A stretch of 64,000 nucleotides of DNA, taken from Haloferax marisrubri (GTDB taxonomy: Archaea; Halobacteriota; Halobacteria; Halobacteriales; Haloferacaceae). The DNA is taken from contig NZ_LOPW02000006.1 of assembly GCF_001469875.2 (NCBI RefSeq), positions 168,593-232,592 of the forward strand. Reading direction: 5' to 3'. Below the pieces are notes generated by a model, which was given only the letters and a program-made list of their open reading frames with translations, was not told the origin of the DNA and did no database searches. Shown here one piece after another: positions 1 to 64,000 of the stretch (position 1 is its first letter; each line of letters opens with the position of its first letter). The position numbers were made by a program, and so were the translations under genes.

Positions 1-424
1 GGTGAAGACCCCGAACGTCGAGGGTGCGACGGTCGGAGAGCCGAGAGAGTGGACCGGTGCGTCGTCGCAGTCGGCCGAACTCGACATCGCGCCGACGTGT
101 ACCATGTCGCTGTCGTGGCGGGCGTTCGAGTCGTTCGACCGCGGGGAGTGGACCGCAACGCTCCGGCACGAACTCGTCCACGTCGAGCAGTTTCAGGCGT
201 TCGGCGCGACCGACCACGGCCCGGCGTTCAAGCGCCGCGCCGAGGCGGTCGACGCGCTGGTTCGCGTCCGCCGGTTCGCCGAGCCGAAGTACACCCTCAC
301 CTGCGAGGCCTGCGGCGCGGACGTGGCCTACCGTTACCGCGAGTGCAAACTCGTCCGCGAGTCGTCGGCCTACCGCTCCGCGTGTTGCGAAGCGCCGCTG
401 AACTGTCGAACGCGGCAGGAGTAG
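1..424 (+). CDS. SprT-like zinc metalloprotease, 5'-truncated by window edge
   Basis: This is the C-terminal part of a SprT-like protein. It contains the zinc-binding helix HELVHVEQF (an HExxH motif) and, further on, a Cys-rich zinc ribbon (CEACG ... CC). That pairing is typical of the SprT/Spartan family of putative DNA-protein crosslink proteases. The reading frame is open to the left edge. A GTG at position 2 could be read as a start, but family members have roughly 50-60 more residues before the HExxH helix, so the true start probably lies outside the window. The substrate is unknown. Confidence 0.8.
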   Translation, partial: VKTPNVEGATVGEPREWTGASSQSAELDIAPTCTMSLSWRAFESFDRGEWTATLRHELVHVEQFQAFGATDHGPAFKRRAEAVDALVRVRRFAEPKYTLTCEACGADVAYRYRECKLVRESSAYRSACCEAPLNCRTRQE

Positions 425-455
425 CAGGTGGAAGGGGCGTCCGACCGCCCGACGA

Positions 456-650
456 CTACCGACTCGGCGGGTGCGCCCGCGCCTCCCGAATCGCCACGAA
501 GGCGACGGCGAGGACGAACACGAGCGCCAGGAAGAACTCGACGCCGGGAACGGTCCCGGCGACGGCCCAGACGTACACGTCCTCCGCACCGAGGATGACG
601 AACAGCGCGACGAGAATCGCCACGCCGGTTCGACCGATACCCAGTCTCAT
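456..650 (-). CDS. small two-TM membrane protein
   Basis: A 64-residue protein with two hydrophobic segments (about residues 6-24 and 33-53) separated by a short polar loop, and a basic C-terminus (REARAHPPSR). I do not recognise a family. The start at 650 places the first membrane segment right after a short basic N-terminus (MRLGIGRTG). An in-frame ATG at 677 would add nine polar residues. The gene is convergent with the SprT-like gene and ends 31 bp from it. It is probably a real haloarchaeal hypothetical membrane protein. Confidence 0.6.
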   Translation of the reverse strand: MRLGIGRTGVAILVALFVILGAEDVYVWAVAGTVPGVEFFLALVFVLAVAFVAIREARAHPPSR

Positions 651-1043
651 ACCTCGGTCTTGCCACCGCGACAACATAAGCGTTGGAGGGGACTTCCGCC
701 GCGCGAGAGACGGCTGTATTGTTCGTCACCTCGAATACTACTCTTCCGTCGAACTCGCCCGGATTAGCTTTTCGTCTCAAATCGAAGCGAGAGTGACAAT
801 ACAATCATTCACGTCTAATTCAAAAACATCCGAATAAGAAAGTCCGATAAATAAGAAATTATGACATACAATAATGTTCTCGTTTTACAATTCTATCGCC
901 AATATCTGAGGGCGAGAGATAGACGCAGAGGCCGACGTAATCGGGATACTGTGCCGCGTTCGGATGTCGCACCGCTCTCGCGTCGCTCCCGCGAGAGGAG
1001 ACTATTTACCGCGCGAGCGTGACCGAAGCGCAGTAACGAACCC
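651..1043. other. intergenic region between divergent genes
   Basis: A stretch of 393 bp without a supported gene. It is markedly AT-rich around 770-900 and holds the promoters of both flanking genes. Its right end carries an inverted repeat and a TATA-like box, listed separately. Confidence 0.5.
975..1010 (+). promoter_or_regulatory. inverted repeat plus TATA-like box before DUF1028 gene
   Basis: CTCTCGCG (975-982) and CGCGAGAG (990-997) form a perfect 8-bp inverted repeat with a 7-bp spacer. A TATA-like tract ACTATTTACC (1001-1010) follows at once, 34-43 bp before the ATG at 1044. A repeat abutting the TATA box on its upstream side is a good position for an activator or repressor site (inference). 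Confidence 0.5.
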
Positions 1044-1733
1044 ATGCGACACGTCCCAGGAACCTTCTCGATAGCGGCGCGCGACCCCGAGGCGAACGTC
1101 TTCGGCGCGGCGGTGACGACCGGCACGGTCGCCGTCGGCGCGACCTGTCCCTACGTGAGCGCCGGCGGCGCGGCGGTCACGCAGTCGTACACGAAGACCG
1201 AACACGGCCGCGACGCGGTCGCCCGCGCGGAAGACGGCGAGGCCATCGACGACGCCTTCGAAACGCTCCTCGACGGCGACGACCACGTCGCGTACCGGCA
1301 GGTCCACGGCGTCGGTGCGGGCGGCGAGTTCGCCTTCACCGGCGGCGAATGCGTCTCGTGGGCCGGCCACCGCGTCGCCGACGACTACACCGTCGCTGGC
1401 AACATGCTCGCCGGCGAGGCGGTCGTCGAGGCGACCGCCGAGGCCTACGAATCCGCCGACGGCGACATGGCCGAGCGACTCGTCTCGGCGCTCGAAGCCG
1501 GCGAGGCCGCGGGCGGCGACGACCGCGGCGAGATGAGCGCCGCGCTGCTCGTCCACGCGCCGACGCCGGAGTTCTACCACAACCTCCGGGTCGACCTCTC
1601 CGACGAACCGGTGTCCGACCTGCGCGACCTGCTCGCGGAGGCGCGGCGCGCGAAAGCCCAGATTCGACGGGAGACGGACGCGCAGTTCGGCGACTACCCA
1701 GACGAGATTCTCGACTTCGGCGTCAAGTACTGA
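1044..1733 (+). CDS. DUF1028 family protein (Ntn-hydrolase-like)
   Basis: A 229-residue protein opening with TFSIAARDPE and containing the glycine/alanine-rich GAAVTTGTVAVGA and GNMLAGEAVV segments that mark DUF1028. Family members have an Ntn-hydrolase-like fold and often sit beside peptide ABC transporters or peptidases, but the reaction is not established. Here it is convergent with a complete oligopeptide ABC operon, which supports a role in peptide or amide breakdown (inference). A TATA-like box lies about 35-40 bp before the ATG. The last eight codons, stop included, are tandemly duplicated just downstream (1711-1758). Confidence 0.85.
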   Translation: MRHVPGTFSIAARDPEANVFGAAVTTGTVAVGATCPYVSAGGAAVTQSYTKTEHGRDAVARAEDGEAIDDAFETLLDGDDHVAYRQVHGVGAGGEFAFTGGECVSWAGHRVADDYTVAGNMLAGEAVVEATAEAYESADGDMAERLVSALEAGEAAGGDDRGEMSAALLVHAPTPEFYHNLRVDLSDEPVSDLRDLLAEARRAKAQIRRETDAQFGDYPDEILDFGVKY

Positions 1734-1758
1734 GTCGACTGCGGCGTCAAATACTGAG
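1711..1758 (+). repeat. 24-bp tandem duplication across the stop codon of the DUF1028 gene
   Basis: Positions 1711-1734 and 1735-1758 are two adjacent 24-bp units differing at two positions. Each encodes a short tail ending in GVKY and a TGA stop. The second copy is in frame, so read-through of the first stop would add eight residues and terminate again. Confidence 0.85.
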
Positions 1759-1778
1759 AAGAGACCGCGCGGGCGGCG

Positions 1779-3932
1779 TCAGTCCGAGTCGGCCGGACTG
1801 GTCTCCGCGCGCTTCGACGGCGTGATAAAGGAGTCACGCTGGCTCATCTCCTCCTCGGAGAGGTGACAGGAGATGTAGTGGTCACCGCCGTCGACCGCTT
1901 CGAGTTCCGGGAGGTCCTGCTCGCAGACGTCGCCAATTTTCTTCGGGCAGCGCGTCTGGAACGGACAGCCCGACGGCGGGTTGATGGGGCTCGGAACGCT
2001 CCCCTCAAGCAAGATGCGGTCCGTCTCGCGGTCCGGGTTCGCGTGGGGAACCGCGGACAGGAGGCTCTCCGTGTAGGGGTGGAACGGCGGCGAGAACACC
2101 TGCTCGATGCTCCCGAACTCCGCTATCTTCCCGAGGTACATCACGGCCACGCGGTCGCAGATGTGCCGGATGACGCCGATGTTGTGCGAGATAAACAGGA
2201 ACGAGATGTTCTCGTCTTCCTGAATCTCGTTCAGGAGGTTGAGAATCTGCGCCTGCACGCTCACGTCGAGCGCCGAGACGGGCTCGTCGCAGACGATGAG
2301 CTTCGGTTCGACCGCGAGCGCGTGCGCGATGGCGACGCGCTGTTGTTGGCCCCCGGAGAACTCGTGGGGGTACTTGCTCGCGGCGGCCCGCGAGAGGCCG
2401 ACGCGTTCGAGCAGGTCGCCCACGCGTTCGCGCTTTTCATCGCCGGTGGCGATGCCGTGTTTCTCCATCGCGCGCCCGACGATTTGGCCGACGGTCTTCC
2501 GCGGGTTGAGCGAGCTCTGGGGGTCCTGGAATATCATCTGCATCTCGCGGCGCAGACTCCGAATCTCCGAGGAACCGAGTTCGTGGAGCGGCTGGCCCTC
2601 GAAGTACACCTCGCCGTCGGTCGGTTCGAGGAGCCGGAGCGCGGTGCGAGCGACCGTGGACTTCCCGCAGCCGGACTCGCCGACGAGCCCGACGGTCTCG
2701 CCGGGGTAGACGTCGAAGCTCACGTCGTCGACGGCCTTGACGTGCCGCCGTTCGACGGTCGGTAGGCCACCGCCCTCCCACGAGAGGTGGACGTTGCCGA
2801 AGACGCCCTCGCCGGCGTCGAAGTACTTCTTCAGGTTCCGCACTTCGAACAGCGGCTCGCCGCTGCGGTCGATGTCGCGGCGGCCGGTCCCGGCTTCGGG
2901 GACCGTGCTCTCCGAGAGGTCGAGGTCGGCGGCGTGGAGACACGCCGCGCGCGACGAGTCGTCGCCGACGGCGTCGAGCGACGGGTCGCCGCCGGTCCGA
3001 CACGCCTCGGTGGCGTGGGGACACCGCGGCGCGAAGTTACAGCCGCTCGGGAGGTTCCCGAGGTCGGGCATCGCGCCGTCGAGCGTCGGCAGTTCGTCGT
3101 AGTCGGTGTCGACCTCCGGGATGGAGTCGATGAGCGCGCGGGTGTAGGGGTGTCGCGGGCGGTCGAACAGGTCGCCGAGTTCGGCCGTCTCCACGAGGTT
3201 CCCGGCGTACATGACGCCGACGTGGTCACACGTCTGGGCGACGACGCCGAGATTGTGGGTAATCATCAGCACGGCCGTCCCCTCGCGCTCCTGCATCTCG
3301 TTGAGCAGGTCGAGAATCTTCGCCTGCGTCGTCACGTCGAGCGCGGTGGTCGGCTCGTCGGCGATGATGAGGTCCGGCTCGCAGGAGAAGCCGATGGCGA
3401 CGAGGACGCGCTGGCGCATCCCCCCGGAGAACTCGTGGGGGTAGTCGTCGATGCGCTCTTCGGCGTCCGGGATGCCGACGTCGTCCATCGATTCGATGGC
3501 GAGCTGGCGTGCCTCTGACTTGGAGACGTCCTGATGGCGGCGAATCGTCTCCGTGATCTGCTCGCCGACGGTCATCACCGGGTTGAGCGACGACATCGGG
3601 TCCTGCGGAATCATCGCGATGCGGTTGCCGCGGATGTCGCGCATCTCGGCTTCCGTCTTCTGCAGGAGGTCTTCGCCGTTGAATACGACTTGCCCGCCGG
3701 TGATTTCGCCGGGCGAGTCGATGAGGCGCATGAGCGACCGCGCCGTCACGGACTTGCCCGCGCCCGACTCGCCGACGAGACCCATGGTCTCGCCGCGGTC
3801 GAGCGAGAACGACACCTCGTTGGAGGCGACGATGGGGCCGCTGTCGGTGCGGAACTCGGTTCTGAGTCCGCGCACGTCGAGCAGCGGGCCGTCGTCGGCC
3901 TCGCCGTCCGTCGCAGTAGTGGGAGCACTCAT
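1779..3932 (-). CDS. oligopeptide/dipeptide ABC transporter ATP-binding protein (DppD-DppF fusion)
   Basis: A 717-residue protein with two complete ABC ATPase domains in one chain. Domain 1 has Walker A GESGAGKS (about 54-61), signature FSGGMRQR (168-175) and Walker B LIIADEP. Domain 2 has GESGCGKS (418-425), FSGGQQQR (525-532) and LIVCDEP. Each half ends in the oligopeptide-transporter C-terminal extension with clustered cysteines (CNFAPRCP near 298; CPFQTRCP near the end), a pattern linked to an Fe-S site in DppD-type proteins. It is the fourth gene of the operon and overlaps the permease upstream by four bases (ATGA). Such fusions are common in haloarchaea. Substrate is probably peptides or related amides. 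Confidence 0.93.
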
Positions 3933-4828
3933 TCTATCGCCTCCACTTTGGGGTCGAGCACGTCACGCAGTCCGTCGCCGAGCATGTTGAACCCGACGAC
4001 GGCGATACCGATAGCCAACGCGGGGAACAGCAACATCCACGGCGCGGTCTCCATGAAGCCGCGACCGGTGTTGATCATCAGCCCCCACGACGGCCGCGGG
4101 GGTTGCGCGCCGAGGCCGAGGAACGACAGGCTCGCCTCCGCGAGGATGGCGAACGAGACGTTCAGCGACCCCTGCACCAGCATGGGAGCCATGCAGTTCG
4201 GGAACACCTCGCTGAAGACGATGCGCGAGTCGCTCTCGCCGCGGGCGATGGCGGCCTCGACGTACGCCTCGTTGCGTTCGGCCAGCGCCGCGCTCCGCGA
4301 GACGCGGGCGATGTACGGCGTGTAGACGAACGCCAGCGCGATGATGACGTTACTCAAGTCCGGGCCGAGGACGACCAAGAGCGTGAGCGCGAGCAACACC
4401 GGTGGGAACGCCATTGCGGCGTCCATGACGCGCATCAGTATCTCGTCGGTTAACCCGCCGGCGTAGCCGGCGACGACGCCGACGACGGCCCCGACGGCGA
4501 GCGCGCCGGAGATAGCACCGAAGCCGACGTACAGCGAGATGCGACTCCCCATGACGACGCGGCTGAAGATGTCGCGGCCGAGGTCGTCGGTGCCGAACGG
4601 GTGTTCGACCGACGGGGCCTGCGAGCGGTCTTCGATGTTCGTCGCGTCGATGGGGTACGGCGCGATAATCGGCGCGAAGATGGCGACGAGCACGAGCATC
4701 ACCACGATGGAGAAGCCGAGCATCGCCTTCGTGTTGCTTCGGAACTTCCGGACGAACCGGGCGATACGGTCGCGCTGTGACTGCGTGATGGTGAAGCGAC
4801 CGCGTTCGGTCTCTTGTTCGGTCGCCAT
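3929..4828 (-). CDS. dppC: oligopeptide ABC transporter permease, DppC type
   Basis: A 299-residue inner-membrane permease of the BPD_transp_1 family. A cytoplasmic basic N-terminus leads to a first TM helix (about 36-56) and a conserved [11 protein letters not shown] segment typical of DppC/OppC. Further helices follow, with the EAA coupling loop ([13 protein letters not shown] ... FPN) that docks to the ATPase. It overlaps the start of the fused ATPase gene by four bases and is coupled to the DppB-type gene at its own start (TGATG). It forms the translocation pore with the DppB-type partner. Confidence 0.93.
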
Positions 4829-5787
4829 CAGTCGTCACCTCCGTAGCGGATGCGCGGGTCGAAGTACGCGTACAGCAGGTCTGCGGCGAAGTTCGAGAAC
4901 ATGTAGATGAGTGCGACCACGAGGATACACCCCTGAATCAGGGGGATGTCGCGGCTCTGAATCGCGGTCAGCGTCAGCCGACCGATGCCGGGCCAGAAGA
5001 ACACCTCTTCGAGCACGACGACCCCGCCGAACGCGTAACTGAACTGGAACGCGATGACCGTGATGACGGGGATGATTGCGTTCTTGAGCGCGTGTCGGAG
5101 GACGATGACCCGTTGGCTCATCCCCTTCGCACGCGCGAGATTGATGTACTCCTCGCTGAGCACCTCCAGCATCGACGACCGGGTCATCCGCATGATGTAG
5201 GCGGTGAGCGCGAAGCCCATCGCCCCCGCGGGGAGGACGAGTCGCGTGAGCGACCCGACGAGGTCCTCGCTCGGGGAGACGTACCCCCCGGTCGGAAAGA
5301 GGTTCAGCCAGACGGCGAACACCAGGATGAACACCAGTCCCCACAGGAAGATGGGCATCGAGATGCCGACGAAGGCGAACATCGAAGCGCTCACGTCGGG
5401 CGCTTCGTTCTGGTTGACGGCGGCGTAGACGCCGAGCGGAACCGACAGCACGACAGCGACGAGCGTCGCGGCGACCGCGAGCATCATCGACCGCGGCAGG
5501 CGCTCGGCGATGAGCTGTGCCACGGGCTCGCCGAACCGGAGCGATTCGCCCATGTTCCCCTGGAGGAGCCCGACGACCCAGTCGATGTACTGCACGTACA
5601 GCGGGCGGTTGAGTCCCAGTTGGGTTTGGAGCGCTTCGAGCGATTGTTCGGTCGCGTTGGGGCCCAAGATGAGCAGGGCCACGTCACCGGGCAGGATGTT
5701 GGTGACGGCGAAGGCGATGAGCGTGACGAAGAACAGCGTCACCGCCATGAACCCGACGCGCCGAAAGACGTAGTTGTACATCGACAT
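4828..5787 (-). CDS. dppB: oligopeptide ABC transporter permease, DppB type
   Basis: A 319-residue permease. The N-terminal helix (RRVGFMAVTLFFVTLIAFAV), a periplasmic segment with LGLNRPLYVQY, and the EAA loop (EEYINLARAKGMS) are characteristic of DppB/OppB. It has about six TM helices. It is the second gene of the operon, 15 bp after the substrate-binding protein gene, and its stop is coupled to the DppC-type start. It pairs with that permease to make the pore for peptide-like substrates. Confidence 0.93.
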   Translation of the reverse strand: MSMYNYVFRRVGFMAVTLFFVTLIAFAVTNILPGDVALLILGPNATEQSLEALQTQLGLNRPLYVQYIDWVVGLLQGNMGESLRFGEPVAQLIAERLPRSMMLAVAATLVAVVLSVPLGVYAAVNQNEAPDVSASMFAFVGISMPIFLWGLVFILVFAVWLNLFPTGGYVSPSEDLVGSLTRLVLPAGAMGFALTAYIMRMTRSSMLEVLSEEYINLARAKGMSQRVIVLRHALKNAIIPVITVIAFQFSYAFGGVVVLEEVFFWPGIGRLTLTAIQSRDIPLIQGCILVVALIYMFSNFAADLLYAYFDPRIRYGGDD

Positions 5788-5802
5788 TGTGTGGAATCTC
5801 TG

Positions 5803-7476
5803 TTAGCGGTCGAGCCAGTTGTCGCCGAACTGTAGCGTCGACCCGTCGGGCGCGCCGATGTCGCCTTTGTACTGCGAGGCGGCTCCGTAGAGGCTCGGCT
5901 GCCACCACAGGAAGAGGTGACCGGCGCGCTCCTCGTGGAGAATCTCCGTCGCCTGGTGGTAGAGGTCGGCGCGCTCCTGTTCGTCGTAGATGGTTCGCGC
6001 CTCCTCGACGAGCGCGTTGTAGTCCTCGTTCACCCAGTTGGTGAAGAAGAACGCGCCGTTGGGGTGCAGGAACTTGTAGAACGACACGTCGGGGTACCAG
6101 AGCGCGAGGTAGGAACTCGTCGTCGCCTGGAAGTCGCGGTTGGAGTAGACGTCCGAGAGCCACGTACTCCACGTGATCTGCTGGATTTCGAGGTTGATGC
6201 CGACCTCGGCGGCGTCGGCGGCGATGACCTCCGCGGCCTGCACCTGCGTCGGGTAGGACTGCGGAATCTTGAACGTCGCCGTGAAGCCGTCGGACATGCC
6301 GGCGGCGTCGAGGTGCTCTTGGGCCTTGTCGAGGTCACGCGGGCGCGGTTCGATGTCCGGGTTGACCCACGGACTGCCGGGCGTCGCGGGGGACGCGGTG
6401 GTCTGGCCGGTGCCGTAGAGGGCCGCCTCGGCGACCTTCTCCTTGTCGATGGTGTAGTCGAGCGCGAGGCGGGCGTCCTTGTTGTCGAAGGGAGCCACGT
6501 CGCAGTTCAGGCCGAGGTAGACGAGCGATTTCGGGAACTGCTTTTCGAACCGAACGTCGGGGGCCTGCTCGACGCGGGAGACGTCCTTCGGCGCGATGCC
6601 GTTGATGAAGTCGTACTCGCCGGCGAGGAACGACTGGAGACGGACGCTCGGGTCCGGCACCTCGCTCTTGACGATGGTGTCGATGAACGGGCCGTCCTCG
6701 TCGGACGCGCCCCAATAGTCCTCGTTGCGCGACATCGTGAACGAGGTCTCGATTTCGCGGCTCTCGAACACGTACGGGCCGGTCCCGATGGGTTCTTCGA
6801 CCATGTCCTTCTCGGCGTTCTCGGCGGGCATGACCGACAGTTCCGCCGTCGCCATCTTCGCGAGGAACGGCGCGAAGGGTTCGGTGAGTTGGACTTCGAA
6901 GGTGTAGTCGTCGGGAGCGCGAAGCTCCTCGACGTAGTCGAAGAAGCCGGTGGCGAGGTAGTCGCCGTTCTGGACGCGCTCGTAGCTCGCCAGCACGTCC
7001 TCGGAGGTCATCTCCTTGCCGTTGTGGAAGGTGACGCCCTGCCGGAGGTTGAACGTCAGGAGCGTGTTGTCGTCGGACTGCTCCATCGACTCCGCGAGGT
7101 GCGGCTGGATGGAGTAGTCGTCCTGCAGCGCGACGACTTCCTCGTAGATGTTCTCCAGAACGCGCTTGGAAGCCGCCGAAGTGTCGATGTGCGGGTCGAG
7201 GCCCTGCACCGGCACCGCGCCGCCCCACTGGAGCGTGCCGCCCTGCTTCCCGCCGCTCGCGGCGGTCGTGTCGGTGCTTTCGGTGTCGCCGCCCTCGTCC
7301 GTGGAACCCGAGTCTTCGGTCGTGCTGTCGTCCGAACCGCCGCCCGTACATCCGGCGAGCGCCACCGCACCGGTCGTCGCCGCCGCCCCGAGGAAAGTAC
7401 GGCGGTCGAACCGACTGCGACGCGTGCCGTCGCCGGTGCTATCGGAGGAGTCGCTCCCCTTGCCATTCTCTTGCAT
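5803..7476 (-). CDS. ABC transporter substrate-binding lipoprotein, SBP_bac_5 family
   Basis: A 557-residue extracellular binding protein. The chosen ATG at 7476 gives a Tat signal (FDRRTFLG, about 23-30) followed by a hydrophobic stretch and lipobox ALAGC with Cys43. An acidic Ser/Thr/Gly/Glu linker then leads to the mature domain. Family motifs include the conserved LRQGVTFHNG segment and the IDKEKVAEAALYG region of SBP_bac_5 (Dpp/Opp/Nik). It is first in the four-gene operon. A longer in-frame start at 7530 would put 18 residues before the Tat region and lie upstream of the TATA-like box at 7504-7510. Confidence 0.93.
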   Translation of the reverse strand: MQENGKGSDSSDSTGDGTRRSRFDRRTFLGAAATTGAVALAGCTGGGSDDSTTEDSGSTDEGGDTESTDTTAASGGKQGGTLQWGGAVPVQGLDPHIDTSAASKRVLENIYEEVVALQDDYSIQPHLAESMEQSDDNTLLTFNLRQGVTFHNGKEMTSEDVLASYERVQNGDYLATGFFDYVEELRAPDDYTFEVQLTEPFAPFLAKMATAELSVMPAENAEKDMVEEPIGTGPYVFESREIETSFTMSRNEDYWGASDEDGPFIDTIVKSEVPDPSVRLQSFLAGEYDFINGIAPKDVSRVEQAPDVRFEKQFPKSLVYLGLNCDVAPFDNKDARLALDYTIDKEKVAEAALYGTGQTTASPATPGSPWVNPDIEPRPRDLDKAQEHLDAAGMSDGFTATFKIPQSYPTQVQAAEVIAADAAEVGINLEIQQITWSTWLSDVYSNRDFQATTSSYLALWYPDVSFYKFLHPNGAFFFTNWVNEDYNALVEEARTIYDEQERADLYHQATEILHEERAGHLFLWWQPSLYGAASQYKGDIGAPDGSTLQFGDNWLDR

Positions 7477-7899
7477 ACAGTCGCTCAAATCCGCTACTGT
7501 GTGATAAAAATTGTGGTTGTGTGAGTACAATCACCATATCGAGACGAGGGAAATGTAATACCAGATATAGGTTCGAGCACCGAGCGCAGAGAAACTGTGG
7601 AATGCCCAATTCTATCCCGCCACATCCGATATTACTCCCCGAATGTCAACACACCTCGTCGTAGCGACGGTCCACATCGACGACCCGCAGGCCGCTCGCA
7701 GGTGACCGAGCCGTCATCGCGGACGACTGAGCCGTCCCCGACGAGAGTCTTCGAGCGACACGGGAGGGTAGAAGAATCCCAGAACCAGAATATATGCCCT
7801 GTAACCCCCGATTTCGGAGAGTTCGCTGCTTCCCGGTACTGTCACGCATGTGACTGAATTCCAAACAATAAAATAGGGTTAGTCACGAATCCGGGAACC
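7477..7899. promoter_or_regulatory. divergent promoter region of peptide ABC operon and M20 amidase
   Basis: A 423-bp region between divergent genes. On the minus strand a TATA-like TTTTTAT (7504-7510) lies about 30 bp before the ATG at 7476. On the plus strand AATAAAATA (7867-7875) lies about 29 bp before the ATG at 7900. Both spacings fit leaderless transcripts. No convincing gene is seen between them. Confidence 0.6.
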
Positions 7900-9147
7900 A
7901 TGCGAGTCAATCAGCAGCGACTCCGCAGCGACATCGAGTCGAACGCGGAGTTCGGGGCCGTCCCGACAGACGAGGGTCGGGGACGGACGGTCCTGACCGG
8001 CAGCGAGGCGGACCGGCGGGCGAGAGAGTTCTTCTGCGAGCGCCTCCGGGACGCCGGTCTCTCCATCACCATCGACGAGGTCGGCAACATCGTCGGTCGG
8101 TGGGAACCAGAGAGCGCGGACCCCGACGCGGCCCCGGTCGCCACGGGAAGCCATCTCGATTCGGTCCCCGAGGGCGGCATCTTCGACGGCCCGCTCGGCG
8201 TCTACGCGGGGCTGGAGAGCGTCCGCGCGATGCAGGACGCCGGAATCGAACCCGTCCGACCCGTCGAGGTCGTCAACTTCACCGAGGAGGAGGGCCAGCG
8301 GTTCGGCGGCGGCCTCATCGGGTCGGCGGTCGCCGTCGGCGAACTGAGCGTCGAGGAGGCGCTCGACATCGAGGACGCCGACGGGATTCCGCTTGGCGAC
8401 GCCCTCGCGGACATCGGCTACCGGGGCGAAGGGCGCGTCGACGCCGCGGACTGGGACTCGTGGATAGAACTCCACATCGAGCAGTCCGAGCGCCTCGAAG
8501 ACGCCGCGGTCCCCGCCGGCGTCGTCACGAGCATCGTCGGCCTCTCGCGCTGTGCCGTCGAAATCACGGGCGAGGCCGACCACGCCGGGTCGACGCTCAT
8601 GGACGACCGGTCGGACGCGCTCGCCGCCGCCAGCGAGTTCGTCCTCGACGTGGAGCGCGCGACGAACGAACGCAACGAGGTCTCGGAGACCGCGGTCGGA
8701 ACCGTCGGTAAACTCGAAGTTTCACCGAACGCGCCCAACGTCATCGCCGGGAAAGTGGACCTGACCGTCGACATCCGCGACGTGGCGTACGACTCCATCG
8801 AGTACGTCATCGACGAGGCGGAGGCGAGTCTCGACCGCATCGAGGCCGAGCGCCCGGTCGAGGCCGCGCTCTCGCACCCGTGGGACCGCAAGCCCGTCGA
8901 GATGAGCGAGCGCTGCCGCGCCGCGCTCCACGACGCCGGGACCGATGCCGACCTCGACACCCTCGACCTCCACTCCGGGGCCGGCCACGACACCATGCAC
9001 GTCGCGGCCGTCACCGACGCCGCGCTGCTCTTTGCCCCCTCCCGCGACGGCATCTCGCACAACCCCCGCGAGTGGACCGACTGGGAGGACTGCGCCGACG
9101 CGACCCGCGTGCTCGCCGGCGCGCTCGCCGACCTCGCGACCGAGTGA
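7900..9147 (+). CDS. M20 family amidase / N-carbamoyl-L-amino acid hydrolase-like
   Basis: A 415-residue zinc hydrolase of the hydantoinase/carbamoylase branch of M20, which also contains allantoate amidohydrolase. Visible metal and active-site motifs are GSHLDSVPEGG with DGPLG (about 88-107), the catalytic EEEGQRFGG (about 129-137), HIEQ (about 194-197), ADHAGS and the late metal ligand region SGAGHDT, followed by SRDGISHNP. The members hydrolyse N-carbamoyl amino acids, ureidoglycolate precursors or related amides. The exact substrate cannot be read from sequence. It is transcribed away from the peptide ABC operon, which suggests shared use of imported amides or peptides. Confidence 0.9.
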   Translation: MRVNQQRLRSDIESNAEFGAVPTDEGRGRTVLTGSEADRRAREFFCERLRDAGLSITIDEVGNIVGRWEPESADPDAAPVATGSHLDSVPEGGIFDGPLGVYAGLESVRAMQDAGIEPVRPVEVVNFTEEEGQRFGGGLIGSAVAVGELSVEEALDIEDADGIPLGDALADIGYRGEGRVDAADWDSWIELHIEQSERLEDAAVPAGVVTSIVGLSRCAVEITGEADHAGSTLMDDRSDALAAASEFVLDVERATNERNEVSETAVGTVGKLEVSPNAPNVIAGKVDLTVDIRDVAYDSIEYVIDEAEASLDRIEAERPVEAALSHPWDRKPVEMSERCRAALHDAGTDADLDTLDLHSGAGHDTMHVAAVTDAALLFAPSRDGISHNPREWTDWEDCADATRVLAGALADLATE

Positions 9148-9587
9148 CGACGCCGCCCGTCCGACGACTGCCGCGTTCGACGCTGTTCCGGCCGACGACT
9201 CCTTCTCGACGCCGGTTCCGATTCCGTCCCCCGAAGCCCGCTCTGTCGGCACGTTCGATTCGACTGCCACCGGTATCTCCGCGACGACCGCGTAGTCGAA
9301 ACGCTCGCCGGGTCGAACGGAGATCACCCGTTAGCGCCATCAACGACCGTTTTTACTCGCGATTCGACGCGAGGCGACTCGCTCGAAACACCGCGATGTT
9401 TGTACAATGAGAACACGGGGCCTAAGTAGTCGGGTTCGACTGTTTCAGCGCCCATTTAGACGGGGTGGGTAGTTTGAGCCCTTCGAATTACGCCACTTTG
9501 CGGCAATCCCTGCGAATTTCGCGCTCATACGGAAGTGGACGTTTGTCAAATACAAACACCTATGCCGCGGGGGCTTCGAACTGGACT
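9148..9587. other. intergenic region upstream of IclR gene
   Basis: A 440-bp region with no supported gene. It contains TTGTACAA (9400-9407), an 8-bp palindrome, and the operator-like inverted repeat at 9541-9557. The GC-rich first 180 bp can be translated on both strands without stops, but neither product resembles a protein. Confidence 0.4.
9541..9557 (+). promoter_or_regulatory. perfect 17-bp inverted repeat, candidate IclR operator
   Basis: GTTTGT-CAAAT-ACAAAC is a perfect inverted repeat with 6-bp arms, centred about 39 bp before the ATG of the IclR-family gene. IclR proteins commonly autoregulate through short palindromes of this size. The repeat includes the only TATA-like A/T tract at promoter distance, so binding there would block transcription (inference). 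Confidence 0.55.
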
Positions 9588-10403
9588 ATGGCAGACGAAC
9601 ACACGACCGGTTCGCCGCGGACGCTGAAGACGGTGTCTCGTGCGTTCGATGTCGTTCGGGCGCTCGAGGAGTTAGACGGCGCGCGAGTGACCGAGTTGGC
9701 AAACCATCTGGACCTCTCGAAGAGCGTCGTCTACAACTACCTGAGCACGCTCCGGGCCGAGAAGTTCGTCGTGAAGGAAGAAGACACCTACCGGCTGTCC
9801 CTGCAGTTCCTCCTCGTGGGCGAGTACGTCCGGTACCAGAACATCCTCTACCGCATCGGCAAGCCCGAAATCGAGGAACTCGCGGAGAAGACCGGCGAGT
9901 ACGCGCATCTGGCGACCGAGCAGCACGGGCTGGGCGTCAACCTCTACAAGGTGAGCGGCGAGAAGGCCGTCGGGAGCGACTACCAGGTGAACAAGCTCCA
10001 GCGCGCCGACTACCTCCACTTCTCGGCGACGGGCAAGGCCATTCTCGCGCACCTCCCGAAAGAACGCGTCGAGTGGATTATCGACCAGTACGGCCTGCCG
10101 GGCAAGACCGAGGCGACCATCACGACCCGCGAGGAACTCTTCGAGGAGTTGGAGACGATTCGCGACCGGGGCTACTCCCTCAACGACGAAGAGGAGATAA
10201 AGGGCCTGCAGGCCATCGGCGCGCCGGTGACGAACCGCCACGGGCGCGTCCTCGGCTCGATTAGCGTCTCCGGTCCCGTCCGCCGGATGAAACAGCCGGA
10301 GTACCACGAACAGCTCATCGAGAGCGTCGTCAACACCGCCAACGTCATCGAGGTCAACGTCAACATGGAAGAGTCCGACGACGACTTCCCGACGTTCAGT
10401 TAG
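9588..10403 (+). CDS. IclR family transcriptional regulator
   Basis: A 271-residue regulator with an N-terminal winged helix-turn-helix (about residues 10-75: KTVSRAFDVVRALEEL ... LDLSKSVVYNYLSTL) and a C-terminal IclR effector-binding domain (about 90-255, with FSATGKAILAHLP). The start at 9588 puts the HTH at the usual distance from the N-terminus; an in-frame start at 9465 would include the palindrome in the coding sequence. It lies downstream of the M20 amidase and near the ABC operon, so it is the likely regulator of that catabolic block. Confidence 0.9.
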   Translation: MADEHTTGSPRTLKTVSRAFDVVRALEELDGARVTELANHLDLSKSVVYNYLSTLRAEKFVVKEEDTYRLSLQFLLVGEYVRYQNILYRIGKPEIEELAEKTGEYAHLATEQHGLGVNLYKVSGEKAVGSDYQVNKLQRADYLHFSATGKAILAHLPKERVEWIIDQYGLPGKTEATITTREELFEELETIRDRGYSLNDEEEIKGLQAIGAPVTNRHGRVLGSISVSGPVRRMKQPEYHEQLIESVVNTANVIEVNVNMEESDDDFPTFS

Positions 10404-10914
10404 TCGGGGCGTGTCACCCCCGACGCCGCCGCGTCGGTATCGTTCTCCCGTCGTCGACCGCCCGGCACGGTTCACAAACGGAGAACCAGCGGTCTCGACC
10501 GAGTCGCGGCCGGCGAGACGGCCACCGACGAGACGAGCGGCGGGCCGAACGGCGTTCCCGTCCCCGAATCTCGGCGTCACCGCCGGCAACGCCGCGCTCG
10601 AACTGTCGATGTCGTCCGTCGACCGAGATTGACGGTTTCGAACGTCGGACCGTCAACGCGCCCCGAAAAGTAGCGAGAACGGAACATCGTAGAAGCGACA
10701 CACAAAAACGAATGTTCGGTAGGATTGACCATATAAGAACACGAACCAGGTATCGGTGAGAGATAGTTTAATCGTACGCCACATTCCAGCTAGTCTCCAA
10801 AATTTTCTGTCGCAGCCGGGACACCCCACCGAAGGGGCGGACGGCGACCACCATCCATCGGTCGAGAGCCCAACAGCCATGACACAAGTAAGAGTGTAAT
10901 GCAAGTGTCCACGG

Positions 10915-11219
10915 CAGTCGCGGGTCGGCTGTCGTGTACGGACGACTGAGACAGGCTGAACACGGCCTTCGGACCATCTTAGAAATGTGTTTATCAAGCA
11001 ATAATGCGGAGCGTCAAACAGGTCGTCGAGTGTGGTCAGAATTCACGGTGGAATCAGAGAGTGAGAGGTTCGGTGAAAATCCGGTTCAGTCGCCTCTATT
11101 GAGCGTGAGAATGTACAATTTGTAAAAATTGTAAAAATTATATAATTTTCGTGCTATACAGTCGCGGGTCGAGCAGTCGAGTAGCGCCGTTAGAAATGTA
11201 TTAGTTATGCAAGAATGCG
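10915..11219. repeat. pair of diverged direct repeats
   Basis: CAGTCGCGGGTCG occurs at 10915-10927 and 11159-11171. In each case a second block follows, TTAGAAATGT...GCAAnAATGCG, at 10979-11008 and 11190-11219 (24 of 30 positions identical without gaps). The spacing between the two blocks differs (51 versus 18 bp). The copies therefore look like decayed duplicates of one element rather than chance similarity. Confidence 0.6.
11119..11149 (-). terminator. U-rich terminator candidate for the APC-UspA transcript
   Basis: Read on the minus strand, this tract has two TTTTTACAA units next to a perfect 16-bp palindrome (11134-11149, AAAATTAT/ATAATTTT). It starts about 105 nt after the UspA stop. 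Archaeal termination needs mainly U-rich tracts, so this is a reasonable 3' end. Confidence 0.45.
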
Positions 11220-11254
11220 TTGGGAAGACAGCGCGGTTCGAGGTGGGGTCGGCC

Positions 11255-12028
11255 TCACTCCGGGCCGTCGGTAGTGGGACCGTCGGCATCTTCAGCGTCA
11301 GGTTCGGGGTCGAGCGGCCGTCGGACCACGAGAACCGGGGCGACCGTCTGTTCGGCGACGCGGTCGGACGTCTCGCCGAACAGTCGGCCGCGGAGCGTGG
11401 GTTTCTCCTCTCCCATCACGACCACGTCGTGGTCCTTCGCGCCCTCGATGAGCGCCTGAAGCGGGTTCTGGGCGACGACGACGACGCGCGAGATGTGCTC
11501 GCGGCTGACCCCGAGGACGGCCAGTTCGTTGGCGACCTCGCTGAGCAGGGCTTCGCCGTCCGAGACCGCGTCGTCGTCCTCGACGGCGTGGAACAGCGTG
11601 AGTTCGATGTCCTCGTGTCTCCCGACGGCCGCGGCGACCTTGGTAATCGTCTCGAGGTTGATGTCCTCTTTTATCGGGACGATGATGCGGTCGATGGTCG
11701 GGGCGGGGTTCGAGAGCAACACCGCATCGCAGTCGGCTTCCGTGGCGATGCGCTCCGTCGTCTGGTCGGTGTCGTGGGTGAACACCAGCCGCGTCTCGAC
11801 GGTCGCGCCGGCGGCTTCGAACACCGAGACGAGTTCGGCGAGTTCCTCGCGTGCCTTCGGTTCGAACTGCTCTCTGGCCTGCTCGGGGGCCGTCTGCTCG
11901 GGTATCTCGTGGTACGCGAGGAGGACGACCGTCGTCCCCGAGAGGACGCGTATCAGTTGGTCCGGAATCACCTGTCCCGCCAGCACCGCGACGGGAACGA
12001 GCACGCGAACGTCGTCGGGGTCACGCAT
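11255..12028 (-). CDS. tandem universal stress protein (UspA) associated with APC permease
   Basis: A 257-residue protein with two UspA-like halves. The first (about 8-125) starts [10 protein letters not shown] and lacks a clear nucleotide-binding loop. The second (about 128-240) begins [16 protein letters not shown] and contains the region [21 protein letters not shown], resembling the Usp G-x2-G-x9-G segment. An acidic tail follows. Its start overlaps the end of the amino-acid permease gene by eight bases, so both are made from one transcript. Usp domains paired with APC transporters are common in haloarchaea and are thought to be regulatory (inference). Confidence 0.85.
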
Positions 12029-13490
12029 CGGAGCTCACCCCCTTCAGGCGCACGTCGCGGGCGTAGACGAAGTACCACACCAGCGCGGCGACCGCGACGA
12101 CGGCGCCGATCGCCTGCGAGAGCGGTTGCATGAACGCGACGAGACTGAAGCTCGCAAGCCCCCCGAGCACCGGGACGGCCGGGTAGCCGGGCACCCGGAA
12201 CGACGGGTCGTACCACGCGGGGTTCGACCGGCGGAGGACGATGAGCGCCACGCAGATGAGCCCGTAGGTGACGAGGTGCAGGAACGACGCGACCTCGGCG
12301 AGCACCTCGGTCCGGCCGACCGCGACGAGGACGACCGTCGGCCCGCCGACCAGCGCGAGCGCGACGTGGGGCGTCCCGTACCGGAGGTTGATTCGCGCGA
12401 GTTGCGGCGGGACCAACGCGTCGCGGCTGAGCGCGTAGAGGGCGCGCGACGAACTGAGAATCGAGGCGTTCGCGCTCGACACCGTCGCGAAGAGCCCGGC
12501 GACGAGGATGGCGACCGCGCCGGGGAATCCGAGGTACGAGCGGGCGACCTCGACGATGGCCGTCTCGCCGAAGGCGGCGAGTCTGGCGCTCCCGAACGCG
12601 CCGGTCGAGACGAGGATGGTCACGACGTACAGCGCCCCGACGACGATTACGGAGCCGACCATCGCCAGCGGGAGGTTCCGGCCGGGCTTCGTTATCTCGC
12701 CCGCGACCGTCGCCACCTGCGCGAACCCGAGGTAGGAGGTGAACACGAGCGCCGCCGTGGTGAAGATGCTGAGCGTCCCGTAGGGCATGAACTCCTCGGG
12801 GACGGTCTGACGGCCGAACAGCCCGAGCGTGTCGAGCGAGCCGTAGACGAGGAACACGAGGAGGATGCCGAGAAGCAGGCTCACGATACCGTTCTGGAGC
12901 TTCGTCGCGTTCTCGGTCCCGAACATGCTGAGCGCCGTCAAGACGAGCCCGAAGCCGACGCCGAGCGCCGCCACGAGCGGCAGGTCGGTGACCATCGACG
13001 CCGCGCCCAACTCCGCAAGCACGGCGATGGCGTACTGCGCGAACCCGACGAGGTAGAACGCCGAGGCGAAGACGAGCCCCAGCCAGAGACCGATACCGAC
13101 GACCGCGCCGAACGCCGAACCCATACCGCGGGAGATGAAGTAGTACGCGCCGCCGCTTTTGGGCATCGCCGTGGCCAACTCGGAGGTCGGAAGCGCGACC
13201 AACAGCGCGATGACCGCCCCGAGCGCGAACGAGAGCGAGGCCGCGGGGCCGGCCTGCCCGGCGGCGAGACCGGGGAAGACGAAGATACCCGCGCCGACCA
13301 TCGTCCCGATACCGATTGCCAACCCGCCGCGGAGGTCGATTGTTCGCTCCAACTCGGTCCCGCTTTCGAGGACCGTCACCTCGTCGGCCGCGGCCCCGAC
13401 GTCGACCGCCGGGTCCGCGTCGGCGACCCCCGCCCCGTCGTCGGGCGGGTCCGCCCCGAGCACCGAACCGCCGTCGTTTCCATCGGACAT
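12021..13490 (-). CDS. APC family amino acid permease
   Basis: A 489-residue transporter. An acidic cytoplasmic N-terminus of about 50 residues precedes a typical APC core of 12 TM helices beginning with the glycine-rich unwound helix ([15 protein letters not shown], about 59-73). [16 protein letters not shown] follows, a conserved APC signature around TM3. It imports amino acids or related amines by secondary transport; the substrate is unknown. The downstream UspA gene overlaps its 3' end. The upstream region (13491-13600) is shared with the divergently transcribed integrase-like gene and its mini-ORF. Confidence 0.92.
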
Positions 13491-13647
13491 TGTGGGTTCC
13501 TGTTATCACGGCTCCCCAATATATCTAATACCCGTCATATTTAGGGCGGTCGGGTCGACCGGTGGGTGCGACGCCGCCGCCGACACGTCGTCGCCCGCGA
13601 CGAGAGAAAGTGTTAATCCGTCCGCGGCACGCCCTGCATGCAGAACG

Positions 13648-13701
13648 ATGGCGCACGGAACGCGACGCGGCGGCCGGTTCGGGCGGGGTGAGCCGCGGTG
13701 A
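13648..13701 (+). CDS. 17-codon leader ORF overlapping the integrase-like start (GTGA)
   Basis: A short ORF, MAHGTRRGGRFGRGEPR, strongly basic. Its TGA stop (13699-13701) overlaps the GTG start at 13698. A Shine-Dalgarno-like GGGGTGA lies inside it, six bases before the GTG. A TATA-like TTAAT (13613-13617) sits about 33 bp upstream of its ATG. It may serve translation of the downstream gene rather than encode a functional peptide. It could also be a chance ORF. Confidence 0.4.
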   Translation: MAHGTRRGGRFGRGEPR

Positions 13702-14948
13702 ACTGGTCGCGGAAGTCGCTCGACGAACTCGAGGCGTTCTACTGGGAGACGATAGCGCCCGCGATGGACCGCGACGGGATGGACCCGACGCGGGACGTGC
13801 CGACCTACGCGTGGCTGACCGAACGCGGCTGGTCGGGCATCGCCTACGCGCTCCGCGAGAAACACGACCTCACGCCGCGGGAGTTCTTCGTCGGCGTCGT
13901 CGGACTCGGCGACGAGGACGCCGACGAGGGCTACGACTGGGGCATCGACGACGACCGAACCGTCGAGGCGTTCGAGTCCTACCTCGACATGCTCGAATCG
14001 CGGCGCGGACTCGCGGACTCGACGCTGCCGACCCGTCGGACTCACCTCGCGCGGTTCGCCCGAGTCTACCGGGACCGCCACGGGTCGGCCGACCTGCTCT
14101 CCCGACTCGACGACCGCGACGCCGAACCCGACGAGATAGACCGCTGTCTCGCGGTCCTCGACGAGTTCGATGCCGAGCTCGCCACCGACGGGACGAAGCT
14201 CAAATACCTCCAGACGGTCCGGTCGTTCTACGAGTACCTCGTGGACTTCCGGCGCGCGCGGTACAACCCCGTCGAGAACGCCGCGAAGCAGTTCCGCTGG
14301 GAGCAGGGGCAACCCGACAACCGCACGATGTCGGCCGACCAGGTGAGCGACGTGTACGCCGTCGCCGACGACCTCGAAGACCGGCTTCTCGTCCTCGGAC
14401 TCGCCGGGTGGGGGCTCCGACCGAACGAACTCGCGTCGCTCCGCGCGTCGCAACTCGTCCTCTCCGGCGACGACCCCCACATCGAGTTCGAAGCGCGGAA
14501 GAACGGGCCGGGGACCGTCGCGCTCCTCTACGGCGTCGACGCAGTCGCCGCCCGCATCGACGCGCTCGCCGAGGACGACGACTGGAACGGCGCGCTGTTC
14601 CCCTCCTCGCGGGCCGCCTCGGGCCACATCGCCCGCGAGACGGTCAACCGGCGGTTCAAGCGCCTCGCCGACGAGGCGGGCGTGACCGTCGACGGTGAGG
14701 TCCCGACCGCGAAGCTCTGTCGGCGCTTCTGGTACACGGCCTATCAGGCGGCGGTCGACGAGATGCTCGCGCAGTTGGAGGGCGTCGCCGCCGACCAGGG
14801 GTCGAAGAGCGCCGGCGTCGTCATGTCGAACTACCTCTCCGAGGAGCGTCGCCGGTCGTTCCGCCGGCAGGCGATGCGCGAGACGCTGGCCGACGTGTTC
14901 GAGTCCAGCGACGAGTCCGTGACCGTCGAAGAGCAAGTGCTGCAGTAG
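13698..14948 (+). CDS. tyrosine recombinase/XerD-like integrase with altered active site
   Basis: A 416-residue protein. An N-terminal domain of about 85 residues is followed by a SAM-like core-binding domain (about 86-195) and a catalytic domain (about 205-390). Catalytic candidates are R241 in GWGLRPNELASLR, K268 in the beta-hairpin, R342 and nucleophile Y379 in MSNYL. The usual HxxR box is KLCR (339-342), so the first His is replaced by Lys. No inverted or direct repeats resembling att sites were seen nearby, so it may be a resident chromosomal recombinase rather than a prophage remnant. GTG start chosen from the internal SD-like GGGGTGA. Confidence 0.75.
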   Translation: MNWSRKSLDELEAFYWETIAPAMDRDGMDPTRDVPTYAWLTERGWSGIAYALREKHDLTPREFFVGVVGLGDEDADEGYDWGIDDDRTVEAFESYLDMLESRRGLADSTLPTRRTHLARFARVYRDRHGSADLLSRLDDRDAEPDEIDRCLAVLDEFDAELATDGTKLKYLQTVRSFYEYLVDFRRARYNPVENAAKQFRWEQGQPDNRTMSADQVSDVYAVADDLEDRLLVLGLAGWGLRPNELASLRASQLVLSGDDPHIEFEARKNGPGTVALLYGVDAVAARIDALAEDDDWNGALFPSSRAASGHIARETVNRRFKRLADEAGVTVDGEVPTAKLCRRFWYTAYQAAVDEMLAQLEGVAADQGSKSAGVVMSNYLSEERRRSFRRQAMRETLADVFESSDESVTVEEQVLQ

Positions 14949-15224
14949 CTGTTTGGCTTCGGGTCTCTGCGCAACACGAGGTGGAGTGGTAGCCGTGATA
15001 AATCGTATATCGCGATAGACAACTATCACGTGGCGAGACACTCATCCTTCGGTTGTGCAGACCGACAAGAGACACGACCGCGTTTCTGTACTGAAAAGCC
15101 GGCCAGCGTTCGGAACGCACCGACCGTTCGATGGAAACGCCCATTTCAGGCAACAGGACGGTTCTCTCCTCCGAATCGCGGGCAGCCTACGCTCCCATTA
15201 GGCACCCGTCTACCCCCGATAATG

Positions 15225-15243
15225 ACGTCTCACCGACGTTTTT
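15225..15243 (+). terminator. hairpin plus T5 terminator candidate
   Basis: ACGTC (15225-15229) and GACGT (15235-15239) form a 5-bp stem that runs into five Ts (15239-15243). It is about 280 nt downstream of the integrase-like stop, which is rather far. Confidence 0.35.
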
Positions 15244-15389
15244 GTTACACGGCTACCTTTGTAAAGTATAGTGAATCTCGTTCCGGGGAGTAAGATACTT
15301 GCGAGCGCCGAAACGTCCGGTCTGAGGCGGTTCGCAGATATTCTTCGCACGCCCCCGGGAGATAACACGGGCGAAGTGGGAATTGGGAC

Positions 15390-15394
15390 AAAAA
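15390..15394 (-). terminator. T5 tract downstream of DUF1269 gene
   Basis: Five consecutive Ts on the minus strand about 100 nt after the stop of the DUF1269 gene. Short U-tracts of this kind are typical archaeal 3' ends. No stem is obvious. Confidence 0.35.
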
Positions 15395-15494
15395 CGAGCA
15401 AGCCAAACCGTGCCGAGGCGACCGGCGCACACGTCGTCAGGCGTGGGCGACGCTCTCCGCACCGTGCAGACGGTCGCCTGTCGCCGTTCGGAAC

Positions 15495-15992
15495 CTATCC
15501 CGCGATTTCCTCGGCGGCGAACGCTTCACGAAGTCGGTCTTCGTCCTCGGGCGAGAGGTTCGTCTCGATTATCTCGAACTTGTCGTCCGACAGCTCCTCT
15601 TTGATGCGGTCCATCTGTGCGCCGCGGGACAGGAGGAACAGCGCGGAGTTTCCGGGTTCGACCGTGTTCGCGACCTCTTTGATGAACGAGTCGTCGATGC
15701 CGATATCGGTGAACTTCCCGCTGAGTGCGCCCGTCACCGCCCCGACCGCCATCCCGAGCCACGGCATCCAGAAGATGACACCGATGAGAAGCCCCCAGAA
15801 CGACCCGCCGAGCGCGCCCACGCCGACGAGGCTCTGGGCCTGTTTGACCTTCACCTGACCGTTCTCTTTTCGAACGGCGATGGCGGCGTCCTCTATCGTA
15901 ATCAGTTCGCGACGCTGGAGATGATACAGTTTCTCCCGCATGTTCTCCGCACCGTCCATCGTATCGAACGCGAGTACTACCAGTGAACTCAT
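15495..15992 (-). CDS. DUF1269 family membrane protein
   Basis: A 165-residue protein. The N-terminal alpha/beta part (LVVLAFDTMDGAENMREKL) precedes a glycine-rich hydrophobic hairpin (about 56-90, with GALGGSFWGLLIGVIFWMPWLG and a GAVTGALSG repeat), then a soluble C-terminal half ending in an acidic tail. This order defines DUF1269. Function is not established. Glycine-zipper hairpins of this type insert in membranes. It stands alone, convergent with the integrase-like gene. Confidence 0.85.
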   Translation of the reverse strand: MSSLVVLAFDTMDGAENMREKLYHLQRRELITIEDAAIAVRKENGQVKVKQAQSLVGVGALGGSFWGLLIGVIFWMPWLGMAVGAVTGALSGKFTDIGIDDSFIKEVANTVEPGNSALFLLSRGAQMDRIKEELSDDKFEIIETNLSPEDEDRLREAFAAEEIAG

Positions 15993-16169
15993 CTTTTCAA
16001 CCCGACCACACGTAAGTGAGATAACATAATAAACTGCATTTATCGAGGTGCTGATTGTCTCACATCTCGTAATCTCTCGGGCGCGAAAGCAGCCGGGGCG
16101 TTTCCCGAACCGACCGCTTCCGGAGGCCCCGAGAGGGTCCGCCGATTCGGCCCGCGACGACCTGCGACG

Positions 16170-16178
16170 CTATATTCG
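16170..16178 (+). promoter_or_regulatory. TATA-like box for the gene at 16199
   Basis: CTATATTCG lies 21-29 bp before the ATG at 16199. This is the expected distance for a leaderless transcript and supports that start codon. Confidence 0.5.
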
Positions 16179-16198
16179 TCGCCCGCCAATGGTTCGCC

Positions 16199-16702
16199 AT
16201 GACCAGTCGAGAGTCGTTCACGCCCGAGGAGTGGCGAACGCTCGCGCAGACGCCGGTCGAGGTGATGTTCGGCGTCGTCGTCGCCTCGAACGGCGGCTTG
16301 CGACGGGAACTCAAGACGATTCGTCGGACCCTCCGACACGCGGACGAGTTCGGCCCGGAGACGGAACTCGTCACGCATCTCGCCGGGTTCGTCCGGGTGA
16401 ACGCCGACCGGGTGCGACGCGACGCGGAGACGCATGATTTCAACCGCGCGGTGACGATCGCTCGCGCCCACGACTACTGTCGGGAGACGACGACAATCGT
16501 CCGAGCGCGGGCGACCGCGGCGGAGCGAGACGAGTACGGGCGGTTCGTTCGCTGGTGCGCCGAACGCGTCGCGGACGCCGGCGTCGAAGGCGGGATACTC
16601 CGACTGGGTGGCCGACGAGTCAGTCCGGCCGAACGGGCGTTCATCGACGCTATCGGGGAGACCCTCGCCGTTGCCGATACGTCGGGCGAGACAATCGAGT
16701 AA
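16199..16702 (+). CDS. hypothetical haloarchaeal protein
   Basis: A 167-residue protein I do not recognise. It is soluble, mixed-charge and predicted mostly helical. Features are an N-terminal EEWRTLAQTPVEVMFGVVVAS segment, a run of basic and acidic helices in the middle, and two cysteines (DYCRETT and WCAERV). No signal peptide or membrane helix is seen. A TATA-like box at leaderless distance supports its start. It lies 54 bp before the DUF389 gene in the same direction and could share its transcript. Confidence 0.65.
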   Translation: MTSRESFTPEEWRTLAQTPVEVMFGVVVASNGGLRRELKTIRRTLRHADEFGPETELVTHLAGFVRVNADRVRRDAETHDFNRAVTIARAHDYCRETTTIVRARATAAERDEYGRFVRWCAERVADAGVEGGILRLGGRRVSPAERAFIDAIGETLAVADTSGETIE

Positions 16703-16756
16703 GCTATCCTATCAAAGCACTCATATTTTTTGTGCCCTCGTGACGTTGTAGCCCGT

Positions 16757-18199
16757 ATGCGACTCGTTCAGGTGTTGATACCACAGGGGAGACGAGAGAG
16801 CGTGCTGGAGTCGCTCGACCAACAGGGAGTCGACTACGCCGTCTTCGAGGAGGTCGGGCGTGGCGACTTCGAGGCGATGGTGCAGTTTCCGGTTCCCCCA
16901 AGCGGCGTCGAGACGGTGATGGAGAAACTGACGACCGCGGGGATTCGAGACGACAGCTACACAATCGTGCTCCCCACGGAGACGGTCGTCTCACAGCGCC
17001 TCTCGGCCCTGAAAGAGCGCTTTCCCGGACTCAGAATCTCCCGCGAGGAGCTCTACGCCAGGGCGGAGGACCTCGCGCCGGCGAACTCGACGTTTTTCAG
17101 TTTCCTGGTACTCAGTACGGTCATCGCCGCGACGGGCCTGCTTCTCGACTCCGCGGCGACGATTATCGGCGCGATGGTCGTCGCCCCGCTGATGGGACCG
17201 GCGGTTTCGGCGTCCGTCGGCACGATACTGGCCGACCGGCAGATGGCGACCCGCGGCGTCGTCCTTCAGGTGACGGGTCTCGCGGCGGCCATCGCGACGG
17301 CCGCGGTGCTCGGGGTAGTGCTCCAGCAGACGATTCTGATTCCGCCGGGCATCAATATTCAGGAGATACCGCAGGTCGCAGAGCGGACCAGTCCGAACGT
17401 TCTGTCGCTCTTTCTCGCGCTGGGGTCGGGTATCGCGGGCGCGATAAGCATCATGCGCGGCTCCGGGTCGACTCTCGTCGGCGTCGCCATCGCCGTCGCG
17501 CTCGTTCCGCCGGCGGCGACATCGGGGTTGGGTATCGCGTTCGGACTCCCCGCGGTCGCCCTCGCGGGCGCGGTGCTCGTCGTCGTCAACCTCCTCGCAA
17601 TCAACCTCTCGGCGCTGATTCTGTTCTACCTGTCGGGGTTCAAACCCCTCGACGCCGACGAACGGGAGAGCGTCAGATCGTCTGTCGCCGCCCGAATCGC
17701 CGTCATCGGCGTGGGTATCGCCGTCCTCTCTCTCGTCCTCGCCAGCGTGACGTACGCCTCGTTCCAGACCACGTCGTTCGAACAGCAAACGCAGACGGAA
17801 CTCCAGCGCCAGTTCGACGAGGCGGACATCGAGGGCGTCGAACTCGTCAGCGTCACGGTCGACTACAGGCCCATCGATTACCTCCTCGGGAACCAGCCAC
17901 GAGTCGACGTACTGGTCGGAATTCCTCGCGACCTGCAAGCGCCCCCCGACCTCGCACAGCGATTCGACGACCAACTGACCGAGGGGTTGGGCCGAGACGT
18001 GGTGGTGAGAGTCGGCTTCGTCGAGGCGCAGGTCTCCGACGACGCATCGACGCGAGCCTCGACCGGCGGGCTCGCTCCGGCGAATAGCCGTCTCGACCGC
18101 CCGTCAGCCCTCCTCGACCGCCCCTCAGTGCTCATCGACCGATCCTCAGTTCTCCTCGACCGCCCCTTGGTCCTCCGCACTCCGGAGGGACAGCCGTGA
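16757..18199 (+). CDS. TIGR00341/DUF389 family membrane protein
   Basis: A 480-residue protein. The N-terminus (MRLVQVLIPQGRRESVLESL) begins a ferredoxin-like domain of about 80 residues typical of TIGR00341. Next come about six TM helices (roughly 110-340) with the DUF389 hallmark ATIIGAMVVAPLMGP and a conserved ALVPPAATSGLG. A soluble C-terminal domain follows. Function is unknown. The extreme C-terminus is odd: four 7-residue repeats of DRPSxLL type (about 452-475), encoded by 21-bp tandem units. The stop overlaps the start of the metallophosphoesterase gene by four bases (GTGA). Confidence 0.88.
   Translation: MRLVQVLIPQGRRESVLESLDQQGVDYAVFEEVGRGDFEAMVQFPVPPSGVETVMEKLTTAGIRDDSYTIVLPTETVVSQRLSALKERFPGLRISREELYARAEDLAPANSTFFSFLVLSTVIAATGLLLDSAATIIGAMVVAPLMGPAVSASVGTILADRQMATRGVVLQVTGLAAAIATAAVLGVVLQQTILIPPGINIQEIPQVAERTSPNVLSLFLALGSGIAGAISIMRGSGSTLVGVAIAVALVPPAATSGLGIAFGLPAVALAGAVLVVVNLLAINLSALILFYLSGFKPLDADERESVRSSVAARIAVIGVGIAVLSLVLASVTYASFQTTSFEQQTQTELQRQFDEADIEGVELVSVTVDYRPIDYLLGNQPRVDVLVGIPRDLQAPPDLAQRFDDQLTEGLGRDVVVRVGFVEAQVSDDASTRASTGGLAPANSRLDRPSALLDRPSVLIDRSSVLLDRPLVLRTPEGQP
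18097..18180 (+). repeat. 21-bp tandem repeats at the 3' end of the DUF389 gene
   Basis: About four imperfect 21-bp units based on CTCGACCGCCCNTCAGNNCTC encode DRPSALL, DRPSVLI, DRSSVLL and DRPLVLR. They immediately precede the overlap with the next gene, so repeat expansion would lengthen the tail in multiples of seven residues without changing frame. Confidence 0.75.
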
Positions 18200-19575
18200 C
18201 CGACGCGTACTACTTCATCAGCGACCTCCACATCGGCGGCGACGAGCAACTGGGAAAGGTCGATTTCCTCGACGAGCTACTGTCGTTCCTTCGGACGCTC
18301 GAAGCGACCGAGGAGGACGCCGAGCTAATCATCAACGGCGACGCCTTCGGGCTGTGGGAGTTCACCGACGTCGACGGGCTCGACAAGTTCGACGCGCTCG
18401 TCGAGCGCTATCCGGAGCTGTTCGACCAGTTCGAAGCGACGGGCGCGCGAATCCCCATCACGCTCATCCCCGGGAACCACGACTACGAACTCGCCGCCTA
18501 CCCGGAGTACGTCGACCGGCTGGCCGAGTTCAACGTCACGCTCCGACAGGAGGTCTCGATAACCCGGCGCGTCGGCGACTACGTCGTCTACATCGAACAC
18601 GGGATGCAACGGGACCCCAACAACCGGATTCCGGACTTCGGAAACCCCTACGCGAACCCGCCGGGGTACTTCGTCAACAGACAGGTCACGAGTCGCGCCG
18701 GCCGGCTCTCCGGGCGCGGGAAGTTCAACTGGCTCAAAGACGTGCAGGCGGTGACGCCGATGACGCAGATTCCGGCGTGGACGCTGTCGAACTACTTCTA
18801 TCGGGAGATGAGCCCGTGGCTCAGATTCGCCTCCGCTCCGTTTCTCCTCCTGTTCAACGTCGGGTTCCTCTACGTGCTCGCGTTCGCGCTCGACGCCGCC
18901 GGGGTCTGGTCGCTCCCGATGACCCTCATCGAACGGTTCCTCGGGCTGTTCGGTCCGGTCGGGGTGCTGGTGGACTTGCTTTTGACCGCGAACCTCGCCG
19001 TCACGCTGTTGCTGATACTCGTCGCGATACCGCTTTTGGTCTTCGCCAGAGACGTCCGAAAGACGCTCAGGCGGTTCGGCATCGACCGACCCGACGACCG
19101 GGGCTCGTCGGCGGACACCTATCTGACGGCCGCCAGAGAGCTGTTCGCGTCAGACCCGACAGTCGCGGTGTTCGTCTACGGCCACACCCACCGGCCCGCA
19201 GTCACCGAAGTTTCCGAGAGAGTCGTCGTCAACACGGGGACGTGGCTGAAACGACTGCGGCGCGTCGAGTCCGTGCTCGGCGTCCTCCCGCCGGTCTTCT
19301 ACTCGTGGTACCAACTCAACTACGTGCGCGTGTCCGCGACGGAGGGCGGCGGCGTCGCCGTCGAGTACGAACTCATCGAGAAGTCAGCGCCGAACGAGGA
19401 GACGTGGTTCCAGCGACTCGTCACGGCCGCGCCGAGACGAGAGGACGTGATTCCGCCCCGGACCGTCGTCCGACCGGCGGTCGAGGCGACTGAGGCGACT
19501 GAGGCGACCGAGGCAACCGAGGCGACCGAGGCGGCCGCGACGGAGACCGGCCCGAGGGGTGACCATGACCGCTGA
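18196..19575 (+). CDS. membrane-associated metallophosphoesterase
   Basis: A 459-residue calcineurin-like phosphoesterase. Metal-site motifs are SDLHIGGD (9-16), NGDAFGLWE (47-55), GNHDY (93-97), EHG (134-136) and GHTH (329-332). The catalytic fold is interrupted by two TM segments (about 212-237 and 253-284), an unusual insertion that anchors the enzyme to the membrane. The C-terminus has five TEA repeats before a short acidic end. GTG start overlaps the DUF389 stop, implying translational coupling and a joint function. Substrate is unknown; phospholipid or nucleotide phosphoesters are possible. Confidence 0.85.
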   Translation: MTDAYYFISDLHIGGDEQLGKVDFLDELLSFLRTLEATEEDAELIINGDAFGLWEFTDVDGLDKFDALVERYPELFDQFEATGARIPITLIPGNHDYELAAYPEYVDRLAEFNVTLRQEVSITRRVGDYVVYIEHGMQRDPNNRIPDFGNPYANPPGYFVNRQVTSRAGRLSGRGKFNWLKDVQAVTPMTQIPAWTLSNYFYREMSPWLRFASAPFLLLFNVGFLYVLAFALDAAGVWSLPMTLIERFLGLFGPVGVLVDLLLTANLAVTLLLILVAIPLLVFARDVRKTLRRFGIDRPDDRGSSADTYLTAARELFASDPTVAVFVYGHTHRPAVTEVSERVVVNTGTWLKRLRRVESVLGVLPPVFYSWYQLNYVRVSATEGGGVAVEYELIEKSAPNEETWFQRLVTAAPRREDVIPPRTVVRPAVEATEATEATEATEATEAAATETGPRGDHDR

Positions 19576-19634
19576 CGCCTCGAACCGGCCGACGCGCAGA
19601 GAGGTTTATCGGACGAGCGGTGGTATCGAGGACG

Positions 19635-21302
19635 ATGGACTCTGACGCGAACGCGCACGCTCTCGGGGAGAGACCGGTCGCGAACGACTCGGCGAGAGGG
19701 CTGGCGTACTGGGGTCCCGCGGTGGCGGTGAGTCTCGCGATGTTCATCGGCGTCATCGATTCGACGCTGATGAACGTCGCGATTCCGTCCATCGTCGCCG
19801 ACCTCGACACGACTGTCACAGTCGTACAGGGCGCGATTTCGTTCTACGCGATGGTCATGGCGGCGCTGATTCTCCCCGGCGGTAAGCTATCGTCGATGTA
19901 CGGGGTTCGACGGCTGATGACCGCGACGCTCCTCGTGTACGGGGTCGGGACGACGCTGGCGGCGCTGAGTTGGAACGTCGCCGTGCTCTACGTCGGCTGG
20001 TCGGTCATCGAGGGGGCCGCCGCCGCCGTGTTGCTCCCGCTGACGTTCACCGTCCTCCTCGTGAGCTACGAGGGTGCCGACCGGGCGAAAGCCCTCGGTA
20101 TCCTCGCCGGCGTGAACGCGGCCGGTGCCGCGTTCGGACCGCTGTTGGGCGGCGCGGTCACGACGTTCGCGAGCTGGCGCTGGGGGTTCGGCATCGAGGT
20201 GCTAATCGTCCTCGTCGCGCTCGCGTTCACCCGATACCTCCCCGAGGAATCCCTGAGCGAGACGCCGACGAAACTGGACGTGGGCGGGACGCTCCTCTCG
20301 GTGGTGGGGACGACGGCGCTCGTCGCCGGCGTCCTGCTGGCCGGGCGCTACGGCTGGATTTCCGCCCGCCGGCCGTTCGTCGTCGGCGACGTGCAACTGG
20401 ACCTGTTCGGCGCGTCTCCGACGATCTGGCTCGTCGGATTCGGGGCCGTCGTCTTCGCGGGCTTCGTCCAGTACGAGCGTCGCGTCGAGCGCGAGGGCGG
20501 GTCGCCGCTCGTCCCGGTCCGCCTCCTGTCGAACGGGCCGTTCACCGCCGGCGTCGCCACGAACGCCGCGCGGTCGCTGGTCCTCGCGGGGTTCATCTTC
20601 GTCGTCCCGGTCTTCCTCCAGTCGGGGGCCGGCTACACCGCGTTCGAAACCGGCGTCGCGATGCTCCCGTTCTCGGTCGCGACGTTCGTCGCGTCCATCT
20701 TCACGACCGGCTGGCGGCGGTTCGTCGCGCCGAAACTGCTGATTCAGGGCGGAACCGTCCTCATGGGGCTCGGCGTGCTCGCGCTCGTGTCGCAGACCGC
20801 GCTGGACGCGACGGTCGCGCAACTCGCCGTGCCGATGGCGCTCGTCGGCCTCGGTCTCGGCCTCGTGATGGCACAGCTCATCGATATGACGCTCTCGGCC
20901 GTCGAACAGCGGGACTCGGCGGCGGCGTCCGGCCTGCTGAACGCGACGATGATGCTCGGCTACTCGTTCGGGACCGCCATCGTGGGCACGTACCTGCTCA
21001 GGCGGTTCTACGGCGGCGTCGTAGACGGCGTGTTGACCGCCGTTGACGCGGGCGTGTCGGCGAGCGAGCGAGGGGCGCTCGTCGTCGCGCTGGAAAACGC
21101 CGCCGAGACGGCGACCAAAGAGACCCAACAGACCGTCCTCGGCGGCCTCGCTCCGGCACAACGAGAACTGCTGGCTGACGTGTTCGACGCCGCGATAGTG
21201 CAGGCACAGCGGGAGACGCTGTTGCTCCTCGCGCTTCTCGTGTTGCTCGTGCTCCTCGCCTCGACACTCCTCCCGGACGGTGGGCGCGACGGCGACCCGT
21301 GA
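19635..21302 (+). CDS. MFS transporter, DHA2-like 14-TM drug exporter
   Basis: A 555-residue transporter with about 14 TM helices. It carries the DHA2 features: IDSTLMNVAIPSI in TM1, the loop motif GGKLSSMYGVRR between TM2 and TM3, and the TM5 motif ALGILAGVNAAGAAFGPLLGG (antiporter motif C). It is expected to expel hydrophobic or cationic compounds by proton antiport. It starts 59 bp after the metallophosphoesterase and may be cotranscribed. ATG at 19635 chosen over an upstream GTG at 19620. Confidence 0.88.
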   Translation: MDSDANAHALGERPVANDSARGLAYWGPAVAVSLAMFIGVIDSTLMNVAIPSIVADLDTTVTVVQGAISFYAMVMAALILPGGKLSSMYGVRRLMTATLLVYGVGTTLAALSWNVAVLYVGWSVIEGAAAAVLLPLTFTVLLVSYEGADRAKALGILAGVNAAGAAFGPLLGGAVTTFASWRWGFGIEVLIVLVALAFTRYLPEESLSETPTKLDVGGTLLSVVGTTALVAGVLLAGRYGWISARRPFVVGDVQLDLFGASPTIWLVGFGAVVFAGFVQYERRVEREGGSPLVPVRLLSNGPFTAGVATNAARSLVLAGFIFVVPVFLQSGAGYTAFETGVAMLPFSVATFVASIFTTGWRRFVAPKLLIQGGTVLMGLGVLALVSQTALDATVAQLAVPMALVGLGLGLVMAQLIDMTLSAVEQRDSAAASGLLNATMMLGYSFGTAIVGTYLLRRFYGGVVDGVLTAVDAGVSASERGALVVALENAAETATKETQQTVLGGLAPAQRELLADVFDAAIVQAQRETLLLLALLVLLVLLASTLLPDGGRDGDP

Positions 21303-21765
21303 GGGCGGCGGTTTTCCGCCTCTTGCCCCCAGTTCCAGTATGGACGGTTCAACTCACGTGCACGATAAAGCTGTACTGTTGGTGACCAACAGATGCGGAA
21401 GCCGTCTCCCGTCCAGTTCATATCATTGGAGCAATAGATTCAGGAGGGATACGTTTTGTTAGAATATTTATTTTGATAACATCTGTTTCAAAGAATAGTG
21501 CATAAAATATGCATGATACAGTTGTGAACGATTCAGGAATTTATTGTTTAAGTTCTTAAAACCTAATTCTTAGGCGTTCAAATCGGTTGTGGTAAGATAG
21601 ATTCAAAATTGTATTGTATATTATTTACACAACTATATTTAACTCTGTATTTTTTAGATATAATATTTATATTCACGTCTCCGAGCCTATTCGGAATTTT
21701 TATAATACTATCCAGACAGTCTGAATCGCCTAATTATCGGTGGTGAAACCGAATTCGGCAGGGAA
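21303..21765. other. AT-rich leader region with several small palindromes
   Basis: The sequence becomes strikingly AT-rich between about 21440 and 21720. Perfect small inverted repeats occur at 21499-21513 (TGCATA-AAA-TATGCA), 21547-21560 (TTTAAG-TT-CTTAAA), 21562-21574 (CCTAA-TTC-TTAGG) and 21713-21723 (CAGAC-A-GTCTG). No gene is seen. The cluster may be a regulatory region for the surface-protein gene or foreign DNA. Confidence 0.5.
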
Positions 21766-21825
21766 ATGAAATCGAAGGGAAACACAGGGCAGGTTGCGGC
21801 GGACAGAGAGGCAAACAGCAGATGA
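21766..21825 (+). CDS. 19-codon leader ORF overlapping the surface-protein start (ATGA)
   Basis: Encodes MKSKGNTGQVAADREANSR and ends AGA-TGA, with the stop overlapping the ATG at 21822. A TATA-like TAATTATCGG (21731-21740) ends 26 bp before its ATG, so it could be the first, leaderless ORF of the transcript. GAGAGG, an SD-like patch, lies 10 bases before the downstream ATG. Could also be chance. Confidence 0.4.
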   Translation: MKSKGNTGQVAADREANSR

Positions 21826-24800
21826 CGCGTGGACCCGAGATAACGCGGCAACAGGTTAGCACGCTTGTTTTGGCGCTGGTGACGGTGATTTCGCTCGTCG
21901 CGTGGGTGCCGGTCGGTGCGGCGGCGGTCACGAACGGTGCGGACATCTCGCACACCGACCTCTCGGTGACGCCGACGACGCTCTACGAGGGAAGCGCCGT
22001 CACCGTGAACGTCACCGTCGAGAACACCGGCGGGACACAACAGCCGTACAACACGACGCTCACCGTCGACGGCGACGTCGTGGCGTATCAAACCGGGACG
22101 CTGAACGCCGGCGCGACCGAACAGGTCACGTTCACGAAGACGCTCTGGGGGGCGGGGAGCTACGACGTCGCCGCCGGGGGGCTCAGCGCACAGACCGTGA
22201 CCGTCGAGGAGGCTAACGCGAAGTTCCACGGCGGACCGGGTAACCACGGCTACTACCCGAATCAGACGGGACCGCTCACGGAACCCACGGAGGCGTGGAG
22301 CATCTCGGACGGAACGCCGCAGGTGATGCAACCGACCATCGTGGGCGACACGCTTTACACCGCCTTCCACGACGGCGGAAGCCTGTACGCGTTAGACCCC
22401 GAAACGGGCGAGGAGAAGTGGAACGCGACGCCCGGCGGCGCTTCGGGGTCGACGTGGACCACGCCCGCGTACGCCAACGGCGTGCTCTACCTCGGAAGCA
22501 ATGACTACAAGCTACACGCGATAAACGCGACCGACGGCACCGAAATCTGGAGCTACCAGACGCAGACGAACGTCCGGTCGGCCCCCGCGGTCATCGACGG
22601 CGTCGTCTACTTCGGAAGCAACGACGGGAACCTGACCGCGGTCGACGCCGACACCGGCGAAGAACTCTGGTACTACACGATGTACCAGCCGGTACTGGTG
22701 GAATCGAACCCCGCGGTCGTCGACGGCGTCGTCTACGTGTCGGGTGACGACGATAACCTGACCGCGCTGAACTCCACCACCGGCGCACGAATCTGGAACT
22801 ACGCGCTCCCCGACGAGAGCCAGTCGGACCCGACGGTCGCGAACGACACGGTGTTCGTCGGAAGCGACAGCACGATGGGTGAAACAAGCGGGAGCGGAAG
22901 CGTGTACGCCATCAACGCGACCGACGGCACGGAGCGCTGGAACTACTCGATGGCGGGCGACGTGGATTCGAGTCAGGTGTACGCCGACGGCGTCGTCTAC
23001 GCCGGGAGCCGCGGCGGCGAACTCGTCGCGCTCGACGCCGCCGACGGGAACGAACGCTGGACCGCGTCGGGGACCGACTTCCGTGGCGCGCCGGTCGTCG
23101 CGGGCGACGTGCTCTACATCTCCGATTACGGTAACGATACCGTCCACGCGTTCAACGCGACCGACGGGACGGAACTGTGGTCGTACGACTCGCCGGTGAA
23201 CACCCTCTACCCGACGCCGCTCGCGTGGAACGGCTATCTCTACTACGGAAGTGCCAGCCAGTTCCACGCGCTCACAGAACCGGCACCGACCGTCTCCGCG
23301 GTCAACGCGACGAACCCCTCGGGACAGAACCTCTCTGTGTCGTTCGACTCGTCGCAGAACCTGACGAACATCTCCGTCTCGGTCTCCGGACCGAGCTCGA
23401 CGACATTCACCGAAGGCGACTTCGTGGAGTCGGGGAGCGGGCCGTACATGTACACGCTCGCGTCGCCGTACGAGACCGGAAGCGACGGCACCTACACCGT
23501 CACGGTCGGGACCGCCGAGAACGTCGACGGCCAAGACGGGGCCGGAGACGAGTCCGACAGCGTCACTATCGACACGACCGCGCCCGCCGTCGACGCGGGG
23601 GCGAACGCGACCGTCGACGAGGACACCGCCGTCGAGTTCAACGCCAGTAGCTCGACCGACGCCTCGGGTATCGCGGCCTACGAGTGGGACTTCGGCGACG
23701 GCTCCGCGAACGCGACCGGCGAGAACGCGACCCACACCTTCGCCGACCCCGGCACCTACACCGTCACGCTGAACGTGACCGACACCGTCGGGAACAGCGG
23801 GTTCGACACGCTCACCGCGAGCGTCAACGACACGACGTCGCCGACGGCCTCCGCCGGTGCGAACCAGACCGTGGACGAGGACACCGCCGTCAGTTTCGAC
23901 GGCTCCACCTCCACGGATAACGGGGCAATCGCCACCTACGAGTGGGGCTTCGACGACGGCACCGCAAACGCGACCGGCGAGAACGCGACTCACACCTTCG
24001 CCGACCCCGGAACGTACGACGTGGTACTGACCGTGACCGACGGCGGCGACAACGCCGATTCGGATTCGCTGGTCGTGACCGTGAACGACACGACCGCGCC
24101 GACCGCCGACGCCGGCGGAAACAAATCGGTCACGCGGGGCAACGCGGCCGAGTTCGATGCCGGCGGTTCGACCGACAACGTCGCCATCGACTCCTACGAG
24201 TGGGACTTCGGCGACGGCGCGAGCTCGACGAACGCCTCCGAGACGCACAGCTACGACTCGACGGGGACCTACACCGTCACGCTGAACGTGACCGACGCCG
24301 CCGGGAACGTCGGTTCAGACACGATGACGGTGACCGTGAAGGCTAAATCGTCCTCGTCATCGTCATCGTCTTCGTCTTCGTCTTCTTCGTCCTCTTCCTC
24401 GTCGTCGTCCACGACGGAATCGAGCGAGGGGACGGACGACAACTCGGACGTCGTCGTCGACTCGAAAAGCGAAGGCACGAGCAAGCGCGCGAACGTGTCG
24501 GTCAGGAACGTCGATACGAGCCGCCCTGTCGTCATCGCGCTCGAACCGGTCGCGAACGACACCGAAACCGGCGAGACTGGAACTAACGAATCCGCCGGAG
24601 ACGCCGGAACCGACGAGGAACCGGCGTCGTCCGCCGCCGAGAACATCTCGGTCGCACAGCTCTCGATGAACGTGAACAACGGGGACGACTTCACGCTGAA
24701 CGTCACGACGTACGAGGCGACCGAGGACGAGGCCACGGGCGAGCGCTTCCAGCGCGAGACGGGCGCGACCTCGGCGGGCTTCGTCGTGGTCAACCACTCG

Positions 24801-25457
24801 ATACACGACGACGACATCGAGGACGTGACGTTCACCTTCAGCGTGCGAAAGCGCTACTTCGAGGCGACGGGCATCGGCCCGGAGTCGGTTGCCCTCTACC
24901 GCGACGAGCACACCCAGTGGCGCAGGCTCGACGCCAGTCTCGTCGAGGAGTCCGAGACGCACTACGTCTTCGAGGCGACCTCGCCAGGCCTGTCGCTTTT
25001 CACCATCGGCTCGACCGTCCCCGTCTTCGAAACGACCGCCGCCGAAGTCACCGAGACGAGCGTGTCGGTCGGACAGGAAATCGAAGTCGCAGTCGACGTG
25101 TCGAACCTCGGCGGCGCGGGGGGAACCCACGCGCTCGACTTGCTGGTTGACGGCGAGCGCGTCGCCGGCGGGACCGTGGAACTCGGCGCGTTCCAGAACG
25201 GAACGGCCACGCTCAGCTACGCATTCGACGAGGCCGGGACGTACGAACTCGCGGTCGGCGACCAGGTCGTTGGCAGTATCACCGTCGAAGAGTCGCAAGC
25301 GGCGCAGACCGCGGCGTCGGCCGACGAGTCGGAGCCCGGTGCTGACGATGGCGACGGTGACGGCGGCAACGCCGGATGGACGCTCGCCGCCGTCGTCGCC
25401 GTCCTGCTCGCCGCCGGCGCTGGCATCGCCTACCGACGACGAGAACGCGACGAATAG
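21822..25457 (+). CDS. large surface protein: CARDB, PQQ-type beta-propeller, three PKD domains, C-terminal TM
   Basis: A 1211-residue exported protein. Order: Sec-type signal (about 1-34), CARDB-like domain (about 45-130), PQQ-like beta-propeller repeats (about 150-500, recurring GxxYALDxxTGxxxW), an Ig-like segment, three PKD domains (about 589-672, 674-757, 759-841; each with YEWDFGDG or YEWGFDDG), a poly-Ser run (about 843-863), a PGF-pre-PGF-like domain (about 940-1060), a second CARDB-like domain, an acidic Gly-rich linker, and a TM helix with RRRERDE tail. Many NxT/NxS sites suggest N-glycosylation. The architecture suggests a cell-wall-anchored binding or adhesion protein. Confidence 0.88.
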   Translation: MTRGPEITRQQVSTLVLALVTVISLVAWVPVGAAAVTNGADISHTDLSVTPTTLYEGSAVTVNVTVENTGGTQQPYNTTLTVDGDVVAYQTGTLNAGATEQVTFTKTLWGAGSYDVAAGGLSAQTVTVEEANAKFHGGPGNHGYYPNQTGPLTEPTEAWSISDGTPQVMQPTIVGDTLYTAFHDGGSLYALDPETGEEKWNATPGGASGSTWTTPAYANGVLYLGSNDYKLHAINATDGTEIWSYQTQTNVRSAPAVIDGVVYFGSNDGNLTAVDADTGEELWYYTMYQPVLVESNPAVVDGVVYVSGDDDNLTALNSTTGARIWNYALPDESQSDPTVANDTVFVGSDSTMGETSGSGSVYAINATDGTERWNYSMAGDVDSSQVYADGVVYAGSRGGELVALDAADGNERWTASGTDFRGAPVVAGDVLYISDYGNDTVHAFNATDGTELWSYDSPVNTLYPTPLAWNGYLYYGSASQFHALTEPAPTVSAVNATNPSGQNLSVSFDSSQNLTNISVSVSGPSSTTFTEGDFVESGSGPYMYTLASPYETGSDGTYTVTVGTAENVDGQDGAGDESDSVTIDTTAPAVDAGANATVDEDTAVEFNASSSTDASGIAAYEWDFGDGSANATGENATHTFADPGTYTVTLNVTDTVGNSGFDTLTASVNDTTSPTASAGANQTVDEDTAVSFDGSTSTDNGAIATYEWGFDDGTANATGENATHTFADPGTYDVVLTVTDGGDNADSDSLVVTVNDTTAPTADAGGNKSVTRGNAAEFDAGGSTDNVAIDSYEWDFGDGASSTNASETHSYDSTGTYTVTLNVTDAAGNVGSDTMTVTVKAKSSSSSSSSSSSSSSSSSSSSSTTESSEGTDDNSDVVVDSKSEGTSKRANVSVRNVDTSRPVVIALEPVANDTETGETGTNESAGDAGTDEEPASSAAENISVAQLSMNVNNGDDFTLNVTTYEATEDEATGERFQRETGATSAGFVVVNHSIHDDDIEDVTFTFSVRKRYFEATGIGPESVALYRDEHTQWRRLDASLVEESETHYVFEATSPGLSLFTIGSTVPVFETTAAEVTETSVSVGQEIEVAVDVSNLGGAGGTHALDLLVDGERVAGGTVELGAFQNGTATLSYAFDEAGTYELAVGDQVVGSITVEESQAAQTAASADESEPGADDGDGDGGNAGWTLAAVVAVLLAAGAGIAYRRRERDE
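24346..24414 (+). repeat. poly-serine microsatellite
   Basis: A run of TCN codons (TCG/TCC/TCA/TCT mixed) encodes more than 20 consecutive Ser residues between the third PKD domain and the stalk domain. It reads as a flexible, possibly O-glycosylated linker. Mixed codons argue for selection on the peptide rather than pure slippage. Confidence 0.85.
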
Positions 25458-25473
25458 CCCCGAAACGGCCCGC

Positions 25474-25479
25474 TTTTTT
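25474..25479 (+). terminator. T6 tract after the surface-protein gene
   Basis: Six Ts, 17 nt after the stop codon, preceded by the GC-rich CCCCGAAACGGCCCGC. This fits an archaeal U-tract terminator. Confidence 0.5.
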
Positions 25480-25523
25480 CGGTTCGTGAACAGAGTTATT
25501 AGATGGTAGACACGAATAGGAGT

Positions 25524-25967
25524 ATGAACGACCACAGCCCTCCAGGCGGACTCCCGTGGCGACGGCGGTACAGCCTCGTCGGCGGCCTCGTCGCGGCGGT
25601 GTTCGTCTCGTGGAGCTATCTCGACGGGCGGTCGGCGATGTCGCTGACCGCGGTGTTCTTCGCCGGACTCGTCGTCGGCGCGGTGGCGAAGCGACGGCAC
25701 GGAACGGCGACCGGCGTCGGCGTCCGGACGGGACTCGTCGGCGGACTTCCCATCCTCTGGGTGCTGTTCGACGTGCTCGCGTTCGCCACCGGGCTGTCCG
25801 GCCCGACGTGGTTCGTCGGCGCGGGGTGGCTGATGGCGCTCGGCGGAGTCGCCACGGTCGGCCTGCTCGGGTTCGGTCTGTCGGCGCTCCTCGGCGGCGC
25901 GGGCGCGAAAGTCGGCGCGGCGTTGACGACGTCTGACCCGCCGTCACCGACGGCGACGAACGAGTGA
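25524..25967 (+). CDS. four-TM haloarchaeal membrane protein
   Basis: A 147-residue membrane protein. A short polar N-terminus (MNDHSPPGGLPWRRR) leads into four hydrophobic segments (about 16-34, 39-56, 65-90 and 97-125), with an acidic, Ser/Pro-rich C-terminus. I cannot assign a family with certainty; it resembles small haloarchaeal DUF membrane proteins. The ATG at 25524 is preferred because TTATTA (25496-25501) lies 23-28 bp upstream, fitting a leaderless transcript. The in-frame ATG at 25503 would start too close to that box. Confidence 0.65.
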   Translation: MNDHSPPGGLPWRRRYSLVGGLVAAVFVSWSYLDGRSAMSLTAVFFAGLVVGAVAKRRHGTATGVGVRTGLVGGLPILWVLFDVLAFATGLSGPTWFVGAGWLMALGGVATVGLLGFGLSALLGGAGAKVGAALTTSDPPSPTATNE

Positions 25968-26039
25968 CTGCGCCGGCGAGCGCGAACCCGCGACCGCTCC
26001 GAGTCCGTACGAGAAAATAGTCCGGGAGTGAATCCAGCG

Positions 26040-26255
26040 TCAGCGCTGTTCGCGCGCGGCTTCGACCGACGCGAAGAAGCCGAAGTACGCGACGACGCCC
26101 GCACCCATACAGAGGTAGAACGCCCACTGCGGGCCGTCGAGAACGTCGAACAGGACCGAAACGACCGTCACCCACACGAGGGCGAACAGCAGGTCGGTCA
26201 GCATTCCCGAGCGGTGTTCGCGCACGTGGGTACGAATCGTCTCCGCGAGACTCAT
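26040..26255 (-). CDS. small two-TM membrane protein of the acetate-symporter operon
   Basis: A 71-residue protein with a basic amphipathic N-terminus (MSLAETIRTHVREHRSG) and two TM segments (about 20-38 and 43-62), ending EAAREQR. It is the last gene of the DUF4212-SSS-UspA operon. Its start is overlapped as ATGA by the stop of a 22-codon ORF, with GGGGTGA seven bases upstream acting as a possible ribosome-binding site. The association with the symporter suggests an accessory role (inference). No catalytic motif is visible. Confidence 0.65.
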   Translation of the reverse strand: MSLAETIRTHVREHRSGMLTDLLFALVWVTVVSVLFDVLDGPQWAFYLCMGAGVVAYFGFFASVEAAREQR

Positions 26256-26320
26256 CGGCGGGTCACCCCGTCGGGAGCCGCGGGTGGCGTGGTCGTCTTC
26301 GCGTGGGTCGCGTCGGACAT
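26252..26320 (-). CDS. 22-codon ORF coupled to the small membrane protein (ATGA)
   Basis: Starts three bases after the UspA stop and ends CGC-CGA-TGA, overlapping the next ATG. The peptide begins MSDATHAKTTTPP and ends DGVTRR. It fills the whole gap between two genes and contains the SD-like GGGGTGA used by the next start. It may be a coupling ORF or a real micropeptide. Confidence 0.4.
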   Translation of the reverse strand: MSDATHAKTTTPPAAPDGVTRR

Positions 26321-26323
26321 GCG

Positions 26324-26812
26324 TTACGCTTCCGCTTCTGCTTCTGTTTCCGCTTCCTTTTCGTGGACGTCGACGACGAGCACCGGGAGTCGAGTCCGCC
26401 GCAGGACGCGTTCGGTCACGCTCCCGAGGACGACCCGGGAGAGCCCGGAACGGCCGTGCGAGCCCATCACGACGAGGTCGATGTCGTTGTCCTCGACGAA
26501 CTTCCTGATGGCTCGCGCCGGTTCGCCCGGGACGACGTGTTCGCGGACGGCCAGTCCGTGTTCGGCGGCGGCGTCGGCGACGTAGCCCGTGGCCGCGTCG
26601 GCCGCGTCCTTCACTTCGGGCATGTCGTCGAGGTGGCCCTGTCGGATGCGGTCGACCTGTTCGGTTCCCAGCGAGTAGCTGGTGGCGTCGACGTCGACGA
26701 CGTACAGCGCGTGGACCGTCGCCCCGTACTTCGACGCGATGTCGACCGCCTGTTCGACGGCGTACTCCGCCGCTTCGCTTCCGTCTGTCGGGATGAGGAT
26801 GTGTTCGTACAT
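26324..26812 (-). CDS. universal stress protein, UspA family
   Basis: A 162-residue single-domain UspA protein. It begins MYEHILIPTDGSEAAEYAVEQA and has the ATP-binding signature GSHGRSGLSRVVLGSVTE (about 117-134, G-x2-G-x9-G-S/T), so nucleotide binding is likely. A Glu/Ala-rich tail (EKEAETEAEAEA) ends the protein. It follows the SSS symporter gene by three bases. UspA domains next to haloarchaeal transporters probably tune their activity or stability (inference). Confidence 0.92.
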   Translation of the reverse strand: MYEHILIPTDGSEAAEYAVEQAVDIASKYGATVHALYVVDVDATSYSLGTEQVDRIRQGHLDDMPEVKDAADAATGYVADAAAEHGLAVREHVVPGEPARAIRKFVEDNDIDLVVMGSHGRSGLSRVVLGSVTERVLRRTRLPVLVVDVHEKEAETEAEAEA

Positions 26813-26815
26813 TGG

Positions 26816-28465
26816 TTAGTCGTCCGCGGGGGACTGGCCCCCGTCGGCGCTCATGACCACGTCTTCTGCGGACTGTTGCTGGCCCATCGGTTCCGGGCTG
26901 TGACACTGCCGAACCATCTTCTTGATTCGCTCGGGCGGTTCGTCCGTCGCCATCGAGACGGCGATGGTGATGACGAACACCAGCGGCGTGCCGACGAGCG
27001 CCGCGCCGATGGCCGGCACGAACTCGGCGAAGAGGTCGCTGAAGTGGAAGATGAGGTCGTTGACCACCGCGGCGACCCAGAGCGCGAGGCCGACGCTCAT
27101 ACCCGCGAGCGCCCCCTGACGGTTGGTGTTCTCCCACCAGAGGCCGAGGAAGAACATCGGGAACAGCACGATGGCCGCGAGCGAGAACGCGAGCGCGACC
27201 AGTTCACCGACGAGCGCGGGCGGGTCGAACGCGGTTATCGTCACGATGACACCGAGCGCGACGATGGTCGCGCGACCGACGAACACCTGCTGACGCTGGG
27301 TCGCGTCGGGGTTGATGATGTTCGTGTAGATGTCGTGGGAGACGGCGGACGAGGCGGTGATGAACAGCCCCGCGGTCGTCGCGATGGCGGCGGCGATGCC
27401 GCCGGCCGCCACGAGGCCGACGAACCACGTCGGCAGGTTGGAAAGTTGCGCCGCGAGCACCACGATGAGGTCGCCCTCACCGCCGCTCATGCCGCCGTTG
27501 GCCGCGAACGTCGGGCCGTACTGGGAGGCGTCGTAGAGGTCGACGCCGAACGCCGCCAGCGCCGGGGCGCTCCAGTACAGGAGCAGGATGAAAAACAGCC
27601 CCCAGACGGTCGACTGCCGCGCCGTCTTTTCGTTTTCGACGGTGTAGAACCGCACCAACACGTGCGGGAGGCCGCAGGTCCCGAAGATGAGCGAGAACGC
27701 CGTGGCGATCCAGAGGTAGAACCCCGCGTTGGCGAACGGTTCGGAGAACTCGGCCGACAGCTCGCCGATGAGTTGGCCGTATTCGATTTGCGGGAGGACG
27801 GTCGAGTAGCCGCCGGTGAAGCCGACGACGTAGACCGCCGTCAGGAACGCGACGATGAGGATGACGTACTGGACGGCCATGTTCTTGGTCGCGCCCATCA
27901 TTCCGGAGATGGTCAGGTAGCCGACCGTAATCGCCATCATGACGATGACCATCGTGACGTAGTCGGTCCCGAAGACGTACAGTCCGACCAGACCCATCCC
28001 GCGGGCCTGTCCGACCGAGTAGACGAACCCGATGAGGATGGTCGTCAGCGCGCCGATTGCCCGCGCCGTATCGGAGTTGAATCGGTCACCGACGAAGTCG
28101 GGTGCCGTGTACTTCCCGAACCGACGCATCTGCGCGGCCAGGAAGATGAGGAGGACGAAGTACCCGGCCGTCCAGCCGATGATGAACGCGAGCCCGTAGA
28201 AACCCGCGAGGGCGACCAGTCCCGCTAACCCGAGGTACGACGCCGCCGACATCCAGTTCGCGCCGATTGCCATCCCGTTTTCGACGTTTCCGATCGACCG
28301 ACCGGCGACCCACATCCCCTCCGTATCGGCGACTTTGAACACGTAGCCGATGGCGAGGAACAGAGCCAACATCCCGACGACCATGATGGCCGGTACGAGT
28401 TTGAACGAGATGTTGAGCGCCTCGGGGAGCAGGTCGCCCGACTGGAGGAACACGCTCGCCGTCAT
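26816..28465 (-). CDS. sodium/solute symporter, SSS family (acetate-type, large subunit)
   Basis: A 549-residue symporter with about 13 TM helices. Recognisable SSS features are the N-terminal VAGRSIGNVENGMAIGANWMSAASYLGLAG, GWTAGYFVLLIFLAAQMRRFGKYTAPDF, and the late segment ITASSAVSHDIYTNI typical of the VC_2705-like/ActP-related branch. It overlaps the DUF4212 gene by four bases (ATGA). With two acs genes nearby, it most likely imports acetate or another short monocarboxylate with sodium. The Pro/Gln/Ser-rich C-terminal tail is cytoplasmic. Confidence 0.9.
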   Translation of the reverse strand: MTASVFLQSGDLLPEALNISFKLVPAIMVVGMLALFLAIGYVFKVADTEGMWVAGRSIGNVENGMAIGANWMSAASYLGLAGLVALAGFYGLAFIIGWTAGYFVLLIFLAAQMRRFGKYTAPDFVGDRFNSDTARAIGALTTILIGFVYSVGQARGMGLVGLYVFGTDYVTMVIVMMAITVGYLTISGMMGATKNMAVQYVILIVAFLTAVYVVGFTGGYSTVLPQIEYGQLIGELSAEFSEPFANAGFYLWIATAFSLIFGTCGLPHVLVRFYTVENEKTARQSTVWGLFFILLLYWSAPALAAFGVDLYDASQYGPTFAANGGMSGGEGDLIVVLAAQLSNLPTWFVGLVAAGGIAAAIATTAGLFITASSAVSHDIYTNIINPDATQRQQVFVGRATIVALGVIVTITAFDPPALVGELVALAFSLAAIVLFPMFFLGLWWENTNRQGALAGMSVGLALWVAAVVNDLIFHFSDLFAEFVPAIGAALVGTPLVFVITIAVSMATDEPPERIKKMVRQCHSPEPMGQQQSAEDVVMSADGGQSPADD

Positions 28466-28899
28466 TCGACGCGCCCTCCGTCGGTGACGGCGGCCTCGCT
28501 CTCACTCTTCGAGCGCGACTTCGAGGCCGCGTGGTCGATGCCGTACCGCCTGTCGAGTTGGTCGCGCTTGCGGGAGTAGACGAACGCGAGGACCAGCGAA
28601 CTGGTCGGCGACAACACGGCGACGAGGAAGTAGTGCGCCGGGAAGCCGATGACCGGTAGCTCCGCGGTCATCGTCGCCGGTGCGAAGTAGGTGAGCACCG
28701 GCGGTCCGAACGTGAGGAGCGCCCACGCGATGAACCCGGCCCAGATTATTTTCAGGTGGTCTCGCATGAACGGGGTGCTCGGTTTCAGCAGGTTCACCTC
28801 CCTCGACAGGTAGTCTACCTCGTCGTGTTCGGGAGCTGTGCTCCGGTCGGTGCTCGTGGTGTGTGAGTCAATTTCTGACTCGGTTGATTCGCGTGACAT
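28462..28899 (-). CDS. DUF4212 small subunit of the sodium/solute symporter
   Basis: A 145-residue protein with an acidic N-terminus (about 1-35) followed by two TM helices (about 50-72 and 88-107) and a charged tail. The core YLSREVNLLK ... FPAHYFLVA ... LAFVYSRKRDQLDRRYGI is the DUF4212 pattern. These proteins are encoded directly before VC_2705-like SSS transporters and are regarded as their small subunit. It is translationally coupled to the large subunit. Confidence 0.9.
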   Translation of the reverse strand: MSRESTESEIDSHTTSTDRSTAPEHDEVDYLSREVNLLKPSTPFMRDHLKIIWAGFIAWALLTFGPPVLTYFAPATMTAELPVIGFPAHYFLVAVLSPTSSLVLAFVYSRKRDQLDRRYGIDHAASKSRSKSESEAAVTDGGRVE

Positions 28900-28953
28900 A
28901 GATTGTTGGTCGTCTCGTAGTTACACTCGATACGGGCGGCCGAAGGCGGCCGC

Positions 28954-30948
28954 TCAGTCGTTCTGCGCGCCGACTTTCGCCGCTATCTCCTCGACGATTT
29001 CGGGGTTCCGAAGCGTCGAGGTGTTACCCAGTTCCGCGCCGTTCGCCACGTCTTCGAGCAGGCGACGCATGATTTTGCCCGAGCGCGTCTTCGGCAGTTC
29101 GGGCGTGAACACGACCTGTTCGGGTCTGGCGATGGGACCGATGGCGTCCTCGACGCCCTCGACGATGCGCGCGCGGAGGTCTTCGCCCTCCTCGTACCCG
29201 TCTTCGGTGATGACGTAGGCGTAGACGGCCTCGCCTTTCACCTCGTGGTTCCCGCCGACGACGGCGGCCTCGGCGACGCCCTCGACGCCGACGATGGCCG
29301 ACTCGATTTCCATCGTCCCGAGGCGGTGGCCCGAGACGTTGATGACGTCGTCTACGCGGCCGAGGACGGTGATGTAGCCGTCGTCGTCCACTTTCGCACC
29401 GTCTTCGGGGAAGTAGACCCAGTCGTCGGGGTCGTCGCTGTCGGTGTCGGAGTACTCCGCCCAGTACTCGGAGATGTAGCGCTCGTCGTTGTTGTAGAGC
29501 GTCCGAAGCATCCCCGGCCACGGCTTGTTCACCGTGAGATAGCCCGCTCGGCCGGGTTCTACTTCGTCGCCGTTGGTGTCGACGATTTGGGCGTCGATGC
29601 CCGGGAGCGGCGGCCCGGCGGACCCGGGTTTCATGTTCTTGACGCCCGGTAAGGTCGTAATCATCATACCGCCGGTCTCGGTCTGCCACCACGTGTCTAC
29701 CACCGGGCAGTTCTCGTTGCCGATGTGCTCGTAGTACCACTTCCACGCGCGCGGGTTGATTGGTTCGCCCACCGTGCCGAGGAGGCGCAGGCTCGACAGG
29801 TCGCGCGACTCGGGGTACTTGCTGCCCCACTTCATGAACGCGCGAATCGCCGTCGGAGCCGTGTAGAAGATATCGACCGCGTACTTCTCGACGATTTCCC
29901 ACATCCGGTCGCGGTTCGGGAAGTCGGGCGTGCCCTCGTACATCACCGTCGTCGAACCGAGTGCGAGCGGCCCGTAGACGATGTAGGAGTGGCCCGTAAT
30001 CCAGCCGATGTCGGCCGAACACCAGTAGGTGTCTTCCTTCTCGATGTCGAGGACGGCGTGGGAGGTCCACGTCGCGTAGGAGAGATAGCCGCCGGTGGTG
30101 TGTTTGACGCCCTTCGGTTGCCCCGTCGTTCCCGACGTGTACATCAGGAACAGCATGTCCTCGGCGTCGCGCTCGACCGGCGCAACGCGCTCGCCGCTCT
30201 GTTCGTCGAGGAGGTCGTCCCAGTCGTGCTGGTTGCCCTTCAGGTCGTGGCCGAAGCCGTCGTCACCCAGTCGGTCGACGACGACCGTCGCGTCGACGCC
30301 GTGGTCGACGCTGTCGAGTCCCTCGTTAGTCTTGTCGAGGTGGTCGAGCGGGTCGCCGCGGCGGTAGTAGCCGTCGCAGGTGACGAGGAACCGGGAGTCC
30401 GCGGCGTTCATCCGCGTCGCCAGCGCCTCGGCGGAAAAGCCGGCGAAGACGACGTTGTGCGGCGCGCCGATGCGAGCGCACGCGAGCATGGCGATGGGGA
30501 GTTCCGGAACCATCGGCATGTAGAGCGTGACCACGTCGTCCTCCTCGACGCCGAGGTCACGCAGGGCCGCCGCGAACTCGTTCACCTCGCGGTAGAGGTC
30601 CTGGTACGTGTACGTCCGCGTTTCGCCGTGTTCGCCTTCCCACTTGATGGCGACGCGGTTCTTGTCCCCGTTTTCGACGTGGCGGTCCACGCAGTTGTAA
30701 CAGGCGTTCAGTTCGCCGCCGGTGAACCACTCGTAGAACGGCGGGTTCGAGTCGTCCAACACCTCGTCGTACTCGGCGTCCCAGTCGAGCATCTCGGCCG
30801 CGCGCTCCCAGCAGCCGGGCCAGTTCTCCTCGAACTCGTCGTAGATGTCGGCGTCCGAGACGTTCGCTTGCGCGACGAACTCCTCGGCGGGTTCGAACTC
30901 GTCTTGTTCTGCCAGCCGTGCCTCCAGTTCAGCGTCACCCTGTGCCAT
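28954..30948 (-). CDS. acs: acetate--CoA ligase (AMP-forming)
   Basis: A 664-residue ANL-family enzyme that converts acetate, ATP and CoA to acetyl-CoA. Visible motifs: N-terminal ACS segment WFTGGELNACYNCVDRHV (about 75-91), P-loop TSGTTGQPKGV (271-281), the acetate-pocket/ATP motif WWQTETGG, hinge GRVDDVINVSGHR, and the catalytic lysine K625 in TRSGKIMRR. Length is normal. It lies just upstream of the DUF4212/SSS symporter genes in the same direction, linking uptake with activation. A Bat-like regulator gene is immediately upstream. Confidence 0.95.
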   Translation of the reverse strand: MAQGDAELEARLAEQDEFEPAEEFVAQANVSDADIYDEFEENWPGCWERAAEMLDWDAEYDEVLDDSNPPFYEWFTGGELNACYNCVDRHVENGDKNRVAIKWEGEHGETRTYTYQDLYREVNEFAAALRDLGVEEDDVVTLYMPMVPELPIAMLACARIGAPHNVVFAGFSAEALATRMNAADSRFLVTCDGYYRRGDPLDHLDKTNEGLDSVDHGVDATVVVDRLGDDGFGHDLKGNQHDWDDLLDEQSGERVAPVERDAEDMLFLMYTSGTTGQPKGVKHTTGGYLSYATWTSHAVLDIEKEDTYWCSADIGWITGHSYIVYGPLALGSTTVMYEGTPDFPNRDRMWEIVEKYAVDIFYTAPTAIRAFMKWGSKYPESRDLSSLRLLGTVGEPINPRAWKWYYEHIGNENCPVVDTWWQTETGGMMITTLPGVKNMKPGSAGPPLPGIDAQIVDTNGDEVEPGRAGYLTVNKPWPGMLRTLYNNDERYISEYWAEYSDTDSDDPDDWVYFPEDGAKVDDDGYITVLGRVDDVINVSGHRLGTMEIESAIVGVEGVAEAAVVGGNHEVKGEAVYAYVITEDGYEEGEDLRARIVEGVEDAIGPIARPEQVVFTPELPKTRSGKIMRRLLEDVANGAELGNTSTLRNPEIVEEIAAKVGAQND

Positions 30949-31088
30949 ATGTCGTGTTAACGAGTCTCGACAAGGGGCATAAGTAGGGTAACTAATTATC
31001 GAAAATTAACACTACGATTATACATAATAGTCTTTAAACGAGTTTATGGGCTTTAGAGCCGGATTCGAACGGCACCCGTCATTGTCTG

Positions 31089-31093
31089 AAAAA
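31089..31093 (-). terminator. T5 tract downstream of the Bat-like gene
   Basis: Five Ts on the minus strand about 54 nt after the stop of the Bat-like regulator, in a locally AT-rich segment between it and acs. A plausible 3' end separating the two transcripts. Confidence 0.4.
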
Positions 31094-31146
31094 TTTGGTA
31101 AACTATCAATCAATAACGGACGTTCGTGTGCTAATGCGTCGCACGC

Positions 31147-32916
31147 CTAAGCGTCTAGGGTCGAAGCGCGTTCGTCGGTGTCCTCGTCGTCGAAGAACGC
31201 GGTCATGAGTTTCTGCTGTGCGGTTCGGAGGTGTTGGTGGAGCGTCGGCGACGAGATGTCTATCGAGTCGGCGATGTCCTCGGCGGTACTACCGCGAGGC
31301 CACTCGAAGTACCCGGCGAGGTAGGCCGCCCGCAGGACGGACTGCTGCTTGTCTGTGAGTCGCGCCACGAGCGACTCCCGGAAATCGGCGGTGTTTCGCG
31401 TGGGCCGTTCGACCTCCTGTTTCGCGACGAGTTCGGTCGCGGGATAGGCGTCGGTCAAGTCGGACATCACGTCTCGGAGCGGCGTTTCGTTCGAGAACTC
31501 ACCGACGAAACGGGCGACGCCGTCCTCCGCGACGAACCGCGAGACGGTGCCGTCGTAGGAGGTGAGCGTCGTAATCGTCGACCCCGCGGAGAGCGCGACT
31601 TCGAGGAGCGACTCCGTCCCTCGGTCGCGGATGAGGCGGATGTGCTCGACGGCGTCCGTCGTTTGCAACTCGTCGAACACCGCGTCCGTCGTCGCCTCCC
31701 GGACGGTGAGGAAACACAGCAACGACTGCGCTTCGATGGGGACGACGCCGCGGAGCCGAATCGAACAGCCGAGGTCCGCGGAGAGGCGAACGAGCACGTC
31801 CCGCTCGTCCGAGGATTCGAACTCCAGTTGGACGACCGTGTCGGCGAGGAGTAGCTTCCGACGCTCGGCGGCGGCGATTGCCTGTCCGACGTGGCGACCC
31901 AGCGTCACCAGTACGTCCGCCTCGGCATCGGGGACCGCTTCGCCGGCGAGCGCGACGTAGAGCGCACCGTAGGCGGTTTCGCCGTGTACCAGCGGAACGA
32001 CGGCAAGCGGCCCGGTCTCCGAGTCCGACGGCGAATCGGTGCGCACCGTCTGTACGTCGCGGGTGTCGCACGCGCGTCGGGTGAAATCCGTGCCTCGACC
32101 GGCGAGCGAGCGACGGACCGCGTTGAGCGCCTCCTCGTCGAGTCCGGCGGCGGTGAGCGACGCTCGCGCGTCGGTTTCGCCCGACTCAATCCAAGCGAAA
32201 CGATAGCGGTCTGAGTCGGTGAGTCGGTCGCAGACGGCCTGTTCGACCTCGCTTCGCGTGTTCACCGCCGAGAGTGCCGACCCGACGCTTCGCGCGGCTT
32301 CGATGACCTGACTCACTCCGTCGGGGACGCCGCTGACGGCACGCCCGTCGCTGTCGGCGGGGGCCGGCGAAAGCGCATCGAGCACTTCGTTTTCGCTCGG
32401 TTCGCCGAGGAGCGGCGCGAGGCTCTCGAGGCGGTCCCATCCACCGATTCGCATGACGACACTCGGGGGGACGCCGTCGGCGAGCATCGTCCGGGCGAAG
32501 TGCCGACGCAGGTCCCGAGTCGAAACGTCCGCCAATCCCTCGCGGCCGGTCGTTTCGGCGGCCCGCTCGCCGACCGATGCCACGAGCATCTGTAGGCGTC
32601 GGGGCGTGACCGGAAGCACCCGCTCCGTCTCGCCGATATCGGTCGTCGTGACGTACTTCCGAACGTCGTGTTCGACCTCGGTCGGCAGGTACGCCTCCCG
32701 GCCGTCCGTCGGGACGGCGAGGAAGTAGAGTTCCGTTCCCCGGTGTCGCCGCCGGGTCACGTGGGAGGGTTCGAACTGACTCATCTCGGCCGGCGTGAGT
32801 CCGACTTCCGCGCCGAGTCGAAGCACGAGGTCCTCGCGGTACGTCTCGGTCGCCCGTCGCAGTTGCTCGTACCCACCCGCGGCCAACGGCGTCGGTTCGG
32901 AGGTTCCGTCCCGCAT
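31147..32916 (-). CDS. Bat-like regulator: integrase-like N-terminus, GAF, bacterio-opsin activator domain, HTH_10
   Basis: A 589-residue regulator. Residues about 15-170 resemble the catalytic domain of a tyrosine recombinase, but the first Arg box reads GLTPAEM instead of GLRxxE, the HxxR box reads TRDLRRHFA, and no nucleophilic Tyr follows MRIGGW. The domain is thus probably catalytically dead. A GAF-like domain (about 205-365), a bacterio-opsin activator domain (about 375-520) and HTH_10 (about 530-580, SIDISSPTLHQHLRTAQQKL) follow. Start 32916 is supported by a TATA-like GCTTTAGTTCG at 32941-32951. Placed between two acs genes, it is the likely regulator of acetate metabolism. Confidence 0.85.
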   Translation of the reverse strand: MRDGTSEPTPLAAGGYEQLRRATETYREDLVLRLGAEVGLTPAEMSQFEPSHVTRRRHRGTELYFLAVPTDGREAYLPTEVEHDVRKYVTTTDIGETERVLPVTPRRLQMLVASVGERAAETTGREGLADVSTRDLRRHFARTMLADGVPPSVVMRIGGWDRLESLAPLLGEPSENEVLDALSPAPADSDGRAVSGVPDGVSQVIEAARSVGSALSAVNTRSEVEQAVCDRLTDSDRYRFAWIESGETDARASLTAAGLDEEALNAVRRSLAGRGTDFTRRACDTRDVQTVRTDSPSDSETGPLAVVPLVHGETAYGALYVALAGEAVPDAEADVLVTLGRHVGQAIAAAERRKLLLADTVVQLEFESSDERDVLVRLSADLGCSIRLRGVVPIEAQSLLCFLTVREATTDAVFDELQTTDAVEHIRLIRDRGTESLLEVALSAGSTITTLTSYDGTVSRFVAEDGVARFVGEFSNETPLRDVMSDLTDAYPATELVAKQEVERPTRNTADFRESLVARLTDKQQSVLRAAYLAGYFEWPRGSTAEDIADSIDISSPTLHQHLRTAQQKLMTAFFDDEDTDERASTLDA

Positions 32917-32940
32917 TCGTTTCGGAAGAATGTGGAAAAA

Positions 32941-32951
32941 CGAACTAAAGC
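32941..32951 (-). promoter_or_regulatory. TATA-like box of the Bat-like gene
   Basis: GCTTTAGTTCG on the minus strand, preceded by CCGGAA as a possible BRE, is centred about 31 bp before the ATG at 32916. The distance fits a nearly leaderless mRNA. Confidence 0.45.
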
Positions 32952-33064
32952 TTCCGGTAAGACGGAGCAGTTCACACCGCAAGAACAGTAGCCCGCAGAG
33001 ATAGCGTCACTTCTGGGCAGTAATTCGGTTTCACGTTAGTAAGGTTATCCGAAACGCAACGTCG

Positions 33065-35017
33065 TCAGCGGTCTCGGACGATGGATTCGAGTTCGCCGAC
33101 GATTTCGGGATTCTGAAGCGCGGACGTGTCGCCGAACTCCTCGCCGTTGGTGATGTTCTCCAGAAACCGGCGCATAATCTTCCCGGACCGCGTCTTCGGG
33201 AGGTCGGGCGTGAAGACGACGGCGTCCGGCGTGGCAATCGGACCGATGCGCTCGCGGACGTGCGAGCCGATTCGCTCGCGGAGGTCGTCGTCCCCGGAGA
33301 CGCTCGTCTCCAGCGTGACGTACGCGTGGATACCGCCCGTGTCGGCGTCGTCGACGCTGACGACGGCGGCCTCGACGACGCCCTCGACGCCGACGATAGC
33401 CGACTCGATTTCCATCGTCCCGAGGCGGTGGCCCGAGACGTTGATAACGTCGTCCACGCGGCCGAGGACGGTGATGTAGCCGTCGTCGTCCACTTTCGCG
33501 CCGTCGCCGGTGAAGTAGTGCCAGCCGTCCACGTCGAGCTTCGCCGCGTCCGTACCCCACCGATGACCGTGTCGGAGCGCGAGCGGCATGCCGGGCCACG
33601 GGCGCGTGAGAACCAGATATCCGGCCTCGTTCGCAGGGACCTCCTCGCCGCGGCCGTCCACGACTCGAGCGCCAACGCCCGGGAGCGGCGGCCCGGCGGT
33701 GCCGGGTTTCATGTTCTTGACGCCCGGGAGAGTGGTTATCATCATACCGCCGGTCTCGGTCTGCCACCACGTGTCCACCACCGGGCAGTTCCCGTCGCCG
33801 ATGTGTTCGTAGTACCACTTCCACGCCCGCGGGTTGATGGGTTCGCCCACCGTGCCGAGGAGGCGCAGACTCGACAGGTCGCGCGACGTCGGGAGCGACG
33901 CGTCCCACTTCATGAACGACCGAATCGCGGTCGGGGCCGTGTAGAACACGTCGACGGCGTTCTCCTCGATGAGGTCCCAGATGCGGTCTTTCTCCGGGTA
34001 GTTCGGCGTGCCCTCGTACATCACCGTCGTCGTGCCGAGCGCCAGCGGGCCGTAGACGACGTACGAGTGGCCGCTAATCCAACCGATGTTCGCCGTAGAG
34101 AGATACGTGTCCTCAGGCTTGAGGTCCAACACCGTCTGCGACGTCCACGTGACGTGGGCGAGGTAGCCGCCGGTGACGTGTTCGACTCGCTTCGGTTCGC
34201 CGGTGGTCCCCGACGTGTGGATGAGAAACAGCACGTCGTCGGCCGCCCGCTCGACCGGGTCGACCTCCGCGCCGGCGTGGGCGTCGACCAGTTCGTCGTA
34301 AGTGTGCTGTCCCGCTCCGAGGTGTTCGGTCTCGCCGAGGTGCTCGACGACGACCATCTCTTCGAGGTCGTGGGCGGCCTTGAGGCGGGCGTCGTCGGCT
34401 TTGCTCTTCAGGAAGATGGCGCTTCCCCGCCGGTAGTAGCCGTCGCAGGTGACGAGGTACGCCGAGTCCGCGCTCTCCAGTCGCGTCGCCAACGCGTCCG
34501 CCGACAGCCCCGCGAAGACGACGTTGTGCGGCGCGCCGATGCGGGCGCACGCGAGCATGGCGATGGGGAGTTCCGGAATCATCGGCATGTAGAGCGTGAC
34601 CACGTCGTCTTCCTCGACGCCCTGCGCGCGGAGCGCGGCCGCGAACTCGTTGACCTCGCGGTAGAGGTCCTGATACGTGTACGTCCGCGTCTCGCCGAGG
34701 TGGCTCTCCCACTTGATGGCGACGCGGTTCTTCGCCCCGGCTTCGACGTGCCGGTCGAGGCAGTTGTAGCAGGCGTTCAGCGTCCCCCCGGCGAACCACT
34801 CGAACGGGGGTTCGTCGTCCGGAAGGACCGAGTCGTAGGGGTCGAACCAGTCGAGCGTCGCCGCCGCTCGCTCCCAGCAGTCGGGCCAGGCCTCCTCGAA
34901 CTCGTCGTAGACCGAGTCGTCGGTGACGGTGGCCTGTTCGACGAACTGCGGCGGCGGTGTAATCTCCTCGTCTCCGGCCATCCTCGTTTCGAAGTCCGGC
35001 CCACGACGGTTCGACAT
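33065..35017 (-). CDS. acs: acetate--CoA ligase paralog (AMP-forming acyl-CoA synthetase)
   Basis: A 650-residue ACS closely similar to the protein at 28954-30948 through most of its length. It keeps the WWQTETGG motif, the hinge GRVDDVINVSGHR, and the catalytic lysine K613 in TRSGKIMRR. One change stands out: the P-loop reads TSGTTGEPKRV, with Arg replacing a highly conserved Gly after PK (residue 277). The hydrophilic 190-250 region also differs between paralogs. It may prefer another short-chain acid or be less active. It is divergent from the aminotransferase gene. Confidence 0.9.
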   Translation of the reverse strand: MSNRRGPDFETRMAGDEEITPPPQFVEQATVTDDSVYDEFEEAWPDCWERAAATLDWFDPYDSVLPDDEPPFEWFAGGTLNACYNCLDRHVEAGAKNRVAIKWESHLGETRTYTYQDLYREVNEFAAALRAQGVEEDDVVTLYMPMIPELPIAMLACARIGAPHNVVFAGLSADALATRLESADSAYLVTCDGYYRRGSAIFLKSKADDARLKAAHDLEEMVVVEHLGETEHLGAGQHTYDELVDAHAGAEVDPVERAADDVLFLIHTSGTTGEPKRVEHVTGGYLAHVTWTSQTVLDLKPEDTYLSTANIGWISGHSYVVYGPLALGTTTVMYEGTPNYPEKDRIWDLIEENAVDVFYTAPTAIRSFMKWDASLPTSRDLSSLRLLGTVGEPINPRAWKWYYEHIGDGNCPVVDTWWQTETGGMMITTLPGVKNMKPGTAGPPLPGVGARVVDGRGEEVPANEAGYLVLTRPWPGMPLALRHGHRWGTDAAKLDVDGWHYFTGDGAKVDDDGYITVLGRVDDVINVSGHRLGTMEIESAIVGVEGVVEAAVVSVDDADTGGIHAYVTLETSVSGDDDLRERIGSHVRERIGPIATPDAVVFTPDLPKTRSGKIMRRFLENITNGEEFGDTSALQNPEIVGELESIVRDR

Positions 35018-35120
35018 ACAGGAGTTACGTCGGCCTCATCGCATTAAAACGTTCGTCGGGGCGACTCGGGCGCCGGGAGCGTCCGCCAAGATTCTTGTGT
35101 CAGCCAGTCCCAGCCCACGT

Positions 35121-36284
35121 ATGCCGACACCGTCCCCATTTTCTCGACGCATCGGGAGCGAGCGCGTCGCGGGAACCCGCGAGTCCGTCATCCGGGAGAT
35201 GACCCGCGAGGCGCACGAACACGACGCCATCAACCTCTCGCAGGGGATTCCCGACGAGGACGAGACGCCGGCGAGCGTGAAGCGCGCGGCGAAAGACGCA
35301 ATCGACACGTCGAGCCAGTACACCATCACGTGGGGACTGCCGGAACTCCGGGAGGCGGTCTCGGAGCGCTACGCCGAGTGGAAGGGCGTCCGCTACGACC
35401 CCGAAACGGAGGTCACCGTCACCACCGGGACGAGCGAGGCCGTCGTCTCGACGCTCCTCGCGCTCTGCGACCCCGGCGACGGCGTCATCTACTTCGAGCC
35501 GACCTACGAGAGCTACATCCCGGCCGTCCAGTTCGCCGGAGGGGAGCCGATGCCGCTCGACATCACCGACGGCCTCGAACTCGACGCCGACGCGCTGTGG
35601 GAGGCCGCCGAGGACGCGTCCATGCTGATTCTCAACCACCCGCACAACCCGACGGGCAACGTCTTTTCGCCCGACGAACTCGAACTCGTCGCGGAGGTCG
35701 CCGAAGAAGAAGACCTCGTCGTCGTCACCGACGAGATATACGAGAACATCGTCTACGCCGACGACTACGTCAGCCCCGTCGAAATCGACGGCCTCGCCGG
35801 CCGAACCGTCGTCTGTACGGGGCTGTCGAAGACGTACTCCGTGACGGGGTGGCGCGTCGGGTTCGCGCTCGCGCCCGAACCGCTGTCGGCCGAACTACGG
35901 AAGGTCCACGACTACACGAGCATCTGCGCGCCGACGCCGTTCCAGCAGGCGGGCGTCGAGGCGCTGTCGCTCCCGGCGGACTACTACGACGACCTCTCGG
36001 ACTCGTACGAACGCCGCGGCGAACTGCTGTACGACGGCCTCCGGGAGGTCGGCCTCGACCCCGTGAAACCGGACGGCGCGTACTACATGCTGACGCGCTA
36101 TCCGGGCGACGCCGACGACACCGAGTTCGCGCACCGACTCGTCCGCGAGGCCGGCGTCGCGGTCGTCCCCGGGAGCAGTTTCTACACCGAGGGGAGCGCG
36201 GACTGGGTTCGGTTCACGTTCTCCCGCAACGAGGCGACCATCGAGGAGGCGCTCCGACGACTCGACGAGAACCGCTTCTGGTAA
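35121..36284 (+). CDS. class I/II pyridoxal-phosphate aminotransferase
   Basis: A 387-residue fold-type I PLP enzyme. Motifs: INLSQGIPDE near the N-terminus, TTGTSEAVV for cofactor phosphate binding, NHPHNPTGN (substrate/PLP Asn), VVTDEIYENIVY (PLP Asp), and the Schiff-base lysine in GLSKTYSVTGWRVG. It resembles the AspC/MalY-like class I aminotransferases common in archaea. The amino donor is not predictable. ATG 35121 chosen because the N-terminus then matches family length; upstream in-frame codons would overlap the divergent acs paralog. Confidence 0.9.
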   Translation: MPTPSPFSRRIGSERVAGTRESVIREMTREAHEHDAINLSQGIPDEDETPASVKRAAKDAIDTSSQYTITWGLPELREAVSERYAEWKGVRYDPETEVTVTTGTSEAVVSTLLALCDPGDGVIYFEPTYESYIPAVQFAGGEPMPLDITDGLELDADALWEAAEDASMLILNHPHNPTGNVFSPDELELVAEVAEEEDLVVVTDEIYENIVYADDYVSPVEIDGLAGRTVVCTGLSKTYSVTGWRVGFALAPEPLSAELRKVHDYTSICAPTPFQQAGVEALSLPADYYDDLSDSYERRGELLYDGLREVGLDPVKPDGAYYMLTRYPGDADDTEFAHRLVREAGVAVVPGSSFYTEGSADWVRFTFSRNEATIEEALRRLDENRFW

Positions 36285-36332
36285 CCCGGTCGCCCCGGTA
36301 GTGCCCCGGCGGCGACCCGCTCGGGACCGCGG

Positions 36333-38375
36333 TCAGGCGTCGTCAGCCGACGCCGCATCCGCATCCTGCGCCGAGCCCTCGGCGCGTTCGACGCCGCGAA
36401 TCACGAACCGCGCGCCGGCGTCCGCGGCGTCCTCGTAACCGACCGACCAGCCGTGGGTGTCGGCGATGGTACGGACGATAGCGAGGCCGAAGCCGGTGCC
36501 GTCGGCGGCCGTCGTGAAGCCGGATTCGAAGAGCTTCGGTCGGTCCGCCGGCGGGACGCCGGGGCCGTCGTCCTCGACGTAGAAGCCCGCGTCGTCGTCG
36601 AGTCGGCCGACGGTGACGGTCACGTCCTCGCCGGCGTGTTCGAGAGCGTTCCGAAACAGGTTCTCCAGAAGTTGGAGCAACCGGGTCCGGTCCGCGAGGA
36701 ACGACGCGCTGTCCTCGACGACCAGCGTCGCGGGCCCGGTTTCGACGTTCGCCCACGCCTCGGTCGCGGCGGTGTCGAGCGAGACCGTCTCGCGCTCCTC
36801 GACCGTGCCGCCGCGGGCGAGCGCCAGCACGTCGGTGATTATCTCGCCCATTCGCTCGTGGGCGGCCTCGATTCGCTCGACGTGGTCCGGGTCGGGGCGG
36901 TCCGCCTCCCTCACCAGTTCGAGGTAGCCCTCCGCCACGTTCAGCGGGTTTCGCAGGTCGTGCGAGACGACGTTCGCGAACGTTTCGAGCTGTTGTTCGT
37001 GCTTTCGCCGGTCGGTCACGTCGTGGGCGTTGACGACGACGCCGCCGACGACGGGGTCGTCGAGGAGGTTCCGACACCGGACGCTGAAGACGCGCCACCC
37101 GCGGGTCGAACTGCGGAACCGGAGTTCGGCGGTGGCGTCCTCGTCGGGGCGCTGCAACGCCTCCCGAAACGTCTCGATGGCGGCGTCCTCGTCGTCGGGG
37201 TGGAGAAACCGCTTCATCGACTGCACCTCGCTCGGGTCCTCGTCGGTACCGAGGGTCTGGGCGGCCGAGTCGCTCAGATAGGTGACAGAGCCGTGGGCGT
37301 CGAGAACGAAGATGAGGTCGGAGGCGTTCTCCGTGAGCGCGCGGAACCACCGCTCGCGGACGCGGCGCTCGGTGATGTCGTGGAGGATGTGCAGGTGGCC
37401 GCGAACCGCGCCCCGGCCGTCGGTCACGGCCGACCTATCGACCTCGAAGTGGCGCGCCTCGCCGTTGTCGTCGACGACGCGCAGTTCCCCACCGGTTTCG
37501 AGCGCCTCGGCAGTCTCCGCGTCGAACACGTCGGAGACGGGCGACCCCAACGCCGAGGAGACCACGTCGAACAGCGCCCTCGCCGCCGGGTTGCTGTCGG
37601 CCAGTCGGCTCTTTCGGTCGACGACGACAACGGGGTCGGCCATTCGCTCGATGACGAGGTCGCGCGCGATGGGGCTGATGTCGAGGATGCGGTACCGCGA
37701 GAGGCCGACGGAGAAGAGGGCCGCCGTGGCGGCGAACGAGATAGCAATCGGCTCCGCGGGGGCGAACGGCCTCCAGAGGTACGCCGCGCCGACGACGGCG
37801 GGCACGAGGATGCCGACAAGCAACACGAGCGCCTGCTTTCGGTATATCTGTCGGCTCCGCAGGTAGTGGATGCCGAGGACGACGAGCGAGGCCCCGACCG
37901 CGGCGTAGCTGTAGAACACGTCCGCCCAGAACAACGGCCCGTGGACGACCTCTGCCGTGGTGATTCCCCCGGGGGTCGAAAACGACAGCGACTCCCACAG
38001 GAGCGCGTGGACCCCGAGGGCGTTCGTCGCCGCCCCCGCGATGACCAACACGGGCCACGCGGCGAACAGCGCGGCGGTTCGGCGGGAGACCCACCGCTCG
38101 TAACCCGCTATTTCGAGGGCGAAAAGCAGGGTGAAAAACACCGTCGACTCCGAGGGGACCAAGACGAGAACGTACCACAGGAGGCGGGTGGACTCCGACC
38201 CGGCGAGGAGGTAGACGGCTTCGAACAGCGACCAACAGCCGGCGGCCAAAGAGAGGGCGATGAACCACCGCCCGGTCGGTTCGTCGCGGTACTGCCAGCC
38301 GTAGCTCGCGACGCCGACCGACATCACGGTCGCGAGGAGAAGCGCACCCACGTACGGTGACAGCGAGAGAGACAC
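36333..38375 (-). CDS. sensor histidine kinase with N-terminal 7TM region and two PAS domains
   Basis: A 680-residue membrane kinase. Seven hydrophobic segments occupy about residues 8-220 (histidine kinase N-terminal 7TM type), followed by two PAS domains (about 230-325 and 340-455). HisKA has the phospho-acceptor H472 in FANVVSHDLRNPLN. HATPase_c has LFRNALEHA, DDGPGVP and GTGFGLAI. The GTG at 38375 is chosen because it starts right before TM1 and a TATA-like TTTCTAAG (38401-38408) lies about 29 bp upstream. An in-frame ATG at 38576 would overlap the TetR gene. No response regulator is adjacent. Confidence 0.88.
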   Translation of the reverse strand: MSLSLSPYVGALLLATVMSVGVASYGWQYRDEPTGRWFIALSLAAGCWSLFEAVYLLAGSESTRLLWYVLVLVPSESTVFFTLLFALEIAGYERWVSRRTAALFAAWPVLVIAGAATNALGVHALLWESLSFSTPGGITTAEVVHGPLFWADVFYSYAAVGASLVVLGIHYLRSRQIYRKQALVLLVGILVPAVVGAAYLWRPFAPAEPIAISFAATAALFSVGLSRYRILDISPIARDLVIERMADPVVVVDRKSRLADSNPAARALFDVVSSALGSPVSDVFDAETAEALETGGELRVVDDNGEARHFEVDRSAVTDGRGAVRGHLHILHDITERRVRERWFRALTENASDLIFVLDAHGSVTYLSDSAAQTLGTDEDPSEVQSMKRFLHPDDEDAAIETFREALQRPDEDATAELRFRSSTRGWRVFSVRCRNLLDDPVVGGVVVNAHDVTDRRKHEQQLETFANVVSHDLRNPLNVAEGYLELVREADRPDPDHVERIEAAHERMGEIITDVLALARGGTVEERETVSLDTAATEAWANVETGPATLVVEDSASFLADRTRLLQLLENLFRNALEHAGEDVTVTVGRLDDDAGFYVEDDGPGVPPADRPKLFESGFTTAADGTGFGLAIVRTIADTHGWSVGYEDAADAGARFVIRGVERAEGSAQDADAASADDA

Positions 38376-38470
38376 TACACCCCGGTACCCGGCTTGGCCA
38401 CTTAGAAACTCTGGCAGACGGCCGACCGTGAGTCGCCCTAACGAAGGGTTTCGGGGTCCAAAGCCTCTTA

Positions 38471-38484
38471 ACTGACCGGTCAGT
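38471..38484 (+). promoter_or_regulatory. TetR-type operator palindrome
   Basis: ACTGACCGGTCAGT is a perfect 14-bp palindrome, 16-29 bp before the ATG of the TetR gene. It overlaps the position where the TATA box must lie for a leaderless transcript. TGACCGGTCA-type palindromes are classical operators of TetR/AcrR repressors, so autorepression of the TetR-MATE pair is very likely. Confidence 0.8.
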
Positions 38485-38499
38485 AAGCTCGGACAGAAA

Positions 38500-39090
38500 A
38501 TGGACGCAGAGACGAGGTCCGAGATACTCGAAGCGACCAACCGGGCGCTCTGCGAGCACGGATACGCCGACCTCACGGTACAGCGAATCGCGGACGAATC
38601 GTCGGTGACGAGCGCCGCGATTCACTACCACTTCGACACGAAAGAGGAGCTCCTCAACGCGTTCCTCGACGACTTAATCGAGCGGTTCGAATCGAAACTG
38701 TCGTGCGAGGCGTCCGACCCGCGGACGCGACTCGACGCGGTTCTCGACGCGGTGTTCAGCCGGAAGGACCCTGGAGCGGACGGCTTTCCCGTGGCAATCA
38801 TGGAACTGAAGGCGCAAGCGCCCTACCACGAACTGTTCCGCGACCGCTTCCTCGACTTCGACGGCGTGATGCGCGGGGTCGTCGCCGACATCGTCCGCGA
38901 CGGCGTGGAGGCCGGGCACTTCGACGAGGCCGACCCCGAAGAGGTCGCGCGGCTCGTCACGACCATGAGCAACGGCGCGCACGCCCGCGCCGTCGCGCTC
39001 GGCGAACACCCCGCTGAGACCCGGCGGGTCGTCGAAGACGCCCTCGAACTCCACCTCGGCTGGACGCCGGCGTCGGGGGTGGACGAATGA
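38500..39090 (+). CDS. TetR/AcrR family transcriptional repressor
   Basis: A 196-residue repressor. The N-terminal HTH (about 6-52) reads RSEILEATNRALCEHGYADLTVQRIAD with recognition helix TSAAIHYHFDTKEELL, a strong TetR signature. The C-terminal ligand domain ends with LHLGWTPAS. Its stop overlaps the MATE gene start (ATGA), so the two form a regulator-pump operon. The palindrome at 38471-38484 is its probable operator, and a pump substrate is the likely ligand. Confidence 0.93.
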   Translation: MDAETRSEILEATNRALCEHGYADLTVQRIADESSVTSAAIHYHFDTKEELLNAFLDDLIERFESKLSCEASDPRTRLDAVLDAVFSRKDPGADGFPVAIMELKAQAPYHELFRDRFLDFDGVMRGVVADIVRDGVEAGHFDEADPEEVARLVTTMSNGAHARAVALGEHPAETRRVVEDALELHLGWTPASGVDE

Positions 39091-40553
39091 GCCTGTTCAA
39101 GGGACAGGAGGAACTCAACCTCACCGAGGGCGGCATCGTCAAGCCGCTTCTCTACCTGTCGCTTCCCATCGTCGTCACGAACCTCCTCCAGACGGCGTAC
39201 AACCTCGCGGACACGTTCTGGCTCGGCCAGTACTCCACGGAGGCGCTCGCGGCAATCTCGTTCGCCTTCCCGATGGTGTTTCTGCTCATCTCGCTCGGGA
39301 TGGGGCTGTCCGTCGCCGGGAGCGTCCTCGTCGCCCAACACACCGGGGCCGACGAGACGGACAAAGCCGAGTACGCGGCCTCGCAGACCGTCACGTTCGC
39401 GTTCCTCGGGTCCGCGGTGCTCGGCGCGCTCGGCTACCCGCTCGTCAACCCGTTCCTCGATTTCCTCGGGGCCTCGCCGGACGTGCTCCCGGGCGCGACG
39501 GCCTACATGCAGGTCATCGCGCTCGGCCTCCCGTTCATGTTCGGTTTCTTCGTGTTCATCTCGCTGATGCGCGGGGCGGGCGACACCATCACGCCGATGC
39601 TCGTGATGTTCGGGACCGTCGTCCTCAACGTCGTCCTCGACCCGTTTTTCATCAACGGATGGGCGCTGGGTCCGATTCAGTTCCCCGAACTCGGGATTCA
39701 GGGCGCGGCCATCGCCACCGTCATCTCGCGGGTCCTCGCGATGGTCGTCGGCATCGCCATCATGGTGTCGGGCACCAGAGGCATCCAGATTCACCTCACG
39801 GACATGCGCCCGGACTTCCGATACCTGCGGAAGATTCTCCGCATCGGCGTCCCCGCCAGTATCGAGGGGACGGGTCGCGCGCTCTCTATCAACGCGCTTC
39901 TCATCGTCGTCGGGCTGTTTTCGACCTCCGTCGTCGCGGCGTTCGGCATCGGCACCCGCGTGTTCTCGGTCATCTTCCTCCCGGCTATCGCCGTCGCGCG
40001 CGGCGTCGAGACGATGTCCGGCCAGAACATCGGCGCGGGGAAGTACGACCGCGCGGAGCAGGCGAACTACGTCGCCGCCAAGGGGCTGTTCTTCGTCCTC
40101 GGCCTGCTCGGACTCGCCATCTTCCTCGTCCCGGAGCCCATCGTCTCGGTGTTCACCACCGACGCCGAAGTGCTCGCCGTGGGCGCTGAGTTCCTGCGGT
40201 ACGTCTCGCTGTCGTTCGGCTTCATCGGCATCATGCGGGCGTTCACCGGCGGCTTCCGGGGCGCGGGCAAGACGCTCATCGCCGCGGTGATATCGGTCGT
40301 CACGCTCGCCGGCATCCGGCTTCCGGTCGCCTTCGTCGCGTCGCAGGGGCTCCTGCCGACCGACTTCTGGTTCCTCGGGAGCACCGACGTGCGAGGCATC
40401 TGGATAGCGTTCTTCGTCTCGAACGTCGTGGGCGCGCTCATCGCGTGGCTCTGGTTCCGCCGGGGAACGTGGCGCGAGGGCGACGTGCGCGGGACGCCCG
40501 CCGGCGGCGAGTTGGAGAACGACGACGTGGAGCTATCGAGCGGGATGGACTAA
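39087..40553 (+). CDS. MATE family efflux transporter
   Basis: A 488-residue transporter with 12 TM helices in two pseudo-symmetric halves. Family motifs: YLSLPIVVTNLLQTAYNLADTFWLGQYSTEALAA in TM1-2 and ARGVETMSGQNIGAGKYDRAEQ in the second half. It extrudes drugs or organic cations by sodium or proton antiport. The 4-bp overlap with the TetR gene implies coordinate repression. A hydrophilic acidic tail follows TM12. Confidence 0.93.
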   Translation: MSLFKGQEELNLTEGGIVKPLLYLSLPIVVTNLLQTAYNLADTFWLGQYSTEALAAISFAFPMVFLLISLGMGLSVAGSVLVAQHTGADETDKAEYAASQTVTFAFLGSAVLGALGYPLVNPFLDFLGASPDVLPGATAYMQVIALGLPFMFGFFVFISLMRGAGDTITPMLVMFGTVVLNVVLDPFFINGWALGPIQFPELGIQGAAIATVISRVLAMVVGIAIMVSGTRGIQIHLTDMRPDFRYLRKILRIGVPASIEGTGRALSINALLIVVGLFSTSVVAAFGIGTRVFSVIFLPAIAVARGVETMSGQNIGAGKYDRAEQANYVAAKGLFFVLGLLGLAIFLVPEPIVSVFTTDAEVLAVGAEFLRYVSLSFGFIGIMRAFTGGFRGAGKTLIAAVISVVTLAGIRLPVAFVASQGLLPTDFWFLGSTDVRGIWIAFFVSNVVGALIAWLWFRRGTWREGDVRGTPAGGELENDDVELSSGMD

Positions 40554-40710
40554 TCCGGAAGAAGAGCGGCGTCGTCAACGTCACACCGTCGCGTTCGTCG
40601 GCCGCGACATCGACCCCTCGGCTGGTCGGTCGTCCCGGACTCGACCGCGACACGGGGAGTCGAGTAAACCCCGGGCTACGGCTCGACGGTCGTGTTCGAG
40701 GACACGGTGG

Positions 40711-41412
40711 TCACTCCAGCGTGAGCGAAAAGCCCCACGTCGCTTCTCGTCTGTCGTCGTCAGACTCCGAGAGCCCGCCGGTGGCGAAGTTCGCCTCGAA
40801 GCGGAACTCGCCGACCGGGAGACAGCTCGCTTCTTCGCCCTCGGACTGGGCGACGCCGTAGAGGTCCACCAGTTCCGACCGCGATTCGCCGGGTTCGAGC
40901 GAGAGAATCCGGTACTCCTCGGTCACGGCGATGTGGTCTTCGAGCCGCCAACAGCCCGCCTCCGCGGGGTACTCGCCGTCCGCAGGGAGGAAGATGAGGT
41001 CGTTCGTCGTGTCCGAGACGTACTGGAAGAAGACCGTTCTCCCCTCGCCGACCTCGACAGTCTCGTCGCCGGTGTTCGTCAGCGTGATGCGGACCTGCGG
41101 CGGATGGTCGTCGTTTGCGAGGTCCTCCGTTATCTCGATTTCGTGTTCGACGGGCACGTCGGGGGCGTCGTCGACGCCGACGAGCGAGATACCCGGGCCG
41201 CCCGACGGGCGAGTGCCGCCGGCTCCGTCGTCGGTGCCGTTTCCGTCCGGGAGGTCGTCCGTCGTGTCCGTCGGCTCGTCGGTCGGTGTGTCAGTCGGTT
41301 CGTCGTCAGTCGTCCCCCCGTCGTCCGACCCGCCGTTGCCGACACAGCCGGTGAGGAGACCGAACGAGAGGAGGGCGGTCGAACCGAGGAAGGTGCGTCG
41401 TGTCAGGGACAT
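40711..41412 (-). CDS. Tat-exported lipoprotein with BsuPI-like domain
   Basis: A 233-residue protein. The signal LTRRTFLGSTALLSFGLLTGC (Tat RR motif, lipobox Cys near residue 23) is followed by a long Asp/Thr/Gly-rich linker (about 24-75), then a compact beta-rich domain (about 85-225) with LTNTGDETVEV and LEPGESRSELVDLYGVAQ. This resembles the intracellular-proteinase-inhibitor (BsuPI)-type fold. Two cysteines (EAGCWRLED and EEASCLPVG) could form a disulfide. It is likely anchored on the outer face of the membrane. Function unknown. Confidence 0.75.
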   Translation of the reverse strand: MSLTRRTFLGSTALLSFGLLTGCVGNGGSDDGGTTDDEPTDTPTDEPTDTTDDLPDGNGTDDGAGGTRPSGGPGISLVGVDDAPDVPVEHEIEITEDLANDDHPPQVRITLTNTGDETVEVGEGRTVFFQYVSDTTNDLIFLPADGEYPAEAGCWRLEDHIAVTEEYRILSLEPGESRSELVDLYGVAQSEGEEASCLPVGEFRFEANFATGGLSESDDDRREATWGFSLTLE

Positions 41413-41470
41413 ACCCAGTAGTGGTCGCGGACGGGAATAACCCTACGCGAGAGTCAAATCGCGATTTGAG

Positions 41471-42163
41471 TCACGGGGCGGCGTCGCGGTGGCGACGGTA
41501 GTACTCCCACTCCGCGTCGGTGCCGTAGTGGACGACCAGGTCGGTCGCCGTCTGCTCGGCGACGCCCGACGCGCGCCTGAGCGCGGCGGTGTTCCGTTCG
41601 AGCACCGCGGCCGCGACGGCGTCCGCGCTCCCGAAGTGGTCGAAGAGCGCCCGCGAGACGCGGTCGCCGGCGTTCGGGACCGGCGCGCAGGCCGTCCGGA
41701 TGCGCGCCCGTTCGGCCCGGTCGTCCACGCGCTCGACCCACGTCCGCGTCCACGCGGCGACCGCCTCGCGCTCGTCGTCCGACGCCGGCGGCTCGAAATC
41801 GCGGACCGAGTCGTCGACGACGCCACCGAATCGGGCCGAGACGGAGAGTCCGCCCGGATGCGGGAGAACGTGCACGCCCGGCGAGTCGCCGGAGTCGGTA
41901 CCGACGAGCACCGCGGGGACGGACTTCTCGAAGCGGAGCGCGAAGTTCGCCGGCCGCGGCTCGCCGGGCGGGTAGATGACCCACTCGTCGCTCGGCAGTT
42001 CGACGCGCTCCGGAAGCCAGCCGAGCGCGTCGCTCTCGGCGGGAGCGGAGGCCTCGTCGGTCGCCGGGTCTGTGTCGCGTGTCACGTCGGTCCCTCGGTC
42101 TGGGGCGTCGGGCCCCGACGCCGTTCGTCGCGTTGAGGGTCCGACCGGGCGCTGATAAGACAC
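41471..42163 (-). CDS. hypothetical protein with C-terminal helix-hairpin-helix motif
   Basis: A 230-residue soluble protein. After a variable N-terminus (about 1-45) comes a conserved-looking beta region (LPSDEWVIYPPGEPRPANFALRFEKSVP...). A helical C-terminus follows in which ALFDHFGSADAVAAAV ... ALRRASGVAEQTATDLV reads as a helix-hairpin-helix unit like those of XPF/UvrC-type proteins. A DNA-related role is possible but no nuclease motif is seen. The true start could be downstream of 42163, since the first 30 residues are low-complexity. Confidence 0.6.
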   Translation of the reverse strand: MSYQRPVGPSTRRTASGPDAPDRGTDVTRDTDPATDEASAPAESDALGWLPERVELPSDEWVIYPPGEPRPANFALRFEKSVPAVLVGTDSGDSPGVHVLPHPGGLSVSARFGGVVDDSVRDFEPPASDDEREAVAAWTRTWVERVDDRAERARIRTACAPVPNAGDRVSRALFDHFGSADAVAAAVLERNTAALRRASGVAEQTATDLVVHYGTDAEWEYYRRHRDAAP

Positions 42164-42277
42164 GCGGTTGTGACTGACGCGCGGCGCGGAGTGTCACCAT
42201 CGGTGACCAGTTACCGACCGGAAACCGCGATTACTCACACCCGGTCGCTCAAGTATGTCGAGCACGAACGCGCTTCT

Positions 42278-42517
42278 ATGCCCGTCGTAGAAGTCAATCT
42301 CCCGGACGAACTGCTCGTCGAGTTCGAACAGCTCGTCGACGAAGAATTCATCAGCGAAGAACAGGCCGTCGAGGAGCTCCTCTCGATGGGAATGGACGCC
42401 TACGGTGCCCCCGTCGACGACGAGGACGGCGTTCAGTCCGACTTCGTCCAGAGCGCCCAGAACAACCTCTTCGACACCGCCGGCGACCCCGGTGGCCTCG
42501 ACGACGACGTGCTCTAA
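42278..42517 (+). CDS. small ribbon-helix-helix-like protein
   Basis: A 79-residue acidic protein. The first 45 residues (PVVEVNLPDELLVEFEQLVDEEFISEEQAVEELLSMG) fit a strand followed by two helices, the ribbon-helix-helix plan of CopG-like regulators. The acidic C-terminus has no recognised domain. The start is chosen at MPVVEVN, giving the beta strand at the N-terminus as in RHH proteins. It stands alone between divergent and co-directional neighbours, so a target cannot be inferred. Confidence 0.6.
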   Translation: MPVVEVNLPDELLVEFEQLVDEEFISEEQAVEELLSMGMDAYGAPVDDEDGVQSDFVQSAQNNLFDTAGDPGGLDDDVL

Positions 42518-42760
42518 GGCGGCGGTACTCCGCCTGAGCCCCCGGTATGCTGTGGATAACCACCGCCGAACCGTCGGTTTGCTCGACTCTCACGAATCGA
42601 ATCCGGTCGGGCGCGTTCGAATCCACAGTTCGGCCGCCGCCGCGACGCACCCCCAACGGCGCAGTCTGACCCCGTCGCGGACGGCCACCGGCGCTCCGAC
42701 CGCCGAGTCGAGCGGTCAGAACCGACTCCCGCCAGCGGCCCTGAATCCGTTAGCGAACCC

Positions 42761-42770
42761 ATACTAATTC
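42761..42770 (+). promoter_or_regulatory. TATA-like box of the ATP-grasp gene
   Basis: ATACTAATTC lies 24-33 bp before the ATG at 42794, the spacing of a leaderless haloarchaeal promoter. Confidence 0.5.
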
Positions 42771-42793
42771 CGTCACCGCGCGACGGTTCAGGC

Positions 42794-44092
42794 ATGTCCA
42801 AACGCGCGAACGCCCGGGAATCGGTACTCGTTCCATCGGGCAACTACACCTGCGTCCGGTCGCTCGGCGAGCGGGGTGTCCACACGGTCATGGCCTCCGA
42901 ACACGACGACACGCCGGCGGCCTCGTCCCGATTCTGCGACGAACTCGTCCGCATTCCCGCCCCGAAAGACGACCTCGTCGCCTACAAGGACGCCCTCGTC
43001 GGCATCGCCGCCCGCCCGGACGTGAAGACCATCATCCCGACGCGGCCGGAAGACGGCTACATCTTCTCGAAGTACCTCGACGAGTTCGAGCAGTACGTCG
43101 ACCTCGTGGTCCCCGACTTCGAGACGCTCCGCCGGGTCCACGACCGAAAGCTCCTCTACGAGGCCGCCGTCGAGGCCGGCGTCCCCATGCCGCGGACCCG
43201 CCTGTTCAGCGAGGTCGAGGCGTTCGACGAGCCCTCGATTATCAAGCCGCGGTACAACGTCGTCGCCGGCGAGTACGTCGACAGCTACGACCCCCACGAG
43301 TACGACATCGTCAAGAGCGTCCGCCACGTCCGCCCCGGCGACCGGCCGAACGCCGACGAGATATACGCCGAGATGAAACACGACCCCATCGTACAGGACT
43401 ACGTCCCGACCCAGGACAAGTACATGTTCGCGGCGCTGTACGACCACGGCGAACCCCTCGCGACGTTCCAGCACCTCCAGATTCGCGGGAACTCCTACAC
43501 CGGCGGCGGCGGCGTCTACCGGACCTCGGTGTACGACCCCGAACTCGAATCCGTCGCGCGGAAGCTCCTCGGCCACATCGACTGGCACGGCCTCGCGTGC
43601 ATCGAGTACCTCAAGGACGCCGAGACGGGCGAGTTCAAACTCATCGAAATCAACCCCCGGATGTGGCAGTCGCTCCCCTCGACCGTCCGCGCCGGGGCCG
43701 ACTTCCCGTACTACTACTGGCTGCAGGCGACCGGGCAGAAACACCGCATCGAACCGGGCTACGAACTCGGCGTCGGCACCCACTACCTCTGGGGCGAACT
43801 CGGCTACGTGATGAGCGTCCGCCGCGACGACTCGCCGCTCGTCGAGCGCCCGTCGTTCGTCAAGACCGTCTGGGAGGTCGCCGCCTCAATCTACCGCGAG
43901 CCGAGATTCGACCTCGCGCGCCTCGACGACCCGGTTCCCTTCGCTCGCTACGTGCACCACGCGCTGTTCAACCGCGGGGACGACGACGGCGAGGCGGAAT
44001 CGACCGCCGACCGCGACGGTGACGGAGACGAACCGGAAGAGCCGAGAACCGGTATCACGCTGACGCCGGGACTCAACTTCAGGGGTCGCTGA
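42794..44092 (+). CDS. ATP-grasp domain protein (carboxylate-amine/thiol ligase type)
   Basis: A 432-residue ATP-grasp enzyme. The pre-ATP-grasp domain (about 10-115) contains VLVPSGNYTCVRSLGERG. The ATP-grasp fold (about 115-310) contains the lysine segment SIIKPRYNVVAGE, a mobile loop RGNSYTGGGGVYRTS, and the metal-binding FKLIEINPRMWQS. Members of this group ligate a carboxylate to an amine using ATP; the substrate is unknown. The tail (about 390-432) is acidic and disordered. It is the last GC-rich gene before the AT-rich OLD-like island. Confidence 0.85.
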   Translation: MSKRANARESVLVPSGNYTCVRSLGERGVHTVMASEHDDTPAASSRFCDELVRIPAPKDDLVAYKDALVGIAARPDVKTIIPTRPEDGYIFSKYLDEFEQYVDLVVPDFETLRRVHDRKLLYEAAVEAGVPMPRTRLFSEVEAFDEPSIIKPRYNVVAGEYVDSYDPHEYDIVKSVRHVRPGDRPNADEIYAEMKHDPIVQDYVPTQDKYMFAALYDHGEPLATFQHLQIRGNSYTGGGGVYRTSVYDPELESVARKLLGHIDWHGLACIEYLKDAETGEFKLIEINPRMWQSLPSTVRAGADFPYYYWLQATGQKHRIEPGYELGVGTHYLWGELGYVMSVRRDDSPLVERPSFVKTVWEVAASIYREPRFDLARLDDPVPFARYVHHALFNRGDDDGEAESTADRDGDGDEPEEPRTGITLTPGLNFRGR

Positions 44093-44178
44093 GTCGGCCG
44101 ACCGTCGTGGCGGCACTACTCGTTGTGGGGCTGTTTAAATTTGTAGATTGGGCAATTGTACTGAAGTTCCTAATTCAA

Positions 44179-46101
44179 TCAATTATCGATATTAGAATTG
44201 TCAATAAAATTATCAGTAGCCCAGTCATCTATTCCACAGAGAACCACCTCTCTTTTCGGAGCAACAATATTCTGCCCTTCTGATGCCATCTTAACCAATC
44301 TCTGCGCCACGTTTACTTTGGATGGTGCATCAACTCCTTCACTCTGACACCAGTCTTCTACAACCTGAACACGATTGTTTTCGGCGAACTCGTCTGTGTT
44401 CAGTTCAGCGTTTGGGTTCTGCCACTCATTCAGTTCGTTATTGACGGCTTCAACGTATGCTTCCAAGTCTACCAGATCTTCCAGCACAAGCAGTTCATCG
44501 GAGAAATCACGATAGGTTTTAATCTTCTGTGAGCTTGCACCAGCATTCACAAGATCGTCCCTATTTTCGTGACCACCATTATCGCCATCAAGCAATATTA
44601 CAGATCTACCTGTCTCTGAAAGCAACTCTGAGATTTTCTTCTCTCCGACGTTTGCCGCACCAGGGGCAATTTGATACTCCAACTCTGATTTACCAGTCGC
44701 TTGACGGATGAGTGTTGGTAGTAAAATAGTCTCACAGGGACCTTCAGCAATTAACGAGTTTCGAGCAACTGTGAACGCTAACGGATTCAGACCCATTGCT
44801 ATCATGATAGGCTTGAAACCAGGTTCATCAACCCAAAATCCATTCTTGATGTTACTTCGCTCACCCTTCTTTTGTACGACAGGGCGAATCCCTCTACCAA
44901 GGTCTGATGGAAGACAGCCCGCAGAGTGAGTGGTGTAAATTACTTTCTGTGCAATAGTCTGCGTCTCAAGTACTTCGACCAACTCAGCCTGAGCATCATA
45001 ACTCAGATGTCTTTCCGCCTCATCAACCAACAACACAGGCTTCTCACCAGCATCGTTCTGGTTCAAAAAGGCAACCAACGCCACGAACCAACGAAGCCCA
45101 TCACTTCGCTGGTGAATCGGAGATCGGTTTTGTTCGTCCGGTGTTCGAACATTTATATGTAGAACAGTCCCATCAATATCAAGAACTGGAACAACATCTG
45201 TTCGGACCCAAGACTTAGAGAATGCTCTTTCCAATTCTTTGCTGGCTTCCTCCGTCAGATCATTTGCTAAATGTACTGTGCCGGACTCAGCCGCTTCCTT
45301 GAGTTCTTGAAGATCCAAACTAGCTAATTCCGCTAAATTCGATAGCGCACTCGGCGCGTTGGGAACTGTATTACTCAGGTCGTATGTCGATTTTAAATTC
45401 CGATCACGTTCACTAAAGGAAAGAAACATTGGGCGTCTCTGTAGCAAAATTTTCCTTGCTTTCTCTGGCGGCGAATTCCTCTCATGCTTCGCTAACTCCT
45501 CAAACGACTCAATTATCTGCTTGACCAAGTCAGTATCATACTTTTCAGAATCCAAGTTCTCTAAAATCCCAGCCAGTTTATTAGAACATTCTTGGAGAAG
45601 GTTTATTGTTTGATCTCCAAGATAATCATCGTTAGAATCTAGCTTCCCAGACAATTCCTTCAGGTTAGAAGAAACTCGACTATTTGTTTTCCGACCAAAA
45701 ACTGTCGACTGGAAGAACATCTCAAGTTCAGATTTCACTTCTTTCCGAGGCTGAAGATTGTGATTTAATTCGGGCTGGACTCTGGCATTTACGGAGCCAT
45801 TTTCGAGTTTCGTGAAAGTGCATTTTTTAATTTCTTCGGAATTCTCAACGGGTTTTAGATCTCTGTAGTCCTCATCTTCGAGGCTAAATGTGGCATCTAT
45901 TTTCGTCGTGATATCTACCCTACGGGTCTGATTTTGAGCCTCAATCTCGTCCTCGCTATTCAATTCTTCCAGAGCGTCCAGAAACGACGTTTTCCCGGAT
46001 TCATTCTGCCCGATCAATGCAATCAAATTTTCCAGCAGACGGACACTAGTCGGATCTTTAAACCGACGAAAACCCTGGACATTGACCCCAATCAATTCCA
46101 T
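44179..46101 (-). CDS. OLD-family ATP-dependent nuclease (ABC ATPase plus TOPRIM), horizontally acquired
   Basis: A 640-residue class 1 OLD-like protein. ATPase motifs: Walker A GQNESGKTS (31-39), signature-like RSDGLRWF (332-339), Walker B PVLLVDEAE (355-363) and H-loop TTHS (390-393). TOPRIM follows, with E453 in IAEGPCE and D505/D507 in LLDGDNGG. Related proteins (P2 Old, GajA) act as nucleases in phage defence. No UvrD-type GajB helicase is adjacent, so it is a lone OLD rather than Gabija. Base composition is strikingly AT-rich and codon use differs from all neighbours, indicating recent transfer. ATTTATT (46127-46133) is its TATA-like box. Confidence 0.88.
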   Translation of the reverse strand: MELIGVNVQGFRRFKDPTSVRLLENLIALIGQNESGKTSFLDALEELNSEDEIEAQNQTRRVDITTKIDATFSLEDEDYRDLKPVENSEEIKKCTFTKLENGSVNARVQPELNHNLQPRKEVKSELEMFFQSTVFGRKTNSRVSSNLKELSGKLDSNDDYLGDQTINLLQECSNKLAGILENLDSEKYDTDLVKQIIESFEELAKHERNSPPEKARKILLQRRPMFLSFSERDRNLKSTYDLSNTVPNAPSALSNLAELASLDLQELKEAAESGTVHLANDLTEEASKELERAFSKSWVRTDVVPVLDIDGTVLHINVRTPDEQNRSPIHQRSDGLRWFVALVAFLNQNDAGEKPVLLVDEAERHLSYDAQAELVEVLETQTIAQKVIYTTHSAGCLPSDLGRGIRPVVQKKGERSNIKNGFWVDEPGFKPIMIAMGLNPLAFTVARNSLIAEGPCETILLPTLIRQATGKSELEYQIAPGAANVGEKKISELLSETGRSVILLDGDNGGHENRDDLVNAGASSQKIKTYRDFSDELLVLEDLVDLEAYVEAVNNELNEWQNPNAELNTDEFAENNRVQVVEDWCQSEGVDAPSKVNVAQRLVKMASEGQNIVAPKREVVLCGIDDWATDNFIDNSNIDN

Positions 46102-46126
46102 ATAACTCAGTTGCCAACCAGAAGCG

Positions 46127-46133
46127 AATAAAT
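46127..46133 (-). promoter_or_regulatory. TATA-like box of the OLD-like gene
   Basis: ATTTATT on the minus strand is centred about 29 bp before the ATG at 46101, predicting a leaderless transcript driven from the gene's own AT-rich promoter. Confidence 0.55.
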
Positions 46134-46151
46134 CTGGTCTAGTGGCAATTC

Positions 46152-46260
46152 GTTAAAACGAACTATTTCGTCTAAACCCAATAAGCCGAATCAAGAATCA
46201 GCTATCAGTACACACGCATTATCTGCGCAGTCACAACAAACTGTCAAAACGAATTATTCC
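46152..46260. repeat. 18-bp imperfect direct repeats beside the OLD-like gene
   Basis: GTTAAAACGAACTATTTC (46152-46169) and GTCAAAACGAATTATTCC (46243-46260) match at 15 of 18 positions, 73 bp apart, in the AT-rich flank upstream of the OLD-like gene. They could be regulator sites, or traces of the event that inserted the gene. Confidence 0.5.
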
Positions 46261-46315
46261 AACAGGCGTCACCGCATCTCTGTTCCACCCGTGCCAGCAC
46301 AGCGTTTGTGTACGC

Positions 46316-47746
46316 TCACTCGTCGCGGAACGCGCAGGTCGCGGTGTAGGACACGTCGTCGAGCACGAGTTCGACGCCGCGGGTCCGGGTCGGCGGGCCG
46401 CTGACGTTGATGCTGGAGTTCTGGATAGCACAGTCCGACGCGCGGTTGACGAGCACGCCGCCGACCCGGCCGTTCGGCAGGTAGATACAGCTATCGACGA
46501 TACGGGAGCCGTTTCGGTTCTCGTCGACGACGACCGCCGAGCCGTAGGGCTGGCTCTCGCACGACCCCGAGATAGTGACGTTTTCGAGGACCATCCCCCA
46601 CGGTTCCCGCGCGATGTCGGTGTCGACCGGTCCCGCGTAGATGGTCTGGACGCCGGTGTCGTTGACGATGCGGCAGTTGCGCAGAGTGAAGCCGCCGTGG
46701 CTCCCGTAGGTCGGGACAGTAATGATGCCCGGCGAGGACGGACTGGACCGGAAGATGAAGTCGCAGTCCTCGACGAGAACGCCCGTGTAGCCGTGGCCCG
46801 TCGAGTCGATGCGGAGCCCTTCGGGGCTGTCGAGTCTGTCCCCCTCGCGGGCGTGTTCGTTGAGATTGTCGGCGTCGACGATGACGGTCGCGCCCTTGAT
46901 CCACGAGGTCTTGGTCGGATGGTCGCCCGCGGAGATGCGCATGTTGGTGTTGTCGTTGTTCTTGAACAGCCCGCCCTCGACGCGGAGGACGCCGCGGGTG
47001 TGGGTCGCGCGGAACGACGACGACCCGCGCTGTTCGATGTGGCAGTCTATCATCCTGACCTCGCCGACCGACCGCTCGGTGATGCGAATCCCGGCGACGC
47101 CGTTCGGATAGCCGGGAAGCGCCGCACCCTCGCGCATGTAGACGCGGCGGATGACGTTGACGCCCTCGACCGAGGTGCAGTCGAAGAGGAGCAGTTGGTC
47201 GCGCGCGTGGCTGTCGGTGGGGGTGCGGCCGAGCCACTCGACGTCCTCGATGAGCGCGCCGTCGTCGTTGGCGAGCCAGACATCGGCGCTCGTGGTGTCG
47301 TCGTCGGTCTGCTGGATGGAGAAGTTCTTCAGGACGTGGTCCGTCCCGCTCGTGATGCGGAGCATCCGGAACTGCTCGCCGGGGTCAGCCGGCGGGAAGA
47401 CGAACTGCACGTCCTTGTGGGAGTCGCCGAGGCCGACGAGTTGGAAGTTCGAGACGCCGCGGTCCCAGTCGTGTTCGCGGGTGATGAGGTAGTCGCCCGG
47501 CGGGAACTCGATGGCCGTGTCGTCGCCGTACGTCTCGTCGAGAATGTCGTCGACCGGCTCTTGACCCGTCGGGTCCATCCCGAGGTCCTCGACCGCGTTG
47601 AGGGCGGTGACGTCGGGTTCGGGCGTGGGCGTCTCCTCGGTCGTCGGCGTCTCGGTCGGCGTCTCCTCGTCCGGCGTGTTACAGCCGGCGAGCGCGGCAC
47701 CGACGCCGACCGCGCCGAGCGTCTTCAGGTAGGTTCTGCGCTTCAC
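46316..47746 (-). CDS. Tat lipoprotein with right-handed beta-helix (pectate-lyase-like), paralog of the gene at 52140
   Basis: A 476-residue exported protein. The GTG start at 47746 gives a Tat signal (VKRRTYLKTLG) and lipobox ALAGC (Cys22), then a Thr/Pro/Glu linker and a right-handed parallel beta-helix (about 70-470). The start is supported by GGAGGT eight bases upstream and by overlap with the stop of a 43-codon ORF. Residues around CHIEQRGSSSFRATHTRG are identical to the 919-residue paralog. No clear catalytic residues can be assigned. Probably binds or cleaves polysaccharide at the cell surface as part of the adjacent glycan locus. Confidence 0.85.
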   Translation of the reverse strand: MKRRTYLKTLGAVGVGAALAGCNTPDEETPTETPTTEETPTPEPDVTALNAVEDLGMDPTGQEPVDDILDETYGDDTAIEFPPGDYLITREHDWDRGVSNFQLVGLGDSHKDVQFVFPPADPGEQFRMLRITSGTDHVLKNFSIQQTDDDTTSADVWLANDDGALIEDVEWLGRTPTDSHARDQLLLFDCTSVEGVNVIRRVYMREGAALPGYPNGVAGIRITERSVGEVRMIDCHIEQRGSSSFRATHTRGVLRVEGGLFKNNDNTNMRISAGDHPTKTSWIKGATVIVDADNLNEHAREGDRLDSPEGLRIDSTGHGYTGVLVEDCDFIFRSSPSSPGIITVPTYGSHGGFTLRNCRIVNDTGVQTIYAGPVDTDIAREPWGMVLENVTISGSCESQPYGSAVVVDENRNGSRIVDSCIYLPNGRVGGVLVNRASDCAIQNSSINVSGPPTRTRGVELVLDDVSYTATCAFRDE

Positions 47747-47874
47747 CGGCGGGGGACCTCCGTGCGCTCGGGGCGTCCCCGGTGACTGTCCAGCGTCCGT
47801 CGAGCGTCGGCGTCGAGTCGCCTCGGAGGGCGAGATGAAAGCGGGAGAGAGAGGGACCAACGTCGGTTGAACAT
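47743..47874 (-). CDS. 43-codon ORF overlapping the beta-helix lipoprotein start (GTGA)
   Basis: An Arg-rich ORF (starts MFNRRWSLSL, ends ERTEVPRR) whose TGA overlaps the GTG at 47746. The GGAGGT ribosome-binding site of the lipoprotein lies inside its 3' end. It is probably a coupling leader or a chance ORF rather than a structural protein gene. It accounts for about 130 bp of the 354-bp gap to the divergent deacetylase-like gene. Confidence 0.35.
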   Translation of the reverse strand: MFNRRWSLSLPLSSRPPRRLDADARRTLDSHRGRPERTEVPRR

Positions 47875-48070
47875 GTATCCCGTCAGTTGGGCGGGAAAGG
47901 TGATTGGTAAACGGTGTGTAACCGCCGGTGGCGGCGCGAGCGGCGTGGAGTTCGGACGGGTCGGCGGCGACGGAACCGAGAGGGGGCCGAGGCGAAACGA
48001 CGGGACGAGAGGTGGAGAACAAACGTCTCCGAGGCCGTCAGTCCGAGGCTACGGAAATTACGAGTCGCAT

Positions 48071-48080
48071 TACTATACAC
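48071..48080 (+). promoter_or_regulatory. TATA-like box of the deacetylase-like gene
   Basis: TACTATACAC lies 21-30 bp before the ATG at 48101. This fits a leaderless transcript and fixes the start codon over longer in-frame possibilities. Confidence 0.55.
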
Positions 48081-48100
48081 CCGTGGCGACAGTTGTCTGT

Positions 48101-49399
48101 ATGAATCTGTCACGGCGTTCATATCTCGGACTGAGCGCCGCCGCACTCAGCGGCTGTGTCGCGAGGGGTGGAGAACCGGGCGGAACGCCCGAGGCGACCG
48201 CGACGAGCGAGCCGCCGGTCCCGACCCCACGGTTCAGATACGACGACCCGAGCGTCGACGCGGGGGGCGACCCGCTGGCGGTCGCGTTCAACAGCCGAGA
48301 GCGGTTCAGAGACGTCGGATGGCTCGTCGACGACTTCGAGGACGAGCGTCTCTGGGGGACGTTCGCGGGGCGGTACGCCGTCGAAGAAGAGGTCGTCTAC
48401 TGCGGGTCGCAGTCGCTCCGCCTCGAAGCGACGCCGGACGACGAGCGGGTGTGGATTTACCGGACGTTCGAGGACGGTATCGACCTCTCCGAGGCTGACC
48501 TCTCGCTGGCCGTCAACCTCGAAACGCCCGACACCGAGGGCGTCACGGTTCGCCTCGCCGCGCCCGACTACGACAACACGCTACTCCTCGGCCGCCACAT
48601 CTGGAAGGCCGGCTGGCAGCGCCTCGACCTCGGGCCGCAGCGCGTCACCGGGTCGCCGGACCTGACGAACGTCACCGAGATAAGCATCCAGATGTACACC
48701 GGCGGCGGTACTGCGGCGCGGTTCTACGTCGACTCGCTCCGGGCCAAACCCCGGGCCGGCGCGGGGTCGGTGATGATAACGTTCGACGACAACACCCGGA
48801 GCCAGTACGACACGGCGTATCCGATACTGGAGTCCCACGGCTTCCCCGGCGTCGTCGGCGTCATCCCGTGGACCGTCGGGTCGAGCCACCGCATCCCACG
48901 GTCGGGGATGGACGAGATGGTCGAATCCGGCTGGGACATGGTGAGCCACCCCCAGCAGTCGGACTCGTTCCGCGTCCTCTCGCCGGCCGACCAGCGCGCG
49001 AGCATCAGGGAGTCGAAGGCGTGGCTCGTCGAAAACGGGTTCGAACGCGGGGCCGACTTCATCATCTGGCCGTACGGCCGGTACAACGAGTCGGCGCTCG
49101 ACATCGCGAGCGACTACCACTACCTCGGGTTCGTGACGGTCGGGGGACCGACCGGCGCGGTATCCGACCCGCAAATCGTCGGCCGGACCGACGGCGACGA
49201 CGTGCAGAAGGCGAAGAAGGCGCTCGACTTCGCCGCCCAGTACAACCAGCTCGCGGTGCTCATGTACCACGACGTGACCGGGAGGGGGCGCGCTGTCAGC
49301 CCGGCGGCGTTCGCCGAGACGATTGACTACGTGGACGAACTCGGGCTGGACGTGGTCACGGCGTCGAGCTACTGGGAGTCGGTTCGAGACACCGTCTGA
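48101..49399 (+). CDS. polysaccharide deacetylase-like Tat lipoprotein with N-terminal jelly-roll
   Basis: A 432-residue exported protein. Tat signal NLSRRSYLGLSAAALSGC with lipobox Cys near residue 19; then a beta-sandwich, carbohydrate-binding-like region (about 60-215); then a NodB-like domain (about 220-425). Catalytic motif 1 is present (MITFDDN). Motif 2 reads SHPQQSD, keeping the first His but replacing the second metal-binding His of the usual HxxxH. The terminal motif YHDVTG keeps a His. It may be an altered deacetylase or a glycan-binding pseudoenzyme. Divergent from the beta-helix lipoprotein and clearly part of the polysaccharide locus. Confidence 0.8.
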   Translation: MNLSRRSYLGLSAAALSGCVARGGEPGGTPEATATSEPPVPTPRFRYDDPSVDAGGDPLAVAFNSRERFRDVGWLVDDFEDERLWGTFAGRYAVEEEVVYCGSQSLRLEATPDDERVWIYRTFEDGIDLSEADLSLAVNLETPDTEGVTVRLAAPDYDNTLLLGRHIWKAGWQRLDLGPQRVTGSPDLTNVTEISIQMYTGGGTAARFYVDSLRAKPRAGAGSVMITFDDNTRSQYDTAYPILESHGFPGVVGVIPWTVGSSHRIPRSGMDEMVESGWDMVSHPQQSDSFRVLSPADQRASIRESKAWLVENGFERGADFIIWPYGRYNESALDIASDYHYLGFVTVGGPTGAVSDPQIVGRTDGDDVQKAKKALDFAAQYNQLAVLMYHDVTGRGRAVSPAAFAETIDYVDELGLDVVTASSYWESVRDTV

Positions 49400-49720
49400 C
49401 GCGTTCCCCGCCCGACGCGCCGACCCGAATACGCCGAAATACTGATTTTTCTGACAGTCTCGTCGAACGTGACATGAGTGCTGATAGTCACACGTTCGTG
49501 GCGGTTAGACACCCGCATTAACCGTCTCAAACACCTGAAATTCGGGTTTACATACGTGTTGCTGACGACTAACAAAGACCCGAACGGTGCAATCAGCAGA
49601 TCGAAGTATCGATGTTCCTACGCACTCTCCAACTCGATTCGTCGCCGCCGGGAGCGCCGTCTCACGGCGGCGGACCGGCCGACGCGCGGCGTCCAACACA
49701 GGGGTCCCACGCGAGGGGCG
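49400..49720. other. intergenic region with T-tract and inverted repeat
   Basis: A 321-bp region without a gene. A TTTTT tract (49446-49450), 47 nt after the deacetylase-like stop, is a likely terminator. CGAACGTG (49464-49471) and CACGTTCG (49491-49498) form an inverted repeat with a 19-bp spacer, perhaps a regulatory site for the downstream glycosyltransferase. Confidence 0.45.
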
Positions 49721-50836
49721 ATGTACCGCGGTAACGCCGTCGGCGTCGTCGTGCCCGCGTACAACGAAGCGCGGTTCGTCGGCGGCGTCGTCGACACCCT
49801 CCCCGCGTTCGTCGACCGCGCCTACGTGGTCGACGACCGCTCGACCGACGGCACGTGGGAGGAGATTCGGCGGCACGCCGCGCGCGCGAACGAGCGAACG
49901 GCCGCGCCGGTCATCGCCGCGGCCGACGGGGGCACGTCGCTCGACAGGCGCGTCGTCCCGATTCGACATCCGGTCAACCGCGGGCGCGGCGCGGCCGTCA
50001 AGACCGGCTACGAGCGCGCGCTCGCCGACGGCATGGACGTTATCGTCGTGATGGACGGCGACGGCCAGATGGACCCGGACATCATGCCCGCCATCATCGA
50101 CCCCGTCGTCGATGGAGACGCCGACTACGCCGTCGGCGACCGACTCGCGGCGCGAGACACCCGCCGGGGGATGCCGCCGTGGCGGCTGTTCGGCAACCTC
50201 CTGCTGTCCGGACTGACGCGCATCGCCAGCGGCTACTGGCACATTCGCGACCCGCAGAACGGCTACACGGCCATCTCGGCCGACGCGCTCTCGGAGTTAG
50301 ATTTCGACCGGCTGTACGACCAGTACGGCTTCCTGAACGACCTGCTCGTGCACCTGAACGTCGCCGAAAAACGCGTCGCGACCGTGCCGATGCACGCGCG
50401 TTACGGCGACGAGGAAAGCGGCATCAGGTACTCGACGTTCGTCCCCGGACTGTCGTTCCTCCTGCTGAGGGACTTCCTCTGGCGGCTCCGCGTCCGGTAC
50501 CTCGACGGCGGCGTTCACCCGGTGGCGGTTCTCTACGCGCTCGGCGTCGTGAGCGTTCTCGCCGGAGCGGGTCGCTTGGCGGGTGCGGTCGCGTCGAGAA
50601 AGCGCCCGAGTCGAGGCGTCTCCGCCGGACTACTCGGTGGGGTCGCGTCTCTCGCCGGCGCGATGCTCCTCGACAGTCGGGAAAACGAGGGGTTACGGGT
50701 CGCGGCTGACCCGTCCGCGTCGTTCGAGCGAGGGGAAGCAGACGGTCCGCGGGCACCCCGTCGTGAGGACACCGGCAGAACCGACGCGCGAGAACGGAAC
50801 GGCGTCGTCGACGAGTCCGAACCGACCGGGAGTTAG
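49721..50836 (+). CDS. glycosyltransferase family 2 with C-terminal membrane segment
   Basis: A 371-residue GT-A enzyme. Motifs: VVVPAYNEARFVGGVVDTLP (donor binding), DDRSTDGT, and the metal-binding VMDGDGQMDP (DxD-like). These resemble dolichol-phosphate-sugar synthases and other lipid-linked GT2s. A hydrophobic segment lies near 270-285 and a disordered charged tail follows. Start at 49721 fits the first beta strand and has GAGG upstream. It probably adds a sugar to a lipid carrier on the cytoplasmic face for the polysaccharide or N-glycan made by this locus. Confidence 0.85.
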   Translation: MYRGNAVGVVVPAYNEARFVGGVVDTLPAFVDRAYVVDDRSTDGTWEEIRRHAARANERTAAPVIAAADGGTSLDRRVVPIRHPVNRGRGAAVKTGYERALADGMDVIVVMDGDGQMDPDIMPAIIDPVVDGDADYAVGDRLAARDTRRGMPPWRLFGNLLLSGLTRIASGYWHIRDPQNGYTAISADALSELDFDRLYDQYGFLNDLLVHLNVAEKRVATVPMHARYGDEESGIRYSTFVPGLSFLLLRDFLWRLRVRYLDGGVHPVAVLYALGVVSVLAGAGRLAGAVASRKRPSRGVSAGLLGGVASLAGAMLLDSRENEGLRVAADPSASFERGEADGPRAPRREDTGRTDARERNGVVDESEPTGS

Positions 50837-50909
50837 TCACCTCGTACCGGTCCGAACAGGTGGGTGAGGCGCTCAATAACAACAGCCTAGTCGGGTCATC
50901 TATCCAACA

Positions 50910-51956
50910 ATGGGGTCCACATCACACAGCAAAGGGCGGATAAACCGGGCGCTCGGCGAACTCTCGCTGGACGTGCCCTTCGCACTCGTCGTCGTCGTCG
51001 CGAGTAGTTTCGTGGCGGTGCTCGACGTCGTTCCGACCGTCCAAGCGCTCGTCGGAATCCCCGTACTGCTGTTTCTCCCCGGTTACGCGCTGTTGCTCGC
51101 GCTGTTCCCCGCCGGGTCGTCGGACGCGCCCGTGGAGGGGCCGTCGTTCGGCCGGTTCGAGTGGCAACCGAACCTCAGTCTCGTGGAGCGCTTCGCGCTC
51201 GCCTTCGGGATGAGCGTCGCGCTCCTGCCGGTCGTCGGGTTGACGCTCCTCTGGACCGGCGTCGGACTGAACACCGCGCCCGTCATCGTCGCGCTGTCTG
51301 CGGTCATCGTCGTCGGCCTCGCGGTCGGCGAAACCCGCCGGCGGCGACTGCCCGAATCGGAGCGGTTCCACGTCCCGATTCGGCGCTGGTACGCCGACGT
51401 GGTCCGGTCGTTCGACCAGCCCTCGCGGATCGACTCGCTTCTGAACGTCGCGCTCGCCTTCGCTATCCTCCTGGCCGTCGCGAGCCTGAGCTACGCGCTC
51501 GTCGCGCCGGGGACGGGCGAGTCGTATTCGAGCCTGTCGCTTCTCACGCAGGGCGCAGACGGCGAGTTCGTCGCCGCCGACTACCCCGAAGCGCTGGTGG
51601 TCGGCGAGCAGACCGAACTGTTCGTCTCCATCGAGAACGCCGAGGGCGAGGCGACGAGCTACACGCTCGTGGCCGAGCTCCAGCGCGTCGAGCGGGTGAA
51701 CGGCGAGACGACGGTCGTCGAGCGACAGGTGCTCGGGTCGCGGACGGAGACCGTCGCGGACGGCGAGACGTGGCGGACCCGCCACACGTTCGCCCCGGTG
51801 GTGACCGGCGAGGACCTCCGGCTCACCTACTTCCTGTACGAGGGCGACGCGCCGGCGGAGCCGAGCACCGAGACGGCGTACCGCTCGGCGTACGTCTGGG
51901 TCACCGTGACCGAGGAACCGACCGACGGCGCGGACGCCGGCGACGACGCGGCGTAA
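50910..51956 (+). CDS. DUF1616 family membrane protein
   Basis: A 348-residue protein. Four TM helices at about 22-38, 43-65, 85-105 and 110-130 are followed by a soluble basic linker, a fifth TM (about 175-195) and an extracellular beta-rich domain (about 205-335) with NAEGEATSYTLVAELQRVERVNG. This is the haloarchaeal DUF1616 arrangement, frequently found in surface-glycan gene clusters. Function is not known. It is co-directional with the GT2 gene 73 bp upstream. Confidence 0.85.
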   Translation: MGSTSHSKGRINRALGELSLDVPFALVVVVASSFVAVLDVVPTVQALVGIPVLLFLPGYALLLALFPAGSSDAPVEGPSFGRFEWQPNLSLVERFALAFGMSVALLPVVGLTLLWTGVGLNTAPVIVALSAVIVVGLAVGETRRRRLPESERFHVPIRRWYADVVRSFDQPSRIDSLLNVALAFAILLAVASLSYALVAPGTGESYSSLSLLTQGADGEFVAADYPEALVVGEQTELFVSIENAEGEATSYTLVAELQRVERVNGETTVVERQVLGSRTETVADGETWRTRHTFAPVVTGEDLRLTYFLYEGDAPAEPSTETAYRSAYVWVTVTEEPTDGADAGDDAA

Positions 51957-52023
51957 CTCGCGCTCGCGCGGCCGTCGCTCCGTCCTGAACGTGGTCACCG
52001 CTCAGCTGTCGGGTGGAAAATCG

Positions 52024-52029
52024 AAAAAA
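52024..52029 (-). terminator. T6 tract after the 919-residue beta-helix gene
   Basis: Six Ts on the minus strand about 110 nt after the stop at 52140, preceded by other A/T-rich residues. A plausible archaeal terminator in a region convergent with DUF1616. Confidence 0.4.
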
Positions 52030-52139
52030 CCGCGTCGAAATGCGAATGTGGGTACCTCTGTTGTCTGCGGCGTCACCGCGCGAGCGGTGTGCCGCGTGTG
52101 TGCTGTCGTGCCGTTTTCCTGCCGTAGTCCGCTGTTTTC

Positions 52140-54899
52140 TCAGCCGTCGTTGTCTTCGAACGTCAGCGCCGCGTCGCCGGTCAGGTTCATCTTCCTGATG
52201 TCACCCGAGAACCGGAAGGCGTCGACGTTGTCCGTGACGGAGCCCTTCACCTTGCCGTTGGTGACGCTGTCGTCGCTCTCGATCGGCCCGACGAGCGGGT
52301 CGTTCAGGATGTCGCCCGAGACCATGAACTCGTACGTCGTCTCCGTGCCGTCGCCATCGACGACGAGGGTGTTCGGCAGGGAGAACACGGCGGGGTCGAC
52401 CCGCGTGCCGTTGACGTAGACCTCGGCCTCGCCCTGGAGGAACGACAGCGACGTAATCGTACCCGTGAAGGTGTACGTGTCGTCGACGCCGTCGGTGGTC
52501 ACCCAGCCCGTCGCGGAGCTTTCGGACACGTCGTCCCACTCTTCGACGGTGTCGCCCGAGGCTTCGAGCGTGCCGCTGACGGTGACTTCGTACTGCGTCT
52601 CGACGCCGGTGCCGACGAGGCGCAGTTCGTTCTGGCTGTCGGTGGAGTCGGTCGTGGAGTCGTCCGTCGAATCCGTCGAGTCGTCCGTGCTCGAATCGGT
52701 GGAGCCGTCGGTCGACGAGTCCGTCGTCGCGTCCGTGACCGTGCTCTCGGTCACCTGCTCGCCGTCGACGTAAATCTCGGCCTCGCCCTCGACGAAACTG
52801 AAGGAGGTGACGCTCCCCGCGAAGTTGAACGTGTCCTCGACGCCCGCGGTCGTAATCCAGCCGCTGGCGGAGGTGCCGTCGATGGTGTCCCACTGTTCGA
52901 CGGTGTCGCCCGAGGCTTCGAGCGCGTCGCTCACGGTGAACTCGTACTGGGTCTGGGTTCCCGTGCCGACGAGGCGCAGTTCGTGCGAGAGGTCGGTGGA
53001 GTCGGTCGTGGAGTCGTCGGTCGAATCCGTCGAACCGTCCGTGTTCGAATCGGTGGAGTCGTCCGTCGTCGCGTCCGTGACGGTACTCTCCGTCACCTGC
53101 TCGCCGTTGACGTAAATTTCACACTCGCCTTCGAGGAACGAGAACGAGTCGATGTCGCCGGAGAACGTGTAGGCGTCCTCGACGCCCTCGGTCGTAATCC
53201 AGCCGGTCGCGGTGCCGCTGGAGATGTCGTCCCACTCCTCGATGGTGCCGTCCGACGCCTGCAGCGAGTCCGTCACCGTGAACTCGTACTGGGTCGTCGT
53301 GCCCGTGCCGACGAGGCGAATCTCGTTCGGGAGGGGTTCGGTCGTGGAGTCGTCCGTCGTGGAGTCGTCCGTCGTCGAATCCGTCGAGTCGTCCGTCGTC
53401 GACGAGTCGCCGCCGGTGCTTCCGTCGGTGCTCGGGAGCGGACACGAGTCGCTGCTCGTGATGTTGCTCGTGTCCACGTCGGCCCCGCTGAACACCGTCG
53501 CCTGCCCGGAGACGTTGATGTTCGAGTCCAGAATCTCACAGCTCGTGGCGTCGTTGACGAGGACGCCGTCCACGTCGCCGTTCGGGAAGTGGATACAGCT
53601 GTTCTGAACGGTCGAGCCGTTGCGGTCGTTGTCGATGCAGACCGCCGCGCCGGCGGGCTGAGACCGCGTGCTGCCCGTGATAGAGACGTTTTCGAGGTTC
53701 ACGCCCCACGGCTTGTCCGCGGTGTCGGTGTCGACCGAGTCGGCGTGAATCGTCTGGACCGACGTGTCGTTCTGGATGCGGCAGTTGCGCAGAGTGAAGC
53801 CGCCGTGGCCGGCCCACGTCGGCGACGAGACGATGCCGCGCGAGGTGGGACAGGACTTGAAGATGAAGTCACAGTCCTCGATGAGGACGCCCGCGTACCC
53901 GTTGCCGGTGGAGTCGATGCGGAGACCCTCGGGGCTGTCGAGGCTGTCGCCGTCGTGGGCGTGCTCGTTGAGGTTGTCCGCGTCCATGATGACGGTCGCG
54001 CCCTTGATCCACGAGGTCTTGGTCGGATGGTCGCCCGCGGAGATGCGCATGTTAGTGTTGTCGTTGTTCTTGAACAGCCCGCCCTCGACGCGGAGGACGC
54101 CGCGGGTGTGGGTCGCGCGGAACGACGACGACCCGCGCTGTTCGATGTGGCAGTCGACGAGGCGAATCTCGCCGACGGAGCCGCCCTGCACGCGGATACC
54201 CGCGACGCCGTCGGGGTAGCCCGGAAGCTCGGCACCCTCGCGCATGTAGACGCGACGGGCGACGTTGACGCCGTCGACGGAGGAACAGTCGTACGCGAGG
54301 AGCTGGCGGCGAGCGTCGTTGTCGGTGGGGGTGCGACCGAGCCACTCGACGTCCTCGATGAGGCCGCCGTCGTCGTTTATCATCCAGATGTCCGCCGTGG
54401 TTGTGGAGTCGTCGGTCTGCTGGATGGAGAAGTTCTTCAGGACGTGGTGGTCCCCGCTCGTGATTTCGAGGAACCGGTACTTCTCGCCGTTGTTGCCCGA
54501 CGGGAAGACGAACTGCACGTCCTTGTGGGAACTGCCGGTGCCGACCATCCCGAAGCGGGAGACGTCGTCGTTCCAGTACTGCGTCTCGGTGGCGAGATAC
54601 TCACCCGGAGGGAATTCGATGAGCGTCCCGCTTTCGTACGCGGAATCGAGTTGGTTGTCTATCGGTTCGTTTCCGTTGGGGTCCATTCCAAGGTCGTCCA
54701 CCGCGTTGACGACGCGGTCCCATTGGATACCGAAGCGCTCCTCTGGTCCAGACGCAGCCGACGCGACGCCGGCAGAGAGGGCAGTCGATGCGGCCATCGC
54801 ACCGAGTTTGAGGTAATTCCGCCTGTTGAGTTGCGATTCGAGGATGGAGTCCGAATCCGCGGCAGATTCGTCGTCGTCTCCATCGTTTAGTCGTACCAT
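52140..54899 (-). CDS. large exported beta-helix protein with four C-terminal repeats on Ser/Thr/Asp linkers
   Basis: A 919-residue protein. Tat signal (NRRNYLKLGAMAASTALSAGVASA, about 25-48) without a lipobox; right-handed beta-helix (about 75-465) paralogous to the gene at 46316; then low-complexity Asp/Ser/Thr linkers separating four repeats at 526-602, 639-716, 757-834 and 843-917 (the last diverged). Repeats 1-3 share LRLVGTGxxTQYExTV ... TGWxTTxGV and GExExYVxGxxV. These look like carbohydrate-binding or adhesion modules. Linkers are suited to O-glycosylation. A TATA-like ATTATC (54925-54930) lies about 28 bp before the ATG. Confidence 0.85.
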   Translation of the reverse strand: MVRLNDGDDDESAADSDSILESQLNRRNYLKLGAMAASTALSAGVASAASGPEERFGIQWDRVVNAVDDLGMDPNGNEPIDNQLDSAYESGTLIEFPPGEYLATETQYWNDDVSRFGMVGTGSSHKDVQFVFPSGNNGEKYRFLEITSGDHHVLKNFSIQQTDDSTTTADIWMINDDGGLIEDVEWLGRTPTDNDARRQLLAYDCSSVDGVNVARRVYMREGAELPGYPDGVAGIRVQGGSVGEIRLVDCHIEQRGSSSFRATHTRGVLRVEGGLFKNNDNTNMRISAGDHPTKTSWIKGATVIMDADNLNEHAHDGDSLDSPEGLRIDSTGNGYAGVLIEDCDFIFKSCPTSRGIVSSPTWAGHGGFTLRNCRIQNDTSVQTIHADSVDTDTADKPWGVNLENVSITGSTRSQPAGAAVCIDNDRNGSTVQNSCIHFPNGDVDGVLVNDATSCEILDSNINVSGQATVFSGADVDTSNITSSDSCPLPSTDGSTGGDSSTTDDSTDSTTDDSTTDDSTTEPLPNEIRLVGTGTTTQYEFTVTDSLQASDGTIEEWDDISSGTATGWITTEGVEDAYTFSGDIDSFSFLEGECEIYVNGEQVTESTVTDATTDDSTDSNTDGSTDSTDDSTTDSTDLSHELRLVGTGTQTQYEFTVSDALEASGDTVEQWDTIDGTSASGWITTAGVEDTFNFAGSVTSFSFVEGEAEIYVDGEQVTESTVTDATTDSSTDGSTDSSTDDSTDSTDDSTTDSTDSQNELRLVGTGVETQYEVTVSGTLEASGDTVEEWDDVSESSATGWVTTDGVDDTYTFTGTITSLSFLQGEAEVYVNGTRVDPAVFSLPNTLVVDGDGTETTYEFMVSGDILNDPLVGPIESDDSVTNGKVKGSVTDNVDAFRFSGDIRKMNLTGDAALTFEDNDG
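52630..53420 (-). repeat. Asp/Ser/Thr-encoding low-complexity tracts between C-terminal repeats
   Basis: Three tracts (around 52630-52735, 52985-53090 and 53340-53420) consist of short GAC/TCC/ACG-type codon repeats encoding (S/T)TDDSTDS-like sequence. They separate the repeat modules. Such DNA is prone to length changes. Confidence 0.7.
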
Positions 54900-55354
54900 A
54901 TCTCAGGAAAGCCCTCGTTAAGGTGATAATCATTATTGCAGGGTATAATCGAATTAGCTACGATTACTTACGGGATTGATTCGGATGGAGGCCAGTTAGT
55001 TACCAGTTGCATTCCAAAGACACACCTTATATTCTCACAGAATGGTATCAACTAAATATGAATATGGTGGCGGTTTGCGTCCGTAAAACAACCGCTTAAT
55101 CGAGACTATACGAAGCAAATCGGCATCCCGTACCGAGTCAGTCGTGGTCCGTGAAACGTCTCTGCTCGTTGGATAATCAATCTATGAACTGGTAATTACG
55201 CTCCCACCGAACCTTGCGAGGGCGTTCGTTTCACCGCACCCACATTTTTTGACGGGGTTCTGATAGGTTTGATTCACGTCGAAGGTTCAGCTAGCAATGA
55301 GAGTCAGTCGAATCGACCACTCGTCGGGCCCGTCGGGTCGGCCGAACGCCTCCC
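54900..55354. promoter_or_regulatory. promoter region of the large beta-helix gene and gene-free spacer
   Basis: A 455-bp relatively AT-rich region. ATTATC on the minus strand (54925-54930) is the TATA-like element for the ATG at 54899. Beyond that no gene is recognised. TTTTTT at 55246-55251 is on the plus strand and does not follow any plus-strand gene. Confidence 0.45.
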
Positions 55355-56875
55355 TCACTTCGACATCACCGAGACGAGTTCCCGGAGGTTCTGTTTGACC
55401 CGCCAGTCGAAGAGCGTCATGAGCGACGCGGCGCTGACGACGTAGGCGACGACGCCGATGGCGACGAGGAGCGCGAACTCGACGAGCGGCGACCCGACGC
55501 GGTTCTGCGCCGCGAGGACCGCGAGCGCCATCGCGCCGCTGGCCGCGACGGGGTACGAGAGTTCACGGAGGAACCGGCGGTAGGTCGTGCCGAGCGTTCG
55601 CTTCATCTCGCGCGCGTAGAGGGGGACCATCGGGAACGCGAGGATGCCCGTGACCGCGAGGGCGGTCCCCTCGATACCGTAGGCGCTCGTCGCGGGGACG
55701 ATGGCTATCGCGAGCAGCGCGACTCGGAGGAAGCCCAGTTTGGTCTGTACGTCGGGGCGGCCGACGGCGCGCCAGACGGGGTTGAACGTCGCGAAGAGCG
55801 TCCGAAAGAGCCCGTAGGCGACGAGAATCTGCATGGCGAGCACCATCGGGAGCCAGTCCTCGCCGAGGAACGCGCCGACGAAGGCGGGCGCGACGAGGTA
55901 GATGCCGACCGACATCGGCAGGGCGACGAACGCCGTGAGCCGGAAGGTACTGAAGAACGCCTCGCGGAGGGCGCGTTGGTCCTCCTGGAGCTTCGAGTAG
56001 GTCGAGAACATCACGCTGGAGACGACGACGGCGATTTCGGTCGCCGGCGCGTTGGAGATGCGGTAGGCGAGTTGGTAGTAGCCGAGCGAGGTCGCGGTCA
56101 GGAGCCAGCCGACGACGGCGTCGTCGCCCTGCCCGTAGAGGAACTCGACGATGGACGACCCCGTGACCCACTTCCCGTAGCCGATGAGTTCGGCGGCGTA
56201 CGCGCGGTTCAACGCGGGGCGCGGCCGGTACGGATGCAGGAAGTAGGTCACGACCGACCGGACGCTCGCGTCGGCGAGGTAGCCGAAGATGAGCGCCCAG
56301 ACCGTCGGACTGACCGCGGCGTAGCCGAGCGCGACCACGACGTAGGCCGTCGTGCCGCTGACCCGGTAGGCGAACTCCTTGTGGAACGCGAGGTCCTTCT
56401 TGAAGTAGACCATCGCGGGGTTCCGCAGCGCGAGGAAAATCGGGACCAGCGCGATGGCGCGGATGAGGTCCCGCGCGGCGGGCTCGCCGAACAGCGAGGC
56501 GAGCGACGGGGCCGCGAAGTAGAGAATCGAACTCATCAGCAGGCCGCGGAGGAGTTCGAGCGTGAACGTCGTGTTCAGGTACTCGTCCACGTTGTCGTCG
56601 ACGCGCTGGATGAGCGCGGCGTCGATGCCGAGGTTCGTCAGGCTCAGAAGCGCCGAGATGGTGAGCAGCGCGATGCCCATCAGCCCGATGGCCTCGGGGC
56701 CGAGCAGTCGCGCGAGGACGATGAACATGACGACCTTCAGCACCCGGTCGAGGACGTTCATCGCCGACACCCACATCCCGCTTTTCACCGTCCGCTCTGC
56801 GAGGTCGCCGTCGTCGTCACCGGGGACGAACCGGCGGCGAATCGTCCGGACGACCGAGCGAATCCTATCTCTCAT
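55355..56875 (-). CDS. polysaccharide flippase, MOP superfamily (Wzx/WzxC-like)
   Basis: A 506-residue protein with about 14 TM helices. The N-terminus after a basic cytoplasmic stretch (RTVKSGMWVSAMNVLDRVLKVVMFIVLARLLGPEAIGLMGIALL) is the typical polysaccharide-synthase/flippase start. It is expected to move a lipid-linked oligosaccharide across the membrane. The ATG at 56875 is chosen because GAGAGGTG, an SD-like element, lies six bases upstream. An ATG at 56902 would add nine residues. Key export step for the glycan locus. Confidence 0.88.
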   Translation of the reverse strand: MRDRIRSVVRTIRRRFVPGDDDGDLAERTVKSGMWVSAMNVLDRVLKVVMFIVLARLLGPEAIGLMGIALLTISALLSLTNLGIDAALIQRVDDNVDEYLNTTFTLELLRGLLMSSILYFAAPSLASLFGEPAARDLIRAIALVPIFLALRNPAMVYFKKDLAFHKEFAYRVSGTTAYVVVALGYAAVSPTVWALIFGYLADASVRSVVTYFLHPYRPRPALNRAYAAELIGYGKWVTGSSIVEFLYGQGDDAVVGWLLTATSLGYYQLAYRISNAPATEIAVVVSSVMFSTYSKLQEDQRALREAFFSTFRLTAFVALPMSVGIYLVAPAFVGAFLGEDWLPMVLAMQILVAYGLFRTLFATFNPVWRAVGRPDVQTKLGFLRVALLAIAIVPATSAYGIEGTALAVTGILAFPMVPLYAREMKRTLGTTYRRFLRELSYPVAASGAMALAVLAAQNRVGSPLVEFALLVAIGVVAYVVSAASLMTLFDWRVKQNLRELVSVMSK

Positions 56876-57323
56876 CGAAGGCACCTCTCGGGCCGCCGTC
56901 ACGGCGGCGACCCGGCGTATTCACGAACGGTAACACTCGGATACACATCGGCTCACGAGGCGATTAATTATTGACTCGCTACTGGATTCCGCGGGGGCCG
57001 CGGCTCCCGCGGGCGCGGGAATTAGGCGCTGTTTGACCGGAGGACAACCACGAATGGCCGGGAGGTGGGTAACGGTGACCGAGAGAACCGAGTCGATGGC
57101 CGACACCGTACGGCAATGCCCACGGACACCGACGAGTACGGGGCTATCGGCGTCGCACCGGAAGTTGAAAACTGCGGAGTTTTAGGGAACACGAAAATGA
57201 TAAAAATCAGAGTTTAGATTGTTCGTGTTGCCTAAAACTGTACTACAGGCTCTAATTCCCTTGAATTTAGGTGCCCCGAATAGACCAGATTTATTACAAA
57301 TGGGGCCGAAGCAACGAGTGCAT
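56876..57323. promoter_or_regulatory. divergent region between flippase and NifU-like gene
   Basis: A 448-bp region. It holds the 62-bp inverted-repeat element at 57178-57239. TTTAGG-TGCC-CCGAAT (57266-57281) loosely resembles the TTAGG/CCTAA half-sites of DtxR-type iron repressors. TTTATTA (57290-57296) is the TATA-like box for the start at 57324. No gene is supported. Confidence 0.5.
57178..57239. repeat. 18-bp inverted repeat with 26-bp spacer
   Basis: AGTTTTAGGGAACACGAA (57178-57195) pairs with TTCGTGTTGCCTAAAACT (57222-57239) with a single mismatch. It lies upstream of the promoters of two divergent genes, so it is not a terminator of either. It could be a MITE-like relic or a long regulatory dyad. 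Confidence 0.7.
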
Positions 57324-57650
57324 ATGAGCGCGCAATCACTCGAACGACGGACCCGAAACTACCTGAGCAACAACGTCCCGCAGATTCAGGAACACGGCGG
57401 GCACTTCGAAATCGAAGACGTGAACGACGAGACGGGTGAGGTCACCATCGCAATCGGCGGCGCGTGCTCCGGATGCGGCATCGCTCCGATGACGATGAAG
57501 GCCATCAAGCAGCGCATCGCCGACGAGTTCGACGACGTGTCAGAAGTGACCGTGCGGCAAGCGGGCGGCCCGCGGGCCGCCGTGATGCCGTCGAAGACCG
57601 ACGAGATGGACCAGATGGAGGAGTACGAGGACTACAGCCCGCCGTTCTGA
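57324..57650 (+). CDS. NifU-like iron-sulfur cluster scaffold domain protein
   Basis: A 108-residue protein. After a helical N-terminus (SAQSLERRTRNYLSNNVPQIQEHGG) comes the NifU C-terminal-like domain with the CxxC motif in GGACSGCGIAPMTMK, then a helix and an acidic tail (TDEMDQMEEYEDYSPPF). The two cysteines can hold a transient Fe-S cluster at a dimer interface for transfer to apoproteins. Start 57324 is supported by the TATA-like TTTATTA 28-34 bp upstream. It is unrelated to the surrounding glycan genes. Confidence 0.88.
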   Translation: MSAQSLERRTRNYLSNNVPQIQEHGGHFEIEDVNDETGEVTIAIGGACSGCGIAPMTMKAIKQRIADEFDDVSEVTVRQAGGPRAAVMPSKTDEMDQMEEYEDYSPPF

Positions 57651-57678
57651 GCCGGTGAGTCGTCGACACCTCCCCTCG

Positions 57679-57683
57679 TTTTT
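57679..57683 (+). terminator. T5 tract after the NifU-like gene
   Basis: Five Ts, 29 nt after the stop, in a pyrimidine-rich context. Consistent with an archaeal terminator. Confidence 0.4.
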
Positions 57684-57806
57684 CTGACCCGCGGCTCGAA
57701 GCGGGCGAGCAACCGAACGAAAGAGACAGCGGCGGCACCGGCGGGAGCGACGAAATCGACGGCATCAGCTACAGCGGCGAGAAACGAAACGTCGGACTCC
57801 GTGTCG

Positions 57807-59609
57807 CTACCCGGACACGTAGTAGAGGTCGGCCGCGCCGTTCGACATGACGCGGTTCACGTTCGGCTGGTTCTGGACCGCGGTGAGGTTCGACCCGGAG
57901 TACCGGAGTTCGCGGTACGCGACCACCTCGCGGTCGTAGTCGGTCTTCGAGACCATCAGATACCGCGGCCCGTCGTAGTAGGTCGGCAGGTCGGTGAGTG
58001 CCTCGTCCGGCGTCGTGAAGCCGAGCGCTGGCGTGGTTCGCTCGGGAAGCGCCTCGGCGAAGCGGTCGGGGTTCCCGCGGATGCCCACGTACCGGATGTC
58101 CTCGTCGGACATCTCGAACGCGGTGTCGTACGCCCCCATCTGCTGAGCGGGGACGTGGTTCGAGGGGAGGTAGATGTACGGCGAGGGGAACATCACCATG
58201 AGCGTGAGCCCGATGACGAGCGCCGTCGCGACGGGCGTGCCGGCCTTGACCGCCCGCCCGTACTTCGACCAGTAGCTCGTCCCCGCGAGCCACTCGAACG
58301 CGTAGAACAGCCCGACGCTCCCGACGACAGTCGCGATAATCATCGCGAAGCCGACGTGGCGGAAGAAGAAGTTCGTCTCCGAGATGACCCCGAGGAGGTG
58401 CGCGAAGAAGTACGGCACCAGCACGACGAGGCTGAACGTCAGCGTCCGCAGGATGGACCGGCCCTGAGCCGACAGCCGCGAAAACCGCCCGAACAGGACG
58501 CCGAGGAAGACGCCGAAGGTTATCAGGGCGTACACCGCGTTCACGAGGAACAACTTCACGAACACGTCGAGGATGCCGCCGCCGACGGCAGTCACGGAGC
58601 CGGTGCGCTGAGAGATGGCCGAACCGGCCTCGGAACTCCCCGAGAGGATTCCGAGCACGCCCTCGACGAACAGGCCGCCGGTGGAAAAGCCGACCGTGTA
58701 CTGCGTCAGCCAGTAGACGAACGCCGCGGCGAAGACGATGGTCAGGCCGTACACCGGTCGCTGTTCGGCGACGGCGTCCGGGGTCCGCCAGCGCTGGACG
58801 AGCTGGATGCCCGCGGCGACGACGAACAACACGAGGTAGTTGACGGCGACCTGCAGGTGGTACGACACCAGCGCGACCGTCCCGATGGCGAACAGGACGG
58901 AGACGGGCGTGACGTGGCCGCGCCACCGGCTCTCGACGGCGTCGGTGCCGGAGAACTGGTGCTTGAAGAAGAGGTACAGAAGCACCAGTCCGAGGAACGA
59001 CGCCAGCGAGTAGGGGAAGAACATGAGCTTGAACCCGTTGAGGTTCACCGGCAGGAACAACAGCGCCGAGAACACGGCGATGAGGACCGCCCGCCGGTCG
59101 GGAACGACGAGCGAGACGAGAAGCGGGACGAACACGAGGTAGACGACCGAGACGAAAAACACCACCAGCATCATCGCGGTGGTGATTTCGACGCCGAGGG
59201 CGGCGCTGAACAGCCCCGCGGAGACGTGGCCGCTCGGGTAGACGATTTCCAGCGGCGTCAGCGTCTCGGAGACGAGCGACTTCGCCCAGCCGAGGTGCGT
59301 CAGCGAGTCGTTGAACCCGTAGAAGTGGTACTCTCGAACGAGCGGGAGGGCGGAGACCGCGGCTATCGCGAGGGCCGCCAGCGCCACCCCGCCGGCCGCG
59401 AACCGACTGTTCGGGGCGCGAACGACCACGACCAACGAGGTCAGTACCGCCACCGCCACGCCGACCCAGAAGACCGTCGGGGTCGACTGGTAGATTGAAA
59501 CCTCGTACGCGCGCGCCGGCGACGCGCGAGCGACGAGGATGCCGACGGCTATCGCGAGAAATCCGACGAGGAGGAGTGTTCTCGTGAGCCGCGAATCACG
59601 TTGCGTCAT
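57807..59609 (-). CDS. multi-TM membrane protein of the polysaccharide locus (GT-C-like or polymerase-like)
   Basis: A 600-residue protein with roughly 12-13 TM helices and a C-terminal extracytoplasmic domain (about 485-600). Early loops contain the conserved-looking HFYGFNDSLTHLGWAKS segment, whose acidic residues recall the first periplasmic loop of GT-C glycosyltransferases. I cannot name a family with certainty. Candidates are a GT-C transferase or an O-antigen-polymerase-like protein. A TATA-like AATAACA (minus strand, around 59640) lies about 30 bp before the ATG, supporting a leaderless start. Confidence 0.7.
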   Translation of the reverse strand: MTQRDSRLTRTLLLVGFLAIAVGILVARASPARAYEVSIYQSTPTVFWVGVAVAVLTSLVVVVRAPNSRFAAGGVALAALAIAAVSALPLVREYHFYGFNDSLTHLGWAKSLVSETLTPLEIVYPSGHVSAGLFSAALGVEITTAMMLVVFFVSVVYLVFVPLLVSLVVPDRRAVLIAVFSALLFLPVNLNGFKLMFFPYSLASFLGLVLLYLFFKHQFSGTDAVESRWRGHVTPVSVLFAIGTVALVSYHLQVAVNYLVLFVVAAGIQLVQRWRTPDAVAEQRPVYGLTIVFAAAFVYWLTQYTVGFSTGGLFVEGVLGILSGSSEAGSAISQRTGSVTAVGGGILDVFVKLFLVNAVYALITFGVFLGVLFGRFSRLSAQGRSILRTLTFSLVVLVPYFFAHLLGVISETNFFFRHVGFAMIIATVVGSVGLFYAFEWLAGTSYWSKYGRAVKAGTPVATALVIGLTLMVMFPSPYIYLPSNHVPAQQMGAYDTAFEMSDEDIRYVGIRGNPDRFAEALPERTTPALGFTTPDEALTDLPTYYDGPRYLMVSKTDYDREVVAYRELRYSGSNLTAVQNQPNVNRVMSNGAADLYYVSG

Positions 59610-59874
59610 CCCGTGAGAGAAGGCGAGTAGCGTAGTTTGTTATTGAGCGTGTAATCGGCCTCTACGGACGGTATGACCGTTCTTCCGCGCGTTTCTCAGC
59701 ATCCGCCTCCGAGGGAACGAGGCCGAGGCGCGCCGGGGAGCCATGCGGCGTCGAGACTCGGGGAGAGGACACATTCGAGTCGCGATTTCGGCCGATGTGG
59801 AGACGCTCGACTCCGTCTCCCGGACGTATAGGCGCGTGATAACAAAACCCGACGCACGCGGATATCGGGCAACG

Positions 59875-59937
59875 ATGTCACTCACAGCAGTCACGCCACA
59901 GACCACCGAGCGAACCGAACGCGAGGGCCGTCGATGA
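59875..59937 (+). CDS. 20-codon leader ORF overlapping the asparagine-synthase-like start (ATGA)
   Basis: Encodes MSLTAVTPQTTERTEREGRR and ends CGA-TGA; the stop overlaps the ATG at 59934. GAGG lies seven bases before that ATG, inside the short ORF. A TATA-like GATAACAAA (59838-59846) is about 30 bp upstream of the short ORF, so it would be the first ORF on the mRNA. Micropeptide function is unknown. Confidence 0.45.
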   Translation: MSLTAVTPQTTERTEREGRR

Positions 59938-61784
59938 CGGGCTTCGTCGGCGGCGCGCTCAACGCGGCGACGCTCGACGCCTGCGCGGCCGAACTCCACC
60001 ACGAAGACTGGTACGAGTCGGCGACGCGTTCGACCGGCCGCTTCGGCGTCTCGGTGCTCCACCACGGCGCGCGGGACCCCAAGGGCTGTACCGTCTGGGA
60101 AGACGGTCCGCGCGTGGGAGCGATATACGGCGCGGTGACGAACCTCGACGAACTCGACCTCGACGCCGACGGGCTGTTCGACCGACTGTTCGAGGACCCG
60201 CACGCGCTCCTCCCAGAACTCGACGGCTCCTTCCTCGTCGTCGCCGTCGACGGCGACGCGGAGCGCGTCGTGCTCGCCAGCGACAAACTCGGGACGCGAC
60301 AGTGCTTCTACGTCGCGGGCGAACCGTTCGCCTTCGGGACCGAGGTCGGCGCGCTGACGACCCTCCTCGACGACCCGCAGGTAGACGAGCGCGCCATCAG
60401 CGACCTGCTCATGATCGGGCACGTCTGGGGCGACAAGACGCTCGTGCAGGGCGTGAACTTCCTTCCCTCGGGGTCCGTCCTCGACTACCGGGCCGACACG
60501 GGCCCCGAAATCGAGTCGTACTGGCACCACACGTTCGAACAGAGCGCCGACGACTCCTACCTCGACGACCTCACCGCGGCCTATCAGGACGTCATCGCCG
60601 ACATGGCCGACACGATAGACGGCGATATCGGCCTGTGGCTCTCCGGCGGCCTCGACAGTCGCTCGATGGCGGGCGAACTCAGCCGCTACCACGACCTCAC
60701 CACCTACACCTACGACTCGAACCCCGCGAACGGGAGCAACCTCGAACTCGCCGCGAAGGTCTCGGAGGTGCTCGGCCTCGAGAACAGGCGCGTGCCGGTC
60801 GAGTCGGACGCGCTCGTCGAGTCGCTCGACACGTCGGTCCAACTGACCAGCGGGATGGTCGGCCTCTCGACGTTCGTCAACCTCGCGAACGTGTTCAACA
60901 TCGAGGACATGCCCGACGTGCTCATCGAGGGCTGCGGACAGGGTGGAATGATGGGCGACGGCATCGGTCGGGCCGCCGTCGAGGGAAGCAAATCCCCCGA
61001 AGCCGCCCTCTACCGCGCGAAGCACCGCATCGACATTGACGACGCCCGCCGGCTCCTACGGACGGAATTCGACCCGATGACGACCTACCGCGAGGAGGTT
61101 CGCAAGAGCGACCAGCCGGACCTCTACAGCACCGCGATGGACTGCTACTACCGCAACTACTTCCCGCGGTGCGACTTCGCCAGCAACCCCATCGCCGAGA
61201 GTCAGGCCGGCACCCGAGTCCCCTTCAGCGACACCGAGTTCCTCCGGGCCGTGACGCGGATGCCGCTGTCGCACCGCGTCGGCTCGATTCCGTTCACCAA
61301 CGGGAAGATTCCCGCGGGGACGGCCTACCCGAAGGTCGAACTGGTCCGCCGCCTCGACAGCCGACTCGCGGACATCCCCTACGAGCGGACGAAGGTCCCG
61401 CCGGCGCGCCCGATGTGGCAACACGCCGCCGGCTTCGTCGTCGGCACCTCCGTCGACCGCATCCGCGAGCGCCTCGTCGGCGACGTCCACACCTACGGCG
61501 GCCGCTCGACCATCGGCGACTGGTACCGGACGAATCGCGCGCTCCGCGAGCGGGTCGACGACCTGCTCGACTCGGCGTGCGAGCGCCCGTACTTCGACGC
61601 CGACGAGATTCGCCGCCTCCAGCGCGAGGAACTCACGGGCGAGGCCGAACACATGAGCGCCATCTCCGGCATCATCACCGGCGAGCTCTGGGTCCGCAAG
61701 TACATCGACCGCGAAGGCCGTGGCGTCGGTGAGGGTGCCGTGGGTGCGACGGAAGCCGAAGACGCGCCGCAACCGGCCGACTGA
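59934..61784 (+). CDS. asparagine-synthase-like amidotransferase lacking the N-terminal catalytic Cys
   Basis: A 616-residue AsnB-like protein. The N-terminal Ntn domain (about 1-190) starts MTGFVGG where active glutaminases have MCGI, so the nucleophilic Cys is missing and glutamine hydrolysis is unlikely. The synthetase domain (about 205-600) keeps the PP-loop SGGLDS (237-242) and is expected to adenylate a carboxylate. Related proteins are frequent in bacterial and archaeal exopolysaccharide loci, where they may amidate a sugar acid using ammonia. Here it sits between a multi-TM enzyme and a GT4 gene. Confidence 0.85.
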   Translation: MTGFVGGALNAATLDACAAELHHEDWYESATRSTGRFGVSVLHHGARDPKGCTVWEDGPRVGAIYGAVTNLDELDLDADGLFDRLFEDPHALLPELDGSFLVVAVDGDAERVVLASDKLGTRQCFYVAGEPFAFGTEVGALTTLLDDPQVDERAISDLLMIGHVWGDKTLVQGVNFLPSGSVLDYRADTGPEIESYWHHTFEQSADDSYLDDLTAAYQDVIADMADTIDGDIGLWLSGGLDSRSMAGELSRYHDLTTYTYDSNPANGSNLELAAKVSEVLGLENRRVPVESDALVESLDTSVQLTSGMVGLSTFVNLANVFNIEDMPDVLIEGCGQGGMMGDGIGRAAVEGSKSPEAALYRAKHRIDIDDARRLLRTEFDPMTTYREEVRKSDQPDLYSTAMDCYYRNYFPRCDFASNPIAESQAGTRVPFSDTEFLRAVTRMPLSHRVGSIPFTNGKIPAGTAYPKVELVRRLDSRLADIPYERTKVPPARPMWQHAAGFVVGTSVDRIRERLVGDVHTYGGRSTIGDWYRTNRALRERVDDLLDSACERPYFDADEIRRLQREELTGEAEHMSAISGIITGELWVRKYIDREGRGVGEGAVGATEAEDAPQPAD

Positions 61785-61787
61785 GGT

Positions 61788-61813
61788 CTGACGAACCGCT
61801 CGTCAGTATTTTT
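61788..61813 (+). terminator. hairpin plus T-tract terminator of the asparagine-synthase-like gene
   Basis: CTGACGA (61788-61794) and TCGTCAG (61800-61806) form a perfect 7-bp stem with a 5-nt loop, followed by TATTTTT. It begins three bases after the stop codon. This is the clearest terminator in the window. Confidence 0.75.
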
Positions 61814-61899
61814 CGTTCGAAAATCACGGGACAGCGAATCGACGTCGCTCGTTTTCAGGCGATATCAAAAGGGCCGAACGGATGAGAGGCGTCGCCGCC

Positions 61900-62145
61900 T
61901 CAGTCGTCCTCGGGAGGTCGCTCGGCGGCGCGGTAATCGACCGTCGCGGGGTCCGCTTTCCTTCCACGAGCCGAGTCCCTCATCACGTCCTTGTCTCCGC
62001 CGGTCATCCGAAGGAGGACGTCGGTGAAGCTCGCGTCGTCCCGTTTCACCTCCCAGAGGCGCTCGTACGCCTCCTCGGTGACGGTGCCCGTCTTCGTCCC
62101 ATAGCGTACACAGACACGGAGAAAGGGACTTGCGGGACAGTCCAC
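61900..62145 (-). pseudogene. VapB-like antitoxin, probably frameshifted at codon 2
   Basis: The frame encodes GTKTGTVTEEAYERLWEVKRDDASFTDVLLRMT, the ribbon-helix-helix-like start of haloarchaeal VapB-type antitoxins, which usually begin MGTKT. Here ATG at 62102 is followed by GG-ACG-AAG, one base short, so the normal start is out of frame. The only in-frame starts are upstream (GTG at 62145, ATG at 62235) and would add non-homologous residues. No PIN-domain toxin is adjacent. The C-terminus (about 35 residues) is acidic. Either a decaying orphan antitoxin or one using a shifted start. Confidence 0.5.
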
Positions 62146-62183
62146 GGTCGGCGAAAAACACCCGAAAGAAACAGACTCCGGCG

Positions 62184-63242
62184 CTACGCCGCCGAGGCGT
62201 ACATCGCCACCAACTCGTCCGCGTTCGACTGCCACGAGTAGCGTTCTTCGATGACCGCCCGGTTCGTCTGCCCCATACGGACGGCCTCCTCGGGGTTTGA
62301 GACGAGTCGCGCGAGCGCCCGCGCCAGCTCCTCGGCGTCGCCGGGCGCGACGAGAATCCCGCGGTCGTCGGTGATGACCTCGGGGATGCTCCCGACCGGC
62401 GTGGTCACGATGGCGTTGCCCCCGGCCATGCCTTCGAGCATGGCGATGGGAAGCCCCTCCGCGTAGGTCGGGAGGACGAACACCGTCCCGCGGCTGATGA
62501 GGTCGCGCTTGTCCTCCTCGGAGAGGAAGCCGAGGTACGAGACGTTGTCGTGGGCGGCGGCGACCGCCTCGGCGCGGTCGGCGTGGGGGCCGCGGCCGCC
62601 GATGCTCACCTCGAAGTCAAGACCGGGCGTGGATTCGAGTATCTCGACGGCGTCGAGGAATTCGCGGATGCCCTTGCGCTCGATGAGGTTCGAGACGAAG
62701 ACGAGATGAACGGGGTCGGTCGGGTACGTCGGGTCGTACTCCGCGGGTTCGACGGCGTTGGCCATGACGTGGACCTTCTCCTCGCCGGCGAGCCGGGAGA
62801 CGAGGCCGCGCCAGTACTCCGAGAGGACGACCACGTCGTCGACGGCGTCGAAGACGAGCGACTGGAGTCGGCGGACGACCCGCGAGTCGGTGGCGAGGAA
62901 GTCGTCGAACGACGAGCCGTGGATGTGGATGACGACGGGGACGCGCCAGACGTACTTCGAAAACAGGGCGAAGAACGCCGCACGGTAGAACGAGTAGGTG
63001 TGCGACGAGTGGACGTGGACGATGTCCGGGCGTCGCTGGAAGGGAAACAGGGCGACGGCGACGAGCGACGAGAGGAGCATCCGCGCGGCGAGTTCGAGCC
63101 CCTCGCCCTTCGGCGCGGTGTAGCGCGTGTAGACGCGCACGTCCATCCGGTCTTCGAGGTAGCGACGCTGTTCGGTGATGTATCGGTCGATGCCGCCGGT
63201 GCCTTTCGGGCCGACGATGAGGAGTGTTTGCTTGGGCTTCAT
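62184..63242 (-). CDS. glycosyltransferase family 4
   Basis: A 352-residue GT-B enzyme. The N-terminal domain contains the glycine-rich acceptor loop VGPKGTGGIDRYI and VHVHSSHTYSF; the C-terminal nucleotide-sugar domain contains FVSNLIERKGIREFLDAVEIL and the GT4 signature YAEGLPIAMLEGMAGG (ExxE-type, donor binding). It transfers a sugar from an NDP-sugar to a growing lipid-linked glycan on the cytoplasmic side. It is co-directional with the DUF354 gene 214 bp upstream. Confidence 0.92.
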   Translation of the reverse strand: MKPKQTLLIVGPKGTGGIDRYITEQRRYLEDRMDVRVYTRYTAPKGEGLELAARMLLSSLVAVALFPFQRRPDIVHVHSSHTYSFYRAAFFALFSKYVWRVPVVIHIHGSSFDDFLATDSRVVRRLQSLVFDAVDDVVVLSEYWRGLVSRLAGEEKVHVMANAVEPAEYDPTYPTDPVHLVFVSNLIERKGIREFLDAVEILESTPGLDFEVSIGGRGPHADRAEAVAAAHDNVSYLGFLSEEDKRDLISRGTVFVLPTYAEGLPIAMLEGMAGGNAIVTTPVGSIPEVITDDRGILVAPGDAEELARALARLVSNPEEAVRMGQTNRAVIEERYSWQSNADELVAMYASAA

Positions 63243-63456
63243 GGGTTGGTTCTGCGGGTCGCGGTCGGAGAGTTTCGAACTCCGACTCCGAGTCGCGGGA
63301 CGCGTCGAGGCGGGCGCGAGCGCCGGTCGATACGCGAAAATTGGGCGGTTCGGCGGTTAGTTATGGATCGATTGACCGTCTTCGGGAGCGGACGGAAGCA
63401 GCGGGTGAGGCTTTGATTCCGCCGGTGGCGTGAGGCCAGCTATGGCGCAACGGCGA

Positions 63457-64000
63457 CTACGCCGGGACGGTGTGTCGCGTCAGCGAATCCACCGTCTCGA
63501 CGGAGCCGTAGTTCAGCGCCACCTGGACGATGACGTCGGTGAGGTTGACCTTGTCCGCGAGGAACGCGTCGCGCTTGTCGGCCCAGCGGGCCTTCGCGCC
63601 GTCGTCGGCGAGGAGTTCCTCGGCGCGGGCCATCACGTCGTCGAACGACTTGAGGTTGGAGATGAGCCCCTGCCGTTCGAGTTCGACGAAGTTGCCCATG
63701 TCGTCGTCGCCGACGAAGGAGTTCGACCGGATGGCGGGCGTCCCGAGGAGCGCCGCCTCGGTGACCATGGTCTGGGTGTCGGCGACGAGTAGGCTCGCCT
63801 CGGCGAGCACGTCGTGGACGAGCGCGGGGTGGAAGTCGAACGGCCGGGTGTCGAGGTCGCCGTCGCGGCGCTCCTCGCTCTCGTCGAGGACGAAGACGGT
63901 CGCGCGCTCGCCCAGCATCTCGATGAGTTCGCGGCGGCGCTCGGGCGTGAATCCGCCGTGGCCCACGTCGTGGTGCGAGCCGAACGCGTTGAACCGGACG
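63457..64000 (-). CDS. DUF354 family protein (GT-B-like), 5' end beyond the window
   Basis: The last 180 residues of a DUF354 protein, open to the right edge. Recognisable parts are RFNAFGSHHDVGHGGFTPERRRE, VLAEASLLVADTQTMVTEAALLGTPAIRSNSFVGDDDMGNFVELE, and the C-terminal helical segment. DUF354 proteins have a GT-B/UDP-GlcNAc-epimerase-like fold and are common in archaeal glycan gene clusters; activity is not established. A GTG at 63966 could be mistaken for a start but homologous sequence continues upstream of it. Confidence 0.85.
   Translation of the reverse strand, partial: VRFNAFGSHHDVGHGGFTPERRRELIEMLGERATVFVLDESEERRDGDLDTRPFDFHPALVHDVLAEASLLVADTQTMVTEAALLGTPAIRSNSFVGDDDMGNFVELERQGLISNLKSFDDVMARAEELLADDGAKARWADKRDAFLADKVNLTDVIVQVALNYGSVETVDSLTRHTVPA

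Follow-up and report, generated by a model that had tools for sequence, protein, structure and literature searches.

OLD-family ATPases gate a two-metal TOPRIM nuclease, and several of them function in anti-phage defence; tRNA is the reported target of P2 Old and AriB, and GajA and TsOLD cut DNA (PMC10568477, PMC7049728, PMC13261556, PMC12409363). Few lone OLD genes have been found to have any anti-phage effect (PMC10568477, PMC13261556), and the role of OLD proteins in archaea has been described as unknown, except in the case of Cran1 (PMC12796447). Within a 64,000-nucleotide stretch of the Haloferax marisrubri genome (here called the window), we identified a gene on the minus strand (44179..46101) that encodes a 640-residue OLD-family ATPase-TOPRIM protein, an assignment based on the open reading frame, Pfam and PADLOC matches, orthologue alignment, and AlphaFold and Foldseek analysis. 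The gene stands alone, was acquired recently and occupies a small cassette spot whose content varies.

Like the class 1 OLD proteins (P2 Old, Thermus scotoductus OLD and E. coli YbjD/OldB), the window protein is the product of a single gene and combines an ABC ATPase with a TOPRIM domain, but it has an extra C-terminal helical domain, with a lysine 54 residues after the metal-B glutamate. It shares with class 2 OLD/GajA a TOPRIM domain followed by a helical domain bearing the catalytic lysine, the E/D/D/E/K set of residues, and the spacing of 54 found in B. pseudomallei OLD; unlike class 2/Gabija, however, the gene has no adjacent GajB, and a metal-B S/T is not evident (VLED). PARIS (AriA/AriB, class 4) also pairs an ATPase with a TOPRIM nuclease, whereas here the two are fused in one chain, and membership of that class was rejected because no match to AriB (PADLOC) or DUF4435 was found in the C-terminal region. 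A retron (class 3 OLD) or an RNA component was rejected too, there being no reverse transcriptase gene at the locus and no Rfam match above threshold in 43900-46500. Cran1 and the as yet uncharacterised archaeal OLD clades U3/U8/U11 share with the window protein an archaeal origin, the OLD type and a helical element within the nuclease region (PMC12796447), but Cran1 is passed on vertically and is essential in Sulfolobales, whereas the window gene is patchy and foreign; conserved vertical inheritance was not seen in the order (1/15 congeners, 4/392 genomes). Clade U8 is restricted to Halobacteriales (PMC12796447) and may include the clade of the window protein. Lastly, IbfA/HEC-04 (Salmonella plasmid, E. 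coli), for which abortive phage defence has been demonstrated (PMC12111858), is likewise a single-chain ATPase-TOPRIM protein, a likeness drawn from its description, although IbfA and HEC-04 are bacterial and the window protein is haloarchaeal.

The sequence-only reading of this DNA had recognized ABC ATPase and TOPRIM motifs with all key residues present, and this was borne out. The N-terminal half is an ABC/SMC-type ATPase region (residues 1-395; 44917..46101, minus strand) with a helical, putative dimerization insert inside it, as delimited by a Pfam AAA_15 match (1e-20), AlphaFold and Foldseek. It carries a Walker A motif (GQNESGKTS, G31-K37), a signature-like RSDG (333-335), a Walker B motif (VLLVDE, 360-361) and an H-loop histidine (H392), as is typical of the OLD family. 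The alignment, Pfam and a model of the C-terminal region place a TOPRIM core at residues ~449-530 (44512..44757, minus strand), and the model, Foldseek and the spacing of 54 define a C-terminal helical domain at residues ~540-632 (44206..44484, minus strand). Between them these two carry the E...E, DxD and metal-B Glu arrangement of the family, in the form of E453/E457, D505-G-D507 and E541/D542, followed by the catalytic lysine K595. All of these ATPase and TOPRIM residues are invariant in the orthologues, which differ by up to 56%. The Pfam OLD-like_TOPRIM match was below threshold (E of 0.11 with the full-length protein and 0.02 with the C-terminus alone), and it recurred in 5/5 clade members tested. 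PADLOC returned AriA, GajA and Old, the best match to the ATPase half being AriA (4.8e-22). Metal-dependent nuclease activity, as expected of the OLD family, is predicted from these residues.

We then compared structural models of the whole protein and of its C-terminal region with solved structures. The whole-protein AlphaFold model (mean pLDDT 83) matched TsOLD (6P74) best in Foldseek, followed by PtuA and SMC proteins and by GajA, and TsOLD was also the best profile match among solved relatives of the whole protein. When the C-terminal region was modelled by itself (mean pLDDT 83.7, pTM 0.83), the first five matches were class-2 OLD C-terminal chains (6NK8, 6NJW, 6NJX, 6NJV), with probabilities of 0.96-1.00, TM ~0.5, modest E-values (0.007 to 0.1) and a consistent ranking, and TsOLD lay outside the first 50. 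The metal-B glutamate E541 and the catalytic lysine K595 are separated by 54 residues, the same spacing as in B. pseudomallei OLD (E508-K562; PMC6755086); the corresponding spacing in P2 Old is 7, and TsOLD has no C-terminal helical domain and uses an arginine as the catalytic residue (PMC7049728). The C-terminal helical domain is, on the model, of the class-2 OLD type. The class 1 assignment made in the sequence-only reading therefore stands as far as gene context is concerned, the gene being alone, with neither a helicase nor a reverse transcriptase, but not for the catalytic region, which lacks the short nuclease region of class 1, with its basic catalytic residue close after the metal-B Glu. 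As modelled, the protein is class 1 by gene context only and class 2 (GajA-type) in its catalytic region. The combination has some precedent, since a helical element is also known from other archaeal OLD clades (PMC12796447).

The coding sequence is intact and under purifying selection, with a dN/dS of ~0.08 relative to the nearest orthologue, that of Halorubrum, at near-saturated dS. Reading of the sequence upstream revealed a candidate promoter region (46127..46162, minus strand) containing a TATA-like TTTATT 26-31 bp before the ATG, at the same distance as in the Halorubrum orthologue, a position that would fit a leaderless haloarchaeal transcript from the gene's own candidate promoter. Just upstream of TTTATT is an inverted repeat, TTCGTTTTAACGAA (46149-46162), which was not seen in the orthologues.

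The GC content of the window falls from 0.65-0.70 to 0.41-0.49 across ~44.1-46.3 kb, confirming the abrupt change in composition that had been noted on both sides of the gene. Together with flank alignments to seven congeners, this profile delimits an AT-rich inserted segment, or cassette, at 44113..46312 (no strand assigned), an island of ~2.2 kb with a GC of ~0.44 versus 0.67. The OLD gene itself has a GC of 0.441 and a GC3 of 0.417, compared with 0.668 +/- 0.021 and 0.864 +/- 0.075, respectively, for 34 other predicted window genes, and every other 1.9-kb tile of the window has a GC of at least 0.59. The island is filled by the single 640-residue open reading frame and has room for one gene only. 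On the left, homology to the congeners stops ~20 bp past the stop codon of an ATP-grasp gene (42794..44092, plus strand); on the right, it restarts at the stop codon of a gene for a secreted protein that has no Pfam match and is presumably beta-helical (46316..48022, minus strand). Pfam and the flank alignments show both of these genes to be kept in place in congeners.

With these two genes as its neighbours, the OLD gene has no adjacent integrase, transposase or helicase gene, as the sequence-only reading had stated; no mobile gene remains within the island, and the OLD gene lies outside any dense defence island. The imperfect 18-bp direct repeats that had been pointed out in the flank proved to be at chance level: no direct or inverted terminal repeat beyond chance was found at the island junctions, where the best 18-mer match between the two zones was 13/18, a score of at least 13 being reached in 27 of 40 shuffles. 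Site-specific insertion via terminal repeats was rejected for this reason, and a tRNA as the insertion target was rejected because the window has none. Separately, a stretch of the secreted-protein gene (46389-47601) has a 79% identical paralogous stretch ~7 kb further on (~53497-54709; G000:C6:222089-223301), which is also present in congeners.

We compared the spot across a genus sample of 15 genomes, including the window genome, and found a close orthologue in one of them and in none of the other 14, one of the congeners having a 28% homologue elsewhere in its genome. This comparison with close strains, which the sequence-only reading had proposed, thus goes against the refuting case, in which all relatives would have the gene with an unchanged composition. 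In seven congeners both flank genes are syntenic, at 92-96% DNA identity, with other content between them: five have a VapB-like gene and a PIN-toxin gene (PIN, 2e-11), joined in three of the five by a membrane protein gene, and two have a short unrelated ORF and a VapB-like gene that has lost its PIN partner. A more distant congener, with flanks ~82% identical, has only 246 bp at the spot. In two congeners, 46-56 bp from the 3' end of the ATP-grasp gene recur between the genes for the membrane protein and the toxin, which suggests modular cassette insertion at the gene end, since recombination in the ATP-grasp end would be expected to leave such a duplication when a cassette is added. The duplicated segments lie at L034 (1540-1595) and L035 (1660-1705) and are equivalent to window positions 44039-44093.

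As read from these alignments, the locus is variable and its cargo has been exchanged. In a tree with moderate support, the window genome lies within the group that has a VapB-type cassette at the spot. The simplest history is thus that the OLD cassette took the place of a VapBC one, and we infer that a VapBC-type module was probably replaced in this way. The proposal of a single-gene cassette next to a glycan locus accordingly holds for the lone inserted gene, but the spot was one already carrying exchangeable VapBC-type cassettes. The VapC-like toxin gene is single copy; five congeners have it at the OLD spot, and the window genome and a further two congeners have it on other contigs. In the window genome, the VapB/PIN pair (G000:C3:38748-39173; L044:4746-5446) adjoins a 281-residue gene in DNA that is locally AT-rich (GC ~0.5), beside cytochrome-oxidase-like genes.

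Beyond the genus, close orthologues are rare: in a sample of 392 genomes from the order, only 4 have one, the window genome included. The homology search for lone OLD proteins in haloarchaea that the sequence-only reading had suggested yielded only four other close relatives, of 44-74% identity, in scattered haloarchaea: Halorubrum halophilum B8 (74%; from a search of genome contigs outside the 392-genome count), Halorhabdus salina (60%), genome G379 (~50%) and Halobium salinum (44%). The genome-contig search gave no matches with a single-sequence query and three with an alignment query. The five members form one clade (support 100/100) that is distant from every characterised OLD in the tree, P2 Old included, and its long stem (2.72 changes per site) makes any transfer of function from the characterised proteins weak. 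The orthologue tree is discordant with the families, Halobium (Haloferacaceae) being outermost and a Haloarculaceae protein being sister to the window and Halorubrum pair. Because the protein is acidic (pI 4.67), like other haloarchaeal proteins, and its close relatives are haloarchaeal only, a bacterial donor is unlikely. In the congener G006 (L040:24-11872), a distant OLD homologue is clustered with a McrB_N/AAA_5 protein, an AAA_16 ATPase and an Eco57I-type methylase, and from its gene content this restriction- or defence-like cluster is a candidate multi-gene defence system.

The contexts of the orthologues, to judge from their gene neighbourhoods, are mobile or defence-like. The DNA around the Halorubrum copy is AT-rich, and a type IIG restriction enzyme is encoded 1.7 kb downstream of it; serine resolvases adjoin two of the orthologue copies; and the surroundings of the Halorhabdus copy include a tyrosine integrase, a Cdc6-like gene and a TrwB/HerA-like ATPase. 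Such recombinase-rich surroundings, like the archetype P2 Old (PMC10568477), also favour the view that the gene is a selfish or mobile-element accessory gene of plasmids or proviruses, serving competition between elements and now stranded, with the exclusion of rivals as its only benefit to the host. We consider this unlikely, although it is the strongest of the alternatives, since the island has no mobile gene, the coding sequence is intact and constrained, and viral contigs, phages and PLSDB plasmids gave no close match, only relatives of 20-34%.

The sequence-only reading had also maintained that the gene has no helicase partner, and our searches agree: none was found in the window or called beside the four orthologue loci, and no UvrD/PcrA/Rep-like GajB was found beside the OLD gene or its orthologues. 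One GajA profile (PDLC00091) had no match at 1e-20 in the window genome and none in relatives, and a GajA system elsewhere in the genome was rejected on the zero matches to this one profile. In Halorhabdus salina, a GHKL-type ATPase gene (sub-threshold HATPase_c) ends at the OLD start, making this copy the only clade member with a likely operon partner. The GHKL gene and a 139-residue coiled-coil-like gene (L037:10007-11182 and 11228-11647) are directly upstream of the OLD orthologue, and the three possibly constitute a three-gene system, the GHKL protein having no PADLOC match. The directly abutting GHKL gene in one orthologue means that standing alone may not be the original state of the family. 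Taken further, the same GHKL gene, with the 139-residue gene before it, would favour the view that the window gene is left over from a system of two or three genes (GHKL ATPase plus OLD) and, its partner having been lost, has no activity or only part of it by itself. This is improbable, however, because three of the four clade members tested (the window genome, G379 and Halobium) lack the GHKL gene and the OLD gene is under strong purifying selection, with its catalytic residues intact. That a GHKL partner might be encoded at another locus of the window genome was rejected, as a genome search did not find one. A function in DNA repair or chromosome maintenance, on the pattern of Cran1, an archaeal OLD with a cell-cycle role (PMC12796447), would suit the SMC/Rad50/RecF-like ATPase but is equally hard to credit, given that Cran1 is conserved and vertical, whereas the gene here is patchy (1/15 congeners, 4/392 in the order), has a foreign composition and can be replaced by other cassettes.

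The explanation that we favour, with reasonable if incomplete confidence, is that the cassette, a single gene acquired horizontally, encodes an ATP-regulated nuclease of the OLD family, whose most likely role is antiviral or directed against mobile elements. The patchiness of the gene, the cassette site and the contexts of its orthologues are indirect indications of this probable role in defence. The cassette would have arrived by exchange through recombination in the conserved flanks, probably displacing a VapBC-type module. In the mechanism that we propose, the ABC ATPase head would dimerize, and its nucleotide state, or contact with an infection signal, would keep the TOPRIM-helical nuclease closed; the signal might be loss of nucleotide or the presence of unprotected or virus-modified DNA ends. 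On triggering, the two-metal site (E453/D505/D507 plus E457/E541, with K595) would cut nucleic acid, either DNA, as in TsOLD and GajA, or tRNA, as in P2 Old and AriB, so that the virus would be blocked or the cell shut down. A bolder version, which we put forward only tentatively and regard as rather doubtful, is that the clade is a stand-alone haloarchaeal immune effector combining a class 1 context with a GajA-type nuclease that acts without GajB, and that it swaps with toxin-antitoxin cassettes at a conserved integration spot.

Our best reading is thus of an OLD-type ATP-gated nuclease of a known family, horizontally moving and stand-alone. If the defence role is real, this would be, within the literature cited here, the first archaeal OLD protein with a demonstrated part in defence against viruses. 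Being mobile, lone and haloarchaeal, and having a catalytic end of the GajA type, it would provide a test of whether a GajA-like nuclease acts without a helicase, and the comparison of congeners offers a clean, small, exchangeable cassette site at which more haloarchaeal accessory or defence genes may be found.
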